The position numbers and the translations under genes were made by a program. Shown here piece after piece: positions 1-64,000 of a stretch of 64,000 nt of DNA. Source of the stretch: Variovorax sp. TBS-050B (GTDB lineage: Bacteria; Pseudomonadota; Gammaproteobacteria; Burkholderiales; Burkholderiaceae_C); NCBI RefSeq assembly GCF_029893635.1, contig NZ_JARXYR010000002.1, forward strand, positions 3,757,001-3,821,000, given 5' to 3'. Position 1 is the stretch's first letter. Each line of letters opens with the position of its first letter. The notes under the pieces were generated by a model that was given only the letters and a program-made list of their open reading frames with translations, did not search any database and had not been told where the DNA came from.

Positions 1-724
1 GCGCCCAGGCGCTCTCGACCGCGACCAGGTTGATCGCCTCCTGCGGCGGCGGCGCGTCGGCCAGCGGCTGGAATACCTTGAAGTGCTCGCGCGCCAGGCC
101 GCGCCGTGCGCAGTCGGCGAGCGGGAAATAGAAGCGCTCGCGCGGCAGGTCCACGCTCGGGTCCTGCCAGAAATTGATCAGCTGCAGCGCGCTGCAGATC
201 GCGTCGCTCTGTGCCAGCGCCTCCGGGTCGTGCACGCCGTACAGGTGCAGCAGCAGCCGGCCGACCGGATTGGCGGAGCGGCGGCAGTAGTCGAGCAGCT
301 CGGCGCGGTCCGCGTAGCTGCCGCGGTCGCGGGTCTTCTCGATGTCCTGCACGAAGGCGCTCAGCAGGTCGGCGAGCAGCGCCTCGGGCAGCGAGAAGCG
401 CGCCATCTCGTGCACCAGCGGCGCGAACACCTGCGGCCAGCGCGAATCGGCGCGCACGCCGCCCTGCGCCGCGGCGGCGAGCTCCTGCCGGTAGGCATGC
501 AGGTCGGCGAGCCGCTCGTCGGGGGAGGCATCGCCCTCGTCGGCGATGTCGTCGGCGGTGCGGGCGAAGTGGTAGATCGCGGCGATCGGCGCGCGCAGAT
601 GCGGCGGGCACAGCCAGGAGGCCACGGGAAAGTTTTCGTAGTGCGCGGGGGGCGCGGCGGTGGGGGATGGTGCGGACACGCGGCGATTGTCCGCGAGGCG
701 CGGCACGCCTCCGCCATCGTCCAT
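1..724 (-). CDS. hpnC: Squalene synthase HpnC (hydroxysqualene-forming type), 3' end cut by the window edge
   Basis: Trans-isoprenyl diphosphate synthase of the squalene/phytoene synthase family. HpnC acts with HpnD and HpnE to make squalene from farnesyl diphosphate for hopanoids. Read on the minus strand, the protein contains HYENFPVASW near the start, a first aspartate-rich motif in RTADDIADEGD and a second in NFWQDPSVDLPRERFYFP, the order and wording typical of HpnC. About 241 codons are present and the C-terminus is missing. ATG at 724 is taken as the start; an in-frame GTG at 679 is a good alternative, since the first 15 residues look poorly conserved. The gene is divergent from the RND efflux operon, and only about 96 bases separate them. 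hpnD and hpnE would be expected beyond the left edge. The family call is firm and the start is not. Confidence 0.85.
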   Translation of the reverse strand, partial: MDDGGGVPRLADNRRVSAPSPTAAPPAHYENFPVASWLCPPHLRAPIAAIYHFARTADDIADEGDASPDERLADLHAYRQELAAAAQGGVRADSRWPQVFAPLVHEMARFSLPEALLADLLSAFVQDIEKTRDRGSYADRAELLDYCRRSANPVGRLLLHLYGVHDPEALAQSDAICSALQLINFWQDPSVDLPRERFYFPLADCARRGLAREHFKVFQPLADAPPPQEAINLVAVESAWA

Positions 725-740
725 TGCCGCGTCGCCGCGA

Positions 741-769
741 TTGACAGTGCCTGAGGTTTACCCTAGATT
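741..769 (+). promoter_or_regulatory. Sigma-70 promoter of the RND efflux operon
   Basis: A perfect -35 hexamer TTGACA (741-746) is followed after 17 bases by TAGATT (764-769), a 4/6 match to TATAAT. Transcription would begin near 776, about 45 bases before the adaptor gene. The -10 element runs into the dyad at 767-790, so a repressor bound there would block the promoter directly. Confidence 0.65.
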
Positions 770-790
770 ACTAACCGGTGGGTCAGTAAT
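767..790. promoter_or_regulatory. Operator-like inverted repeat before the RND operon
   Basis: Two 10-base arms, ATTACTAACC and GGTCAGTAAT, flank a 4-base centre GGTG. They are reverse complements except at one position. A 24-base dyad of this form over a -10 box is the usual site of TetR-family repressors of RND pumps. No TetR gene is next to it in the window, so the repressor must be encoded elsewhere if it exists. It could also affect the divergent hpnC gene. Confidence 0.6.
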
Positions 791-820
791 GGCCCGGTTC
801 GACCTTTTCCTGGGTGCCTC

Positions 821-2017
821 ATGACCGCCTCTTCCGGCCTTTCCCCCCTCGTGCGCAGCGCCGCCTGGCTGCTGCTTCCCGCCTTGTTCCTGGCCGGCTG
901 TTCGCAGTCCCAACCCGCCGAGGAGCCGGTCCGCGCGGTCAAGCTCGTGACCGTGGGAACGAGCGAGTTCGACACCCAGCCCGAGTTTTCGGCCGAGGTG
1001 CGCGCGCGGGTGGAGTCGCGCCTGGGCTTCCGCGTCGCGGGCAAGATCACGAAGCGGCAGGCCGAACTGGGCCAGCATGTGCAGGCGGGCCAGGCGCTTG
1101 CGCAGCTCGATCCGCAGGACTACCGGCTCGCGGCCGAAGCGGCGCGTGCGCAGCTGGCCGCGGCGCAGACCAACCGCGACCTCGCGGCCGCCGACCTGAA
1201 GCGCTACCGCGAGCTGCGCGAACAGAACTTCATCAGCGGCGCCGAGCTCGAGCGCCGCGAATCGACCTGGAAGGCCGCGCAGGCCCAGTTCGAGCAGGCG
1301 CAGGCGCAACTGACGTCGCAGGGCAACCAGGCGAGCTACACCACGCTGGTGGCCGACGTGGCGGGCGTCGTCACGGCCGTCGAGGCCGAGCCGGGGCAGG
1401 TGGTGCAGGCCGGCACGCCGGTGGTGCGCATCGCGCAGGACGGCGCGCGCGACGTGGTGTTCGCGGTGCCCGAGGACCGCGCCGGCCTCATCAAGCCCGG
1501 CACGCCGGTGACGGTGCGCGGCTGGTCGGGCGGCAGCGAGCTCGAGGGCCAGGTGCGCGAAGTCGCCGCCAGCGCCGACGCGGTCACGCGGACCTACACC
1601 GTCAAGGTGGCGATCGACGCGGCCGACGCGCCTGCGCTGGGCGCCACGGTCTATGCGCGGCCGCAGGCGCTCGCGCGTGCGGGCAACCCGGTCATCAAGC
1701 TGCCGACCAGCGCGCTGCGCCAGGAAGGCAAGGGCACGGCGGTCTGGGTGCTCGACAAGTCGACCATGACGGTCCGCTCGCAGCCGGTGCAGGTGGCGAC
1801 GGCTGACGGCAACGAGGCAGTGATCAGCGCCGGGCTCTCGCCGGGCATGATGGTCGTGGCCGCCGGCGTGCACGTGCTCTCGCCGGGCCAGAAGGTCACG
1901 ATCTACCAGTCGAAGGAGGCGGCCGCCATGGCCGCCAACGCGAAGGCGCCTGTGCAGCAGCCCGCGGTGCCGGTCGCCGCGACGAAGAAGGAAGCCGCAG
2001 CAGGTGCCGCCAAATGA
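821..2017 (+). CDS. RND efflux periplasmic adaptor (membrane fusion protein), lipoprotein
   Basis: Periplasmic adaptor that links an inner-membrane RND pump to an outer-membrane channel. The 398-residue protein starts with a lipoprotein signal peptide ending in a lipobox (LAGC, Cys about 27). The biotinyl-lipoyl-like half motifs follow (GFRVAGKITKRQAELGQHVQAG and, after the alpha-hairpin, VVTAVEAEPGQVVQAGTPV), with a helical hairpin rich in Ala and Gln between them and beta-barrel and membrane-proximal domains after. The tail is Ala/Lys-rich. It overlaps the permease gene by 4 bases (ATGA), so the two are translationally coupled. No outer-membrane factor gene follows, so the pump must borrow one. 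It resembles adaptors of the MexJ/TriA type; the substrate cannot be told from sequence. Confidence 0.88.
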   Translation: MTASSGLSPLVRSAAWLLLPALFLAGCSQSQPAEEPVRAVKLVTVGTSEFDTQPEFSAEVRARVESRLGFRVAGKITKRQAELGQHVQAGQALAQLDPQDYRLAAEAARAQLAAAQTNRDLAAADLKRYRELREQNFISGAELERRESTWKAAQAQFEQAQAQLTSQGNQASYTTLVADVAGVVTAVEAEPGQVVQAGTPVVRIAQDGARDVVFAVPEDRAGLIKPGTPVTVRGWSGGSELEGQVREVAASADAVTRTYTVKVAIDAADAPALGATVYARPQALARAGNPVIKLPTSALRQEGKGTAVWVLDKSTMTVRSQPVQVATADGNEAVISAGLSPGMMVVAAGVHVLSPGQKVTIYQSKEAAAMAANAKAPVQQPAVPVAATKKEAAAGAAK

Positions 2018-5000
2018 CGCAGCCCGCGGCCACCACCAACGGCAAGCCCGCAGGCTTCAATCTCTCCAAATGGGCGCTGGACCACGCGCCGCTCACGCGC
2101 TACCTGATGGTGGTGCTGATGGTGCTGGGCACCTTCGCCTATTTCCAGCTCGGGCAGGACGAGGATCCGCCCTTCACCTTCCGCGCGATGGTGGTGCGCA
2201 CCTACTGGCCCGGCGCGACCGCGCAGCAGGTGGCCGAGCAGGTGACCGACAAGCTCGAGCGCACGCTGCAGGAGGCGCCCTATGCGGACAAGATCCGCAG
2301 CTATTCCAAGCCGGGCGAGTCGCAGATCATCTTCAACATCAAGGACTCGTCCAAGCCCGGCGAGGTGGCGAACGTCTGGTACACGGTGCGCAAGAAGATC
2401 GGCGACATGCGCGCCACGCTGCCGCCGGGCGTGCAGGGGCCGTTCTTCAATGACGAGTTCGGCGACGTCTACGGCGTGATCTACGCCCTCGAGAGCGAGG
2501 GCTTCAGCTACGCCGAGCTCAAGTCCATGGCCGACGACGTGCGCCAGCAGTTGCTGCGCGTGAAGGACGTGGCCAAGGTCGAGCAGTTCGGCGTGCAGGA
2601 CGAGAAGGTCTACATCGAGATCTCGCAGAAGCGCCTGGCGCAGCTCGGGCTCGACTTCAACGCGGTGCTGCAGCAGCTCGGCTCGCAGAACGCGGTGGAG
2701 AGCGCGGGCGCGATCCAGTCGCCGCTCGACGTGGTGCAGGTGCGCGTGGGCGGCCAGTTCACGAGCGTCGAGCAACTGCGCGAGATGCCGATCCGCGGCA
2801 GCTCGGGCAATCAATTGCGGCTCGGCGACATCGCCGAGATCCGCCGTGGCTACGTCGATCCGCCCGCGGTCAAGGTGCGCCACCAGGGCAAGGAAGTGAT
2901 CGCGCTCGGGGTCTCGATGGCCAAGGGCGGCGACATCATCGCGCTCGGCGAGGCACTGCGTGCCGCGACCGTGCAGATCGACCAGCAGCTGCCCGCGGGC
3001 GTCAAGCTCGCGCAGGTGCAGGACCAGCCGGTGGCGGTGGCCAGTTCGGTCAACGAATTCGTCGGCGTGCTGATCGAGGCGGTGGCGATCGTGCTGGCGG
3101 TGAGCATCATCTCGCTCGGGCTGCACAAGGGCGGGCGCTTCGGCTGGTACATCGACATGCGGCCCGGCCTGGTGGTGGCGATCACGATCCCGCTGGTGCT
3201 GGCCGTGACCTTCCTGGCCATGAACTACTTCGGCATCGGCCTGCACAAGATATCGCTCGGCTCGCTGATCATCGCGCTCGGCCTGCTGGTGGACGACGCG
3301 ATCATCGCGGTCGAGATGATGGTGCGGAAGATGGAGGAGGGCTACGACAAGGTGCGCGCCGCCACCTTCGCCTACGACGTCACGGCCAAGCCGATGCTGA
3401 CCGGTACGCTGATCACGGCCGCGGGCTTTCTGCCGATCGGCATCGCGAAGTCGGTGACGGGCGAATACACCTTCGCGATCTTCGCGGTGACGGTGATCGC
3501 GCTCGTGCTCTCGTGGATCGTCTCGGTGTACTTCGTGCCCTACCTCGGCACGCTGCTGCTCAAGGTGAAGCCGCACGACCCGGACGCGCCGCCGCACGAG
3601 CTGTTCGACACCCCGTTCTACAACCGTTTCCGCCGTACCGTGGACTGGTGCGTGCAGCACCGCTGGATGACCATCGGCGCCACGGTCCTGATCTTCGCGC
3701 TCGGCATCGTCGGCATGGGCAAGGTGCAGCAGCAGTTCTTCCCCGATTCGAGCCGGCCCGAGATCCTCGTGGACATCTGGTTCCCCGAAGGCACCTCGTT
3801 CGCGGCCAACGAAGAGGTCGCCAAGCGGGTCGAGCAGCGCATGATGCAGCAGGCGGGCGTGAAGACGGTCAGCAGTTGGGTCGGCTCGGGCGTGCCGCGC
3901 TTCTACCTGCCGCTGGACCAGGTGTTCCCGCAGAGCAACGTGTCGCAGTTCATCGTGCTCGCGAGCGACCTGAAGGTGCGCGAGAAGCTGCGCATCTCGC
4001 TGCCCGCGATGCTCGCGCAGGAGTTCCCCGAGGTGCGCGGCCGCGTGAAGCTGCTGCCCAACGGGCCGCCGGTGCCGTACCCGGTGCAGTTCCGCGTGAT
4101 CGGCACCGACCCGGCCCAACTGCGCACGCATGCCGACGAGGTCAAGGCCGTGCTGCGCGAGAACGCCAACATGCGCGGCGTGAACGACAACTGGAACGAA
4201 TCGGTCAAGGTGATCCGGCTCGAGATCGACCAGGCCAAGGCGCGCGCGCTCGGCGTGACCAGCCAGGCCATCGCGCAGGCCTCGCGCACGATGTTCTCGG
4301 GCACCACCGTCGGGCAGTACCGCGAGAACGACCTGCTGATCGATATCGTGCTGCGCCAGTCGGCGGACGAGCGCGAGGCGATCTCGGACATCGGTAACGC
4401 ATACCTGCCCACGGCCTCGGGCCGTTCGATCCCGCTCACGCAGATCGCGCGCCCGGTGTTCACCTGGGAGCCCGGCGTGATGTGGCGCGAGAACCGCAAC
4501 TACGCGATCACGGTGCAGGGCGACGTGGTCGAGGGCCTGCAGGGCGCCACCGTGACCGAGCAGCTGCTGCCCGAACTGCGCAAGCTCGAGGCCGGCTGGC
4601 ATGCGGCCGGGCAGGGCGTCTACCGCATCGAGGTGGCCGGCGCGGTCGAGGAAAGCAGCAAGGGCTCGGCCTCGATCGTCGCGGGCGTGCCGATCATGCT
4701 GTTCCTGGTGTTCACGCTGCTGATGCTGCAGCTGCACAGCTTCAGCCGCTCGCTGCTGGTGTTCATCACCGGGCCGATGGGCATCGCCGGCGTGGCGGGC
4801 GCGCTGCTGCTGCTGAACCGGCCGTTCGGCTTCGTGGCGTTGCTGGGCGTGATCGCGCTCATGGGCATGATCCAGCGCAACGCGGTGATCCTGATCGACC
4901 AGATCGAGCACGACCGCGCGGCCGGCGTGCCGGCCTGGAACGCGATCGTCGAGTCGGCGGTGCGCCGGCTGCGGCCGATCGTGCTGACCGCGGCGGCGGC

Positions 5001-5214
5001 GGTGCTCGCGATGATCCCGCTCTCGCGCAGCGTGTTCTGGGGACCGATGGCGGTGGCCATCATGGGCGGGCTGATCGTTGCCACCGTGCTGACGCTGCTC
5101 GCGCTGCCGGCGATGTATGCGGCGGCGTTCCGGGTGAAGCGCGAACCCGGGTCGCCCGCGGATGCGGACCCGGACGCCGCGCCCAGCGCGCCGCTGCATT
5201 CGCAGCCGGCCTGA
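2014..5214 (+). CDS. RND efflux transporter permease
   Basis: Proton-driven inner-membrane pump of the AcrB/MexK/TriC superfamily, 1066 residues, a normal length. A first transmembrane helix (about 29-47) is followed by a large periplasmic loop, a bundle of helices with the proton-relay pair in GLLVDDAIIAVEMM (about residues 423-436), a second periplasmic loop and a final six-helix bundle near the C-terminus. The short C-terminal tail is Pro/Asp/Ala-rich. It is coupled to the upstream adaptor by a 4-base overlap. The sequence is closer to MexK/TriC-like and VexF-like permeases than to AcrB itself, so biocide or drug export is a reasonable guess, but the substrate is not shown by the sequence. 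Confidence 0.9.
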   Translation: MTQPAATTNGKPAGFNLSKWALDHAPLTRYLMVVLMVLGTFAYFQLGQDEDPPFTFRAMVVRTYWPGATAQQVAEQVTDKLERTLQEAPYADKIRSYSKPGESQIIFNIKDSSKPGEVANVWYTVRKKIGDMRATLPPGVQGPFFNDEFGDVYGVIYALESEGFSYAELKSMADDVRQQLLRVKDVAKVEQFGVQDEKVYIEISQKRLAQLGLDFNAVLQQLGSQNAVESAGAIQSPLDVVQVRVGGQFTSVEQLREMPIRGSSGNQLRLGDIAEIRRGYVDPPAVKVRHQGKEVIALGVSMAKGGDIIALGEALRAATVQIDQQLPAGVKLAQVQDQPVAVASSVNEFVGVLIEAVAIVLAVSIISLGLHKGGRFGWYIDMRPGLVVAITIPLVLAVTFLAMNYFGIGLHKISLGSLIIALGLLVDDAIIAVEMMVRKMEEGYDKVRAATFAYDVTAKPMLTGTLITAAGFLPIGIAKSVTGEYTFAIFAVTVIALVLSWIVSVYFVPYLGTLLLKVKPHDPDAPPHELFDTPFYNRFRRTVDWCVQHRWMTIGATVLIFALGIVGMGKVQQQFFPDSSRPEILVDIWFPEGTSFAANEEVAKRVEQRMMQQAGVKTVSSWVGSGVPRFYLPLDQVFPQSNVSQFIVLASDLKVREKLRISLPAMLAQEFPEVRGRVKLLPNGPPVPYPVQFRVIGTDPAQLRTHADEVKAVLRENANMRGVNDNWNESVKVIRLEIDQAKARALGVTSQAIAQASRTMFSGTTVGQYRENDLLIDIVLRQSADEREAISDIGNAYLPTASGRSIPLTQIARPVFTWEPGVMWRENRNYAITVQGDVVEGLQGATVTEQLLPELRKLEAGWHAAGQGVYRIEVAGAVEESSKGSASIVAGVPIMLFLVFTLLMLQLHSFSRSLLVFITGPMGIAGVAGALLLLNRPFGFVALLGVIALMGMIQRNAVILIDQIEHDRAAGVPAWNAIVESAVRRLRPIVLTAAAAVLAMIPLSRSVFWGPMAVAIMGGLIVATVLTLLALPAMYAAAFRVKREPGSPADADPDAAPSAPLHSQPA

Positions 5215-5283
5215 AGAAAGCCCGCACGGTTCGCGGCCGGAAGGCCCGAACTTTGCGACTAAAATACGCGGTTGACCGATTTC

Positions 5284-5340
5284 AAGCGGACGGTCTTCGG
5301 CCAGCGGGCATCCCGCGGCGCCGGAAGGCCGTCCGCTTTT
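5284..5340 (+). terminator. Structured terminator-like hairpin after the RND operon
   Basis: Arms AAGCGGACGG (5284-5293) and CCGTCCGCTT (5329-5338) are exactly complementary and end in TTTT. A smaller hairpin GCGGG-CAT-CCCGC (5304-5316) sits inside. It lies 70 bases after the pump stop codon and 25 bases before the tRNA. The short T-run makes efficient termination uncertain. It could also belong to the leader of the tRNA-Leu transcript. Confidence 0.45.
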
Positions 5341-5364
5341 GCATTCACCTGAAAAATGGCAATA

Positions 5365-5451
5365 GCGCGGGTGGCGAAATTGGTAGACGCACCAGGTTTA
5401 GGTCCTGACGTTCGCAAGAACGTGCCGGTTCGAGTCCGGCCCCGCGCACCA
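5365..5451 (+). tRNA. tRNA-Leu (anticodon UAG)
   Basis: The acceptor arms GCGCGGG (5365-5371) and CCCGCGC (5441-5447) pair fully and are followed by discriminator A and an encoded CCA. The anticodon loop is TTTAGGT, giving UAG. A long variable arm and a T-loop GTTCGAGTC fit class II tRNA-Leu. The outermost pair of the anticodon stem is a C·A mismatch. It lies 26 bases before tig. Confidence 0.95.
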
Positions 5452-5477
5452 GCCACACCCCTCACAAGGAAGACACC

Positions 5478-6794
5478 ATGACCGTGACCGTTGAAACCCT
5501 CGAGAAGCTCGAGCGCAAGATCACGCTGACCCTGCCGGTCGGCCTCATCCAGTCCGAAGTCGATTCGCGCCTCAAGAAGCTCGCGCGCACCGTCAAGATG
5601 GATGGTTTCCGGCCCGGCAAGGTGCCGATGAACGTGGTCGCCCAGCGCTACGGCTACTCGGTGCACTACGAGGTCATGAACGACAAGGTCGGCGAAGCCT
5701 TCTCCCAGGCCGCCAACGAAGCCAAGCTGCGCGTGGCCGGTCAGCCGCGCATCACCGAGAAGGAAGAGTCGCCCGAAGGCCAGCTCGCCTTCGACGCGGT
5801 GTTCGAGGTGTTCCCTGAAGTCAAGATCAACGACCTGTCGAATGCCGAGGTCGAGAAGCTCTCGGCCGAAGTGGGCGACGAGGCCATCGACAAGACGCTC
5901 GAGATCCTGCGCAAGCAGCGCCGCACCTTCGCACAGCGCGCGCAGGACGCCGTGGCCCAGGACGGCGACCGCGTGACGGTGGACTTCGAGGGCAAGATCG
6001 ACGGCGAGCCGTTCCAGGGCGGCAAGGCCGAGGACTTCCAGTTCGTGGTCGGCGAAGGCCAGATGCTTAAGGAATTCGAAGACGCCGTGCGCGGCATGAA
6101 GTCCGGCGACAGCCGCACCTTCCCGCTGTCGTTCCCGGCCGACTACCACGGCAAGGACGTGGCCGGCAAGCAGGCCGACTTCATGGTCACCGTGAAGAAG
6201 ATCGAAGCCTCGCACCTGCCCGAAGTCAACGAACAGCTCGCCAAGTCGCTCGGCATCCCCGACGCCACGGTCGAAGGCCTGCGCGCCGACATCAAGAAGA
6301 ACCTCGAGCGCGAAGTCAAGTTCCGCCTGCTCGCGCGCAACAAGAACGCCGTGATGGACGCCCTGGTCGCCAACGCCGAGCTCGACCTCCCGAACGCCAG
6401 CGTGCATGCCGAAGTGAACCGCATGGTCGAAGGCGCCCGCGCCGAGCTGAAGCAGCGCGGCATCAAGGACGCCGACAAGGCGCCGATCCCCGAGGAAGTG
6501 TTCCGTCCGCAAGCCGAGCGCCGCGTGCGCCTGGGCCTGGTCGTGGCCGAACTCGTGCGTGCCAACAACCTGCAGGCCAAGCCCGAGCAGATCAAGGCCC
6601 ACGTCGACGAACTCGCCGCCAGCTACGAGCGCCCGGCCGACGTGGTGCGCTGGTACTTCAGCGACAACAACCGCCTGGCCGAGGTCGAGGCCGTCGTCAT
6701 CGAGAACAACGTGACCGACTTCGTGCTCGGCAAGGCCAAGGTCAAGGAAAAGTCGGTGACCTTCGACGAACTGATGGCGCAGCAGCAGGGCTGA
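5478..6794 (+). CDS. tig: Trigger factor (ribosome-associated chaperone and prolyl isomerase)
   Basis: Binds at the ribosome exit tunnel and protects nascent chains. The 438 residues have the usual three parts: the N-terminal ribosome-binding domain (about 1-115, including DGFRPGKVPMNVV, the ribosome-contact signature around FRxGKxP), a FKBP-type isomerase domain (about 150-240, with GDRVTVDFEGKIDGEPFQGG) and a long helical C-terminal chaperone domain. The start ATG at 5478 has GGAAG just upstream. It heads the tig–clpP–clpX–lon block found in many proteobacteria. A strong hairpin follows it at 6816. Confidence 0.97.
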   Translation: MTVTVETLEKLERKITLTLPVGLIQSEVDSRLKKLARTVKMDGFRPGKVPMNVVAQRYGYSVHYEVMNDKVGEAFSQAANEAKLRVAGQPRITEKEESPEGQLAFDAVFEVFPEVKINDLSNAEVEKLSAEVGDEAIDKTLEILRKQRRTFAQRAQDAVAQDGDRVTVDFEGKIDGEPFQGGKAEDFQFVVGEGQMLKEFEDAVRGMKSGDSRTFPLSFPADYHGKDVAGKQADFMVTVKKIEASHLPEVNEQLAKSLGIPDATVEGLRADIKKNLEREVKFRLLARNKNAVMDALVANAELDLPNASVHAEVNRMVEGARAELKQRGIKDADKAPIPEEVFRPQAERRVRLGLVVAELVRANNLQAKPEQIKAHVDELAASYERPADVVRWYFSDNNRLAEVEAVVIENNVTDFVLGKAKVKEKSVTFDELMAQQQG

Positions 6795-6815
6795 TCCGCC
6801 GCCGCCCGCTATGCG

Positions 6816-6849
6816 AATGGGGCTTGTGCTTTGCGGCACGAGCCCCATT
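6816..6849 (+). terminator. Strong hairpin between tig and clpP
   Basis: Left arm 6816-6829 and right arm 6836-6849 form a 14-bp stem with one T·G wobble and a 6-base loop TTTGCG, followed by only three T's (TTTC). It could act as an attenuator or weak terminator after tig. The same bases also carry a sigma-32-like promoter, listed separately. Confidence 0.6.
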
Positions 6850-6850
6850 T
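6823..6850 (+). promoter_or_regulatory. Candidate sigma-32 (heat-shock) promoter of clpP
   Basis: CTTGTG (6823-6828) lies 14 bases before CCCCATTT (6843-6850). The latter is an exact match to the sigma-32 -10 consensus CCCCATNT, and CTTG matches the first four bases of CTTGAA. Initiation near 6857 would leave a leader of about 50 bases before clpP. Because both hexamers lie in the stem of a hairpin, the match may in part be a by-product of that palindrome. Confidence 0.5.
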
Positions 6851-6908
6851 CACTCAGGCGTACAGTCGAAAACCCACACGAACGAATCCTTTCCCGGAGA
6901 GCAATTTC

Positions 6909-7517
6909 ATGAGCGCACAGGACATCCAGAACCTCGGCATGATCCCGATGGTCATCGAGCAGTCGGGCCGCGGCGAGCGGTCGTATGACATCTACTCGCG
7001 TCTCCTCAAGGAACGCATCATCTTTCTGGTGGGCGAGGTGAACGACCAGACGGCCAACCTCGTGGTTGCGCAGCTGCTGTTCCTCGAGAGCGAGAACCCG
7101 GACAAGGACATTTCGTTCTACATCAACTCGCCCGGCGGCAGCGTGAGCGCCGGCATGGCGATCTACGACACCATGCAGTTCATCAAACCCGACGTATCGA
7201 CCATGTGCATCGGCTTCGCGGCCAGCATGGGCGCCTTCCTGCTGGCGGCCGGCGAGAAGGGCAAGCGCTTCTCGCTGCCCAACTCGAAGATCATGATCCA
7301 CCAGGTGCTCGGCGGCGCGCGCGGCCAGGCGACCGACATCGAGATCCATGCCCGGGACATCCTGCGCACCAAGGACCAGATGAACCGGATCCTGGCCGAA
7401 CGCACCGGCCAGCCGCTGGAAAAGGTCAAGGCCGACACCGAGCGCGACTACTTCCTGACCGCCGACGAAGCCAAGGAATACGGCCTGGTCGACCAGGTCA
7501 TCGCGAAGCGCGGTTGA
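6909..7517 (+). CDS. clpP: ATP-dependent Clp protease proteolytic subunit
   Basis: Serine protease that forms the double heptameric chamber fed by ClpX (and ClpA). It is 202 residues, the family's normal size. The catalytic Ser is in [14 protein letters not shown] (about residue 106), the His in [20 protein letters not shown] (about 131) and the Asp in [13 protein letters not shown] (about 180). ATG 6909 is chosen because GGAGAG lies just upstream and the product then begins [15 protein letters not shown], as in homologues; a longer in-frame reading from 6831 has no support. clpX follows after a terminator. Confidence 0.97.
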
Positions 7518-7548
7518 TTCCGGCTGCGGCGCCGGTGGCGCCAAAAGG

Positions 7549-7586
7549 CAAAAACGGCGTTTTCCCCACGGGAAACGCCGTTTTTG
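7549..7586 (+). terminator. Rho-independent terminator after clpP
   Basis: CAAAAACGGCGTTT.. pairs with ..AAACGCCGTTTTTG across a CACG loop, with one bulged T on the left side, and the right arm ends in five T's. It sits between clpP and clpX, so clpX may be read mainly from its own promoter or by read-through. Confidence 0.8.
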
Positions 7587-7628
7587 TTTAGTTATCATTG
7601 TCCCTACCCTGTAACGAGGCATCTGTCC

Positions 7629-8894
7629 ATGGCCGAGAAAAAAGGCTCCTCCAGCGAAAAAACGCTTTATTGCTCGTTCTGCGGCAAGAGCCAGCATGAG
7701 GTCAAGAAGCTGATCGCGGGCCCTTCGGTCTTCATCTGCGACGAGTGCATCGACCTGTGCAACGAGATCATCCGCGACGAACTCCCCGCCGGTGAGGAGT
7801 CGCGCGAGGCGCGCAGCGACCTGCCGACGCCGCTCGAGATCAAGACCAACCTCGACAACTACGTGATCGGCCAGGAGCCGGCCAAGCGCATGCTGTCGGT
7901 GGCCGTCTACAACCACTACAAGCGCCTGCGCCACAAGGACAAGGCCAAGGGCGACGACGTCGAACTCAGCAAGAGCAACATCCTGCTGATCGGCCCCACG
8001 GGCTCCGGCAAGACGCTGCTCGCGCAAACGCTCGCGCGCATGCTCGACGTGCCCTTCGTGATGGCCGACGCCACCACGCTGACCGAGGCCGGCTACGTGG
8101 GCGAGGACGTCGAGAACATCATCCAGAAGCTGCTGCAGAGCTGCAACTACGAGGTCGAGCGCGCGCAGCGCGGCATCGTCTACATCGACGAGATCGACAA
8201 GATCTCGCGCAAGTCCGACAACCCCTCGATCACGCGCGACGTGTCGGGCGAGGGCGTGCAGCAGGCGCTGCTGAAGCTCATCGAGGGCACGATGGCGAGC
8301 GTGCCGCCGCAGGGCGGGCGCAAGCATCCGAACCAGGACTTCCTGCAGATCGACACGACCAACATCCTGTTCATCTGCGGCGGCGCCTTCGCCGGGCTCG
8401 AGAAGGTCATCGAGAACCGCACCGAAGCCTCGGGCATCGGCTTCGGTGCCTCGGTCAAGAGCAAGGCGCAGCGCAGCGTCACCGAGGTGTTCCGCGAGGT
8501 CGAGCCCGAAGACCTGATCAAGTTCGGCCTGATCCCCGAACTCGTCGGCCGCATGCCCGTGGTGGCCTCGCTCGCCGAGCTCACGGAAGACGCGCTGGTG
8601 CAGATCCTGACCGAACCCAAGAACGCGGTGGTCAAGCAGTTCACCAAGCTGCTGCAGATGGAAGGCGTCGACCTGGAGATCCGTCCTGCGGCGCTCAAGG
8701 CCATCGCGCGCAAGGCGCTGGCCCGCAAGACCGGCGCGCGCGGCCTGCGCTCGATCCTCGAGCAGTCGCTGATCGACACCATGTTCGAGCTGCCGAATGC
8801 CACCAACGTCGACAAGGTTGTGGTCGAAGAATCCACAATCGATGAAAACAAGCCGCCGCTGCTCGTGTACCGCGAGGCGGCCAAGAAGGCCTGA
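7629..8894 (+). CDS. clpX: ATP-dependent Clp protease ATP-binding subunit ClpX
   Basis: AAA+ unfoldase that recognises ssrA and other tags and feeds ClpP. The 421-residue product has the N-terminal C4 zinc-binding domain (Cys 15, 18, 37 and 40), a Walker A motif GPTGSGKT (about 121-128), a GYVG pore loop, a Walker B motif in [11 protein letters not shown], and a RSH-type pore region near SKAQRS. ATG 7629 gives the conserved start [15 protein letters not shown]; a reading from 7584 would add a non-conserved extension across the upstream region. It is followed by lon, with a 122-base gap. Confidence 0.97.
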
Positions 8895-8963
8895 GTGAGC
8901 GCGGCGCCGGCGCTTCCATCCAGCAAGGCTCCCGGCGCCTTCGACAAAGACCGGGCGCGCGGG

Positions 8964-8991
8964 CTTGAAATGCCCGCCCGCCCATCCATCT
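8964..8991 (+). promoter_or_regulatory. Candidate sigma-32 promoter of lon
   Basis: CTTGAAA (8964-8970) is an exact -35 match. After 13 bases comes ATCCATCT (8984-8991), which matches 6 of the 8 positions of CCCCATNT. It lies about 25 bases before the lon start. lon is a heat-shock gene in many proteobacteria, so the position is sensible. The -10 part is imperfect. Confidence 0.45.
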
Positions 8992-9016
8992 TTGCTTGAT
9001 CAATCAAAGGATATTC

Positions 9017-11455
<2,439 letters not shown>

Positions 11456-11466
11456 GCCTGCAGAAC

Positions 11467-11496
11467 TTGCAGAGCCTCGAAAAAGTGTTCTATAAT
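11467..11496 (+). promoter_or_regulatory. Promoter of the tRNA-Gly gene
   Basis: TTGCAG (11467-11472), an 18-base spacer and a perfect TATAAT (11491-11496) lie just after the lon stop codon. The start point would be about 8 bases before the tRNA-Gly 5' end. It may drive tRNA-Gly alone, because a terminator follows that gene. Confidence 0.7.
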
Positions 11497-11510
11497 TCGA
11501 GGCTCGAAAC

Positions 11511-11586
11511 GCGGGAATAGCTCAGTTGGTAGAGCGCAACCTTGCCAAGGTTGAGGTCGAGAGTTCGAGACTCTTTTCCCGCTCCA
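11511..11586 (+). tRNA. tRNA-Gly (anticodon GCC)
   Basis: 76 bases including an encoded CCA. Acceptor arms GCGGGAA and TTCCCGC pair fully. The anticodon loop is TTGCCAA, giving GCC. The T-loop is GTTCGAGAC. Confidence 0.96.
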
Positions 11587-11592
11587 GTTTTG

Positions 11593-11621
11593 AAAAAGGG
11601 AAGCACTGCTTCCCTTTTTTT
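11593..11621 (+). terminator. Terminator after tRNA-Gly
   Basis: GGGAAGC and GCTTCCC form a hairpin with a 3-base loop ACT, flanked by A's on the left and followed by seven T's. It separates tRNA-Gly from tRNA-Cys. Confidence 0.85.
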
Positions 11622-11644
11622 CGCAAGTTCGGTTTTAGCAGCGT

Positions 11645-11718
11645 GGCGCGATAGCAAAGCGGTTATGCAACGGATTGCAAATCCGTCTAGTCCGGTTCGA
11701 CTCCGGATCGCGCCTCCA
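11645..11718 (+). tRNA. tRNA-Cys (anticodon GCA)
   Basis: 74 bases with encoded CCA. Acceptor arms GGCGCGA and TCGCGCC pair fully. The anticodon stem-loop GGATTGCAAATCC gives GCA. The T-arm CCGG-TTCGACT-CCGG fits. Confidence 0.95.
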
Positions 11719-11756
11719 TCCTCCTGCTCAGCTTGATCCACCCCTATCGAAAAATC

Positions 11757-11792
11757 GCCCCGCCAACCTGCGTTGCCGGGGCTGTTTTCGTT
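11757..11792 (+). terminator. Terminator after tRNA-Cys
   Basis: GCCCCG (11757-11762) pairs with CGGGGC (11777-11782) across a 14-base loop, followed by the T-rich TGTTTTCGTTT. It is weaker than the one after tRNA-Gly and may be partly read through into tRNA-Leu. Confidence 0.5.
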
Positions 11793-11819
11793 TGGGTTAT
11801 CGTCGATGTCCAACCCGAA

Positions 11820-11911
11820 GCCCGGATGGTGAAATTGGTAGACACATCGGACTTAAAATCCGCCGCTTCCTTAATCGGGGCATACGGGTTCGACCCCCGT
11901 TCCGGGCACCA
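11820..11911 (+). tRNA. tRNA-Leu (anticodon UAA)
   Basis: Acceptor arms GCCCGGA and TCCGGGC pair fully, followed by A and an encoded CCA. The anticodon loop CTTAAAA gives UAA. The T-arm ACGGG-TTCGACC-CCCGT is intact. The gene is 92 bases, a little long even for tRNA-Leu, because of an extended variable region. Confidence 0.93.
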
Positions 11912-11933
11912 CATTTAGACAAGGGAGCACACC

Positions 11934-12560
11934 ATGCCTCGTTACAACGCTCCATTCGAAATCCATGTGCACGGCGACGTGCCGCTGCGCTCCGACGTCA
12001 GCTTCGAGCAGATCCAGGAAGCACTCAAGCCGCTGTGGGTCTACGCGGGCGCCAAGTCGCTGGCCGATGGCGCCACGAGCAGCTATGAAGAAGAGCCGGG
12101 CATCCGCTTCGAGCAGAAGGAACACATGCTCCAGATCTGCTGGACCGTCGCGGGCGACGAAGACTTCCGCCAGGCGCTCGACGAGATGTGCATGGGGCTC
12201 AACGAACTGTCGGAGCGCGGCGCTGCGATCGAGGTCACCTTCTACGACACCGATTTCGACGAGGAAGAGAGCGACCCCGAAGAGGAATCGCGCGACGACT
12301 TCCTGATGCTGTTCGTCGGTCCCAATCCGGCCGCGATCATGCAGGTGCAGCGCGACCTGCTCGTGGAAGACGTCGTCAACCTCATGGAGCGCCACTTCGA
12401 CGGCGCCGAGCTCGGCGGCGTGGTGTCGGAGATCGACCGCCTCTTCAGCGACCGCTTCGATGCGCTCGTGAATTCGCTCGAGATCGGCAAGCGTCCGCGC
12501 GGCACCGGCGGCAGCAGCGGCGGTCACGGCGGCGGCCGCCGTCCGCGCCACCTGCACTGA
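11934..12560 (+). CDS. DUF6806-like conserved hypothetical protein
   Basis: A 208-residue soluble protein of unknown function that resembles a family seen in Comamonadaceae. It has no signal peptide or membrane segment. Residues about 105-125 are strongly acidic (FDEEESDPEEESRDD), and the C-terminal 20 or so residues are Gly/Arg/His-rich (SSGGHGGG then RRPRHLH), which could bind metal or nucleic acid. AAGGGAG lies before the ATG at 11934, so translation should be good. It follows tRNA-Leu by 22 bases and may share its transcript. DUF6806 is a recollection of the family name, so the label is tentative; that the gene is real is well supported. Confidence 0.75.
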   Translation: MPRYNAPFEIHVHGDVPLRSDVSFEQIQEALKPLWVYAGAKSLADGATSSYEEEPGIRFEQKEHMLQICWTVAGDEDFRQALDEMCMGLNELSERGAAIEVTFYDTDFDEEESDPEEESRDDFLMLFVGPNPAAIMQVQRDLLVEDVVNLMERHFDGAELGGVVSEIDRLFSDRFDALVNSLEIGKRPRGTGGSSGGHGGGRRPRHLH

Positions 12561-12625
12561 TCCCTTCGCGTCCGCACCGGCGGGCGCGCAACACGCCTGC
12601 CATGCGGCGCATTCACGATGGCCGC

Positions 12626-13933
12626 ATGACCCTCCAGCTCTTTCCTTCCTCCGCCCTCAACACCGGCGTGCGCAAGCGCGAGGTGTTCGGCTGGGCGATG
12701 TACGACTTCGCCAACTCCGGCTACACCACCGTGGTGATCACGGCGGTGTTCGCCGCGTACTTCGTCGGCGGCATCGCCAAGGGCGCACCGTGGGCGACCT
12801 TCGCATGGACGGCCGCGCTCAGCATCTCCTATGCGATCGTGATGCTCTCGATGCCCGCGATCGGCGCCTGGGCCGACGCGCGCGCGGCGAAGAAGCGCGT
12901 GCTCGTCACCGTGACGGCGGGCTGCGTGGCGGCCACCGCGGCGCTGGCGCTGACGCCAGGATTCGCCGGGCCAACGGGCGTGGCGCTCGCGATGGCACTG
13001 GTCATCGTCTCGAACACCTTCTATTCCTACGGCGAGTCGCTCACCGGCGCCTTCCTGCCCGAGCTCGCGACGGCCGAGGGCATGGGCAAGGTCAGCGGAT
13101 GGGGCTGGGGCTTCGGCTACATCGGCGGGATGCTCGCGCTCGGTCTGTGCCTGGCCTATGTGCTGTCGGCACAGGCGAAGGGTCTGCCGGCGTCGCATTT
13201 CGTGCCGGTCACGATGCTGATCACGGCCGCGATCTACGGCAGCGCCGCCTGCGCGACCTTCGTGCTGCTGCCCGAGCGCGCGCGGCCCCAGCCCGCGCGG
13301 CGCGCCCAAGGCGCATGGCTGCAGTTGCGCGCCACGCTGCGGGAGGCGCGCGGCTACCGCGACTTCATGCAGCTGCTGATCTGCACCGTCTGCTACCAGG
13401 GCGGCGTGGCGGTGGCGATCGCGCTGGCGGCGATCTATGCCGAGCAGGTGATCGGCTTCGTGGCGAGCGAGACCATGGTGCTGATCTTCGTGCTCAACCT
13501 CGCGGCCGCGCTCGGCGCCTTCGGCTTCGGCTACCTGCAGGACCGCATCGGCCACAAGATCTCTCTCGCCGGCACGCTGGTGGCCTGGATCGCGGTGTGC
13601 GTGATCGCCGCAGCGGCCACGACCAAGGGCGCCTTCTGGTGGGCGGCCGCGATCGCCGGCTTGTCCATGGGCTCGAGCCAGTCGGCCGGCCGCGCGATGA
13701 CGGGCTATCTCGCACCGCCGCGGCAGCTGGCCGAGTTCTTCGGCCTCTGGACCTTCGCGACGCGGTTGGCGAGCATCGTCGGCCCGCTGATGTTCGGCGC
13801 CATCACCTGGGCCACGGGCGGCAACCAGCGCATCGCGATCCTGTCGACCGCGGCACTGTTCGTCGCCGGGCTCCTGCTGCTGCTGCCGATCGACATGGCG
13901 CGCGGCCGCGAGGCCGCGCTGCGCAGCCGCTGA
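12626..13933 (+). CDS. MFS transporter, UMF1/Atg22-like
   Basis: Integral membrane transporter of about 435 residues with roughly 12 hydrophobic helices. The start contains VFGWAMYDFANSGYTTVVITAVFAAYFVGG, the hallmark of the UMF1 branch of the major facilitator superfamily that includes the Atg22-like amino-acid effluxers. The helix 2-3 loop has GAWADARAAKKR, the MFS basic loop. Several ATGs are possible (12602, 12626); 12626 is taken because the conserved part begins soon after it. The substrate is unknown. Its stop codon is 6 bases from the end of the convergent lipoprotein gene. Confidence 0.85.
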   Translation: MTLQLFPSSALNTGVRKREVFGWAMYDFANSGYTTVVITAVFAAYFVGGIAKGAPWATFAWTAALSISYAIVMLSMPAIGAWADARAAKKRVLVTVTAGCVAATAALALTPGFAGPTGVALAMALVIVSNTFYSYGESLTGAFLPELATAEGMGKVSGWGWGFGYIGGMLALGLCLAYVLSAQAKGLPASHFVPVTMLITAAIYGSAACATFVLLPERARPQPARRAQGAWLQLRATLREARGYRDFMQLLICTVCYQGGVAVAIALAAIYAEQVIGFVASETMVLIFVLNLAAALGAFGFGYLQDRIGHKISLAGTLVAWIAVCVIAAAATTKGAFWWAAAIAGLSMGSSQSAGRAMTGYLAPPRQLAEFFGLWTFATRLASIVGPLMFGAITWATGGNQRIAILSTAALFVAGLLLLLPIDMARGREAALRSR

Positions 13934-13939
13934 CGCAGG

Positions 13940-16153
13940 TCAGGGCTGCCGGTCGCCGAACAGGCTGTCGTTGGTCAAGGGCCAGCCGGCGGCCGGTGCA
14001 TAGCGCACGGTCCAGTTGGCCGGGTCCTTCACGCGCGCCGCGAAGGCCGCGAGGTCCGAGCGGTCGAGCGAGCCGGTGTAGATCGCGTTGGTCTGATTGG
14101 CAGGGGACACGGTGAACGAGAAGCCGGTGCCGGCGCTGGTGACCGCATCGGGAATGGTGCCGGCGGGGCCGCCGAGCGTGAGGCTCGCGAGGAAGTTGCC
14201 GACCGAGGTGATCTCACCGGCCTTGCCGTTGTCGAGTCCGGCGATGGCGCCGCCCGTGAAGGCATAGATCGTTTCGGACTTGCCGACACCGCCCGGCGCG
14301 CCGAGCGTGGTGCCCTTGTCGGCGACGGGATTGCCGGTGACGTCGGTCTGGATCGTCACGATGGTGCCGGCCGGCAGGTTCTGATCGGCGGTCCAGACGT
14401 AGGCAGACTCGTTCGTGAGGCCGCTGAATTCGAGCGTGCCCGCCTTGCGGTCGCGGTCGGTGAACATCACCTGCGTTCCGCCGTTCACGGCCTTGAGCAG
14501 CACGAAGGCGAAGGCATCCGGCGCTTCGGCATTGCCTGCCATGAAGAGCAGGTCGCCCGCGGCCAGCGCCGTCGGTCCGGCGGCCGTCACGAAGCTCAAT
14601 TGGCTCGGGTCCGAGATGCCCGCGTAGGCATTGCCGGCCGCATCGACGATCGCATTGGCATCGACCGTGAGGTAGTAGCCGGTCCCGTTCTCGAGCCTGG
14701 CGCTCGGCAGCAGCGTGAGCACGTTGAAGGCGAGCCGGACCCGGGCTGCCGTGCTGGCTGCGTTGAAGGTCTCGACCACGCTGCCATCGGCCTTGTGCAA
14801 CACGATGTGGCCGGTGCCGAGGCGAACGGCTTCGTTGAGGCTCAGCACGATCGGTGCGTCGGTGTTCACGCCCACGCGACCGGCCGCGGGCGTGGCGAGC
14901 TTCAGCTTCGGGCCGGCGGTGTCGGCCAGGGGCTGGCCGAGCCGCACGACGAAGCCTTCGAATTTCTGGTCCGCGGGCGGAAGATCCTTCGACACGGTGG
15001 CGCCGTCCCATTTGGTGTCGCCGTTGTCGAGCAGCAATTGCACCTCCGTGCCCGCGGCCACGGGGCCGGGCACCTCGACGGCCGACTCGAAGCTGCCGCC
15101 CGTGGCCTTGCGCAGGCTGTCCAGGTCGTTCGACAGCTCCACGGGCGCTTCGCCCGCACGACCGCTCCAGGCGAAGAGGGCGAAGTTGCGGTCGACCAGT
15201 TCGCTCGCCGGACCCGCGGGGCCGGCGACGATGAGGTAGCGGCCGTCGCTGCCCTTGTCGATCGAGCGGATGCCGCGGCCGCCGAGATCGATCTCGATCG
15301 GCGCGCCGAAGCTTGCCTGCGTCTCGGTGCCCGCGACCAGCGCGGCGTAGTTCTGCACCGGCACGATCAGCGCGTGCGTGCGGGCTGCGCCGCCGACCTG
15401 CGGCGCACGGAAGCCCAGCCAGAGCGCGCCGTCGCCCGGTGCGGTGGCCATGCCTTCGATCGAGAAGCCGTTGACCTGCTCGGGCGCCACGCCCGCGCCG
15501 GCCGATGCCGCGAAGCCGAAGTGGTTGGCGCCCAGGCCGTGGACGTTGCCGCTGTCCCAGGCCACCAGCTGGCTTTCGAGCAGCGAGAACTGGCCGATGT
15601 AGCTGAAGACGGTCGCGGCGCCGGTGCCGACGACCTTCACCGCGAACAGATGCGAACGGTCGGGCGTGTCGGCGCCGTCCTTCTTGTTGCTGTTCGAGCC
15701 GGTGAAGTAGAGCGTGTCGCCCACGCGGGTGCCGGCTTCGAGGTCGAGCTCCTTCGCGAGCTTGGGGCCATTGAGCTTGTAGCTCCACTCGTTGACCGCC
15801 GCGCCGCCGGCGCGCGGGTAGACGCGCAGCACGTTGGCCTCGTCATCGGCCACGATCATGTAGCCGCCGGGCAGTGCGATGGCGGTGGAGGCGTCGGACG
15901 AGCCTTCGGTGGTGCCGGCGTTTGGGGTGAACTGCGCCTTCGATACGAGCGGGTCGGGCTCCGTGGCCGGCGGTTCCGTGGCGGGCGGCTCGGCCGCTGG
16001 CGGCACCGGCGCAGCGGCGACCGGCGGCGCGATCGGCGCGAAGAAGGCACCGCCACCTCCGCTGCCGCCGCCGCACGCGGCCAGCAGAACGCCGAGGGCG
16101 CTGGCGAGCAGCAGCGGCTTGAAGGGAAGGGCGGCGGTCGGGGTCGGGTTCAT
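13940..16153 (-). CDS. Large lipoprotein with a DUF3616-like beta-propeller region and a bacterial Ig-like domain
   Basis: About 737 residues. A lipoprotein signal peptide ends in LLAAC (Cys 27), followed by a Gly-rich GGGSGGGG linker and a Pro/Ala/Glu-rich spacer with repeats of PPATEP, a likely reach across the periplasm or cell surface. Residues about 90-400 read like a DUF3616 propeller (ANVLRVYPRAGG, then DLEAGTRVGDTLYFTGS). Residues about 425-535 resemble an SbsA Ig-like domain (VGVNTDAPIVLSLNEAV, then VDAAGNAYAG). The final 200 residues form another repeatless beta-rich domain found in secreted proteins. No catalytic motif is recognised. ATG 16153 is chosen over 16171 because it gives a compact signal peptide. 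Function unknown. Confidence 0.75.
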   Translation of the reverse strand: MNPTPTAALPFKPLLLASALGVLLAACGGGSGGGGAFFAPIAPPVAAAPVPPAAEPPATEPPATEPDPLVSKAQFTPNAGTTEGSSDASTAIALPGGYMIVADDEANVLRVYPRAGGAAVNEWSYKLNGPKLAKELDLEAGTRVGDTLYFTGSNSNKKDGADTPDRSHLFAVKVVGTGAATVFSYIGQFSLLESQLVAWDSGNVHGLGANHFGFAASAGAGVAPEQVNGFSIEGMATAPGDGALWLGFRAPQVGGAARTHALIVPVQNYAALVAGTETQASFGAPIEIDLGGRGIRSIDKGSDGRYLIVAGPAGPASELVDRNFALFAWSGRAGEAPVELSNDLDSLRKATGGSFESAVEVPGPVAAGTEVQLLLDNGDTKWDGATVSKDLPPADQKFEGFVVRLGQPLADTAGPKLKLATPAAGRVGVNTDAPIVLSLNEAVRLGTGHIVLHKADGSVVETFNAASTAARVRLAFNVLTLLPSARLENGTGYYLTVDANAIVDAAGNAYAGISDPSQLSFVTAAGPTALAAGDLLFMAGNAEAPDAFAFVLLKAVNGGTQVMFTDRDRKAGTLEFSGLTNESAYVWTADQNLPAGTIVTIQTDVTGNPVADKGTTLGAPGGVGKSETIYAFTGGAIAGLDNGKAGEITSVGNFLASLTLGGPAGTIPDAVTSAGTGFSFTVSPANQTNAIYTGSLDRSDLAAFAARVKDPANWTVRYAPAAGWPLTNDSLFGDRQP

Positions 16154-16234
16154 GGTGCGCGGTGGTTGCAAACAAACCGCGCATGCTGATGCTTTGGTAT
16201 GACAGCGCCGTGAAGACCGGCGCCGGCGCGCCGC

Positions 16235-17008
16235 TCAGGGCACCTGTTCGCGCAAGGACCTGGGCACCCGGTAGCGCTCGCCGTCGTAGCGAAGCGTCAC
16301 GGTGTCGAAGCGCGCGGGCAGCGGCTTCTCGGTGCAGCTCTGGTCCTCCTGCAGCTGCGCACGGCTCTGCACGCGGGTGCGCGACAGCTGCAGGTCGTGC
16401 CAGCCGTTGCTCGTCGACTTCGCCACCGACAGCATCGAGCGCAGCTTCTCGAAGCGGCCGGTGCAGCTGTGGTCCCACTCGCCGCTGTCGTGGTCGAGCT
16501 CGATCTCCTGCAGCACCTGGCGCAGCTTGCCGCCCTGCGGCACGTAGAGCCGCAAGGTCTCGATCGCGACCGAGCTGCCCGGTGCGGTGCCGCGGTAGCG
16601 CACGCGCAGGCCGAAGGCGCGCGTGCCGGCCGCGAGCACGTAGCGCGAGGTGTCGATGCGGATGTCCTGGATCGCGGTGGCGCTGTCCTCGTCGAGCGCT
16701 TCGGGCTGAAAGATGCGGCCGATGACGGTGTCGCGCTCGGTGTTGCCGTTGTCGGGGCGCTGGATCAGCAGCAGCTCGAGGTCGAACACCTTGGCGCCGG
16801 CACTGCTGGTCTCGTGCCGTATCGGCAGCACCACGATGCTGCGGTCGGGGAAGGCCGGCCAGGGCTTGCAGGCGGCCAGCCGCTCGTCGAGCGCCCGGTT
16901 CGGGTACAGCTTGGCATGCATGCGCTCGGCGAGGCCGCTTTCGCAGGCGGCATGGCCGGCGCCCGCGGCCGCCACGCCCAGCAGGAGCATCAGGATGCGA
17001 CGCAGCAT
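16235..17008 (-). CDS. Exported protein of unknown function
   Basis: 257 residues with a clear signal peptide (MLRRILMLLLGVAAAGAGHA, cleavage near Ala 20) and no further membrane helix, so periplasmic. It contains Cys residues at the start of the mature part (ACESGL), at LAACKPW, and later in DHSCTGRF and EDQSCTE, which could form disulfides. The beta-rich body includes FDLELLLIQRPDNGNTERDTVIGR. No family is recognised. The ATG at 17008 is separated by a single base from the stop codon of murI, so it is co-transcribed and probably translationally coupled with murI. Confidence 0.7.
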   Translation of the reverse strand: MLRRILMLLLGVAAAGAGHAACESGLAERMHAKLYPNRALDERLAACKPWPAFPDRSIVVLPIRHETSSAGAKVFDLELLLIQRPDNGNTERDTVIGRIFQPEALDEDSATAIQDIRIDTSRYVLAAGTRAFGLRVRYRGTAPGSSVAIETLRLYVPQGGKLRQVLQEIELDHDSGEWDHSCTGRFEKLRSMLSVAKSTSNGWHDLQLSRTRVQSRAQLQEDQSCTEKPLPARFDTVTLRYDGERYRVPRSLREQVP

Positions 17009-17009
17009 C

Positions 17010-17825
17010 TCAGCCGGGAATCGTTGCCGCAGGCACGGCGATGGGCCGCGCCTGCGGCGGCAGCCAGTGCGCGGCCGCGGCCTCGAGCGCGGCCAGGTCG
17101 CCGCTGCCCGCGAGCAGCAGCGCGCCGTCGTCGCCATCCGCCGCCAGCCGGCTGAGGGCTGAGAGCACGCGGCGCGTCTGCAGCGCCACGGCGGCACCGG
17201 TGTCGATGAAGCGCAGCGCCGATGGCGCATGGCGCTGAAGCACATGCTGCACGAGCGGATAGTGCGTGCAGCCGAGCACCACCGTGTCGACCTCGCCGGC
17301 ACCCGTTCCAAACGGGCCGGCCTCGGCCATGTAGCGCGCGCAGAGGGTTTCGATGGCCGCGGCGTCGAAGCCTTCGATCGCCTTCACGAGGCCGTCGCAG
17401 GGCACCGGCCGCACCGTCGCGGCGCCGGCGAAGGTCTCGCGCAGGGCGGCGTACTTGGCGCTGGCGAGCGTCCCGCGCGTGGCGAGCACCGCGATGTGCC
17501 CGGTGCGGCTTGCCGCCACTGCCGGCTTGAGCGCGGGCTCCAGGCCCACGATCGGCAGCGCGGGATGCTCGGCGCGCAGCAGGTGGATCGCCGCCGTGGT
17601 GGCCGTGTTGCAGGCCACCACCAGCGCCTTGATGCCGTGTTCGCGGATCAGCTGGCCGGTCACGGCGCGCGAGCGCTCGATCACGTAGGCATCGCCGCGC
17701 TCGCCGTAGGGCGCGAATGCGGTGTCGGCGAAATAGACGAAGCGCTCGTGCGGCAGCTCCGCGCGCAGCGCGGCCAGCACGCTGAGCCCGCCGACCCCGC
17801 TGTCGAAGACGCCGACGGGGTTCAA
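17010..17825 (-). CDS. murI: Glutamate racemase
   Basis: Converts L-glutamate to D-glutamate for peptidoglycan. The 271-residue product begins (L)NPVGVFDSGVGGLSVLAAL and has both catalytic cysteines, in VVACNTATTAA and in VVLGCTHYPLVQ, with the Asp/Ser of FDSG near the start. No ATG or GTG is in frame before the conserved core, so the likely start is TTG at 17825, two bases after the stop of the class I fumarase gene. That suggests translation by coupling and a modest expression level. The exported protein gene follows after one base. Confidence 0.93.
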   Translation of the reverse strand: MNPVGVFDSGVGGLSVLAALRAELPHERFVYFADTAFAPYGERGDAYVIERSRAVTGQLIREHGIKALVVACNTATTAAIHLLRAEHPALPIVGLEPALKPAVAASRTGHIAVLATRGTLASAKYAALRETFAGAATVRPVPCDGLVKAIEGFDAAAIETLCARYMAEAGPFGTGAGEVDTVVLGCTHYPLVQHVLQRHAPSALRFIDTGAAVALQTRRVLSALSRLAADGDDGALLLAGSGDLAALEAAAAHWLPPQARPIAVPAATIPG

Positions 17826-17827
17826 GC

Positions 17828-19381
17828 TCAGGCTTCTTCCATCATGATGGTCTTGAACTCGCCGCTGGCGATGCGCTTCTGCCACTCGGCCGGGCCGGTG
17901 ATGTGCGCGCTGGTGCCGCCGGCGTCGACCGCCACCGTCACCGGCATGTCGACCACGTCGAATTCGTAGATGGCTTCCATGCCGAGGTCCTCGAAGCCCA
18001 CCACCTTGGCGGTCTTGATCGCCTTGCTCACGAGGTAGGCGGCGCCGCCCACGGCCATGAGGTAGGCGCTCTTGTGCTTCTTGATCGCCTCGATCGCGAC
18101 GGGGCCGCGCTCGGCCTTGCCGATCATCGCGATCAGGCCGGTCTGGGCCAGCATCATCTCGGTGAAGCCGTCCATGCGCGTGGCCGTGGTCGGGCCCGCC
18201 GGGCCCACGGCCTCGTCGCCCACCGGGTCGACGGGGCCGACGTAGTAGATGACGCGGTTCGTGAAGTCGACCGGCAGCTTCTCGCCCTTGGCCAGCATGC
18301 CCTGGATGCGCTTGTGCGCCGCGTCGCGGCCGGTGAGCATCTTGCCGTTGAGCAGCAGGGTGTCGCCAGGCTTCCAGCTCGCGACCTCGGCGGGCGTGAG
18401 GCGGTCGAGGTCGACGCGCTTGCTCTTCTTCTCGTCGGGCGCCCAGTTCACCTCGGGCCACAGGTCGAGCGAGGGCGGGTCGAGGTACACCGCGCCGCTG
18501 CCGTCGAGCACGAAGTGCGCATGGCGCGTCGCGGCGCAGTTCGGGATCATCGCCACCGGCTTGCTGGCCGCGTGCGTGGGGTACATCTTGATCTTGATGT
18601 CGAGCACGGTCGACAGGCCGCCCAGGCCCTGCGCGCCGATGCCGAGCGCATTGACCTTCTCGTAGAGCTCCAGGCGCAGTTCCTCGACCTTGGAGAGCGG
18701 CTCCTTGCGCGCGGCCTTGGCCTGCAGCTCGTGCATGTCGAGGTCGTCCATCAGGCTTTCCTTGGCCATCAGCGCCGCCTTCTCTGCGGTGCCGCCGATG
18801 CCGATGCCCAGCATGCCCGGCGGGCACCAGCCGGCGCCCATGGTCGGCACGGTCTTGAGCACCCAGTCGACCACGCTGTCGCCGGGGTTCAGCATCACGA
18901 GCTTGCTCTTGTTCTCGCTGCCGCCGCCCTTGGCCGCGACCGTCACTTCCACCGTGTTGCCGGGCACGATCTCGGTGAAGATCACCGCGGGCGTGTTGTC
19001 CTTGGTGTTCTTGCGCTCGAACTGCGGATCGGCCACGACCGAGGCGCGCAGCGTGTTGTCCGGATGGTTGTAGCCGCGGCGCACGCCTTCGTTGATCGCG
19101 TCGTCGAGGCTGCCGGTGAAGCCGCCCCAGCGCACGTCCATGCCCACCTTGAGGAACACGTTGACGATGCCGGTGTCCTGGCAGATCGGGCGGTGGCCCG
19201 TGGCGCTCATCTTGCTGTTGGTCAGGATCTGCGCGATCGCGTCCTTGGCGGCCGGGCTCTGCTCGCGCTCGTAGGCCTTGGCGAGGTGGGCGATGTAGTC
19301 GGCGGGGTGGTAGTAGCTGATGTACTGCAGCGCGGCGCTGATCGATTCGATCAGGTCGGCCTGCTGGATCGTGGTCGTCAT
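17828..19381 (-). CDS. Fumarate hydratase, class I (iron-sulfur type)
   Basis: Interconverts fumarate and malate in the TCA cycle using an oxygen-sensitive 4Fe-4S cluster. The 517-residue single-chain form has the expected three cysteine regions: RPICQDTGIVNVFLK, GAGWCPPGMLGIGIGG and MIPNCAATRHAHF. The C-terminal beta-domain has TTATRMDGFTEMM. The length is near that of E. coli FumA/FumB. A class II enzyme (fumC) is encoded 4 kb away, so the cell has both the iron-dependent and the iron-free enzyme. The gene is followed directly by murI. Confidence 0.95.
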   Translation of the reverse strand: MTTTIQQADLIESISAALQYISYYHPADYIAHLAKAYEREQSPAAKDAIAQILTNSKMSATGHRPICQDTGIVNVFLKVGMDVRWGGFTGSLDDAINEGVRRGYNHPDNTLRASVVADPQFERKNTKDNTPAVIFTEIVPGNTVEVTVAAKGGGSENKSKLVMLNPGDSVVDWVLKTVPTMGAGWCPPGMLGIGIGGTAEKAALMAKESLMDDLDMHELQAKAARKEPLSKVEELRLELYEKVNALGIGAQGLGGLSTVLDIKIKMYPTHAASKPVAMIPNCAATRHAHFVLDGSGAVYLDPPSLDLWPEVNWAPDEKKSKRVDLDRLTPAEVASWKPGDTLLLNGKMLTGRDAAHKRIQGMLAKGEKLPVDFTNRVIYYVGPVDPVGDEAVGPAGPTTATRMDGFTEMMLAQTGLIAMIGKAERGPVAIEAIKKHKSAYLMAVGGAAYLVSKAIKTAKVVGFEDLGMEAIYEFDVVDMPVTVAVDAGGTSAHITGPAEWQKRIASGEFKTIMMEEA

Positions 19382-19462
19382 GGTGGGGGAGTGCTTTTGG
19401 AGTGTGGAAACGCTCCCCGATTATCTCAGCCGCCGCCAGCCCCCGCCGGACCGGGGCGGACG

Positions 19463-20476
19463 CTACCGCGCCGCGGCCCGCGCCTCGGCGATCCAGCCGT
19501 CGAAGAGCTGCTGGTGCGCCCGGATCCAGCCGTCCGCGTGGCGCGCCACGTCCTGCGGCGAACTGGCGCCCTGGCTCATGCGCAGGTTCTGGGCGTTGAT
19601 GTCGCCGATCGGCAGCTTCATCAGCTCGAACAGCTTCGCCGCGGCCGGGTTCTTTTCGATGAAGGCGCGGTTGGCCACGATCCGTTCTTCGTTCGCGAGG
19701 AAGCCGTAGTTCCGGCCGTTCGGCAACTGCGTGTCGACGTTCCCGCCGTCCTGCGAGGACGAGAAGGGCACCTGCAGCCACACCACGTCCGCGCCAGGGC
19801 GCAGCACCGCGCTGACCCAGTAGGGCGTCCAGGTGTAGTAGAGGACTGGCTTGTCCTGTTTGAAGCGCGCGATGGTGTCGGCCATCAGCGCGGCGTAGCT
19901 GCCCTGCTTGTGGGTGACGGTGTCGCGCAGGTGGTAGGCGGTGAGGTGGTTCTCGATCGCCAGTTCGCAGCCCCAGCCGGGATTGCAGCCTGTGAGGTCG
20001 GCCTTGCCGTCGCCGTCCGCATCGAACAGTCGGGCGATGGCGGGGTCTCTGAGCTGCGCGATGTTGGTGATGCCGTACTGCTCGGCGGTCTTGCGGTCGA
20101 TCAGATAGCCCTGCACCGCGCCTTCCGAGTACACGCCCTCGCGCCACAGCTTCGCGTCGCCGCCGCTGTTCCGGTAGAAGTCGGCATGCAGCAGGCTCCA
20201 GTGGTGGGCCATGAAGGTGGCGTCGCCGTTGGCGATGGCCAGGTGCTCGGTGGCGGGTTCGAGGTCGCGCATCGGCTCCACGGTGTAGCCGAGCTTCTCG
20301 AGCCCGCGCATCACGAGCAGCGTCTGGAAAGCCTCTTCGGCGAGCGAGCTCTTGAGCGGCCGCACGGTCACGCCCTGGCCGGGGAGGTCGTCGGCCGCCA
20401 GGGCGGCGAGGGCCGTGGTGGCGAAGGCGAGGGCGAGCAGGCCGCGTGCGAAGAGACGGGTCGTGAGCTTTGTCAT
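19463..20476 (-). CDS. proX: Glycine betaine ABC transporter substrate-binding protein ProX
   Basis: Periplasmic receptor of the osmoprotectant uptake system. The 337-residue product has a signal peptide (about 1-27, ending TTALAALA). The mature part has [30 protein letters not shown] and [11 protein letters not shown], with the ligand-cage aromatic stretch [15 protein letters not shown]. The double Cys in [10 protein letters not shown] matches the disulfide of E. coli ProX. ATG 20476 gives the signal peptide. It is third in the minus-strand operon proV–proW–proX, 17 bases after proW. Confidence 0.95.
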
Positions 20477-20493
20477 GCGTGTTCCCTTCCTTC

Positions 20494-21645
20494 TCATTGC
20501 GCCTGGGTCGACAGGGCGGGCGCCGGTTCGTCCGCCGGTCGGCCCGGCGCCACGGCGTGCTGCAGCAGGCGCAGCACCAGGCCTGCCGGGCCGGTGTGCC
20601 ACCAGCGGCGGCCGGCGGCACGGCGCGAGCGGCCCATGGCCTGCGTCAAGCGGTCGAGCGAAATGGCCAGCAGCACGATGCCCAGGCCGCCGACGGTCGC
20701 CAGGCCCATGTCGAGCCGCCCGATGCCGCGCAGCACCATCTGCCCCAGGCCGCCGACCGCGATCATCGAGGCGATCACCACCATCGAGAGCGACAGCATC
20801 AGCGCCTGGTTGATGCCCGCCATGATCGACGGCATGGCGAGCGGCAGCTGCACCTTCACGAGCATCTGCCACGGCGAGGCGCCATAGGCGCGCGCGGCTT
20901 CGATGAGGTCGGGGCGCACCTGGCGCAGGCCCAGGTTGGTCAGGCGCACCAGCGGCGCCAGCGCGAAGATGATGGTCACGATCACGCCCGGCACGTTGCC
21001 GATGCCGAACAGCATCACCACCGGCACCAGGTAGACGAAGGCGGGCGTGGTCTGCATCGCGTCGAGCACCGGGCGCATCACGCGCTGGGCGCGGTCGCTG
21101 CTGGCCAGCAGCACGCCGAGCGGCAGGCCGATCAGCATGCAGAACACCAGCGAGGTCAGCACCAGCGACAGCGTGACCATCGCCTCGGGCCAGATGCCGA
21201 GCATGGCCACCAGCAGCAGCGCGACGGTGGTGCCGATCGCCAAGGCACGGCCCGCGAACTGCCAAGCCAGCAGGCCCACGAGCGCGATCATCGCCAGCGT
21301 GGGCAGGCCGGTGAGCAGGCCCTGCACCCAGTTCAGCGTGCCGTCGATCGGCAGCCGCACGGTCTGGAAGAAGGGGCGGAAGTGCTCGACCACCCAGCCG
21401 AGGCCCTGGTTGATCCAGGCTTCGACCGGCAGCGAGCCGTCCCACAGGCGGTGCAGTGCAAGACCCGTGGTGGCGGGATCGGCGGCATTCGTGGTGGCAG
21501 CGGCGGCCCCCTGGGCCGGTGCGTCGAGCCAGGCGCTCGTGGCCGAGGCATCGGGTGCGGCGGAGAGTGCCTGCCACGGGTCGGTGTAGACGGCAGCAGC
21601 GATGGCGTCGTGGCCCAGTTCGGAGGGGAGTGCGTTGTCGTTCAT
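20494..21645 (-). CDS. proW: Glycine betaine ABC transporter permease ProW
   Basis: Inner-membrane permease of the ProU-type importer, 383 residues. A long soluble N-terminal tail (about 1-95, Ala-rich) precedes the transmembrane helices, as in E. coli ProW. The EAA loop that contacts ProV is [29 protein letters not shown]. The C-terminal tail is Arg-rich. ATG 21645 follows proV by 26 bases. The order proV–proW–proX is the standard one. Confidence 0.95.
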
Positions 21646-21671
21646 CGGTTCGGTTTTCTCCAGATGTGCAG

Positions 21672-22925
21672 TCAGTGCGCTTCGGCGGCGAGCGCGGGGG
21701 CGGCGTGGGGCAGGGCGGGTTCGATCGGCGGCGTGTCGCGGTCGAGGAACCTCAGCAGCGTGGTCTTGCTGATCGCGCCGCAGAAGCGGCCGTCCGCCGC
21801 CACCACCGGCAGCGCGCAGGGCGCCTGGGCGAGCGTGCCGATGAGCCCGGCGACGGGCGCGTCGGCATCGATCGAAGGCAGGTCGCCGAGAAAGGCGTGC
21901 TGCAGGCCGAGCGGACCCGAGCGGCCGTCGAGCGCGCTGCGCAGCGTGTCGGCCGAGACCACGCCGAGGAAGCGCTTGTTCGGGCTGACCACGTAGGCGA
22001 AGTCGCGGTCCTGGTCCTCGAGCAGCTGCAGCGCCGCGCGCGCGCCGCGTTCGGGATGCTCGCTGACGACGGTGAGCGACTTGCGCGCGATGTCCGCGGC
22101 CTTGAACACGGCCGCCGCGTCCACGCCGCGCACGAAGCTGCGCACGTAGTCGTCGGCGGGGCTGCGCAGGATCTCGTCGGGCGTGCCGACCTGGATCACG
22201 TGGCCGTCCTTCATGATCGCGATGCGGTCGCCGATGCGCATCGCCTCGTCGAGGTCGTGCGAGATGAAGACGATGGTGCGGCGCTGCTGTTGCTGCAGCC
22301 GCAGCAGTTCCGACTGCATCTCGGTGCGGATGATCGGATCGAGCGCCGAGAAGGCCTCGTCCATCAGCAGGATCGACGGGTCGGAAGCCAGCGCGCGCGC
22401 CAGGCCCACGCGCTGCTGCATGCCGCCCGAGAGCTCGTCGGGGTAGCTGTCGCCCCAACCCGCGAGGCCGACCTGCGCGAGCGCGAGGTCCGCCTGCGCG
22501 AGGCGCTCCTTCTTGCTGGTGCCCGAAAGCTCGAGGCCGAAGGCGGTGTTCTCGCGCACCGTCATGTGCGGCATCAGCGCGAAGGACTGGAACACCATGC
22601 TGATGTCCTTGCGGCGCAGCGCGCGCAGTCGGGCGTCGGAATGTTCGTTGATGTCGGCGCCGTCGATCACGATGCGCCCCGCGGTCGGCTCGATGAGCCG
22701 GTTCAGCAGGCGCACCAGCGTCGACTTGCCGGAGCCCGAAAGGCCCATGATCACGAAGATCTCGCCGGCCTGGATCTCGAAGGTGGCGTCGAACACGCCG
22801 ATCGACTGGCCGGTGCGCGCGAGGATCTCCTTTTTCGAGAGACCCTGGCGCGCCAGTTCGAGCGCCTGCTCGGGCGCGTCGCCGAACACCTTGAAGACAT
22901 GGTCGATGAGAATTGCTTTGGCCAT
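21672..22925 (-). CDS. proV: Glycine betaine ABC transporter ATP-binding protein ProV
   Basis: ATPase of the ProU-type importer, 417 residues. Walker [10 protein letters not shown] (61-69), signature [15 protein letters not shown], Walker [13 protein letters not shown], and a switch His in FISHDLDEA are all present. Two CBS domains fill the C-terminal third (about 280-400); in this family they sense ionic strength. The start is ATG 22925, giving [22 protein letters not shown] lies just upstream. It is the first gene of the operon and has a leader of about 260 bases with a dyad. Confidence 0.96.
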
Positions 22926-23156
22926 AGCCGGGGCTCCTTGTGCGAAGGTTGGACACGGGCGCCGCCCCAGGGGCGGCTGCGGCCACGCCATCGGTCCTTT
23001 GGAAGCAGGAGGCCAGCGCGGCGCCGGTTCAGGGCGCCCGCTCGATGTGCGTGGCTTGGCAAGGGGGCCGGAACGATCCGGCCGATGGCCGGGCTGGGCC
23101 CGGCACCAGAGCCCTGCGCCGCGACGGGATTCGAAGATCCGCGAGTAGTGCAGGGG

Positions 23157-23180
23157 CGATCAACATGGCGTTGTTGATCG
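23157..23180. promoter_or_regulatory. Perfect dyad in the proV leader
   Basis: CGATCAACA (23157-23165) and TGTTGATCG (23172-23180) are exact reverse complements around TGGCGT. On the minus strand it covers about +7 to +30 of the predicted proV transcript, so it could be an operator just past the start point or an RNA hairpin. Confidence 0.5.
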
Positions 23181-23193
23181 ACTGAAGCCCTCG

Positions 23194-23223
23194 ATTATAA
23201 CTTTTGAGCATGAAGAAGGTCAA
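23194..23223 (-). promoter_or_regulatory. Sigma-70 promoter of the proVWX operon
   Basis: On the minus strand, TTGACC (plus positions 23218-23223) is followed after 18 bases by a perfect TATAAT (23194-23199). The transcript would start near 23187, giving a leader of about 260 bases before proV. Confidence 0.6.
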
Positions 23224-23327
23224 CCCGCACTGTTTCGAGGGCGGTGGGCTTGGAAAAGGGCTTCTTCAAATGCGAGCTATTCTTATTGACGGATACTCAC
23301 CCCACCAAGACAGCGGAGCTTCCTGAC

Positions 23328-24725
<1,398 letters not shown>

Positions 24726-24737
24726 AGACGGACGACC

Positions 24738-24845
24738 GAACGCAGAGGGCGCGAAGATTTCGCAGAGGTCGCAGAAGGAAAACCAAATCTTGTTTCCGGT
24801 TTCTTCTGCGACTTCTGCGTCTCTTTTTATCTTCGTTCTGCGTTC
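24738..24845. repeat. Large imperfect inverted repeat between convergent genes
   Basis: GAACGCAGA at the left end is matched by TCTGCGTTC at the right end, GAAGAT by ATCTTC, and an inner CGCAGAGGTCGCAGAAG by CTTCTGCGACTTCTGCG with one mismatch. The whole 108 bases would fold into a long hairpin with small bulges. The repeated CGCAGA unit resembles dispersed palindromes found between genes in many proteobacteria. Placed between two stop codons, it can serve as a two-way terminator. Confidence 0.65.
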
Positions 24846-24863
24846 GGCTGCCCGATCCCGCGT

Positions 24864-25481
24864 TCAGTACCCGATGGTGTAGCGCTGGCGTGAATGGGCC
24901 GGCTTTTCCAGCTCGTCGATGAACGCGATCGCGTAATCCTCGAAAGTGATCCAGCTGCGGCCTTGTTCGCTCACGAGCAGGTCGTCCTTGCCGAGGCGGA
25001 ACTTGCCGGTGCGCTCGCCTTCGACGAACTCGGCCGAGGGCGAGAGGAAGGTCCAGTCCAGGTCCTTTTCGTTGCGCAGCGCCTCGAGGAACACGCCGCC
25101 GGCGGACGCTTCGGCGCGGTAGGCGTCGGGGAAGTCGGGCGTGTCGATCACCTTGAGGCCGGGCGCCGCGAACAGGCTGCCGGCGCCGCCCACCACGAGC
25201 AGGCGCTTCACGCCCGCGCGCTTGACGGGTTCGATGATGGCGGCGGGCGGCACGGTCGCGAAATGCGCCGCGCTGAACACCGCGTCGTGGCCTGCCACGG
25301 CTTTTTCGAGCGCCGCGCCGTCGAGCACGTCGAGGTCGACCGCCTGGACGTTGGGACGTCCCGCGAGCTTGGCGCTCGCTTTGCGCGCGATGGCGGTGAC
25401 GGTGTGGCCGCGGCGAAGCGCTTCCTCGAGCAGGCGGCTGCCGGCCCGTCCGGTGGCGCCGATGATGGCGATGTGGCTCAT
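24864..25481 (-). CDS. NAD(P)-dependent oxidoreductase, NmrA/atypical SDR family
   Basis: 205 residues with a Rossmann fold. The dinucleotide-binding motif is GATGRAGSRL (8-17), then VDLDVLDGAALEKAVAGHDAVFSA, and VKRLLVVGGAGSL. It lacks the YxxxK pair of classical short-chain dehydrogenases, so it belongs with the NAD(P)H-binding, flavin-reductase or quinone-oxidoreductase-like proteins of the YwnB type. Its substrate is unknown. It is divergent from a LysR gene (110 bases between the two starts), the typical layout for a LysR-controlled target. Confidence 0.85.
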   Translation of the reverse strand: MSHIAIIGATGRAGSRLLEEALRRGHTVTAIARKASAKLAGRPNVQAVDLDVLDGAALEKAVAGHDAVFSAAHFATVPPAAIIEPVKRAGVKRLLVVGGAGSLFAAPGLKVIDTPDFPDAYRAEASAGGVFLEALRNEKDLDWTFLSPSAEFVEGERTGKFRLGKDDLLVSEQGRSWITFEDYAIAFIDELEKPAHSRQRYTIGY

Positions 25482-25581
25482 GAGTGACTCCAGAACAAAG
25501 AAGTGTGGAAGGGAACGCCACGCATCTTAGGTTTCTGGTTTTGAAAGAAATACCCCAGGATTCGCGCGTGTTTGTTTCTAG

Positions 25582-25602
25582 AATCGGTCGAATGGACCGA
25601 TT
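25582..25602. promoter_or_regulatory. Dyad over the start codon of the LysR gene
   Basis: AATCGGTC (25582-25589) and GACCGATT (25595-25602) are exact reverse complements separated by GAATG. The ATG of the regulator (25592) falls in the centre and right arm. It could be an autoregulatory site or an mRNA hairpin that hides the start codon. Confidence 0.4.
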
Positions 25603-26509
25603 GAACGCAATGCGAGTGTTCGTGGCCGTGGTCGACGCGGGCAGCCTCTCAGCCGCGGCCGACAAGCTCGACATGTCGCGGCCGGTGGTCACGCGCTACG
25701 TGGCCGAGCTCGAACAATGGACCGGCGCCCGGCTGCTGCACCGCACGACACGCCGCCTGAGCCTCACGGCCGCCGGCGAGGAGCTGCTGCCGCGCTGCCG
25801 GCAGGTGCTCGAACTCGCGGGCGACATGCAGGCCGCGGTGCGCCATCCCGCCGAGGCGCCGCGCGGGCAGCTGCGCATCACGGCCAGCACCTCGTTCGCG
25901 CAGGCCCAGCTGGCCGATGCGGTGGCCGACTACGTGCGAATTCACCCCGGCGTGGCGGTCGACCTGGTGCTGCTGGACCGCGCGGTCAACCTCGTCGACG
26001 AGCGCATCGACCTCGCCATCCGCGTGGCTGCGGAGATCGATCCGAACCTGATCGCGCGCCGGCTCAGCGACTGCCACTCGGTGGTGTGCGCGTCACCCGA
26101 CTACCTGGGGCTGCACGGACGGCCGCTGGCCGTGGAGGAGCTGGCGCAGCGCAACTGCCTCACGCATTTCTACTTCGGCCGCAGCCTCTGGAACTTCACG
26201 CGCGGCGCGACCGGGGAGCCCGTATCGGTGGCGGTCGGCGGCAATGTCTCGGCCAACGATGCGGCCACCCTGATGTGCCTGGCCAGGGCCGGTGCTGGCA
26301 TTGCGATGCTGCCGACCTACCTGGCCGCACCGCTCTTGCAGCGAGGGGAACTGGTGCGGCTCTTCGAGGATTGCGAGCCGCAGGTGGTGGGCATCTATGC
26401 GGTCTACGCCTCGCGCAAGCACATGCCGGCCACGCTGCGCACGATGCTCGACTTTCTCGCGGAACGCTTCGCCGACCAGCCCGCGTGGGACCTGCCGCAC
26501 GCGGGTTGA
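25592..26509 (+). CDS. LysR-family transcriptional regulator
   Basis: 305 residues with an N-terminal winged helix-turn-helix (about 1-60: MDRLNAMRVFVAVVDAGSLSAAADKLDMSRPVVTRYVAELEQ) and a periplasmic-binding-like effector domain (from about 90, RGQLRITAS). The DNA-binding half reads like the CrgA/PA-type 'MDRLxAM' subgroup that controls adjacent oxidoreductases. ATG 25592 is chosen because it gives this conserved start. It is divergent from the NAD(P)-binding oxidoreductase, its probable target; the inducer cannot be told. Confidence 0.9.
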   Translation: MDRLNAMRVFVAVVDAGSLSAAADKLDMSRPVVTRYVAELEQWTGARLLHRTTRRLSLTAAGEELLPRCRQVLELAGDMQAAVRHPAEAPRGQLRITASTSFAQAQLADAVADYVRIHPGVAVDLVLLDRAVNLVDERIDLAIRVAAEIDPNLIARRLSDCHSVVCASPDYLGLHGRPLAVEELAQRNCLTHFYFGRSLWNFTRGATGEPVSVAVGGNVSANDAATLMCLARAGAGIAMLPTYLAAPLLQRGELVRLFEDCEPQVVGIYAVYASRKHMPATLRTMLDFLAERFADQPAWDLPHAG

Positions 26510-26528
26510 GGCGGCGCCGGGTTCGCCC

Positions 26529-27161
26529 TCAGTGCTTGCCGCCGTGCGGCGCGGGCCCCATCAGGCGGTCGGTGTACGCGATGGCCATGGCCGAGAGCAG
26601 GAAGGCGATGTGGATCACCGTCTGCGCGATCAGCACGCGGTCGGTGTAGTTGTCGGCGTTGATGAAGGTCTTGAGCAGATGGATCGAGCTGATGCCGATG
26701 ATCGCGGTGGCCAGCTTGACCTTGAGCACCGAGGCGTTCACGTGGCTCAGCCACTCGGGCTGGTCGCGGTGGCCTTCTAGGTCCATGCGGCTCACGAAGG
26801 TCTCGTAGCCGCCCACGATCACCATGATCAGCAGGTTGGAGATCATCACCACGTCGATCAGCGCCAGCACCACCAGCATGATCACGGTCTCGTTGAGCGA
26901 GGTGACGGGCGCGGTGGTCTTGTAGCCGATGCTCGTGATCAGCGCCTGCAGCGCGTCCTTGCTGCCGAAGGCCGCTTCGACGAGGTGCAGCAGTTCGACG
27001 AGGAAGTGCACCACATAGACGGCCTGCGCCACGATCAGGCCCAGGTACAGCGGCAGCTGCAGCCAGCGGCTCGCGAAGATCAGCTTGGGCAGCGGGCGAA
27101 GCGGCGAGCCTCGGCCGGGAACGGGCGTGGTCGGGGGATCGAAGGATTCGGGAGCGGACAT
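26529..27161 (-). CDS. YqhA/UPF0114-family inner-membrane protein
   Basis: 210 residues with four hydrophobic helices (about 36-60, 88-118, 145-165 and 178-195). The sequence LPKLIFASRWLQLPLYLGLIVAQ and LNETVIMLVVLALIDVVMISNLLIMVIVGGYE matches the TIGR00645 / UPF0114 family. The function is not established. The N-terminal 25 residues are Pro-rich and variable. It is divergent from acsA. Confidence 0.9.
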   Translation of the reverse strand: MSAPESFDPPTTPVPGRGSPLRPLPKLIFASRWLQLPLYLGLIVAQAVYVVHFLVELLHLVEAAFGSKDALQALITSIGYKTTAPVTSLNETVIMLVVLALIDVVMISNLLIMVIVGGYETFVSRMDLEGHRDQPEWLSHVNASVLKVKLATAIIGISSIHLLKTFINADNYTDRVLIAQTVIHIAFLLSAMAIAYTDRLMGPAPHGGKH

Positions 27162-27315
27162 CGGAGGTCGATTGGAAACGACCGGCGATTCTAGGGTGTC
27201 CCCGCGTCCGACTCGTGATAACCCTGAGAACTAACATCGCAACCTGGCCGTCACGTCAGTGATCCGTAAGTGGGCCCGCCGACATTACGGCCGCACCTAT
27301 CCAGGAGACAAGCGA

Positions 27316-29316
<2,001 letters not shown>

Positions 29317-29455
29317 TTTTCGATCTGTAGGACATCGGCTTTACTAGGAAGCGGGGCCGCTCGGGGCCCCTGGCCTGAGGTACAACCGGCGGGTCGCCCT
29401 GCGCCTCCGCGCGGGCGCGTTCATCGTGTTCGATCTTTGCCAAGGAGGCGCCAAA

Positions 29456-29956
29456 ATGGGCGTGAGATCTGCTTTCGTTTTTGCCGTTCTGCTGCTGATC
29501 GCGGCGCTGGCCGCGCTCAACTGGGGCACCTTGTCGGCGCCCGTGCCGATGTCGCTCGGCTTCATGACGCTGTCCGCGCCGCTCGGCCTGGTGATGCTGG
29601 GGCTCACGGCGGCACTGGGCGTGTTCTTCCTCGTCTATGTGCTGTACCTGCACAGCACGGTGATGATGGATGCCAAGCGCCACAACCGCGAGATGCAGGT
29701 TCAGCGCGATCTCGCCGACAAGGCCGAGGCCTCGCGCTTCACCGAGCTGCGCAATTTCCTCGAAGCGCAGGAAAACAAGCACATGGCGCAGAACGCCGAG
29801 AACCACGCGGCGCTGCTCGCACGGCTGGGGCAGGTCGAGAACGTGATCCGCCAGCGCTCGGAGCAATCCGACAACATCGTGGCGGCGCACATCGGCCAGC
29901 TCGAGGACCGCATCGAGCGCCGGCCGCTGCCCACCGACATCGACCCGCGCGTCTGA
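29456..29956 (+). CDS. LapA-domain-like small membrane protein
   Basis: 166 residues with two N-terminal transmembrane helices (about 5-24 and 42-68), then a cytoplasmic coiled-coil tail rich in Glu, Gln and Arg. The first part resembles the LapA (lipopolysaccharide assembly protein A) domain. ATG 29456 has AAGGAGG six bases upstream, a near-perfect ribosome-binding site. It may affect the envelope; nothing more can be said. Confidence 0.7.
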   Translation: MGVRSAFVFAVLLLIAALAALNWGTLSAPVPMSLGFMTLSAPLGLVMLGLTAALGVFFLVYVLYLHSTVMMDAKRHNREMQVQRDLADKAEASRFTELRNFLEAQENKHMAQNAENHAALLARLGQVENVIRQRSEQSDNIVAAHIGQLEDRIERRPLPTDIDPRV

Positions 29957-30001
29957 CGCGCGTCCGGGCGGGCGCCGGACGCGCTTGGTTCGGGGCGGCG
30001 G

Positions 30002-30307
30002 CTACTTCGTCGTCAGCACCCAGGCGGCGAGCTTCTTCGCATCCGCTTCGCTGACCTGGTTGTTCGCCGGCATCGGCACCGGCCCCCAGACCCCCGACCC
30101 CCCCTTGATGATCTTGGCCGCCAGCATGTCGGCCGCGCCGGCATTGCCCTTGTACTTGGCCGCCACGTCCTTGAAGGAGGGGCCGAGCACCTTGCGGTCC
30201 ACCGCGTGGCAGCTCATGCAGTTCTTCGACGTGGCGAGCGCCAGGTCTGCGAAAGCGGGCGCCGCAAGGCCAAGGCCCAGAAGCGCGAACGACAGAAGTC
30301 TTTTCAT
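30002..30307 (-). CDS. Class I cytochrome c (c551/c552-like)
   Basis: 101 residues. A signal peptide (about 1-20, ending APAFA) precedes a small mono-haem domain with CMSCH as the haem-binding site and a Met ligand in VPMPANN near residue 79. The pattern KVLGPSFKDVAAKYKG is typical of small periplasmic electron carriers of the c551/c552 type. ATG 30307 gives the signal peptide. It is divergent from the Trp-rich gene. Confidence 0.93.
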   Translation of the reverse strand: MKRLLSFALLGLGLAAPAFADLALATSKNCMSCHAVDRKVLGPSFKDVAAKYKGNAGAADMLAAKIIKGGSGVWGPVPMPANNQVSEADAKKLAAWVLTTK

Positions 30308-30411
30308 GGGGTTGTTTCGTAATGGCTGGGTTACATTCGATGCAACGCGATTGTAGGTAGCGCCGTGCACAGAGTCCGGATGCGTTGCCGACAGAACCGG
30401 AGGGACTCGCG

Positions 30412-30669
30412 ATGTTGTTTCTGCTGTTGGGCCTGCTGGGCGTGGCCCTGAAGTATTTCGAGATCGGCATGGTCGCCGAATGGAGCTGGTGGATCGTGCT
30501 CTCGCCTTTCGCGATGGCCGTGGCGTGGTGGGCCTGGGCCGACTGGTCGGGCTACACGAAGCGCAAGGTCGTCGAGCGCGAAGAGGCGCGCCGCCAGGCC
30601 CGCATCGACCGCCAGCGCAGCAACATGGGCCTGCCGGGCAGCAAGGGCGGTCAGCGGCCGCGCCGCTGA
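30412..30669 (+). CDS. TIGR04438-like small Trp-rich membrane protein
   Basis: 85 residues. Two short hydrophobic segments (about 1-16 and 24-43) contain six Trp residues in EWSWWIVLS and AWWAWADW, followed by a basic, Arg/Lys-rich cytoplasmic tail ending in GGQRPRR. This pattern is that of the small Trp-rich family common in Burkholderiales. ACCGGAGGGA lies ahead of ATG 30412. Function unknown. Confidence 0.8.
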   Translation: MLFLLLGLLGVALKYFEIGMVAEWSWWIVLSPFAMAVAWWAWADWSGYTKRKVVEREEARRQARIDRQRSNMGLPGSKGGQRPRR

Positions 30670-31053
30670 CCGCAGACCGGGTCGGCAGCAGCGACGAAAC
30701 GCCTGACCAGGAAGACATTCACGGCCAGGGCGGTTTTCGGACCTCAGCTTCGGGCACGTGGCTGCCGAGCCGAGTGCCGCCGATCGCGATCATCCCCAAT
30801 GGCATCACGCATGTCTGAGCACGCCCTTTTCCTGGGGTGAAGCCGAGCATGCCCGCCCGCTGCTGCTCGGTCGCCGCGGCGTGGCCGTGACGATGCAGCT
30901 GTTCTCGCGCATCCAGGTGGAGAGATGTTAAGAATGGCGCTGCATCCCCTCGCAATGCAATTTTTGTCCATGCATAGCTGAGGGAAAATCGCGGATCGGT
31001 CGCCAACAAGAATTAGCCGGCGATCGCAATCAGCGATTCAGGGAGGAATATTC
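30670..31053. other. Intergenic region without a recognisable gene
   Basis: 384 bases, less GC-rich than its surroundings near 30950-31050. A 96-codon minus-strand reading (30719-31009) is open but has no ribosome-binding site or family resemblance. A small dyad ATCGC-AATCA-GCGAT (31023-31037) lies just before the ribosome-binding site of the next gene. I see no promoter I would defend. Confidence 0.5.
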
Positions 31054-32775
31054 ATGTCACCAGCGTGGCCTGCGCTCGCTTCTGCGGGCAACCGGCGTCT
31101 TGTGGCGGATCTGGCGATTGCGCTGGCAGCCGCGATGGCTGGTGCGGTGCGGCGATCGCCTTGGACGATCGCGCTCGCGATGTTGCTTTTCGCGGTGGTT
31201 CGTGCGTGGCAGGCAGTCAGCGCCAGCAAACTCGCTCGGCGGGCCGGCGAGATTCCCGCGAAGGCGCTTTCGCCAGTGGCAGATCGGGTTGGGGTCCAGA
31301 CCATCGCCGCGGCCGCATGCTACGTGGGTGGATTGGCTTCAAGCATGCTTCTCCTGCCCACTGCCCCTTTCTCAGCGCTTGCTCCTGCCGATGTCGGCGC
31401 TGCGGTTGCTCTCGTTTTCTTGACCCTGGCAATAAGCACATCGAACAGTCGACCGGTCCCCGACTGCGGACTCACGAGCAGTCGAAAACTGATCGATCCA
31501 TCGGCGCAGCCATGGATGAGACCCCCCCATGCGCGCGGCGACCTCGATATCGACCCCGCGCCTGTGACGTTGGAAACCTTCTTCGCGTCTCCGAGCTACT
31601 TGCGAAGCAATACGGCGAGCCTTGCCTTGGAACGACGCGGGCTGACGATCCAGAAGCCGCCCTTTGCGGCAAGTGAAGAAATGATTGCAGCGGCCGAGCA
31701 TCGACTCGGTGTCCGGTTGCCAGTGTTGCTACGCAGGCTCTACGCCGTGATGAATGGGGGCTATGTCGGCGACGTTTTCGTTCCGCTGACCGGCCCGAGA
31801 ACGGCGACAAACATGTGGCGCCCGGCTTTTTGCGACGGCTGCTTTGCGCTGGAGCCGGTAGATCGACTTCGAACGCTTGCAGACCATCGCGGCTATCTTC
31901 CGAGCGGCTCGACACCACTGCATGCAAAAACGCACAAGTGCATCGTCCTGCAGGCCCGAGCCAACGACATGACCTTGCTCGATTGCTCCGACAGCGCTGA
32001 GCCAAGGGTTCTGATCGTCGATTTCGACAAACCTGCAGGCGCCGATCCCACCGACGTTGGGTTCGCGAGCTTCGAGGATTTCTTTGCCGCGTTGCGCCGC
32101 AGGCGCACGCAGTGGCAGCCTGATCAAACGGCCGACTTTGGCCCGCCGCTCGGCGAGGTCCCGGCAGACCTGCGTGGACGAATGTTTTGGGGCAAAGGGC
32201 GGCCACACGCATATCTCGAGAATGCGAGACGTGACAAGAACGGGCCGGTACCGCAGCTTGCGGCCGATGACGCACTGATCGCCAGCACCGAAGCCCGCCT
32301 TGGGCTGCGGCTGCCTTCCGATCTGCTGCATTTGTGGCGACTCAGGAACGGCGGCGGCGTTTCCTGCAGGTTCATCGACTCCCTGCAACAAGACGGTGCC
32401 GGACGGATCGTGGAGGCGTTGCGTTTCCCCGCCCCGATGGAGTACTTCACGACGCTTGCCGAGCTTTCGGACCGCGTCGTGTTCCCGGCAGGCGAAATGC
32501 CGTGGAAGACCCGATTCATCGATCCTGAGCGTTGGATCGTGCTCGAGGCCGACCACGGTCGGCTGTTGCTGCTCGATTGCCGACATGCTCCCCCGGACGG
32601 CGACGTGCCCGTGCGCATCGTGGACGGGCTCGACCGGGGCGAGCTCAAAGAGGTTCTGTATGTCGAGCGGTTCAGCCACTGGCTCGCTGGCCTGCGGCCG
32701 CGGCTGCGTGGCTTTGAGGACGTGTCCCTGCTCTGGACGCCCGAGATGGGCGATCAAGAGCACGCGAGCGCCTGA
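31054..32775 (+). CDS. Membrane-anchored protein with two SUKH (SMI1/KNR4) domains
   Basis: 573 residues. The N-terminal 130 residues hold three to four hydrophobic segments (about 17-50, 82-103 and 111-129). Two SUKH-type domains follow. The first (about 205-350) begins EEMIAAAEHRLGVRLPVLLR then YAVMNGGYVG; the second (about 400-550) begins ALIASTEARLGLRLPSDLLH then WRLRNGGG. This 'helix – LGxxLP – LYxxxNGG' start is the SUKH signature. SUKH proteins are mostly immunity proteins of polymorphic and contact-delivered toxins. No toxin gene is adjacent. GGGAGGA lies well placed before ATG 31054. Codon use is less GC-biased than in neighbours, which hints at transfer. The domain call is confident; the immunity role is inferred. 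Confidence 0.75.
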   Translation: MSPAWPALASAGNRRLVADLAIALAAAMAGAVRRSPWTIALAMLLFAVVRAWQAVSASKLARRAGEIPAKALSPVADRVGVQTIAAAACYVGGLASSMLLLPTAPFSALAPADVGAAVALVFLTLAISTSNSRPVPDCGLTSSRKLIDPSAQPWMRPPHARGDLDIDPAPVTLETFFASPSYLRSNTASLALERRGLTIQKPPFAASEEMIAAAEHRLGVRLPVLLRRLYAVMNGGYVGDVFVPLTGPRTATNMWRPAFCDGCFALEPVDRLRTLADHRGYLPSGSTPLHAKTHKCIVLQARANDMTLLDCSDSAEPRVLIVDFDKPAGADPTDVGFASFEDFFAALRRRRTQWQPDQTADFGPPLGEVPADLRGRMFWGKGRPHAYLENARRDKNGPVPQLAADDALIASTEARLGLRLPSDLLHLWRLRNGGGVSCRFIDSLQQDGAGRIVEALRFPAPMEYFTTLAELSDRVVFPAGEMPWKTRFIDPERWIVLEADHGRLLLLDCRHAPPDGDVPVRIVDGLDRGELKEVLYVERFSHWLAGLRPRLRGFEDVSLLWTPEMGDQEHASA

Positions 32776-32780
32776 AGGCT

Positions 32781-32807
32781 GCAGGCAAGCTGCCCAAGCT
32801 TGCCTGC
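32781..32807. terminator. Hairpin between the SUKH gene and ilvD
   Basis: GCAGGCAAGC (32781-32790) and GCTTGCCTGC (32798-32807) are perfectly complementary around a 7-base loop. It begins 5 bases after the SUKH-protein stop. No T-run follows on either strand, so it may stabilise the mRNA end or need Rho. Confidence 0.5.
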
Positions 32808-32909
32808 TGGCCCCATGCGCCAGCCGCAGACCGCACCGCTGAAGGAACGGTACGACCGGCAAACCACAGCGTCGTTCTCTTCAGGGCGCTCGACTTTGAA
32901 GCTGCTTGC

Positions 32910-34604
32910 TCAGAACTTGTCGAGCACCGCCCCCGAGCTCGCGCTCGAGGCATTGAACGCGAACTTCGCCTGCACGCCGCGCGTGTAGCGCGGGGCCGGC
33001 GGCTTCCAGCCTTCGCGGCGCTTGGCGATCTCGGCTTCGGGCACGTTGAGTTCGAGCTTGAGCTGGTGCGCGTCGATGGTGATCGAGTCGCCTTCGTTCA
33101 CGAACGCGATGGTGCCGCCGGCCGCCGCTTCGGGCGCCACGTGGCCGACCACCATGCCCCAGGTGCCGCCCGAGAAGCGGCCGTCGGTGATCAGGCCCAC
33201 GCTTTCGCCGAGGCCGGCGCCGATCAGCGCGCCCGTGGGTGCGAGCATTTCGGGCATGCCGGGACCGCCCTTGGGACCGAGGTAGCGCAGCACCATCACG
33301 TCGCCGGCCTTGATCTTGCCGTCGAGGATGGCCTGCAGCGCCGACTGCTCGTCGTCGAACACGCGCGCGGGGCCGGTGATTACCGGGTTCTTGAGGCCCG
33401 TGATCTTGGCGACCGCGCCTTCGGGCGACAGGTTGCCCTTGAGGATCGCGAGGTGGCCTTCGTCGTACATCGGCTTGTCGATCGGGCGGATCACGTCCTG
33501 GTCGGCGCGCGGCTGGTCGGGCACGTCCTTCAGCGTCTCGGCGATGGTCTTGCCGGTGATGGTCATGCAGTCGCCGTGCAGCAGGCCGGCGTTCAGCAGC
33601 ACCTTCATCACCTGCGGAATCCCGCCCGCCTGGTGCAGGTCCACCGCGAGGTACTTGCCGCTCGGCTTCAGGTCGCAGATGACCGGCACCTTCTTGCGGA
33701 TGCGCTCGAAGTCGTCGATGGTCCATTCCACCCCGGCCGCATGGGCGATCGCGAGGAAGTGCAGCACGGCGTTGGTCGAGCCGCCGGTGGCCATGATGAC
33801 GGCCACCGCGTTCTCGATCGCCTTCCTGGTGACGATGTCGCGCGGCTTCAGGTCCTTCTTGATGGCCTCGATCAGCACCTTGGCCGATTCCTTGGCCGAG
33901 TTCTGCTTCTCGTCGTGCGGATTGGCCATGGTGGAGGAGTAGGGCAGCGACATGCCCAAGGCCTCGAAGGCGCTCGACATGGTGTTGGCGGTGTACATGC
34001 CGCCGCAGGAGCCGGTGCCGGGGATCGCGCGCTTTTCGATTTCCTTCAGGTCCTCGTCGCTCATGTTGCCCGCGGCGTTCTGGCCCACGGCTTCGAACAC
34101 GCTGACGATGTTGAGGTCCTGGCCCTTGTAGCGGCCCGGCAGGATGGTGCCGCCGTAGACGTAGATGGCCGGCACGTTGGCGCGCAGCATGCCCATCATG
34201 CCGCCGGGCATGTTCTTGTCGCAGCCGCCGACCACGAGCACGCCGTCCATCCACTGGCCGCCGACGCAGGTCTCGATGCAGTCGGAAATGACTTCGCGGC
34301 TGACCAGCGAGTACTTCATGCCTTCGGTGCCCATGGCCATGCCGTCGGAGATGGTGGGCGTGCCGAAGACCTGGGCATTGCCGCCGGCCTCCTCGATGCC
34401 GGCGATGGCCGCGTCGGCGAGCTTCTGCAGGCCGGAGTTGCAGGGCGTGATGGTGCTGTGGCCGTTGGCGACGCCGACCATCGGCTTCTTGAAGTCGCCT
34501 TCTTCGTAGCCCATGGCGTAGAACATCGAGCGGTTGGGGGCGCGGCTCTTGCCTTCGACGATGTTGGCGCTGCGGCGGTTGATCTGGATCGGTTTGGTGT
34601 CCAT
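32910..34604 (-). CDS. ilvD: Dihydroxy-acid dehydratase
   Basis: Fe-S enzyme of branched-chain amino-acid synthesis, which turns 2,3-dihydroxy-isovalerate and -methylvalerate into 2-keto acids. The 564-residue product has the cluster cysteines in [13 protein letters not shown] and [14 protein letters not shown], and the C-terminal [17 protein letters not shown] signature. The start ATG 34604 gives [15 protein letters not shown]. It is divergent from a LysR gene whose product could control it. It ends 135 bases from the convergent SUKH-protein gene. Confidence 0.96.
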
Positions 34605-34700
34605 GAGGGTGTCTCTTCTGTCGTGGGGAGAGCGGAGGGGGAAGCGCCAAGTATCGGACTTCCCACTGATTCATTCCAATCCGTTTTGATGGGGCGATTG

Positions 34701-34715
34701 ATATGCTTCGCATAT
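34701..34715. promoter_or_regulatory. LysR-type T-N11-A dyad at the start of the regulator gene
   Basis: ATATGC-TTC-GCATAT is a perfect 15-base dyad that fits the LysR box T-N11-A (T 34702, A 34714). It overlaps the ATG of the LysR gene (34714), a place suited to autorepression. The ilvD start is 97 bases away on the other side, so one bound regulator could affect both genes. Confidence 0.5.
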
Positions 34716-35670
34716 GAAAGAGTCCCAGATCGACCTGCGCAGCTGGCGCCAGTTCCTCGCCGTCGCCGAAGAACTGCACTTCGGCCGGGCCGCCGCGCGC
34801 CTGCACATGACCCAGCCGCCGGTCACGCAGGCGATCGCGCAGCTCGAAAAGACGCTCGGCGTGGTGCTGTTCGACCGCACGCGCCGTCGCGTGGCGCTCA
34901 CGCCCGCGGGCGAGGCGCTGCTGCCCGACGTGCGCGAACTGCTCGTGCGGGCCCAGGCCTTGCCGGCCCGGGCGCGTGCGGCCGCGGCGGGGCAGGTGGG
35001 CCGGGTGCGCATCGGCTTCGTCTCGACGGTGGGCTTCGAGCAGCTGCCGGCCTGGGTGCGCGAATTCCGCCTGCGCAGCCCCGAGGTGGCGCTCGAACTG
35101 GTCGAGGCCACGGGCGACGTCCAGCTCGAGGCCTTCGCGCGCGGCGAGATCGATGCCGGCCTGATGCTGCATTCGCCGGGCGCGGCGCCGCCGGGGCTGG
35201 CGCGGCTCGCGGTGTCGCAGGAGCCGCTGGTGCTCGCGCTGCCGGCGCGCCATCCGCTCGCGCGGGCGGCGAAGCTGCAGCTCGCGCAGGTGCTCGAGGA
35301 GCCGCTCGTGATCTTTCCGCGCCGCATCGTGCCTTCGCTGCACGACGCGATCTTCGACCTCTACCATGCGGCCGGCCGCGTGCCGCGGCTCGCGCAGGAG
35401 GCGATCCAGATGCAGACCATCGTCAACCTCGTCTCGGGCGGGATCGGCGTGGCCTGGGTGCCCGAGAGCGTCACGCAGTTCCGCCGCGCGGGCGTGGTCT
35501 ACCGCCGGGCCGCCGAATTCGCGCCGGCCGCGCGGCGCCGCGGCGCGCCCGCGCTGCCGATCGGCGAGACCAGCCTCGTGTGGCCGCAGGAGACCGCCAG
35601 CCCGGCGCTCGCGCGCTTCGTCGCCTTCGTGCGCGAGCAGGTGGCGGATGGGGGCGAAACGCAGCGTTGA
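34714..35670 (+). CDS. LysR-family transcriptional regulator
   Basis: 318 residues with an N-terminal helix-turn-helix (IDLRSWRQFLAVAEELHFGRAAARLHMTQPPVTQAIAQLEK) and an effector domain starting near residue 88 (GQVGRVRIGFVST). 'HFGRAAARLHMTQPPVTQAI' is the wording of the BenM/CatM/CbbR-like part of the family. It is divergent from ilvD. Its target may be ilvD, itself or genes elsewhere; nothing in the sequence decides. lgt follows after 84 bases on the same strand. Confidence 0.9.
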   Translation: MKESQIDLRSWRQFLAVAEELHFGRAAARLHMTQPPVTQAIAQLEKTLGVVLFDRTRRRVALTPAGEALLPDVRELLVRAQALPARARAAAAGQVGRVRIGFVSTVGFEQLPAWVREFRLRSPEVALELVEATGDVQLEAFARGEIDAGLMLHSPGAAPPGLARLAVSQEPLVLALPARHPLARAAKLQLAQVLEEPLVIFPRRIVPSLHDAIFDLYHAAGRVPRLAQEAIQMQTIVNLVSGGIGVAWVPESVTQFRRAGVVYRRAAEFAPAARRRGAPALPIGETSLVWPQETASPALARFVAFVREQVADGGETQR

Positions 35671-35754
35671 GGCCTGCGGACGGCGATGACGCCACGCGCC
35701 GACTTCGCGGCCCGCAGCCGGCGCCGCGTCACGCAGGGCGGGCACAATCCGCGC

Positions 35755-36576
35755 ATGCTCATGTATCCGCAGATCAACCCTGTCGCCCTGCAACTCGGGC
35801 CCGTCGCCATCCACTGGTACGGCCTGACCTACCTCGCGGCCTTCGCGCTGTTCTACTTCCTCGGTACGCGCCGGCTGCGGCACGAGCCGTACCGCTCGCT
35901 GACCGGCGCCGCGGCATGGCAGCGCAAGGACGTGGAGGACATCCTCTTCCTCGGCGTGATGGGCGTCATCGTCGGCGGCCGGCTCGGCTACTGCCTGTTC
36001 TACAAGCCGGGCTTCTATCTCTCGCATCCGCTGGAGATCCTCTATGTGTGGCAGGGCGGCATGAGCTTCCATGGCGGTCTGCTGGGCGTCATCGGGGCGA
36101 TGCTCTGGTACGGGCATTCGCGCCAGCGGCCCTTCTGGCAGGTCATGGATTTCGTTTCGCCCTGCGTGCCGACCGGCCTCGCGGCGGGTCGCGTCGGCAA
36201 CTTCATCAACGGCGAACTCTGGGGCCGGTTCAGCAGCCCCCAGCTGCCCTGGGGCATGGTGTTTCCGCAGAGCGGCTCGATGCTGCCGCGCCATCCCTCC
36301 CAGGTCTACCAGTTCCTGCTCGAAGGGCTGCTGCTCTTCGTCATCATGTGGCTCTACGCGCGCAAGGAACGCAAGGAAGGGCAGGTGGCCGCGGTCTTCC
36401 TCATCGGCTATGGCGTGCTTCGTTTCGTGGCCGAGTATTTCCGCGAGCCCGACGATTTCCTCGGCCTGCGTGCATTGAACCTCAGCCAGGGCCAATGGCT
36501 CAGCGTGCCGATGGTGATCTTCGGCATCGGCCTCTGGCTCTGGGCTGCGAAGCGCCCCGCGCTGGCGCGCGCTTGA
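35755..36576 (+). CDS. lgt: Prolipoprotein diacylglyceryl transferase
   Basis: Transfers diacylglycerol from phosphatidylglycerol to the lipobox cysteine of prolipoproteins at the inner membrane. 273 residues with about seven transmembrane helices. The family signature [14 protein letters not shown] (about residue 145) and [14 protein letters not shown], with the essential His, are present. The start could be ATG 35755 (MLMYPQINP) or ATG 35761 (MYPQINP). Substrates in this window would include the RND adaptor, TssJ and the large lipoprotein at 13940. Confidence 0.96.
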
Positions 36577-36655
36577 GGCGCAGCGGCTACCGAGGGTAAG
36601 CCCGGGGCCGCGTTGTGGCGTGCGGGCCCTTGCGCCGGACGGGGGAGCGGCTCAC

Positions 36656-36682
36656 AATTACGCGTAATTACGGAAAATTACG
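36656..36682. promoter_or_regulatory. Palindromic operator candidate of the malonate-cluster GntR regulator
   Basis: AATTACGCGTAATT (36656-36669) is a perfect 14-base palindrome. Its right half starts a second palindrome CGTAATTACG (36663-36672), and a third AATTACG copy lies at 36676-36682. Three half-sites in 27 bases, 31 bases before the GntR start codon, fit an operator for a dimeric FCD-type regulator acting on its own operon. Confidence 0.6.
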
Positions 36683-36712
36683 CCACGCACCAGCCGGCAT
36701 CCGCTCCTCCTC

Positions 36713-37381
36713 ATGCGCCTCGTTCCCAACTCCCTGCACGACGAAGTCGCCGCCACGCTGCGCGAGCAGATCTTCGCCGGCGCGCTGGTGCCGGGCAGCT
36801 TCCTCGACGAAGCCGCGCTGTGCGAAAAGCTCTCGATCTCGCGCACGCCGCTGCGCGAGGCGCTCAAGGTGCTCACCGCGGAGGGGCTGCTGCGCCACGA
36901 GCCGCGGCGCGGCTGCTTCGTGCGCGAGGTGACCGAGCGCGACCTCGACGAAATCTTTCCGGTCATCGCGCTGCTCGAAGGCCGCTGTGCCTACGAGGCC
37001 GCCCGCAACGCGAGCGATGCCGAACTGAACGAGCTCGACGTGCTGCACGAGCGGCTGGTGCGCCATGCCAAGGCCAAGCGGATCAACGACTACTACGCCA
37101 CCAACCACCTGATCCACGAGGCGATCATCCAGCTGGCCGACAACCGGTGGCTGGCGCAGGTGATCGGCGATCTGCGCAAGATCCTCAAGCTCGCACGGCT
37201 GCAGCAACTGCATGCGCCGGGCCGGCTGGAGCAGAGCCTGTCGGAGCACCTGGCGGTGTTCGCGGCGCTCAAGGCACGCGACAGCGAGGGCGCGGACGCC
37301 GCGATGCGCACGCACCTGACGCGCCAGCGCGAGGCCCTGCGCGAAGTGGCGCGGCAGCAGAAATCGAGGGTGATGTCATGA
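36713..37381 (+). CDS. GntR-family (FadR/FCD) regulator, probably of malonate use
   Basis: 222 residues. An N-terminal winged helix-turn-helix (about 8-72: LHDEVAATLREQIFAGALVPGSFLDEAALCEKLSISRTPLREALK) is followed by an all-helical FCD effector domain (about 80-215) with the metal-binding His pattern NHLIHEAI and EHLAVF. Regulators of this type (MatR) lie at the head of malonate operons in rhizobia. It is 52 bases ahead of the malonyl-CoA decarboxylase gene on the same strand, and palindromic sites lie upstream. The name MatR is an inference from context. Confidence 0.88.
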   Translation: MRLVPNSLHDEVAATLREQIFAGALVPGSFLDEAALCEKLSISRTPLREALKVLTAEGLLRHEPRRGCFVREVTERDLDEIFPVIALLEGRCAYEAARNASDAELNELDVLHERLVRHAKAKRINDYYATNHLIHEAIIQLADNRWLAQVIGDLRKILKLARLQQLHAPGRLEQSLSEHLAVFAALKARDSEGADAAMRTHLTRQREALREVARQQKSRVMS

Positions 37382-37433
37382 ACAGCGGGGTCCGAGGCCT
37401 TTCCGCATCCCACAGCAGCATTGGAGTTTGTCG

Positions 37434-38906
37434 ATGAGTGCGACCGAATGGTTCCAGGCGCGTTTGCGTGCCGGCGAGAAGTCCGCCAGCAAGGTGCCCG
37501 TGGCGCCCGAAGGTGCCACGCGCAATGCGCCCAAGGCGGCCGCCAAGCCCTGCGAGCGCACCACCGCCGAGCGCCTGCAGGCCACGCTGCGCAAGGCCGA
37601 CGAGGCGCTGTCGCCGCGCGCGCTGCGCCGCGTGCTCACGTCGCTGCAGGCGGTCATCGATCCGCGCGTGAGCGAGGTCGAGGGCGGCCGGCGCGCGCAT
37701 GCCATCGCGCGCGAGTACGCGTCCGCCACGCCCGAGGAACGGCGCGACTACTGGGCGCTGATGAGCGAGCATTTCGCCGCCGACCCCCACAAGCTCAAGA
37801 CCGCGCGCGACCAGCACCAGGCCGCGGTGGGCACGCCGGACGAGGGACAGGCCGAGCTCCGCCTGCGACGCGCGCTCGTGTCGCCGCGCATGCGCCTGTT
37901 GCAGCGCTTCGCCGTCGAGCCCGAGGGCATGCGCTTCCTGGTCGACCTGCGCGCCGAGCTGCTGCCCTTTCTCAAGTCCGACAAGCGGCTGCTGCCGCTC
38001 GATGCCGAGCTGGAACACCTGTTCTCGACCTGGTTCGACGTGGCGTTCCTCGAACTGCGCCGCATCGACTGGAATTCGCCGGCTTCGCTGATCGAGAAGC
38101 TGATCCGCTACGAGGCGGTGCACGACATCAAGAGCTGGACCGACGTGAAGAACCGGCTCGACGACAGCGACCGCCGCTGCTACGGCTTCTTCCACCCGCG
38201 GCTGCCGAACGAGCCGCTGATCTTCGTCGAGGTGGCGCTGGTCGACCGCATCAGCGACGGCATCACGCCGCTGCTCGACGAGGCCGCGGTGCCGATGCTG
38301 CCGGCCAGGGCCACGACCGCGATCTTCTACTCGATCAGCAATACGCAGACCGGCCTGCGCGGCGTGAGCTTCGGCGATTCGCTGATCAAGCGCGTGGTCG
38401 AGACGCTGCAGGACGAACTGCCGCGCCTCAAGACCTTCGCGACGCTGTCGCCGATTCCCGGCTTCCGCGCGTGGCTCGCCAAGAATGCCGCGGACCTGCT
38501 GCCCCGGCTCGACGAGAAGCGCGAGGCCGAGCTCGGCCGTCTCGTCGGCTCGCTGCCGCCGACCGCCGAGCGGCTGCTCGCCGCGGTAGAGGCCGCGCCG
38601 GAGCTCGACGCCAAGTCGCCGCTGCGCCAATGGCTGCTGCAGGCCGCGGCCGAGTACCTGGGCCGCACGCTGATCGATGGCACGCCGGCCGACCCGGTCG
38701 CGCGCTTCCACCTCGGCAACGGTGCGCGCGTGGAGCGGCTCAACTGGGCCGGCGATCCGTCGCCCAAGGGACTGAAACAGTCTTATGGTCTGATGGTCAA
38801 TTACCTCTACGATCTGAAGCGGCTCGACAAGCACCGCGCGTGGCTGGCCGAGGGCAAGGTGGCAGTTTCGGGAGACGTCGAAAGCCTGTTCTTCAAAAAA
38901 GGCTGA
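37434..38906 (+). CDS. matA: Malonyl-CoA decarboxylase
   Basis: Releases CO2 from malonyl-CoA to give acetyl-CoA. 490 residues, the family's usual length, with an N-terminal helical domain and a C-terminal GNAT-fold catalytic domain. Family wording seen includes RRITW-type FFHPRLPNEPLIFVEVALVD, YSISNTQTGLRGVSFGDSLIKRVV, LSPIPGFRAWL, and FHLGNGARVERLNWAGDPSPKGLKQSYGLMVNYLYDL. The last carries the Ser/His active-site region. ATG 37434 is preferred over the TTG at 37428 because GGAG lies 7 bases upstream. With malonyl-CoA synthetase downstream, it completes conversion of malonate to acetyl-CoA. Confidence 0.95.
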   Translation: MSATEWFQARLRAGEKSASKVPVAPEGATRNAPKAAAKPCERTTAERLQATLRKADEALSPRALRRVLTSLQAVIDPRVSEVEGGRRAHAIAREYASATPEERRDYWALMSEHFAADPHKLKTARDQHQAAVGTPDEGQAELRLRRALVSPRMRLLQRFAVEPEGMRFLVDLRAELLPFLKSDKRLLPLDAELEHLFSTWFDVAFLELRRIDWNSPASLIEKLIRYEAVHDIKSWTDVKNRLDDSDRRCYGFFHPRLPNEPLIFVEVALVDRISDGITPLLDEAAVPMLPARATTAIFYSISNTQTGLRGVSFGDSLIKRVVETLQDELPRLKTFATLSPIPGFRAWLAKNAADLLPRLDEKREAELGRLVGSLPPTAERLLAAVEAAPELDAKSPLRQWLLQAAAEYLGRTLIDGTPADPVARFHLGNGARVERLNWAGDPSPKGLKQSYGLMVNYLYDLKRLDKHRAWLAEGKVAVSGDVESLFFKKG

Positions 38907-38921
38907 GTTCTGAAAAGAAGT

Positions 38922-38940
38922 CCGGTGCGCGAGGCACCGG
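38922..38940 (+). other. Intercistronic hairpin after malonyl-CoA decarboxylase
   Basis: CCGGTGC (38922-38928) and GCACCGG (38934-38940) pair fully around GCGAG. It lies in the 76-base gap before the solute receptor gene and lacks a T-run, so it more likely tunes mRNA stability between genes than stops transcription. Confidence 0.4.
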
Positions 38941-38982
38941 CGGCCGCATGGCGCGGCAATCCACAACGACAGGAGATGACAG

Positions 38983-39972
38983 ATGACTCAGAGTTTTCAA
39001 CGACGCGACGTGCTGCGCCTGGCCGCGGCCGGTGCAGCCGCCCTGTGCGGCGGCGTGCGTGCGCAGGGAGGTGGCTGGCCCAACCGGCCGGTGAACATGG
39101 TCGTGCCGTTTCCGGCCGGCGGCGGCACCGACGCCTTCGCGCGGCCGCTCTCGGCCCAGTTCGCGAAGATCGCCGGGCAGACGCTGGTCATCGACAACCG
39201 CGGCGGCGCCGGCGGCACGGTCGGCGCGAGCATCGCGTCGAAGGCGCAGGGTGACGGCTACACGCTTTTCATGGGCGCGGTGCACCATGCGATCGCGCCG
39301 TCGATCTACCCCAAGCTCGACTACGACCTGGAGAAAGACTTCGTGCCCCTGATGCTGCTGGCCAACGTGCCGCAGGTGGTGGTGGTCAATCCGCGCCGCG
39401 TCACGGCCAACACGCTGCAGGAGTTCGTCGCCGCCGCCAAGCGCAATCCCGGCAAGCTCAACTACGGCTCGGCCGGCGCCGGCACCTCGCACCATCTCGC
39501 GGGCGAGCTCTTCAAGCTGCAGACCGGCACCTTCATCACCCACATCCCGTACCGCGGGGCCGGTCCGGCGCTGTCCGACCTGATCGCCGGCAACGTCGAT
39601 CTGATGTTCGACGGCCTCGGTTCTTCCGCCCAGCACATCAAGGGCGGGCGCATCAAGGCCCTGATGGTCGCGGGCAGCAAGCGCAACCCCGCGTTCCCCG
39701 ACGTGCCCTGTGCGGCCGAGGTCGGCCTTCCGGACTACACCGTCACCACCTGGTACGGCCTGTGGGCGCCTAAGGGCACGCCGGCCGACGTGCAGGCGCG
39801 CATCGTCGACGACATGAAGAAGGCGCTCGCCACCGACGAGCTCAAGGCCATCTGGGGCCAGAACGGCTCCGAGATCCCGAACCTCACGATGGCTTCCTAC
39901 GGCGGCTTCGTGAACTCGGAGATCAAGCGCTGGGCTGCGGTGGTCAAGGCTTCGGGCGCCAAGCTCGAGTGA
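38983..39972 (+). CDS. Bug-family (TctC) tripartite tricarboxylate transporter solute receptor
   Basis: 329-residue periplasmic binding protein with a Tat-like leader (FQRRDVLRLAAAGAAALCGG). The mature part has WPNRPVNMVVPFPAGGGTDAFARPL and VIDNRGGAGGTVGA, the Bug family hallmarks, and YGSAGAGTSHHLAGELF. Hundreds of such receptors occur in Comamonadaceae, usually without their own TctA/TctB membrane parts, as here. Its place in a malonate cluster suggests a dicarboxylate such as malonate as ligand, but the family also binds many aromatic and tricarboxylic acids. The next gene's ATG overlaps its stop codon by one base (TGATG). Confidence 0.92.
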   Translation: MTQSFQRRDVLRLAAAGAAALCGGVRAQGGGWPNRPVNMVVPFPAGGGTDAFARPLSAQFAKIAGQTLVIDNRGGAGGTVGASIASKAQGDGYTLFMGAVHHAIAPSIYPKLDYDLEKDFVPLMLLANVPQVVVVNPRRVTANTLQEFVAAAKRNPGKLNYGSAGAGTSHHLAGELFKLQTGTFITHIPYRGAGPALSDLIAGNVDLMFDGLGSSAQHIKGGRIKALMVAGSKRNPAFPDVPCAAEVGLPDYTVTTWYGLWAPKGTPADVQARIVDDMKKALATDELKAIWGQNGSEIPNLTMASYGGFVNSEIKRWAAVVKASGAKLE

Positions 39973-40751
39973 TGGGCGCCGGCTCGGTCGCTGTGCGCCG
40001 CGAAGGCGCCGTCGCGTTCGTCACGCTGTCGAACGCCGGGCGTCTGAACGCGATGACCCGCGCCATGTGGCGCGAACTGCGTGCGGCCTTCGAGGAGGCC
40101 GGCCGGCCCACCGGCACCGATCTGCGCTGCGTGGTGGTGGGCGGAGAGGGCGGCGCGTTCTGCGCGGGCGGCGACATCTCCGAATACCCCGCGTTCCGCT
40201 TCGAAGAAGCCAGCCTGCGTGAATTCCACGAGAACGAGGTCTGGGCGGCGCTGCAGGCGATGCTCGATTGCCCGGTGCCCGTCGTCGCGCGCATCGACGG
40301 CGCCTGCATGGGCGCGGGCCTCGAGATCGCGAGCTGCTGCGACATCCGGCTGGCGGGCGGTTCCGCGAAGTTCGGCGCGCCGATCGCCAAGCTCGGCTTT
40401 CCCATGGCACCGCGCGAGGCCGCGCTGGTGCACGGCGCGATCGGCGACGTGCTGGCGCGCGACATGCTTCTGGCCGCCGGGGTGCATGGTGCCCAGCGGC
40501 TCTACGAGGCCGGCTTCCTGCTGCAGGTGCTGCCCGACGACACGCTGCATGCCGCCGCGCAGGCGCACGCCGTGCGCATCGCCGCGCTCGCGCCCCAGGC
40601 CGCGCGCATGCACAAGCGCACCTTCGCGATGCTCAGGGCCGCAGCGCCTGCGATGCCCGCGCTGCTCGCCACCGCCTACGACTATGCCGATTCCGCCGAG
40701 CACCGCGAGGGCATCGATGCCTTCCTTGCCAAGCGCACCCCGAATTTCTGA
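39972..40751 (+). CDS. Enoyl-CoA hydratase/isomerase family protein
   Basis: 259 residues of the crotonase fold. The oxyanion-hole motifs are in GEGGAFCAGGDISEYP (about 57-72) and RIDGACMGAGLEIASCCDIRLA (about 109-130). The hydratase Glu pair is not clearly conserved: the second position reads FPMAPREAALV, so hydration of a simple enoyl-CoA is not assured. It could hydrolyse or decarboxylate a CoA ester. ATG 39972 overlaps the stop codon of the receptor gene, and malonyl-CoA synthetase begins 11 bases after its end. Its role in a malonate operon is not obvious. Confidence 0.85.
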   Translation: MGAGSVAVRREGAVAFVTLSNAGRLNAMTRAMWRELRAAFEEAGRPTGTDLRCVVVGGEGGAFCAGGDISEYPAFRFEEASLREFHENEVWAALQAMLDCPVPVVARIDGACMGAGLEIASCCDIRLAGGSAKFGAPIAKLGFPMAPREAALVHGAIGDVLARDMLLAAGVHGAQRLYEAGFLLQVLPDDTLHAAAQAHAVRIAALAPQAARMHKRTFAMLRAAAPAMPALLATAYDYADSAEHREGIDAFLAKRTPNF

Positions 40752-40762
40752 AGTACTGCCCA

Positions 40763-42298
40763 ATGAAGACGAAAGCCAACCCCAACCTGTTCGCCGCCCT
40801 GCGCGCGGCCTTTCCCGCAGACCTCGACAGCATCGCGGTGGAAACCGACAGCGGCCTGTTCTATTCCTGGCGCGACATCGACCGCGCCAGCGCGATGATC
40901 GCGAACCTGCTCGACGCGCTGGGCCTGGAGGAGGGCGCCCGGATTGCGGTGCAGGTCGAGAAATCGGTCGAGGCGATGATCCTGTACCTCGCCACGCTGC
41001 GCGCCGGCTATGTGTTCCTGCCGCTCAACACCGCCTACCAGAGCGCCGAGATCGAATACTTCGTCGGCAACGCCGAACCGGCCGTGGTCGTGTGCACCAG
41101 CCGCAACGCCGCCTGGGTCGGTCCCATCGCGAATGCCGCCGGCACGCGCCACGTGTTCACGCTCGACGACGACCGCACCGGCACGCTGCTCGAAGTCGCC
41201 GCGCAGTGCAGCGACGTGCACACGGTGGCCCACAAGAATCCCGACGACCTGGCCGCGATCCTCTACACCAGCGGAACCACCGGCCGCAGCAAGGGCGCGA
41301 TGCTCACGCACGGCAACCTGCTCTCGAACGCCGAGGTGCTCAAGGACTACTGGGGCTGGACCGATGGCGACGTGCTGATCCACGCGCTGCCGATCTTCCA
41401 TGTGCACGGGCTCTTCGTTGCATTGCACGGCGCGCTGCTCAACGGCAGCAAGATCATCTGGCTCGCGAAGTTCGACCCCCGTCGCGTGGTCGAGAAGCTG
41501 GCGGAGGCGACCGTGTTCATGGGCGTGCCCACGCTCTACGTGCGGCTGCTCGCCGAGCCCGGGCTCACGCGCGAAGCGGTGCGCAACATGCGGCTCTTCG
41601 TCGCAGGCTCCGCGCCGCTCCTGATCGAGACCTTCGACGAGTGGCGCGAACGCACGGGCCATACCATCCTCGAGCGCTATGGCATGAGCGAGACCGTCAT
41701 GCTCACCTCCAACCCCTACAGCCCCGCGCAGGGCGAGCGGCGCGGCGGCACCGTCGGCTTCGCGCTGCCCGGCGTGCAGCTGCGCGTGCGCGACGACGCG
41801 GGACGCGAGTGCCTGACCGACGAGATCGGCAACATCGAGGTCAGCGGGCCCAACGTGTTCGCGGGCTACTGGCGCATGCCCGAAAAGACGAAGGAAGAGT
41901 TCACCGCCGACGGCTTCTTCAAGACTGGCGACGTCGGCAAGATCGACGGCCGCGGCTACATCACCATCGTCGGCCGCAGCAAGGACCTGATCATCAGCGG
42001 CGGCTACAACGTGTACCCCGCCGAGATCGAGGGCTACATCAACGAACTGCCCGGCGTGGCCGAGAGTGCAGTCGTCGGCGTGCCGCACCCCGACTTCGGC
42101 GAGGTCGGCGTGGCGATCGTCATCCCCAAGCCGGGCGCCGCGCTCGACGCGGACGCCATCATCGCGGAACTGAAATCCAGGCTCGCGAACTTCAAGATCC
42201 CGAAGCGCTGTTTCATCGTGAATGAACTGCCGCGCAATGCGATGGGGAAGGTGCAAAAGGCGTTGCTGCGGGAGCAGCACAAATCACTGTTTGCTTGA
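40763..42298 (+). CDS. matB: Malonyl-CoA synthetase
   Basis: AMP-forming ligase that makes malonyl-CoA from malonate, ATP and CoA; 511 residues. The adenylation motif is ILYTSGTTGRSKGAML (about 167-182). Further motifs are ERYGMSETVMLTSNPY, GFFKTGDVGKIDGRGYI and the C-terminal Lys in PRNAMGKVQK (about 491). The wording RHVFTLDDDRTGTLL is shared with MatB enzymes. ATG 40763 is 11 bases after the previous stop. It is last in the cluster and is followed by a 186-base AT-richer gap with short TCTTG/CAAGA palindromes. Confidence 0.94.
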   Translation: MKTKANPNLFAALRAAFPADLDSIAVETDSGLFYSWRDIDRASAMIANLLDALGLEEGARIAVQVEKSVEAMILYLATLRAGYVFLPLNTAYQSAEIEYFVGNAEPAVVVCTSRNAAWVGPIANAAGTRHVFTLDDDRTGTLLEVAAQCSDVHTVAHKNPDDLAAILYTSGTTGRSKGAMLTHGNLLSNAEVLKDYWGWTDGDVLIHALPIFHVHGLFVALHGALLNGSKIIWLAKFDPRRVVEKLAEATVFMGVPTLYVRLLAEPGLTREAVRNMRLFVAGSAPLLIETFDEWRERTGHTILERYGMSETVMLTSNPYSPAQGERRGGTVGFALPGVQLRVRDDAGRECLTDEIGNIEVSGPNVFAGYWRMPEKTKEEFTADGFFKTGDVGKIDGRGYITIVGRSKDLIISGGYNVYPAEIEGYINELPGVAESAVVGVPHPDFGEVGVAIVIPKPGAALDADAIIAELKSRLANFKIPKRCFIVNELPRNAMGKVQKALLREQHKSLFA

Positions 42299-42484
42299 AA
42301 GCGGGTGCGGCGCCTATTGCGGGGTGAATTGAAGACTTGGAGGTGATTGTCAATTCTTGGCAAGAGTCTTGAGATTCATTTTGACCGCCTTCTATTTTTC
42401 TTCTTTGATTCTGATTTGTGAATTTCGTGCGCTGCACGCGATTGTTTCAGAAAAGTGAACGCTTTAAAGCTGCCAGCTGATTCA

Positions 42485-43252
42485 TCATTTGACCAATGAT
42501 TTGATGGAGTCGGCCGGCTGTTTTTCCGGCACCTTCGGCATCTCCTGCAGAACGCCGGAGGCGGCCTCGCCGATCGGGCGCACCGTATCGTCCACCGCCT
42601 TCGGCTCGAGTTCCTTCAGCGATTCATTGGCGTACTGCACCGGTCGATCGCCGGTTTCCAGGTCGGTCATGACGATGGCGTTCTTCTGCAGGTCGATCAT
42701 GAGCTTGGCCTTGTGGGAAGGCATGACCAGGCGGTACCAGCTCTTTTCCGCGGCCGGCTGCATCTTGTGGACCACGCGCCAGGTCGCATTCGGAAGATCG
42801 CGGTAGCCCGCGAAGACGCCGATCGCCGTGGTTTCGGGGTTTGACTTCCTCGTGATCTTGCGCGTTTCGCCGGGCCGGATGATGAACTGGTCGACCGCCA
42901 GCAGGTCGGCCCCGAGCGCCGCCTTGTCTGTTTTTTGCAGGGCAAAGAAGTCGGCTTCCTGGAAGGCGACCTCCGACTTCAGTTCGTAGACCCGCAGCAG
43001 CATCGGGTTGCCGCGCCCCTTGATGTCGACGTTCAGGTCGGCCCCAGCCTTGATCGCGATGTCGAGCTTGGCCGGCTCCTTTTGCGGTGGAGCGTCGCCG
43101 CCCCCGCTCAACACGCTGCATCCGCTCAGTGCCAGCGGAAGCAGCGCGGCCAGCTGCCATGGCTTGGCAGGATGTCTCTCTTTCCGATGCTTCGCGGTCC
43201 GGGCCAACGGCCCCTGGTTTGACCGTGCTGGCACGGCGAATGGCTCTGGCAT
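42485..43252 (-). CDS. tssJ: T6SS outer-membrane lipoprotein TssJ
   Basis: 255 residues. A lipoprotein signal with an unusually long, basic n-region ends in PLALSGC. The mature part has the transthyretin-like fold of TssJ: KLDIAIKAGADLNVDIKGRGNPMLLRVYELK, then FQEADFFAL and QFIIRPGETRKITRK. TssJ anchors TssM to the outer membrane. The C-terminal tail (about 185-255) is longer than usual and Pro/Lys/Glu-rich. ATG 43252 is favoured because GGGAG lies six bases upstream; ATGs at 43264 and 43267 are possible. It is the only T6SS gene on the minus strand here and is divergent from clpV. Confidence 0.88.
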   Translation of the reverse strand: MPEPFAVPARSNQGPLARTAKHRKERHPAKPWQLAALLPLALSGCSVLSGGGDAPPQKEPAKLDIAIKAGADLNVDIKGRGNPMLLRVYELKSEVAFQEADFFALQKTDKAALGADLLAVDQFIIRPGETRKITRKSNPETTAIGVFAGYRDLPNATWRVVHKMQPAAEKSWYRLVMPSHKAKLMIDLQKNAIVMTDLETGDRPVQYANESLKELEPKAVDDTVRPIGEAASGVLQEMPKVPEKQPADSIKSLVK

Positions 43253-43519
43253 GGAACTCCCCATCAATGATTGTGCGTGACCCGGACGAGATTAAGCGTT
43301 TGCGCCACGGGCGCGGGCTTTGGAATTCGCCGAAGCCGGAATCTCGAAAAATTAACGTGCGGTTTGAGAACTAGTTGGCGTGCCATTTATCGCGGCAGTT
43401 CGAGAATACGCGTCGTTCATAAAGCTTCGAGAAGAAGTAAGAAATGAGGGATGCGTGTTGAGCGAACCGACAAAAGGTCTCATCGGGCCAGTGTGCAATG
43501 CAATGCCCCGGTGCGCTCC

Positions 43520-46168
43520 ATGAGCTTTTCGCGCCGCGCCTTGTTCGGCAAGCTCAATCTGACGCTGTTCCGGGCCCTCGAATCCGCCACCGCGTTTGCC
43601 AAGCTGCGTGGCAATTCCTATGTGGAGCTGGTGCACTGGTTGCATCAGCTCTGGCAGCTGAACGACAGCGACCTGCACCGCATCTGCCGCCATGTCGGCA
43701 TCGACCCCGGGAGCCTCGGGCGCGATTTCACCGTTGCCTTGGGCGCCTTGCCGGCCGGCGCGACGTCCATCAATGATTTCTCGCGCCACATCGAACAGGC
43801 GGTGGAGCGCGCATGGGTGCTCGGGACCATCGGATTTGGCGGCAACAGCGTGCGTGGCGCTTGGCTGATGACCGCGGTGGCCGGCGATCCTGAACTGCGC
43901 CGCGTGCTGCTGGGCATCTCCACGCAGTTCCAGAAGCTTCCCGCCGACGGACTCGAGGCCGTGCTGCAGGCCATCGTCGCGGGTTCGGCCGAGGACGGCG
44001 AGGGGGCCCATGACGGCTCCGGTCTCGCCGCCGCGCTGCCCGGCGAGGGCAGTGGTGCCATGGGGGGGCAAACCGAAGACAGGTCCGCCCTGGCGCGGTA
44101 CTGCACCGACCTCACGGCCCTCGCGCGAAGCGGCGGCATCGACCCCGTCATCGGCCGCGCGCACGAGATCCGCACGATGGTCGACATTCTGCTGCGCAGG
44201 CGCCAGAACAACCCGCTGCTCACCGGCGAAGCCGGCGTCGGCAAGACGGCGGTGGTCGAAGGTCTGGCCTGCGCCATTGCGCGGGGCGAAGTTCCGCCGG
44301 CGCTCCGCGAGGTCCGGTTGCTGAGTTTGGACGTCGGCGCGCTGCTGGCCGGCGCCAGCATGCGCGGCGAGTTCGAATCCCGCCTCAAGGCGCTGCTCGA
44401 AGAGGCAGCAAAGTCTCCGCAGCCGGTCATTCTGTTCGTGGACGAGGTCCACACCCTGGTCGGTGCGGGCGGGCAGGCGGGCACCGGCGACGCCGCCAAT
44501 CTGTTGAAGCCGGCGCTGGCACGCGGCACGCTCCGGACCGTGGGGGCCACCACCTGGAGCGAATACAAGAAGCACATCGAAAAGGATCCGGCGCTGACCC
44601 GCCGCTTCCAGGTGCTGCAGGTGCTCGAGCCGCAGGAACTGTCGGCGATCGAGATGGTGCGCGGCCTCGTGGCCACCTTCAAGGCGCACCACGGCGTCAC
44701 GGTGCTCGACGAGGCGGTGCGCGCCGCGGTGGTGCTGTCGCACCGCTACATTCCGGCGCGGCAACTGCCTGACAAGGCCATCAGCCTGCTCGACACCGCA
44801 TGCGCGCGGGTGGCCATGTCGCTGCATGCGCCGCCGTCGCCGGTCGCCCATGCTCGCCAGCGCGTCGCCGGGCTGAACACCGAACTGGCGCTGCTCGGAG
44901 AAGAGGGCGCCGTGACGCAGGGCAGCCACGCGCGCGCTCTGCGTCTGATTGCGGCAAGAGACGCGCTGGTCATCGCGACGCGCGAGCAGGCGGAACAGGA
45001 ACGCCGCTGGGAAGAGGAACTGGCACTGGTCCGGCAGATCCTGACGCTGCGCGAGCAACGGGCTTCTGCTGCCGAGTCCGCTTCGGACCTTGCTGCGCTG
45101 GAGCGGCAGCTGATCGCCCGTCAGCAGGAGGCCCCGCTGGTCTTCCCGCAGGTCGACGAATCGGTGGTGGCGGCGATCGTGGCGGACTGGACCGGCATCC
45201 CGGTGGGCCGGATGGTGCGCGACGAGGTCGCCGCGGTGTTCGAACTCCAGCGCACGCTGGAGCGCCGCGTCATCGGACAACGCGAGGCCCTCGCGGCCAT
45301 CACCGAGCGGGTGCAGACCGCCCGGGCACAGCTCACCGACCCCGGCAAGCCCGTGGGTGTCTTTCTGCTCGTCGGTCCTTCCGGCGTCGGCAAGACCGAG
45401 ACCGCATTGGCACTGGCCGAGGCCATGTACGGCGGCGAGCAGAACCTGATCACCATCAACATGAGCGAGTTCCAGGAGCCGCACACCGTGTCGACCCTCA
45501 AGGGCTCGCCACCGGGTTATGTGGGCTACGGCGAAGGCGGCGTGCTGACCGAGGCCGTGCGCCGCAAACCCTACAGCGTGGTCCTGCTCGATGAGGTCGA
45601 AAAGGCGCACTCCGACGTTCACGAGATCTTCTACCAGGTGTTCGACAAGGGCTGGATGGAAGACGGCGAAGGGCGCCGCATCGACTTCCGCAACACCATC
45701 ATTCTGCTGACCAGCAACACCGGTTCCGAGCTGATCGCTTCGCTTTGCGAAGACCCGGCACTGATTCCCGGCGTCGCGGCGCTGCGCGAAACGCTGCAGC
45801 CCGTGCTGCGCCAGGTGTTCCCGGCCGCCTTCCTCGGGCGCCTGTCGGTGGTGCCGTACCTGCCGCTCGCCGAAGCCTCGCTCGACCGCATCGTCTCCCT
45901 GCACCTCGAGCGCGTGGCCATGCGGATGCGCGAACTGCACGGCATCGGCCTGAGCTACTCGCCCGCCCTCGTGGCACATGTCATTGCAAACGGCGGCACG
46001 CACGAAACGGGGGCTCGGCGCCTGATCGGATTCATCGAGCAGCACCTGCTGCCCGTGTTGTCGCGGCAGTGGCTCGACGCATTGCAGTGCCAACGCACCA
46101 TCGCACGCATCGAAGTCGGCGTCGACCCCGAAAAGAGCGAAATCGCATGCCACACCGAGTACGCGTGA
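43520..46168 (+). CDS. clpV: T6SS sheath-recycling ATPase ClpV (TssH)
   Basis: 882-residue double AAA+ ATPase that disassembles the contracted TssB/TssC sheath. The N domain (about 1-160) has the ClpV-specific FGKLNLTLFRALESATAFAKLRGNSYVELVHWL that binds TssC. Walker A motifs are GEAGVGKT (about 240) and GPSGVGKT (about 621), with Walker B VILFVDEVHTLVG and VLLDEVEKAH. A coiled M-domain lies between. The start ATG 43520 gives MSFSRRALFGKLN; a reading from 43451 adds no conserved sequence. It is first of the plus-strand T6SS genes. Confidence 0.95.
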   Translation: MSFSRRALFGKLNLTLFRALESATAFAKLRGNSYVELVHWLHQLWQLNDSDLHRICRHVGIDPGSLGRDFTVALGALPAGATSINDFSRHIEQAVERAWVLGTIGFGGNSVRGAWLMTAVAGDPELRRVLLGISTQFQKLPADGLEAVLQAIVAGSAEDGEGAHDGSGLAAALPGEGSGAMGGQTEDRSALARYCTDLTALARSGGIDPVIGRAHEIRTMVDILLRRRQNNPLLTGEAGVGKTAVVEGLACAIARGEVPPALREVRLLSLDVGALLAGASMRGEFESRLKALLEEAAKSPQPVILFVDEVHTLVGAGGQAGTGDAANLLKPALARGTLRTVGATTWSEYKKHIEKDPALTRRFQVLQVLEPQELSAIEMVRGLVATFKAHHGVTVLDEAVRAAVVLSHRYIPARQLPDKAISLLDTACARVAMSLHAPPSPVAHARQRVAGLNTELALLGEEGAVTQGSHARALRLIAARDALVIATREQAEQERRWEEELALVRQILTLREQRASAAESASDLAALERQLIARQQEAPLVFPQVDESVVAAIVADWTGIPVGRMVRDEVAAVFELQRTLERRVIGQREALAAITERVQTARAQLTDPGKPVGVFLLVGPSGVGKTETALALAEAMYGGEQNLITINMSEFQEPHTVSTLKGSPPGYVGYGEGGVLTEAVRRKPYSVVLLDEVEKAHSDVHEIFYQVFDKGWMEDGEGRRIDFRNTIILLTSNTGSELIASLCEDPALIPGVAALRETLQPVLRQVFPAAFLGRLSVVPYLPLAEASLDRIVSLHLERVAMRMRELHGIGLSYSPALVAHVIANGGTHETGARRLIGFIEQHLLPVLSRQWLDALQCQRTIARIEVGVDPEKSEIACHTEYA

Positions 46169-46230
46169 CGTTCCCCGTCGAGGCTTGCGCCTCGGCCCTT
46201 TGAGTTCATTTGTTAAGTACGGGAGTTTTC

Positions 46231-46761
46231 ATGGCCATCAACAACAGCAGTCAGAAGTTCATCGCCCGCAATCGGGCACCGCGCGTACAGATCGAGTACG
46301 ACGTCGAAATCTATGGCTCGGAGAAGAAGATCGAGCTGCCCTTCGTGATGGGCGTGCTCGCCGATCTGTCGGGCAAGCCCGTCGAGCCGCTGCCTCCGGT
46401 GGGCGAGCGCAAGTTCCTCGACATCGACATCGATAACTTCGACGAGCGCATGAAGGCCATCCAGCCGCGCGTTGCGTTTTCGGTGCCGAACACGCTGTCG
46501 GGCGAGGGCCAGCTCATGGTCGACATCACTTTCGAGAGCATCGACGACTTCTCGCCCGCCGCGATCGCACGCAAGGTCGAGCCGCTTGCCCGCCTGCTCG
46601 AAGCGCGCACGCAACTGGCGAATCTCCAGACCTACATGGACGGCAAGGCCGGTGCCGAGAGCCTGGTCAACAAGCTTCTGCAGGATCCGGCGCTCATGAA
46701 GTCGTTGGCGGCCAGCCCGAAGCCGCAATCCGCCGCTGCGGACGGCGCCACCGTCGCCTGA
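46231..46761 (+). CDS. tssB: T6SS contractile sheath small subunit TssB
   Basis: 176 residues. Together with TssC it forms the sheath around the Hcp tube. Family wording is QKFIARNRAPRVQIEYDVE, KKIELPFVMGVLADLSG, FLDIDIDNFDERMKAIQPRVAF, LLEARTQLANLQTYMDGK. ATG 46231 follows GGGAG and gives MAINNSSQKF. tssC starts 34 bases after its stop. Confidence 0.97.
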   Translation: MAINNSSQKFIARNRAPRVQIEYDVEIYGSEKKIELPFVMGVLADLSGKPVEPLPPVGERKFLDIDIDNFDERMKAIQPRVAFSVPNTLSGEGQLMVDITFESIDDFSPAAIARKVEPLARLLEARTQLANLQTYMDGKAGAESLVNKLLQDPALMKSLAASPKPQSAAADGATVA

Positions 46762-46795
46762 GGGCGGCACACCCACTCATCTCAAGGACCTGCAC

Positions 46796-48292
46796 ATGAC
46801 ACCCCACAGCACGGAAACCTCGGCAGCCGCCATCCAGTACATCGATGCGGGCGACTTCTCCTCGCTGCTCGACAAGGAGTTCAAGCCCAAGACCGACGAA
46901 GCCCGCGGTGCGGTCGAAGCGGCCGTGCGCACGCTCGCCGAACAGGCGCTCGTGAACGCCGCCACCATGACCGACGACGCCTACAGCAGCATCGAAGCGA
47001 TCATCGCGGAGATCGACCGCAAGCTGTCGGAGCAGATCAACCTCGTGCTCCACAAGGAGGACTTCCAGAAGGTCGAAGCGGCCTGGCGCGGCATGCACCA
47101 CCTCGTCTATAACACGGAGACCGACGAGAAGCTCAAGATCCGCTTCATGGACATCTCCAAGGACGAGATGCGCCGCACCATGCGCCGGCACAAGGGCATT
47201 GCCTGGGACCAGAGCCCGATCTTCAAGCGCGTCTACGAAGAGGAGTACGGCCAGCTGGGAGGTGAGCCCTACGGCTGCCTCGTGGCCGATTATTTCTTCG
47301 ATCACACGCCGGCCGACGTCGAGCTTCTCGGCGCCATCGCGAAGATCGCCGCCGCCTCGCACGCGCCGTTCATCGCGGCCGCGGGACCTTCGCTGATGGG
47401 CATGGAGTCGTGGCAGGAGCTCGCCAATCCGCGCGATCTTGCGAAGATCACGTCGAACCTCGAGCACGCGCCGTGGAACTCGCTGCGCAACACCGAGGAC
47501 TCGCGCTACGTCGGTCTCGCAATGCCGCGCTTTCTGGCGCGCCTTCCCTACGGCGTGAAGACCAACCCCGTGGACGAGTTCGACTTCGAGGAGGAGACCG
47601 ACGGCGCCGATCACAGGAACTATGTCTGGAACAACGCGGCCTATGCCATGGCCGTGAACATCAACCGCAGCTTCAAGCTCCACGGCTGGTGCACCATGAT
47701 CCGCGGGGTCGAATCGGGCGGGACCGTCGAGAACCTGCCATGTCACACCTTCCCGACGGACGATGGCGGCTTCGACATGAAGTGCCCCACTGAGATCGCC
47801 ATCTCCGACCGCCGCGAAGCCGAGCTCGCCAAGGCCGGCCTGATTCCGCTGGTGCATCGCAAGAACACGGACCATGCGGCGTTCATCGGCGCGCAGTCGC
47901 TGCAGAAGCCGCAGGAGTACATGGATCCGGACGCCACGGCCAATGCCAATCTTTCGGCGCGTCTGCCGTATCTCTTCGCCAGCACGCGCTTCGCGCACTA
48001 CCTCAAATGCATCGTGCGCGACAAGATCGGCTCGTTCAAGGAACGTGACGACATGCAGCGCTGGCTCAACGAATGGATCATGCATTACGTCGATGCCGAT
48101 CCGGCCAATTCGTCGCAGGAGACCAAGGCGAAGCGTCCGCTCGCCGCGGCCGAGGTGGTGGTCGAGGACATCGAAGGCAACCCCGGCTTCTACAGCGCCA
48201 AGTTCTTCCTGCGTCCGCACTTCCAGCTCGAAGGACTGACGGTCTCGTTGCGCCTGGTCGCCAAGCTGCCTTCGCTCAAGGAAGCCGCGTAG
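46796..48292 (+). CDS. tssC: T6SS contractile sheath large subunit TssC
   Basis: 498 residues. Recognised by AWRGMHHLVYNTETDEKLKIRFMDISKDEM, SPIFKRVYEEEYGQLGGEPYGCLVADY and the C-terminal NPGFYSAKFFLRPHFQLEGLTVSLRLVAKLP. The N-terminal region (about 1-60) contains the helix expected to be bound by ClpV. Length and order (tssB–tssC–hcp) are standard. A 135-base gap separates it from hcp. Confidence 0.97.
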   Translation: MTPHSTETSAAAIQYIDAGDFSSLLDKEFKPKTDEARGAVEAAVRTLAEQALVNAATMTDDAYSSIEAIIAEIDRKLSEQINLVLHKEDFQKVEAAWRGMHHLVYNTETDEKLKIRFMDISKDEMRRTMRRHKGIAWDQSPIFKRVYEEEYGQLGGEPYGCLVADYFFDHTPADVELLGAIAKIAAASHAPFIAAAGPSLMGMESWQELANPRDLAKITSNLEHAPWNSLRNTEDSRYVGLAMPRFLARLPYGVKTNPVDEFDFEEETDGADHRNYVWNNAAYAMAVNINRSFKLHGWCTMIRGVESGGTVENLPCHTFPTDDGGFDMKCPTEIAISDRREAELAKAGLIPLVHRKNTDHAAFIGAQSLQKPQEYMDPDATANANLSARLPYLFASTRFAHYLKCIVRDKIGSFKERDDMQRWLNEWIMHYVDADPANSSQETKAKRPLAAAEVVVEDIEGNPGFYSAKFFLRPHFQLEGLTVSLRLVAKLPSLKEAA

Positions 48293-48427
48293 CGTTCGGC
48301 GCATCTTCGTTCCCTAGCCACCGAGGAAGCAGCGCGCAGACGCTGCCGATGGGTCTGGCGTGGTCGCCACCGCGCCCGCGCATCCGTTAAATCAGTTCAT
48401 CACATCAAAAGTTTTCAGGGAGTTTTC

Positions 48428-48913
48428 ATGTCTCAAGATATTTTTCTGAAGATCGCCGGGATCGAAGGCGAGTCGCTCGACGCAGCACACAAGAACGAGA
48501 TCGAGGTTCTCTCGTTCCACTGGAAGGCCTTGCAGGAGTCCACCATGCACGCCGGCTCCGGCGGCGGTGCGGGCAAGGCCACGGTCGAAGACCTGGAGTT
48601 CGAGCATTACGTGGACCGCGCAAGCCCGAATCTCATGAAGTACTGCCTGACCGGAAAGCACGTGGCGGAGGCCAAGCTGACGGTGCGCAAGGCGGGTGGC
48701 AACCCGCTCGAGTACCTGAAGTTCACGTTCACCGACGTGATCATCACCTACGTGGAGCCCTTCGGCGCGAACGCCGACGAACTGCGCGTGAAGGAGCGCG
48801 TGCGCCTCTCGTTCTCGAAGATCAAGCAGGAGTACGCGGTCCAGAACGCACAAGGCGGCAGCGGCGGCGCCGTCACCGCGGGCTACGACATCAAGGGCAA
48901 CAAGGAATCCTGA
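48428..48913 (+). CDS. hcp: T6SS tube protein Hcp (TssD)
   Basis: 161 residues. Hexameric rings stack to form the secreted inner tube. Family wording: DIFLKIAGIEGESLDAAHKNEIEVLSFHW, FEHYVDRASPNLMKYCLTGKH, and EYLKFTFTDVIITYVEPFG. CAGGGAG precedes ATG 48428. A 13-bp hairpin follows its stop, which may keep hcp mRNA abundant relative to the genes downstream. No extra C-terminal effector domain is fused. Confidence 0.97.
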   Translation: MSQDIFLKIAGIEGESLDAAHKNEIEVLSFHWKALQESTMHAGSGGGAGKATVEDLEFEHYVDRASPNLMKYCLTGKHVAEAKLTVRKAGGNPLEYLKFTFTDVIITYVEPFGANADELRVKERVRLSFSKIKQEYAVQNAQGGSGGAVTAGYDIKGNKES

Positions 48914-48956
48914 GCGAGCGATTCGCTCTTCGTCTTCCTCTTGTCTTTTCGGCTCC

Positions 48957-48988
48957 GGGCCGTCGCTCGCTCGATCGAGCGACGGCCC
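48957..48988 (+). terminator. Strong hairpin between hcp and tssK
   Basis: GGGCCGTCGCTCG (48957-48969) and CGAGCGACGGCCC (48976-48988) form a perfect 13-bp stem with a 6-base loop CTCGAT. No T-run follows, so it is more likely an mRNA-end stabiliser or partial terminator than a full stop. It would let Hcp be made in excess over TssK and later proteins. Confidence 0.65.
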
Positions 48989-49044
48989 GGGGCTGGCGCG
49001 CTTCGGTGCGCAGAGGCCGTTCGTCAGTCCCCGGAAATCTATAC

Positions 49045-50400
49045 ATGAGTTGGTACAACAAGGTTGCATGGAGCGAAGGGCTCTTTCTGCGTCCGCAGCT
49101 GTTCCAGCAGCAGGAACGCTATCTGGAGCACCTCGCGCACAAGCGCGCGGCCGCCCTCGGCCCCTTTTTCTGGGGCTTCAGCCACTACGCCATCGACGCG
49201 GAATCGCTGTCGTTGGGCAAGGTGGTGCTGGCGAGCGCCGCGGGCACCTTTGCCGACGGCACCCCGTTCGAGGTTCCCGGGCAGGCGCCTCCACCCGCGC
49301 CGCTCACGATCCGGCCGGAGCACCTCGAACAGATCATCTATCTCGCCGTGCCCATTCGAACGCCGAACGGCGAGGAAACCACCTTCGACGAATCGGCGGC
49401 AAGCCACGCGTCGCTGGCGCGCTTCGGAGTCTTCGACACCGAGCTGCGTGATGCGAACTCGATCGGCCAGGGCCCCAAGACGGTCCAGTTGTCGCGGCTG
49501 AGGCTTCGGCTGCTGCCGCAGCGTGAACTGACCGATGCCTGGATCGGTCTGCCGTTGACCAAGGTGACGACGCTGCGCTCCGACGGAAGCATTGCGCTCG
49601 ATGCCCGGCTGATCCCGCCAGTGTCCGGCTACGGCGCCAGCAGTCTGCTGTCCGACTGGATCACCAACCTGCACGGCCTGTGCCGCCTGCGTGCGGAGTC
49701 CCTCGCCGGCCGGCTGACCGGCAATGACGGCAAGTCGAGCGAAGCCGCCGAAGTGTCGGACTTCCTGCTGCTTCAGATCCTCAATCGGTATGAGCCCTTG
49801 CTCGAGCACCGGCTGCGTGTTGCGGAAACCGCTCCCGAGGCGCTCTACACGCTGCTGCGAACGCTGAGCGGCGAACTGGCCACCTTCGTGCGCCCGAGCA
49901 TGCGCAGGCCCGGCCAGTACCCCGCGTACCAGCACGTCGATCCCTATCTGTCGTTCAAGGACCTGGTGGCCGACGTCCAGGCCCTGCTGAACGATGTGCT
50001 GGTGCGCAGCGCGCAGAACATTCCACTGGCCAGCCGTGCCAATGGCGTTCGTGTGGCGAGCGTGGACCCGTCGGAACTGCAGGGCTTTGCGAGCCTGGTG
50101 TTCGCCGTGACGGCGCACACGCCGCCCGACCAGCTGGCGACCCAGTTTCCCGCGCGCTGCAAGGTGGGGCCGAGCGATCGGCTGCCCGAACTCATCCGCT
50201 CGCATCTGCCCGGCATTCCACTGCAGAGCCTCCCGGTGCCGCCGCGCCAGATTCCCTTCAACGCCGGATTCGTCTATTTCCAGCTCGACCAGCGCGGTCC
50301 GCTCTGGGAGCACATGGCCAAGCACGGCGGCCTCGCACTGCACGTGGCGAGCGAGTTCCCGGGCCTGCGCATGGAACTGTGGGGCGTCCGCGAAAAATGA
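49045..50400 (+). CDS. tssK: T6SS baseplate protein TssK
   Basis: 451 residues. Connects the baseplate to the membrane complex. Family wording is VAWSEGLFLRPQLFQQQERYLEHL at the start and NAGFVYFQLDQRGPLWEHMAKHGGLALHVASEFPGLRMELWGVRE at the end. ATG 49045 gives MSWYNKVAWSEG; an upstream GTG at 49006 is less likely. Its stop is 34 bases before the beta-helix gene. Confidence 0.96.
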   Translation: MSWYNKVAWSEGLFLRPQLFQQQERYLEHLAHKRAAALGPFFWGFSHYAIDAESLSLGKVVLASAAGTFADGTPFEVPGQAPPPAPLTIRPEHLEQIIYLAVPIRTPNGEETTFDESAASHASLARFGVFDTELRDANSIGQGPKTVQLSRLRLRLLPQRELTDAWIGLPLTKVTTLRSDGSIALDARLIPPVSGYGASSLLSDWITNLHGLCRLRAESLAGRLTGNDGKSSEAAEVSDFLLLQILNRYEPLLEHRLRVAETAPEALYTLLRTLSGELATFVRPSMRRPGQYPAYQHVDPYLSFKDLVADVQALLNDVLVRSAQNIPLASRANGVRVASVDPSELQGFASLVFAVTAHTPPDQLATQFPARCKVGPSDRLPELIRSHLPGIPLQSLPVPPRQIPFNAGFVYFQLDQRGPLWEHMAKHGGLALHVASEFPGLRMELWGVREK

Positions 50401-50434
50401 AGATGCCAATCGGGTCACTGAGGGAGCGCGCAGC

Positions 50435-51115
50435 ATGAGCACCCCCATCACGAGCATGCAGAAGGAACACGCCCGGCTGCTCGACAACAGCGCAGCTTCG
50501 ATGACCATCTCGGGTGCCGACATGACGCCTGGCGAGTTCGCAGGCGTCGCATGGGTCAATCTCACCTTCACCGGGTGCGTCTTTGCCGGCAAGGGGAACA
50601 TCCGGCTCTCGGCGACAAGGGACTGCAAATTCATCGACTGCCGGTTCCTGGCGCCTGAACACGACTTCGGCGTGATGACGCAGGTCACCTTCAGCCACTG
50701 CCAGTCGGTCGGACGCTCCATCGTCAGCGGCGGCGACGGCAGCAAGGGTGTGCTGTTCGAGCGCTGCCGTTTCTCCGGTGGCGGCGCCGCGCCGGAGAGC
50801 CACGAAGGCATCGGGAGCACCGGTGAGACCGTCTTCCGCCAGTGCTCGGGCGCGGGCGAGGTATTGGTGGGCGGCACGAAGCTGGTCATCGATCGATGCA
50901 GCTTCGACAACATGACTTTCGTCGCGGGGCGTCAGGCCCGGCATGGGACGCCGCTCGCGGCCGTGGTGCTGATCGACGACTCCCAAGGAACAGGTCGCTG
51001 GCGGATGGTCGATTGCCGCACGAAGAAGACGCACGTGCAGAACAGCAGCTTCGATGAAATCGTCAGCGACAACTCCGAGAGCGAGTGGGACGAGGCACTG
51101 AGCCTGGCCCCGTGA
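50435..51115 (+). CDS. Cys-ladder beta-helix-like protein of unknown role in the T6SS operon
   Basis: 226 residues, no signal peptide or membrane segment. A hydrophobic-x-x-Cys motif recurs at Cys 48 (FTGC), 69 (FIDC), 89 (FSHC), 111 (FERC), 137 (FRQC), 155 (IDRC) and 194 (MVDC). The steps are 21, 20, 22, 26, 18 and 39 residues, so about one coil of 20 residues each, as in right-handed beta-helices or pentapeptide-like solenoids. Cysteines would stack in a ladder on one face. The C-terminus is acidic. It sits between tssK and tssL with gaps of 34 and 64 bases, so it is very likely co-transcribed. It is not one of the 13 core T6SS proteins; role unknown (structural accessory, adaptor or cargo). 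Confidence 0.75.
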   Translation: MSTPITSMQKEHARLLDNSAASMTISGADMTPGEFAGVAWVNLTFTGCVFAGKGNIRLSATRDCKFIDCRFLAPEHDFGVMTQVTFSHCQSVGRSIVSGGDGSKGVLFERCRFSGGGAAPESHEGIGSTGETVFRQCSGAGEVLVGGTKLVIDRCSFDNMTFVAGRQARHGTPLAAVVLIDDSQGTGRWRMVDCRTKKTHVQNSSFDEIVSDNSESEWDEALSLAP

Positions 51116-51179
51116 GCCGTTCCGACCGCCTTCCGTTCACCACGCACTCCACGATTCTTTTTGAAAACGGCAGATCCGC

Positions 51180-52577
51180 ATGGCGTACCAACATTCAGCC
51201 CCGTTCCACGAAGAGAACGACCCGCCCGTCTCCGCGCCGCCACCCAAGGCCGCGCCGGTGAGCGACGATCTGCCCAAGGGCATGCAGCTGGCAGCCGAGC
51301 CATCGATGCAGGCGCGCCTGGCTGCCGTCAAGGCGGCAGAGAACCCGCTGCTCGAGGCGGCGCAGCCGCTGCTGCGCGCGCTGGCGGACATGCCTGCGGA
51401 CCTCGAGGGCGAGGACTGCATCAAGGTGATGAGCCGCCTGCTGGAGCGGGAGGTCGTGAGTTTTCAGACGCTGTGCAGCGATGCGCAGATCCGGCACGAG
51501 CATGTGGTCGCGGCGAGCTATTCGCTGTGCACAGCGCTGGATGAAGCCGCCAACAGCACGGCATGGGGCGGTGCAAAGGGCGAGGAGGGCGCGGGCGCCT
51601 GGGCAGGCCGGCAGCTGGCTGCGCGTTTCCACGGCGACACCAAGGGCGGCGACAAGTTCTTTCTGCTCGTGGGGCGTCTTGCGGCCACACCGCAGGAGCA
51701 CATCGACCTGCTCGAACTCATGTACATCATCCTCGGACTGGGTTTCGAAGGCCGGTTCAGCCATGGTGGCGGCACCAACGCGCGCCGGCAGCTCGAAACG
51801 ATTCGCCACCGGCTGCTCACGCTGCTGACGCCCGCGCGCGGCGATGTGCCGCACGATCTTTCGCCGCACTGGAAGGGGGTCGGAGCCGGCAAGTTCCGTC
51901 TGCTGCGCAGCATTCCGGTATGGGTGACGGCCTCGCTGGTCGCGCTGGCGCTGGTGGCCCTTTTCTCCTGGTACAAGTACCAGCTGCTCCATCGGAGCCG
52001 GCAGGTGGAGGCGCACATTCGCGCCGTCGGTGCGATGCAGCCTCCGCCGAAGCCGCCGCGCAAGCCGCTGAGGCTCAAGGAACTGCTGAGCGAGGAGATC
52101 GCGCGCGGCACGGTCAGCGTCGACGAGGACGAGAACCGCAGCATCGTGAGCTTCAAGGGCGACGACATGTTCGTGCCCGGTCGTGCGCGTCTCAATCCAA
52201 AGATCCTGCCCGTCATCGCCAAGGCCGCCAGCGAGATCAACGAAGTGTCCGGCACCGTCCAGGTGACGGGGCACTCCGACAACCAGCCGATCAGGACGCG
52301 CGAGTTTCCCGACAACCAGGTCCTGAGCGAAAAGCGTGCGGATGCCGTGGCCGAGGTGCTCAAGGCCAACGGCGTCGCCGTCGCGCGCCTCAAGGTCGAG
52401 GGTCGCGGCGCCACGATGCCGATCGCGGACAACGCCACGGCCGCGGGCCGGTCTCGCAACCGTCGTGTCGAGATCGTCGTGATACAGAACGGCGCCGCCG
52501 CCTATTCCGCCACCGTGAGCGCGCCTGCCGCCGCACCACCTGATGCCAAGTCGCCAGGCCCGGCCGAACGGCGCTGA
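51180..52577 (+). CDS. tssL: T6SS inner-membrane protein TssL with C-terminal OmpA-like domain
   Basis: 465 residues. A Pro-rich N-terminal tail (1-45), a cytoplasmic DotU domain (about 50-225: ENPLLEAAQPLLRALADM, TALDEAANSTAWG, LLELMYIILGLGFEGRF), one transmembrane helix (about 245-264) and a periplasmic OmpA/MotB-like domain (about 315-443: SFKGDDMFVPGRARL, TGHSDNQPIRT, LSEKRADAVAEVL, GRSRNRRVEIVV). The last binds peptidoglycan, making this the 'extended' TssL that anchors itself to the wall without a separate TagL. tssM follows after 17 bases. Confidence 0.95.
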   Translation: MAYQHSAPFHEENDPPVSAPPPKAAPVSDDLPKGMQLAAEPSMQARLAAVKAAENPLLEAAQPLLRALADMPADLEGEDCIKVMSRLLEREVVSFQTLCSDAQIRHEHVVAASYSLCTALDEAANSTAWGGAKGEEGAGAWAGRQLAARFHGDTKGGDKFFLLVGRLAATPQEHIDLLELMYIILGLGFEGRFSHGGGTNARRQLETIRHRLLTLLTPARGDVPHDLSPHWKGVGAGKFRLLRSIPVWVTASLVALALVALFSWYKYQLLHRSRQVEAHIRAVGAMQPPPKPPRKPLRLKELLSEEIARGTVSVDEDENRSIVSFKGDDMFVPGRARLNPKILPVIAKAASEINEVSGTVQVTGHSDNQPIRTREFPDNQVLSEKRADAVAEVLKANGVAVARLKVEGRGATMPIADNATAAGRSRNRRVEIVVIQNGAAAYSATVSAPAAAPPDAKSPGPAERR

Positions 52578-52594
52578 GCCGACGCGGAGATTCC

Positions 52595-55500
52595 ATGCAA
52601 TACCTCAGACAATTCCTGGGCTTCGTCTTCTCTCGCCAGATGCTGGCTTTCACGGCCATGGTGGTGCTGGCGCTGGTGATCTGGTTCCTCGGGCCACTGA
52701 TCGCCTTCGACGGGCTGCGCCCGCTGGCGACCGCGGGGGTGCGCGTCGCGATCATCGTCTTGCTGCTCACCACGGGCATCCTCTGGCTGGTCAATGGTCC
52801 GGTCAGCCTCGTGGGCGTGGTGGCGCTGTGCCTTCTGGTGTGGCATGCGGGTCCGCTGCTGTCGCTGGGCAGTGCCAAACCGCTGGCGTCGGTGGGAACG
52901 CGAACGCTCGTCGTCGGCGTGATTCTGCTGATCTGCGCGGTGTACTGGCTCTTCTGGCTGCGCAAGAAGCTCCAGGACGATGCCTTCCTGCAGAAATTCC
53001 TGAACTTCGGCAAGCCACCCGCGGAGGACAACGCTGCGAAAGAAGAGCTCAAGACGGTCGGCAAGATCGTTCAGAGCGCCGTCACGCAACTCAAGCGCCT
53101 GCGCTCCGGCGGCGGGCTGCGGCGCATCCTCGAAGGCAAGCGCTACCTGTACGAACTGCCGTGGTACGTCATCGTCGGCAGTCCGGGCGCGGGAAAGACC
53201 ACCGCGCTGCTGAATTCGGGCCTGCAGTTTCCGGTGGCGCACCAGATGGGGAAGGCGCCCCGGAGCATGGCGTTGCAGTCGCAGGGCGGAACGATGCACT
53301 GCGACTGGTGGTTCACCAATGAGGCCGTGCTGATCGACACCGCGGGCCGCTACACCACGCATGACAGCAATGTCACTGCCGACACCGCCGAGTGGCGCGG
53401 TTTTCTGGGCTTGCTGCGCAAGCACCGGACCCGTGCGCCGATCAACGGCGCCATCGTCGCGATCAACGCGGCCGAACTGCTGACGCTCGGCGAGGCCGAT
53501 CGCGTCGCCTACGCCGGCCGGGTTCGCGACCGGCTGGCGGAGCTGCGCGAGCAGCTCGGCATCCGCTTTCCCGTGTACGTGATCGTCACCAAGCTCGACC
53601 TGCTGAGCGGCTTCTGCGAATACTTCCAGTCGCTCACCAGCGAAGGCCGTGCGCAGACCTGGGGGTTCACGCTGCCGTACCAGGGCTTGAAGGGGAACAT
53701 GCGCCTCGGCGCCGCCGACATTGCCGGACAGCGCGAAGCCCTGCGCGAGAAGGTAAGCACCGAACTGGCGCTGCTGAAGGACCGCCTCGCCGCAGGCCTG
53801 CGGTCGCGCCTCAACGAGGAGTTCGACGTCGATCGTCGCCGGCGCATGTTCGCGTTGCCGCAGGAAGTGGCCGGTCTGGCGGTGCCGCTGACCCAGATGA
53901 TCGACGAAGTGTTCCTCGACTCGCGTTTCGACGGCACGCAACTCCATCACACACTGCGCGGCGTCTACTTCACGAGCGGGGCGCAGGCTGACGTCGATCT
54001 GCCGGCGGACCCCGGCACGCTGGTGCAGCGCCTCTGGCGCAGCCTCGGCCGCAGCCCGATGGGCACGCCGGCGGCGAAAGAGAGCGACGCGCCTGCGCCG
54101 GCCGAAGGCGCGACGGTCGAGCAGGCGGGGGAGGGCGGGTCGCAGCCAAGCGCAGCGCCCGCCCCCCGCGGCGCCGAAGTGCCGGCGATCGCCACCTCCC
54201 CGACGCGCGGCCAGCAGGGCTTCTTCCTGCAGCACCTGCTGACCAAGGTGATCATTCCCGAAGCGCATCTGGTGCGACCCAACCTGCGGTGGGAGTTTCG
54301 CTTTCGCCTGCTGCGCCTCATGGGCCACACCCTTTCGCTGGTCATCTTCCTATGGCTGGCGAGTGCGCTGGCGCTGAGCTTCGGAAACAACCGCGACTAC
54401 CTCGTCGCAGTGGACAAGCGCGCCGGGGAGCTCGCGGACAAGGTACGCAGCCTGTTCGCCGACTTCAAGCCGGTCGGCGTGCCCGACGTGCTCGACAGCG
54501 CACGCGAGCTGCCGACCTATCCGGGCGTCGACCTCGACGCGCCGCCGGCGAGCTTCCGTTACGGCCTCAACAGCATCCCGCCGGTGCTCGAAGCCTCCGC
54601 GCACACCTATGCGCACTTGCAGGACCGCATGCTGCTGCCGTCGATCCTGCAGCGGATGGAGGCCGTGCTGGCGCAGAGCGTCAAGGACCGGGATGCCAAG
54701 AGCGCCTACGAGACCCTGCGCGTGTACAAGCTGCTGCACGACCGCACGCGCTTCGCGCAGGAAGGCGGCGCGATGGACGTGAAGACGTGGGTGCTCAAGG
54801 ACTGGGAGCTCACGGGCAGCGCCGCCGCTTTCGGCGGACGCGCCTCGATGGTGGGGCATGTCGACGCACTCTTCTCGGGGGCACGCGTGGTGCAGTCGCC
54901 TTCGCTGCCTAACGAGGCACTGGTGCGCGAGGTTCAAGCCTTTCTCGACAGCAACACCTCGACGCAGCGCGTCTACGAGCGCGCCAAGGCGGCCATGCGC
55001 CATCAGGCGCCGCAGGAGTTCACGCTGATCCGCGCGGTCGGCCCGCAGGCCGGCACGGTGTTCTCGCGCGCCGGCGGACTGCCGCTCGAGAAAGGCGTGC
55101 CGGGCCTGTTCACCTACGACGGCTACCACGAGCTGTTCAACAAGCGCCTGCCCGAGTTCGTCGGACGTGCGCTAGAGGACGACGCCTGGGTGATGGGCCG
55201 GGACCTGGGCGGGTCTGCGGCCATGGGGGGGCGCACGCGGAAGGCGCTGGACGAAGCCGCGGCGGGGCTGCGCACCGATCCGCTGCTCGAAGACATCCGG
55301 CGCCAATACCTGAACGAATACGCCAGATACTGGGAGGATTTCCTCGAATCAATCCGCATCGTCAGCAGCGGCAGCGCAGGCCATGAAGCCCGCGCTGCGG
55401 ACATCGAGGCGCCCGGCTCCAACCTGGGTTTCGATCTTGCCGTCTTGCGCCAGTTCGCCGCGCCGGACTCGCCGCTGACCCGGCTGGCACGCGCCGCCGC

Positions 55501-56791
55501 ACACGAGACCACACTGTCCCGTCCGCTCGTCGCGCGGGCGCAGGAGGAGAAGAGCCTGCTGGACAAGGCCTCCGAAGGCCTCGCCAAGCAGACCCGCGAG
55601 ATCGGAAGGAACTTCGGCATCCGGAGCGAGGAGCGGATGGAGAAGCAACTCGTCGACGACCGTTTCGCCGCGCTGCGCGAAGTCGTGACCGGGCAGCCCG
55701 ATGCGGGCCTCGGCACCGCGACGCCGGCCGCGGCGGGTGGTGCGAAGCCCGGCCTGGAGGCGATCTCGGGGCTGATCAACGAGTTCTACACCCTGCTCGT
55801 GGTGGCCGACACGGCGCTCACGGCGAACAGCCTGCCGCCCGGTGGCGGGGAGGTGGGCATGCGCCTGAAGCTGGAGGCCGGCAAGTTGCCGGCGCCCTTT
55901 CGCGAGGTGTTGAGCGCGCTTGCCGCCAGCGGCAGCGACAAGGTGGTGCAGGGCTCGACCGAAATCCTCCGCAAGCAGGCGCGCTTGCAGTTCGATCGCC
56001 TCATGGGACTGATGTCGGCGCAAGTGGCCGAAGGCTGCAAGCGCGGCATCGAAGGCCGCTATCCGTTCGCTGCTGTTGCGCAGGATGTCGCCATCGAAGA
56101 TTTCACCCAGGTCTTCGCCGCGGGCGGAACGATCGACGAGTACTTCACCAAGTACCTGGCGCCCCTGGTCGACACCAGCGCGCGTCCCTGGCGCTACAAG
56201 AATCCGGCGCTGGCCAACGCCATGGTCGGCGCGGAAGGCGTCGGCGCGGGCGTCGCGCCAGCACCGGCCACCACGGGGCCGACATTGCTCGGCGAGCTGC
56301 TCAAGCTGCTCGCGCAAGGCGGCCCGAACCTCGAAGCCTTCTACCGCGCGCAGAAGATCCGCGAGCTGTTCTTTCGGGACGCCGGAAACAAGAAGCCGTC
56401 ATGGACGATGGAAATGAAAGTGCTCGAACTCGATCCGACCATCACCGACTTGGTGATCGACATCGACGGGCAGGGGCAGCGCTACATTCACGGCCCCGTG
56501 CAGAGCTTCACGGTCAACTGGCCGGGCCAGCGCGGCGGCTCCATGACAGAGCTCATCGCGAATCCCAAGGTGTCGGGGGCGACCTCGACGGTGCGGACGA
56601 CCGGGCCCTGGGCACTTTTCCGGCTGCTCGACAAGGGCCGCATCGTGAGCACCGCGACATCGGGCCGCGTGAACGTCGAGTACCTCTTCGACGGCCGCAA
56701 GGCCTTGCTGGACATCAGCGCGGGCAGCCAGCCCAATCCGCTCAACAGCGACGTGCTCAAGGGCTTTCGCTGCCCGAGCGCGGCGATCTGA
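52595..56791 (+). CDS. tssM: T6SS inner-membrane protein TssM (IcmF)
   Basis: 1398 residues, longer than the usual 1100-1300. Helices at about 17-35, 50-67, 72-88 and 105-122, one more than the typical N-terminal pair, then a cytoplasmic NTPase domain with an intact Walker A GSPGAGKT (195-202), a Pro/Ala-rich linker (about 485-530), a further transmembrane helix (about 575-598) and a large periplasmic part that contacts TssJ. The C-terminus has FTVNWPGQRGGSM and TGPWALFRLLDKGRI. TssM bridges TssL and TssJ. Confidence 0.95.
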   Translation: MQYLRQFLGFVFSRQMLAFTAMVVLALVIWFLGPLIAFDGLRPLATAGVRVAIIVLLLTTGILWLVNGPVSLVGVVALCLLVWHAGPLLSLGSAKPLASVGTRTLVVGVILLICAVYWLFWLRKKLQDDAFLQKFLNFGKPPAEDNAAKEELKTVGKIVQSAVTQLKRLRSGGGLRRILEGKRYLYELPWYVIVGSPGAGKTTALLNSGLQFPVAHQMGKAPRSMALQSQGGTMHCDWWFTNEAVLIDTAGRYTTHDSNVTADTAEWRGFLGLLRKHRTRAPINGAIVAINAAELLTLGEADRVAYAGRVRDRLAELREQLGIRFPVYVIVTKLDLLSGFCEYFQSLTSEGRAQTWGFTLPYQGLKGNMRLGAADIAGQREALREKVSTELALLKDRLAAGLRSRLNEEFDVDRRRRMFALPQEVAGLAVPLTQMIDEVFLDSRFDGTQLHHTLRGVYFTSGAQADVDLPADPGTLVQRLWRSLGRSPMGTPAAKESDAPAPAEGATVEQAGEGGSQPSAAPAPRGAEVPAIATSPTRGQQGFFLQHLLTKVIIPEAHLVRPNLRWEFRFRLLRLMGHTLSLVIFLWLASALALSFGNNRDYLVAVDKRAGELADKVRSLFADFKPVGVPDVLDSARELPTYPGVDLDAPPASFRYGLNSIPPVLEASAHTYAHLQDRMLLPSILQRMEAVLAQSVKDRDAKSAYETLRVYKLLHDRTRFAQEGGAMDVKTWVLKDWELTGSAAAFGGRASMVGHVDALFSGARVVQSPSLPNEALVREVQAFLDSNTSTQRVYERAKAAMRHQAPQEFTLIRAVGPQAGTVFSRAGGLPLEKGVPGLFTYDGYHELFNKRLPEFVGRALEDDAWVMGRDLGGSAAMGGRTRKALDEAAAGLRTDPLLEDIRRQYLNEYARYWEDFLESIRIVSSGSAGHEARAADIEAPGSNLGFDLAVLRQFAAPDSPLTRLARAAAHETTLSRPLVARAQEEKSLLDKASEGLAKQTREIGRNFGIRSEERMEKQLVDDRFAALREVVTGQPDAGLGTATPAAAGGAKPGLEAISGLINEFYTLLVVADTALTANSLPPGGGEVGMRLKLEAGKLPAPFREVLSALAASGSDKVVQGSTEILRKQARLQFDRLMGLMSAQVAEGCKRGIEGRYPFAAVAQDVAIEDFTQVFAAGGTIDEYFTKYLAPLVDTSARPWRYKNPALANAMVGAEGVGAGVAPAPATTGPTLLGELLKLLAQGGPNLEAFYRAQKIRELFFRDAGNKKPSWTMEMKVLELDPTITDLVIDIDGQGQRYIHGPVQSFTVNWPGQRGGSMTELIANPKVSGATSTVRTTGPWALFRLLDKGRIVSTATSGRVNVEYLFDGRKALLDISAGSQPNPLNSDVLKGFRCPSAAI

Positions 56792-56805
56792 ACGGTGCGA
56801 GACGC

Positions 56806-57546
56806 ATGCTGCAACGGCTCGTCGCTTCCCGCCTGATCACGCCGCCCGCCATCTGGGGCAAGCTGGCCGGGCATGCGGACTTCGTGCGCAGTCACGTGCG
56901 CCACGGCGAAAGCGAGGGCTGGCAGGCCTGGCTCGCGCAGCAAGGCCGTCCGGGCGGCATCGGGCCGGAGGCGTCGCTCCCCGCGAGCTTCGTGCTGCCG
57001 CCCGGGACGCTGGGCTTCGCGCGGTCGCGCTTCGTGGTCGGGGTGATCGTGCCGACGACGGACAAGGTGGGCAGGTCGCACGCACTGCTCGTCTACCAGC
57101 TCGCCCACCTGCGCTGGCTTCGGCAGCATTTCGGACGGCGGGGCCCGCGGGCGCACGACTGGTTCTTCTGGCTTGCGCGCGTGGTGGCGCGCCATGCCAG
57201 CCTGGGAGTCGACGCCGACATCGAGTCGCTGGAGCGCGGCGTCTACCGGGTCTGGCAGCTGCATGCGCCCGGGCTGGCGCAGTTGCTGGGCCGGCCGGCA
57301 TCTGCCGCGGAGAGCGACCAGCGGCGTCTCCAGCGGATGCAACGCGTGCTGGACGACTTGAGCGGTCCCGCGCCCGCCCGCGATTCTGCTGCGCAGTTGC
57401 AAGGCGTGCGCCACTTTCCCTGGGCCGACTGGCCCGGCTGCCTGTACGGCCCGCGCGGCGAAGGCGCCTTCTGGCAGCAGGATGCGCAGGGCGGCTATGT
57501 CAACGCGGCGGCACGGCTCCCGGCCTTGTGGAGCGAAGTGGAATGA
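56806..57546 (+). CDS. tagF: T6SS accessory protein TagF
   Basis: 246 residues of the TagF family. It begins LITPPAIWGKLAGHADFVRSHVRHGE and later has LPASFVLPPGTLGFARSRFVVGVIVPTTDKVGRSHALLVY. In other species TagF represses the T6SS after translation, alone or fused to PppA; here no PppA-like phosphatase is fused or adjacent. It starts 14 bases after tssM and overlaps tagK by 4 bases (ATGA). Confidence 0.88.
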   Translation: MLQRLVASRLITPPAIWGKLAGHADFVRSHVRHGESEGWQAWLAQQGRPGGIGPEASLPASFVLPPGTLGFARSRFVVGVIVPTTDKVGRSHALLVYQLAHLRWLRQHFGRRGPRAHDWFFWLARVVARHASLGVDADIESLERGVYRVWQLHAPGLAQLLGRPASAAESDQRRLQRMQRVLDDLSGPAPARDSAAQLQGVRHFPWADWPGCLYGPRGEGAFWQQDAQGGYVNAAARLPALWSEVE

Positions 57547-58601
57547 ACAAGCCCGAGCTCGATGACCCCGTGGCAGCGCTTCGGTTGCGCCTGGTGCGCA
57601 GCCGCGGCCGCGCCAGGGACCGGGCGCTGGTCTTCCCGGCCGCGGGCGCGGGCATGGCGGACGCCCTCGCGCTCGGCGGCGACGGCGGCGAGGCCCCGGA
57701 TGCGCAATGGCGGGCGGCCAATCTGTGCCGCATCACATGGCAGGCTCAGCGCTGGCAGTTTTTCAACGCCAGTTCCGCGGTCGTCTGCTCGCTCAACGGC
57801 GAACGCGTGTGGCCTCACCAGTGGGCCGATCTGCGTCCCGGCGACGCCCTGGAAGTCGGCTTGCTGAGGTTCGTGGTGCAGGGCGCGGCGGGCGACGCGG
57901 CCCCGCTGGCCGACGTCGATTTCGAGTTGCGTGATCTTGCGACCTTGCTGCCTGACGCCGCGCAGCGCCCGTCGGCCCATGGCAGCAAGCTCGACGACCT
58001 GTTCGGCGTGCTTGGCATCGAAGGCGCCGGGCCGCAGCCGGCCGAGGATCTGCTGGCCGAACTGCTCGGAGAGCCGCCGACGCATGCCGGGCGGTCTCCC
58101 GAGCCGCTGACACCGCTCCTGGCCGATGGTGAGGGCGGTGGCATCGACATCGACGCCCCCGCCAACGCCGGCCCGCAGCACACCCGTGCGGGCCCGTCGG
58201 CGCTCTTCGACGCGCTGAACGACGAGTTCGAGCGGGTGGTGCGCGACCCCGCGCAATTGACCGGTCGTGCCGACTGGGATTCGGCGCCCGCCCCTGGCGG
58301 AGAGCGCGTTCCCACGCTCGAGGAACTGAGCCGGGCGGCCGGCGAATACCACCTGCTGCGCGACATTCTTCAGGCCCGCGAGGGCATCGACCAGCTCATC
58401 GCCGAGATCGATCCGCTCGGTCCCGCGGTGCTGCTGGAGGAGTCGTCGGCCGAAGACGTGCTGCGCCTGTTCGCGGCGCGGCTGGCGCGCGAGCGCAGGA
58501 CGGCGGTGCCGAGCCTGACCCGGCGCGAGCACCACGACCTGTCGCCCGACAGCCATGTGCAGATCGGCAACTTCCGCGCCGACAAGGATTCTTCTTCATG
58601 A
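57543..58601 (+). CDS. tagK: T6SS-associated protein TagK (FHA-like N-terminus)
   Basis: 352 residues. The N-terminal half resembles a degenerate forkhead-associated domain (NLCRITWQAQRWQFFNASSAVVCSLNGERV, then LRPGDALEVGLLRFVV). The C-terminal part has the TagK-type LDDLFGVLGIEGAG and DPLGPAVLLEESSAEDVLRLFAARL. ATG 57543 overlaps the tagF stop, and its own stop overlaps tagJ by 4 bases. The family is found in Burkholderiales T6SS clusters; a phosphothreonine-reading role is possible but not shown. The family call is from memory of similar proteins. Confidence 0.75.
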   Translation: MNKPELDDPVAALRLRLVRSRGRARDRALVFPAAGAGMADALALGGDGGEAPDAQWRAANLCRITWQAQRWQFFNASSAVVCSLNGERVWPHQWADLRPGDALEVGLLRFVVQGAAGDAAPLADVDFELRDLATLLPDAAQRPSAHGSKLDDLFGVLGIEGAGPQPAEDLLAELLGEPPTHAGRSPEPLTPLLADGEGGGIDIDAPANAGPQHTRAGPSALFDALNDEFERVVRDPAQLTGRADWDSAPAPGGERVPTLEELSRAAGEYHLLRDILQAREGIDQLIAEIDPLGPAVLLEESSAEDVLRLFAARLARERRTAVPSLTRREHHDLSPDSHVQIGNFRADKDSSS

Positions 58602-59512
58602 CAAGCTCGACACCCGCGGCGCCCGCCGCAGCCACCGGCCAGTCGTTCCGCGACTGGTCACGCGCCAAGGCGCTCTCCGATTCGCTGGCGCGTGCCGAAG
58701 CCGGCGTGCGCGCCAGCCCGCAGGACGCCAACGCCCGATGGCTGCTGTTCGAGCTGCTCTGCGTGCTCGGACAGTGGGAGCGTGCGCTCAAGCAGCTGCA
58801 GACCTGGGCCGGCTTCTCCAGGGGTTTCGACAGCACGGCCCATGTGCTGCGCGGCCTGATCCGCGCGGAGTGCCAGCGGGCGGACGTTTTCGCCGGTCGG
58901 CAGGCGCCTGCCACGGTGACCGCCGGGGGCGCTGAACCACCCGCCTGGATGACGGAGCTGGCCGGCGCGCTCAGGCTCGGCGCCGCAGGCGACGCCGCGG
59001 CGGTGGAGGCCAGCGATCTCGCGCGCGAGAGCGCACTGTCGGCTGCGCCCGAAACGCCGGGCCGAAGCGAGCCCGGCGCCCTCGGCTTCCGCTGGATTTC
59101 CGATTCCGACAGCCGCCTCGGCCCGGTCTGCGAAGTGATGCTGATGGGCGCCTATCGCTGGATTCCGTTCGCCGACATCGCATCGCTGGCCAAGAACGCG
59201 CCGGTCGGGCTGCTCGACCTCCTCTGGAGCCAGGTCGACGTGGTGCTGCGCGACGGTGTCGCGCTCAAGGGCTACATGCCGATGCGCTATCCCGTGCCGG
59301 CCGATCGGGCGCTACCGCGGGACGCCTTGCTGCTTGCTCGCGAGACGGTCTGGCACGACGTCGGGCGCACCGGCACGCATGCGCAGGGGCAGAAGATGTG
59401 GATGACCGACGCGGGAGACCTGTCGCTGCTCGATCTGCGCGGCTGCGAGTTCGATCATCCCCCGGCCGACGCAGCGCCGCGGGACACCGGAGCAGCCGAT
59501 GCCCGACGCTGA
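58598..59512 (+). CDS. tagJ: T6SS accessory protein TagJ (ImpE family)
   Basis: 304 residues. A helical TPR-like N-terminal part (ASPQDANARWLLFELLCVLGQWERALKQLQTW) followed by GFRWISDSDSRLGPVCEVMLMGAYRWIPFADI, then PVGLLDLLWSQVDVVLRDG and MWMTDAGDLSLLDLRGCEF, as in ImpE/TagJ proteins, which bind the sheath subunit TssB. Start and stop overlap neighbours on both sides: 4 bases with tagK and 14 with tssE. Confidence 0.9.
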   Translation: MTSSTPAAPAAATGQSFRDWSRAKALSDSLARAEAGVRASPQDANARWLLFELLCVLGQWERALKQLQTWAGFSRGFDSTAHVLRGLIRAECQRADVFAGRQAPATVTAGGAEPPAWMTELAGALRLGAAGDAAAVEASDLARESALSAAPETPGRSEPGALGFRWISDSDSRLGPVCEVMLMGAYRWIPFADIASLAKNAPVGLLDLLWSQVDVVLRDGVALKGYMPMRYPVPADRALPRDALLLARETVWHDVGRTGTHAQGQKMWMTDAGDLSLLDLRGCEFDHPPADAAPRDTGAADARR

Positions 59513-60137
59513 AGAGCTGGCGGCGCCGGACGAGGTCGCTGCAGGCGCGACCCGGTCGCTGCCGTTCCATCCGGTTCATCCAGGCATCCGCCGGCCTCGT
59601 CCGCCTGGTGCGGTGCCGCCACGCGCCAACGCGCAGCTCATGCCGACGCTGTTCGATCGTCTGCGCGACGAAGCACCGAGCCAGTCCAGCGAGGCCCCGT
59701 CCGACTACGTGCTGATGCCGGCCCAGGTGCGGGACATCATTCAGCGCGACCTGGCCTTTCTGCTCAACACCACCAACGTCGAGGACTTGGTGGACCGGCT
59801 TCGCTACCCGGAGACGGCGTCGTCCACCGTCAACTTCGGCGTGCCGCCGCTGGCGGGGAGCTATCTCTCCGAGCGGAAGTGGGGCGACATCGAACGGATC
59901 ATCCGCCGCGCCATCACCGACTACGAGCCGCGGCTCATTCCCGAGACCGTCACCGTGGTCCCCTTGATGAAGGCGGACGCCGCCCAGGCCTACAACGTCC
60001 TGGTGTTCGAGATCCGCGCCATGGTGGCCCTCAGGCCGTATGCGCTCGAGCTCACCGTGCAGAGCTTCGTCGACCTCGAAACCAACCGCATGAGGTTCGC
60101 TGACGGTGCGCGCGGTGCGCCGCCGCCGGTGCGTTAA
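59499..60137 (+). CDS. tssE: T6SS baseplate protein TssE
   Basis: 212 residues of the gp25-like family. The core (from about 47) starts LMPTLFDRLRDEAP and has DIIQRDLAFLLNTTN, TVNFGVPPLAGSYLS and IIRRAITDYEPRLIPETV. The ATG at 59499 has GGAG upstream and overlaps tagJ by 14 bases. An internal ATG at 59640 gives a 166-residue protein closer to the usual length, so the first 47 Pro-rich residues may be untranslated or a lineage feature. Confidence 0.93.
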   Translation: MPDAEELAAPDEVAAGATRSLPFHPVHPGIRRPRPPGAVPPRANAQLMPTLFDRLRDEAPSQSSEAPSDYVLMPAQVRDIIQRDLAFLLNTTNVEDLVDRLRYPETASSTVNFGVPPLAGSYLSERKWGDIERIIRRAITDYEPRLIPETVTVVPLMKADAAQAYNVLVFEIRAMVALRPYALELTVQSFVDLETNRMRFADGARGAPPPVR

Positions 60138-60163
60138 GGCCGCATTCTTCTCAAGGTTGTGCC

Positions 60164-62044
60164 ATGGACCCCAGACTGCTCGACTACTACAACAAGGAAC
60201 TGATCTACATGCGCGAAGCGGCGGGCGAGTTCGCCGCCGCGCATCCGAAGATCGCCCGGCGGCTTGGCATGCACGGCATCGAGATCGACGACCCCTACGT
60301 GGAGCGGCTGATCGAATCCTTCAGCTTCCTGTCGGCGCGCATGCAGATCAAGCTAGACGCGGAGTTTCCGCGCTTCACGCAGCGGCTGCTCGAGGTGCTG
60401 TATCCCAACTACCTGAGCCCGACGCCGTCGATGGCGGTGGCGCAGCTGCATCCGAGCGTGAAGGAGGGCGATTTCTCCCGCGGCTTCGTGGTGCCGCGCG
60501 GCACGGTGTTCCACAGCAAGGTGGCGGCCGGCGAGGAAACCCCGTGCGAGTTCCGCTCGAGCCAGGACGTGACGCTCTGGCCCGTCGAGATCGTCGATGC
60601 CAAGCTGACCGGTGCGCCGCCCGACATCCCGGGTCTGGAACGCTACCTGCCGCCGCAGGTGCAGGTCACTGGTGCGCTGCGGCTGCGCCTGCGCATGGTG
60701 GGCGAACGCAACTTCGCCGCGCTGGCCGGGCTCGACCGGCTCCCGATCTACCTGCAGGGCGGCGAGCAGATCGCATCGCATCTGTTCGAGCTGCTCCACA
60801 CCTCCGCGGTGGCGAGCTTCACGGGGGCACCGGGCCAGCTCATGCAGCATCCGCACGTGGTGACCGAGGGCGCGCTCGCGCATGAAGGCCTGGCACCGGG
60901 GCAGGGACTGCTGCCGCTCGAATGGAACACCTTCCACGGCCACAACCTGTTGCACGAGTACTTCGCCTGTCCGCAGCGCTTCTATTTCTTCACGCTCACC
61001 GGGCTGGCACCGGGCCTGTCGCGTCTACAGGGCAAGGAAGCCGAGATCGTGATCCTGCTCACCCGGCCGCCGGGCGCGCTCGGCAGCCTGGTCGATGCCG
61101 GCCAGTTCGCGCTGTTCTGCACGCCGGTGGCGAACCTCTTCGAGCGGCGCACCGACCGCATCGAACTCAACACCGCGGAACCCGAGTTCCATCTGGTCCC
61201 CGACCGTTCGCGGCCGCTCGATTTCGAGGTCTACGCCGTCAAGGAGATCACCGGCCAGCAGGCGCAAACCACTGCCGCGATGTCCTTCCGGCCGCTCTAC
61301 CAGACGCTCAACGAGGACGAGGGCAACCATGGTCGCTATTTCTCGCTGCGCCGGGAACTGCGCCTGCCGTCCGACACCTCGCGCAAGTACGGCACGCGGA
61401 CGCCCTACGTCGGCACCGAGGTGTTCCTGTCGCTGGTCGACCAGAACGAGGCGCCCTATGCCGACACCATCCGCTACCTCTCGGTGCGGGCGCTGCTGAC
61501 CAACCGCGACCTGCCGTGTCTGGCGCCGCGCAACGGCCGGTCCGATCTGGCGGTGGCGGATTCGATTCCGGTCTCCGGCGTCGGGCTAATCCGGCCGCCG
61601 AGCACGCCCAAGTCGCCTTTCGCGCAGCGCGAGATCGCATGGCGGCTCATCCGTCAGTTGGGCTTCAACCACCTGCCGCTCGCGGACCTGCCGCACCGCG
61701 AGGGCGCCCAGGCGTTGCGCGACATGCTGCGGCTGTTCGTCTCGATCGACGACGAGGTGCAGCACCGGCAGATCGAAAGCCTGGTGGGCTCGCGTGTCGA
61801 GCCGGTTACGCGCCGGCTGCCCGGCGGCGGGCCGCTGATCTACGGGCGCGGCGTCCTGTGCACGTTGAGCGTGGACGAGGAGGGCTTTTCGGGCACCAGC
61901 CCTTACCTGTTCGGGCTGGTCCTCGAGCACTACCTCGCCCGGCACGTGAGCATCAACGTTTTCACGCAGACCGTGCTCGATTCGATGCAGCGCGGGACCG
62001 TGGCGAAGTGGCCGGTGCGCATGGGCGGGCGGGGCATCGTCTGA
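60164..62044 (+). CDS. tssF: T6SS baseplate protein TssF
   Basis: 626 residues of the VasA/ImpG family. Begins DPRLLDYYNKELIYMREAAGEFAAAHPKIARRLGM and has FPRFTQRLLEVLYPNYLSPTPSMAV, the most conserved stretch. The end has LYLFGLVLEHYLARHVSINVFTQTVL-like wording. With TssG, TssK and TssE it makes the wedge of the baseplate. Its stop codon overlaps the tssG start by one base. Confidence 0.96.
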   Translation: MDPRLLDYYNKELIYMREAAGEFAAAHPKIARRLGMHGIEIDDPYVERLIESFSFLSARMQIKLDAEFPRFTQRLLEVLYPNYLSPTPSMAVAQLHPSVKEGDFSRGFVVPRGTVFHSKVAAGEETPCEFRSSQDVTLWPVEIVDAKLTGAPPDIPGLERYLPPQVQVTGALRLRLRMVGERNFAALAGLDRLPIYLQGGEQIASHLFELLHTSAVASFTGAPGQLMQHPHVVTEGALAHEGLAPGQGLLPLEWNTFHGHNLLHEYFACPQRFYFFTLTGLAPGLSRLQGKEAEIVILLTRPPGALGSLVDAGQFALFCTPVANLFERRTDRIELNTAEPEFHLVPDRSRPLDFEVYAVKEITGQQAQTTAAMSFRPLYQTLNEDEGNHGRYFSLRRELRLPSDTSRKYGTRTPYVGTEVFLSLVDQNEAPYADTIRYLSVRALLTNRDLPCLAPRNGRSDLAVADSIPVSGVGLIRPPSTPKSPFAQREIAWRLIRQLGFNHLPLADLPHREGAQALRDMLRLFVSIDDEVQHRQIESLVGSRVEPVTRRLPGGGPLIYGRGVLCTLSVDEEGFSGTSPYLFGLVLEHYLARHVSINVFTQTVLDSMQRGTVAKWPVRMGGRGIV

Positions 62045-63192
62045 TGTTGCGCGAAGCCGCTCCCGTCGATGCGGGCCTGGCCGATTTCCTCGCGCGGCTG
62101 CGCGCGGCGCCATGGAAGTTCGGCTTCATCGCGCTGATGCGGCGCTTCAGTGCGGCTTACCCGCGGCTGCCGCGCATCGGACTGGCCGGCCGTCCGCAGC
62201 AGGAGGCCTTTCGCCTCGGACAGACAGCCGCGCTGGCCTTCGCGCCGCGCGAGATCGCCGAAGTGGTGCTGGCGGGCGAGGGCGTGCGATCGCCGGGCTT
62301 CGCGCCGTCCGTGCGCGGCGGCAACAACCCGGAGCTGCCGACCGTGCGGCTGTATGGCCTGGGCATGCTCGGCCCCAATGGGCCGTTGCCGCTGCATTAC
62401 ACCGAACTCGTCCGCGAGCGCACCGAGAACTTCAACGACGGCACGCTCGCCGACTTCCTCGACATCTTCCATCACCGTTACTTCACGCACATGTACCGGG
62501 CCTGGGCGCAGGCACAGGCAGCCGCGGGGCTGGACCGGCCCGACGACGAGACCTTCAGCCGCTACGTCGCGCAGCTCACCGGCCATGACCCGCTGGAAAT
62601 CTGCGACTCGGTGCTGCCGGCGCATGCCCGGCTCGCGGCTTCGACGCACCTCGCACGCGAGGCGCGCAATCCCGATGGGCTCGCGCAGACGCTCGGCCGC
62701 TTCTTCGCGGTGCCGGTGCAGTTGCAGGAGTTCGTCATGCATTGGATCCGCATCGATCCCGAAGACCAGACGCATCTGCACCGGCCCTCCATGTCGAGCG
62801 TGCTCGGGGTGGGAGCCGTGGCGGGTGAGGTCATGCCGGACCGGCAGAACAAGTTCCGGCTCGTGCTCGGACCGCTGACCCTCGAGCAGTACCTGCGCTT
62901 CACGCCGCAGGGCAAGGACCTGCCGCTGCTCGTCGAATGGGTGCGCGGCTTTGTCGGCTATGAGTTCATCTGGGATCTGGAATTGCGCGTGCGCAACGAC
63001 AACGCGCCCCCCGCTCGGCTCGTGGACACCGATCGGCTCGGATGGTCGACCTGGCTCGGCGGCTCCGGCACCGTCGACCCATCTTCTGTTTCGGAGGCGG
63101 CCGATGTTCCCTGCGGCTACGCGATCGGAATGGTCTTCGAGCCCGAACAGTACATCGGCCAGCGCACGACGGCGGCCGCGGCGCCGGCCTGA
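62044..63192 (+). CDS. tssG: T6SS baseplate protein TssG
   Basis: 382 residues of the VasB/ImpH family. Signature stretches are PWKFGFIALMRRFSAAYPRLPRIG, FAPREIAEV, LYGLGMLGPNGPLPLHYTELVRERTENFNDGTLADFLDIFHHRYFT and LGVGAVAGEVMPDRQNKFRLVLGPL. ATG 62044 overlaps the tssF stop (TGATG). tssA follows after 39 bases. Confidence 0.96.
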   Translation: MLREAAPVDAGLADFLARLRAAPWKFGFIALMRRFSAAYPRLPRIGLAGRPQQEAFRLGQTAALAFAPREIAEVVLAGEGVRSPGFAPSVRGGNNPELPTVRLYGLGMLGPNGPLPLHYTELVRERTENFNDGTLADFLDIFHHRYFTHMYRAWAQAQAAAGLDRPDDETFSRYVAQLTGHDPLEICDSVLPAHARLAASTHLAREARNPDGLAQTLGRFFAVPVQLQEFVMHWIRIDPEDQTHLHRPSMSSVLGVGAVAGEVMPDRQNKFRLVLGPLTLEQYLRFTPQGKDLPLLVEWVRGFVGYEFIWDLELRVRNDNAPPARLVDTDRLGWSTWLGGSGTVDPSSVSEAADVPCGYAIGMVFEPEQYIGQRTTAAAAPA

Positions 63193-63231
63193 GCGGCGTT
63201 CGCTCTTCTTTTCTGCTTCCTCACCTTGCGC

Positions 63232-64000
63232 ATGACCAGCAATGCCATCCTCTCTCCCATCAGCGCGGTCGAACCTTGCGGTCCGAGCCTCGAATACGAC
63301 CACGAGTTCGCCATGCTGCGTGCGCGCCTGGTGCCGCGCGAGGATGCGCAGTACGGCAGCTTCGTCGGTGCGCCCGAGGCGCTGAACTGGGCCGAGATCG
63401 AACGCGACTGCCAGCGCCTGCTGCTGCGCACCAAGGACATCAACCTGCTGGTGTGGCTGTGCCGGGCGCGCACGCGGCAGGGTCAGGCGGCAGGCCTCGC
63501 GCAGATGCTGGGCACGATGGGCGCGGTGCTGCAGACCTGGCCCGACCAAGTGCATCCGCAGATCGTGATCGAAGGCGAGCGCGACCCGGCCGTGCGCGCC
63601 AATGCCATCGCGGGGCTGGTCGATCCCGAGGGGCTGCTCGGCGACGTGGGCGACCTCGTGGTGTCGGCAAGCACCGCCTTGCGGCTCACCGTGCACGACG
63701 TGGAGCGTGCGTTTGCGATACCCCGCCCGGCGGATGCATCGGACCCGGTAGCCGTGACGCAGCAACTGGTGGCATTGCGCGCGGCCGCGGAGGGCGATCC
63801 GCTGGCGCCCGTTCAGTGCCTCGCGCAGGCGGCAGGGCACCTGCGTGCCATCGACGACTGGACGAGGGAACAGCTTGGCGACGATGCACCGTCGCTGCGG
63901 CCGCTGCGCCGGGTGCTGGAGCTGTTCCTCGCCCCGCAGGGGCAGCAAGCGGGTTCCGGCGCCGCGGCAGATTCTTCGGCGGACCCTGGTGTCGGTGCCG
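63232..64000 (+). CDS. tssA: T6SS protein TssA (ImpA N-terminal domain), 3' end cut by the window edge
   Basis: 256 codons are visible. The N-terminal ImpA domain reads LSPISAVEPCGPSLEYDHEFAML, then EALNWAEIERDCQRLLLRTKDINLLVWLCRARTRQGQAAGL and WPDQVHP. TssA caps or primes sheath growth; which of the three TssA classes this is depends on the missing C-terminus. More T6SS genes, such as vgrG, are expected beyond the edge. Confidence 0.93.
   Translation, partial: MTSNAILSPISAVEPCGPSLEYDHEFAMLRARLVPREDAQYGSFVGAPEALNWAEIERDCQRLLLRTKDINLLVWLCRARTRQGQAAGLAQMLGTMGAVLQTWPDQVHPQIVIEGERDPAVRANAIAGLVDPEGLLGDVGDLVVSASTALRLTVHDVERAFAIPRPADASDPVAVTQQLVALRAAAEGDPLAPVQCLAQAAGHLRAIDDWTREQLGDDAPSLRPLRRVLELFLAPQGQQAGSGAAADSSADPGVGA

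Follow-up and report, generated by a model that had tools for sequence, protein, structure and literature searches.

The window (the whole 64,000-nucleotide stretch analysed here) contains a T6SS operon in which a gene for a 226-aa protein lies between tssK and tssL, raising the question of whether this protein belongs to the secretion machine or to what the machine carries. The protein does not belong to the invariable parts of the T6SS machine. Its nearest relatives resemble immunity proteins that protect against an injected toxin, so a role as a cargo-linked accessory is likelier than a structural one. The best reading, with a probability of about 0.4, is that it is a cytosolic, immunity-type, cargo-binding accessory kept at a cargo slot, a function that we infer from its relation to immunity-type solenoids and from the use of the same slot by vgrG modules.

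Organization of the T6SS operon

The features discussed below are as follows.

42485..43267, minus strand: tssJ, divergent from the T6SS operon (TIGR03352, E 1e-39)
43451..48913, plus strand: open reading frames tssH, tssB, tssC and hcp (tssB, the one gene of this run that was family-scanned, by PF05591; tssH, tssC and hcp named from the sequence read by eye)
49006..50400, plus strand: tssK (baseplate), the 5' neighbour (TIGR03353, E 6e-134)
50435..51115, plus strand: gene for the 226-aa predicted beta-solenoid protein (open reading frame with an ATG start, no export signal; AlphaFold2 model, homologs, dN/dS)
50459..50482, plus strand: predicted N-terminal helix, residues 9 to 16 (AlphaFold2 model)
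50576..50899, plus strand: conserved cysteine ladder, codons 48 to 155 (Cys 48, 64, 69, 89, 111, 137 and 155; alignment)
51180..52577, plus strand: tssL (long form), the 3' neighbour (TIGR03349, TIGR03350)
52595..56791, plus strand: tssM (TIGR03348, E 1e-303)

As the original prediction stated, the gene lies inside the operon with short gaps, starting 34 nt from the end of tssK (50400) and ending 64 nt before the start of tssL (51180), all on the same strand. No promoter-like or terminator-like site is present in positions 49900 to 51400, a search in which shuffled sequences themselves give only 0.1 and 1.1. Neither a signal nor a membrane segment is seen in the 226-aa protein, in which the 19-residue hydropathy maximum is 1.17, and its description as a cytosolic-type protein holds.

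The position of tssJ upstream of tssH and divergent from it is common to the window and locus L065, and many relatives have tssJ between hcp and tssK. The window genome (G000, contig C2) has three TssB matches.

A predicted beta-solenoid with a ladder of cysteines

In the AlphaFold2 model (pLDDT 82.5, pTM 0.84) the protein has an N-terminal helix and is otherwise an all-beta solenoid, in agreement with the coiled solenoid and cysteine stack proposed from the sequence. By this prediction it is a right-handed beta-solenoid, probably cytosolic and of the pentapeptide-repeat type; members of the pentapeptide-repeat superfamily are defined, in the available part of one source, by at least eight contiguous pentads in a quadrilateral coil of four pentads (PMC8145042). 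Pfam matches of the window protein are all below cut-off and the searches run gave no name for the VgrG-linked solenoid set closest to it, so the statement that no named family is recognizable stands to that extent; it does not extend to the homologs, as 9 of the 29 proteins found in a protein search carry pentapeptide or beta-helix Pfam labels.

The eight cysteines are at positions 48, 64, 69, 89, 111, 137, 155 and 194. Seven of them, exactly those listed originally, follow a hydrophobic-x-x motif, the exception being Cys64, and five of the eight are followed by x-F/L; each of these counts is reached by a fraction of 0.0003 of 20,000 shuffles. Periodicity alone is weaker, with shuffle fractions of 0.03 and 0.05, and the steps from cysteine to cysteine are uneven (16, 5, 20, 22, 26, 18 and 39). 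The choice of cysteines also changes on alignment: Cys64, which had been omitted, is kept in 29/29 proteins together with Cys 48, 69, 89 and 111, Cys 137 and 155 are kept in 28/29, and Cys194, which had been counted, is kept in just 10/29.

Pentad pairs recur around the cysteines and can be written, for example, as LTFTG-CVFAG, CKFID-CRFLA and VLFER-CRFSG, with Cys at position i-2 and Phe at position i. Positions i-2 and i point inward in the pentapeptide-repeat fold, and because the conserved cysteines occupy i-2, the seven most likely form a buried core-packing ladder; the metal binding or disulfides considered originally are disfavoured. Other conserved residues, which on reading the alignment are placed outside the pentad core (H76-D77-F78-G79, G99-x-D101-x-S103, G125-I126-G127, R166 and W189-R190), suggest a binding surface.

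Distribution of the gene and use of the tssK-tssL interval

Homologs number 29 by protein search and 34 by alignment search, and the 28 other proteins in the alignment are 47 to 68% identical to the window protein. The nine loci found by scanning genome contigs are all in Variovorax or Pseudacidovorax. Of 200 genomes drawn from the wider family, three match at E 1e-3.

The interval between tssK and tssL was surveyed in those 25 of 101 genomes of the genus whose TssK match shares 76% identity or more with window TssK, a count that leaves aside G257 (TssK in two pieces, in a broken cluster) and G253 (a TssK fragment at 67%); further TssK fragments may exist beyond the matches listed. An intact solenoid gene occupies the interval in 7 of the 25 clusters (G000, G205, G287, G226, G234, G271 and G289), and in one more the gene is part of a remnant cluster (G277), whereas a core component would be present in every cluster of this type, and the original view that the protein is not a core T6SS component is borne out. 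The interval is empty in 12 clusters (15 to 272 bp between matches), starts with vgrG in four (G279, G200, G263 and G211), and is cut off from view in one (G274). The slot vgrG of G263 was family-scanned and the other three were called by eye, those of G200 and G211 from the start alone, which is visible at a contig end. The order tssK, solenoid gene, tssL is also found in three Pseudacidovorax loci.

Genes for vgrG are inserted in this interval at L065, L066, L061 and L075, and in G279 the vgrG (called by eye) is accompanied by genes for a DUF4123 protein, a Tle1-like lipase and an unknown protein. These arrangements suggest that a T6SS operon can use its tssK-tssL interval as a cargo site. 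An extra gene separates tssK from the solenoid gene in G205 and G226; the scanned copy, that of G205 (L040:9713-11539, minus strand), is a fatty acid hydroxylase by PF04116, and L042 also has a gene in this place. The 10 intact copies in the two genera are flanked by tssK and tssL, except that two of them have a gene of the fatty-acid-hydroxylase family as a neighbour, and no recognised effector gene is directly beside the solenoid gene. Clusters of this T6SS type survive as broken remnants in G277 and G257 (L046 and L077), and G257 has a 27-residue match to the end of the solenoid gene nearby on the opposite strand.

The gene tree and a machinery tree of 27 clusters (G277 was left out, having too little sequence) agree in supported pairs, several nodes being weak (one at 0.07), and this agreement suggests an old presence of the solenoid gene with repeated loss. 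Ten of the 12 empty clusters fall in one clade. Of four pairs tried, three yielded dN/dS values for the solenoid gene, of 0.125, 0.143 and 0.163, compared with 0.05 to 0.14 for tssL, 0.13 to 0.26 for tagF and 0.02 to 0.07 for tssK; values of 0.12 to 0.16 indicate purifying selection and argue against the gene being debris.

Long-form relatives and a metallophosphoesterase effector candidate

The nearest relatives of the window protein are longer, VgrG-linked solenoids, a set of 49 that are mostly about 380 to 450 aa. Aligned by hhalign, the two sets match colinearly over 202 columns (probability 99.9, E 1e-36, 29% identity), and the profile of the window family scores 71 to 148 bits with 48 of the 49, the other being a fragment at 13.0 bits; a third group, of about 165 aa, which in the window genome is encoded between vgrG (by eye) and an Rhs gene, matches the profile more weakly, at 25 to 38 bits. 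The one long-form relative modelled is a clean solenoid (pLDDT 95.1), and the long forms share with the window protein the N-terminal helix and aligned inward cysteines. They differ in having an additional C-terminal half of the solenoid and, often, an export signal, with RR within the first 12 residues in 26/49 and a lipobox, by a simple pattern, in 11/49; others are fragments or have an internal Met as the called start. By these alignments the window protein belongs to a two-branch family with a signal-less short branch and a long branch that often carries export signals. Both branches occur in a draw of 399 genomes (few of the genus), in which four match at E 1e-8: the short form is that of the window genome, and the long form is found in G200, G071 and G353.

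In 10 of 12 fetched loci the long-form gene is directly 3' of a metallophosphoesterase gene on the same strand, the other two being an array with only an effector fragment and a scrambled locus, and a vgrG match is upstream in 8 of the 12 (in L057 it is split in two, in L056 it runs off the contig, and in L052 its identity is about 40%). Solenoid genes may stand in tandem, as two or three copies. The two metallophosphoesterases scanned (1,061 and 1,097 aa) each match PF00149 at E 1.5e-8. Effector candidates of this kind are at L049:4485-8934 and in L048, L050-L053, L055-L057 and L059, most of them with vgrG upstream, and are followed by one to three solenoids. Because they are encoded directly behind a VgrG-linked metallophosphoesterase, the long-form solenoids are probably its immunity proteins, by guilt by association. 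The layout, with a lipoprotein gene accompanying an effector gene, is common to the long-form relatives and to immunity lipoproteins of the Tli3 type, Tli3 being a T6SS immunity lipoprotein in the available text of its report (PMC9860674), from which the window protein differs in having no export signal. A literature search found no paper on a VgrG-linked metallophosphoesterase effector with solenoid partners, and the arrangement indicates a directly testable effector family.

The metallophosphoesterase is found in 8 of the 101 genus genomes, the same eight that carry long-form relatives, and has no match in the window genome. Among the 25 surveyed genomes the window-type gene and the effector go together in 6/8 versus 1/17 (Fisher p 0.001, a statistic that ignores phylogeny and is computed without G257, which has a broken cluster and no effector). 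In G210 neither TssK (at E 1e-20) nor TssB finds a match, yet two close relatives of the solenoid gene are retained near Rhs fragments, as would be possible for an immunity gene. Each of these two relatives (L006 and L047) is preceded by a homologous small protein.

Possible roles of the solenoid protein

Starting from the computed fold, family relation, slot use and purifying selection, we infer a binding partner and a neutralising role. The protein would be made together with the T6SS apparatus and, through the conserved residues outside the core positions, would bind one specific cargo or spike protein, which it may keep harmless or delivery-ready in the cytosol. A place directly beside an effector gene is expected of an immunity gene; the long form has it in 10/12 loci, and none of the 10 intact window-type copies adjoins a recognised effector gene. 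The agreement of the trees and persistence in two genera fit a role tied to the machine at least as well as they fit a labile immunity gene, if not better. The case also suggests that immunity-type solenoid proteins can persist inside a structural operon. An extension of the immunity-type reading is a long shot: exported solenoids would guard the periplasm and the signal-less branch, coexpressed with the baseplate, would keep that same type of effector inactive where cargo is loaded. If so, only neutralised cargo would be mounted on the T6SS.

A less likely alternative is that the protein is not itself an immunity protein and is instead a spike-assembly accessory, a rigid strap that stabilises a VgrG-PAAR/effector complex before loading. 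TvpB of Serratia, which like the window protein is T6SS-linked and of the pentapeptide-repeat type, is described in the accessible portion of its report as a 'seat belt' strap in a predicted VgrG-PAAR pre-complex, and the same text gives DUF2169 TvpA as shared by Tvp systems and DUF3540 TvpC as additional in class III (PMC13373197). The matching gene and machinery trees also accord with such a strap, as does the occurrence in the window genome of another pentapeptide protein between vgrG and an Rhs gene. However, the window-type gene is not encoded with TvpA and TvpC as in class III, since the four DUF2169 and three DUF3540 matches of the window genome are all outside the window, the nearest more than 140 kb from the solenoid gene; an empty slot in 12/25 clusters of the same type also speaks against the strap. 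TvpB is unlikely to be the nearest relative, given the absence of DUF2169 and DUF3540 from the window and the scores of the genome's own TvpB- and TvpAB-like frames against the family profile, 12.9 and 5.4 bits, which repeats alone could give, versus 71 to 148 bits for 48 of the 49 VgrG-linked solenoids. It is more doubtful that the protein is an orphan antidote to the effectors of competitors, with no role for the strain's own cargo. The immunity position of the long-form relatives, the two genes near Rhs fragments in G210, and the 10 intact copies with no recognised effector gene adjoining are consistent with it, and orphan immunity genes are reported for Ralstonia T6SS auxiliary clusters in the available part of one paper (PMC11481896), but neither a place inside a structural operon nor agreement with the machinery tree is expected of a free antidote.

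It is improbable that the protein bridges TssK and TssL in a structural or regulatory way, which corresponds to the baseplate-membrane link proposed originally. Such a bridge would account for the same-strand position between the two genes in the 10 intact clusters, which span two genera, and for the lack of a promoter- or terminator-like site around the gene. The link is unsupported because tssK directly adjoins tssL in 12/25 equivalent clusters and vgrG comes first in four more; moreover, tssK and the solenoid gene are separated by another gene in G205 and G226. Least probable by far is a topoisomerase protector of the DNA-mimic kind, such as Qnr, AlbG or MfpA, which with HetL are the pentapeptide-repeat proteins among the closest known systems. 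AlbG and Qnr lead both the sequence and the Foldseek matches among solved structures, but the scores are weak (phmmer E 0.004; Foldseek E 0.001, TM 0.26) and far under the cut-offs of the NCBIfam Qnr models, and the solenoid gene is linked to a T6SS. The immunity-type, cargo-binding accessory remains the preferred reading, as its relatives and its slot both point to cargo.

Other pentapeptide proteins are described as T6SS accessories in the available parts of two reports, on TagB/TagAB of Pantoea (PMC3942780) and on a pair in Burkholderia glumae (PMC8747328). The window genome has class III Tvp genes, with DUF2169 and DUF3540 a few kilobases apart, at three other places, and at L038:8693-16958 it has vgrG (by eye), a 164-aa pentapeptide protein and an Rhs gene in that order, the pentapeptide protein being in the usual place of an adaptor.
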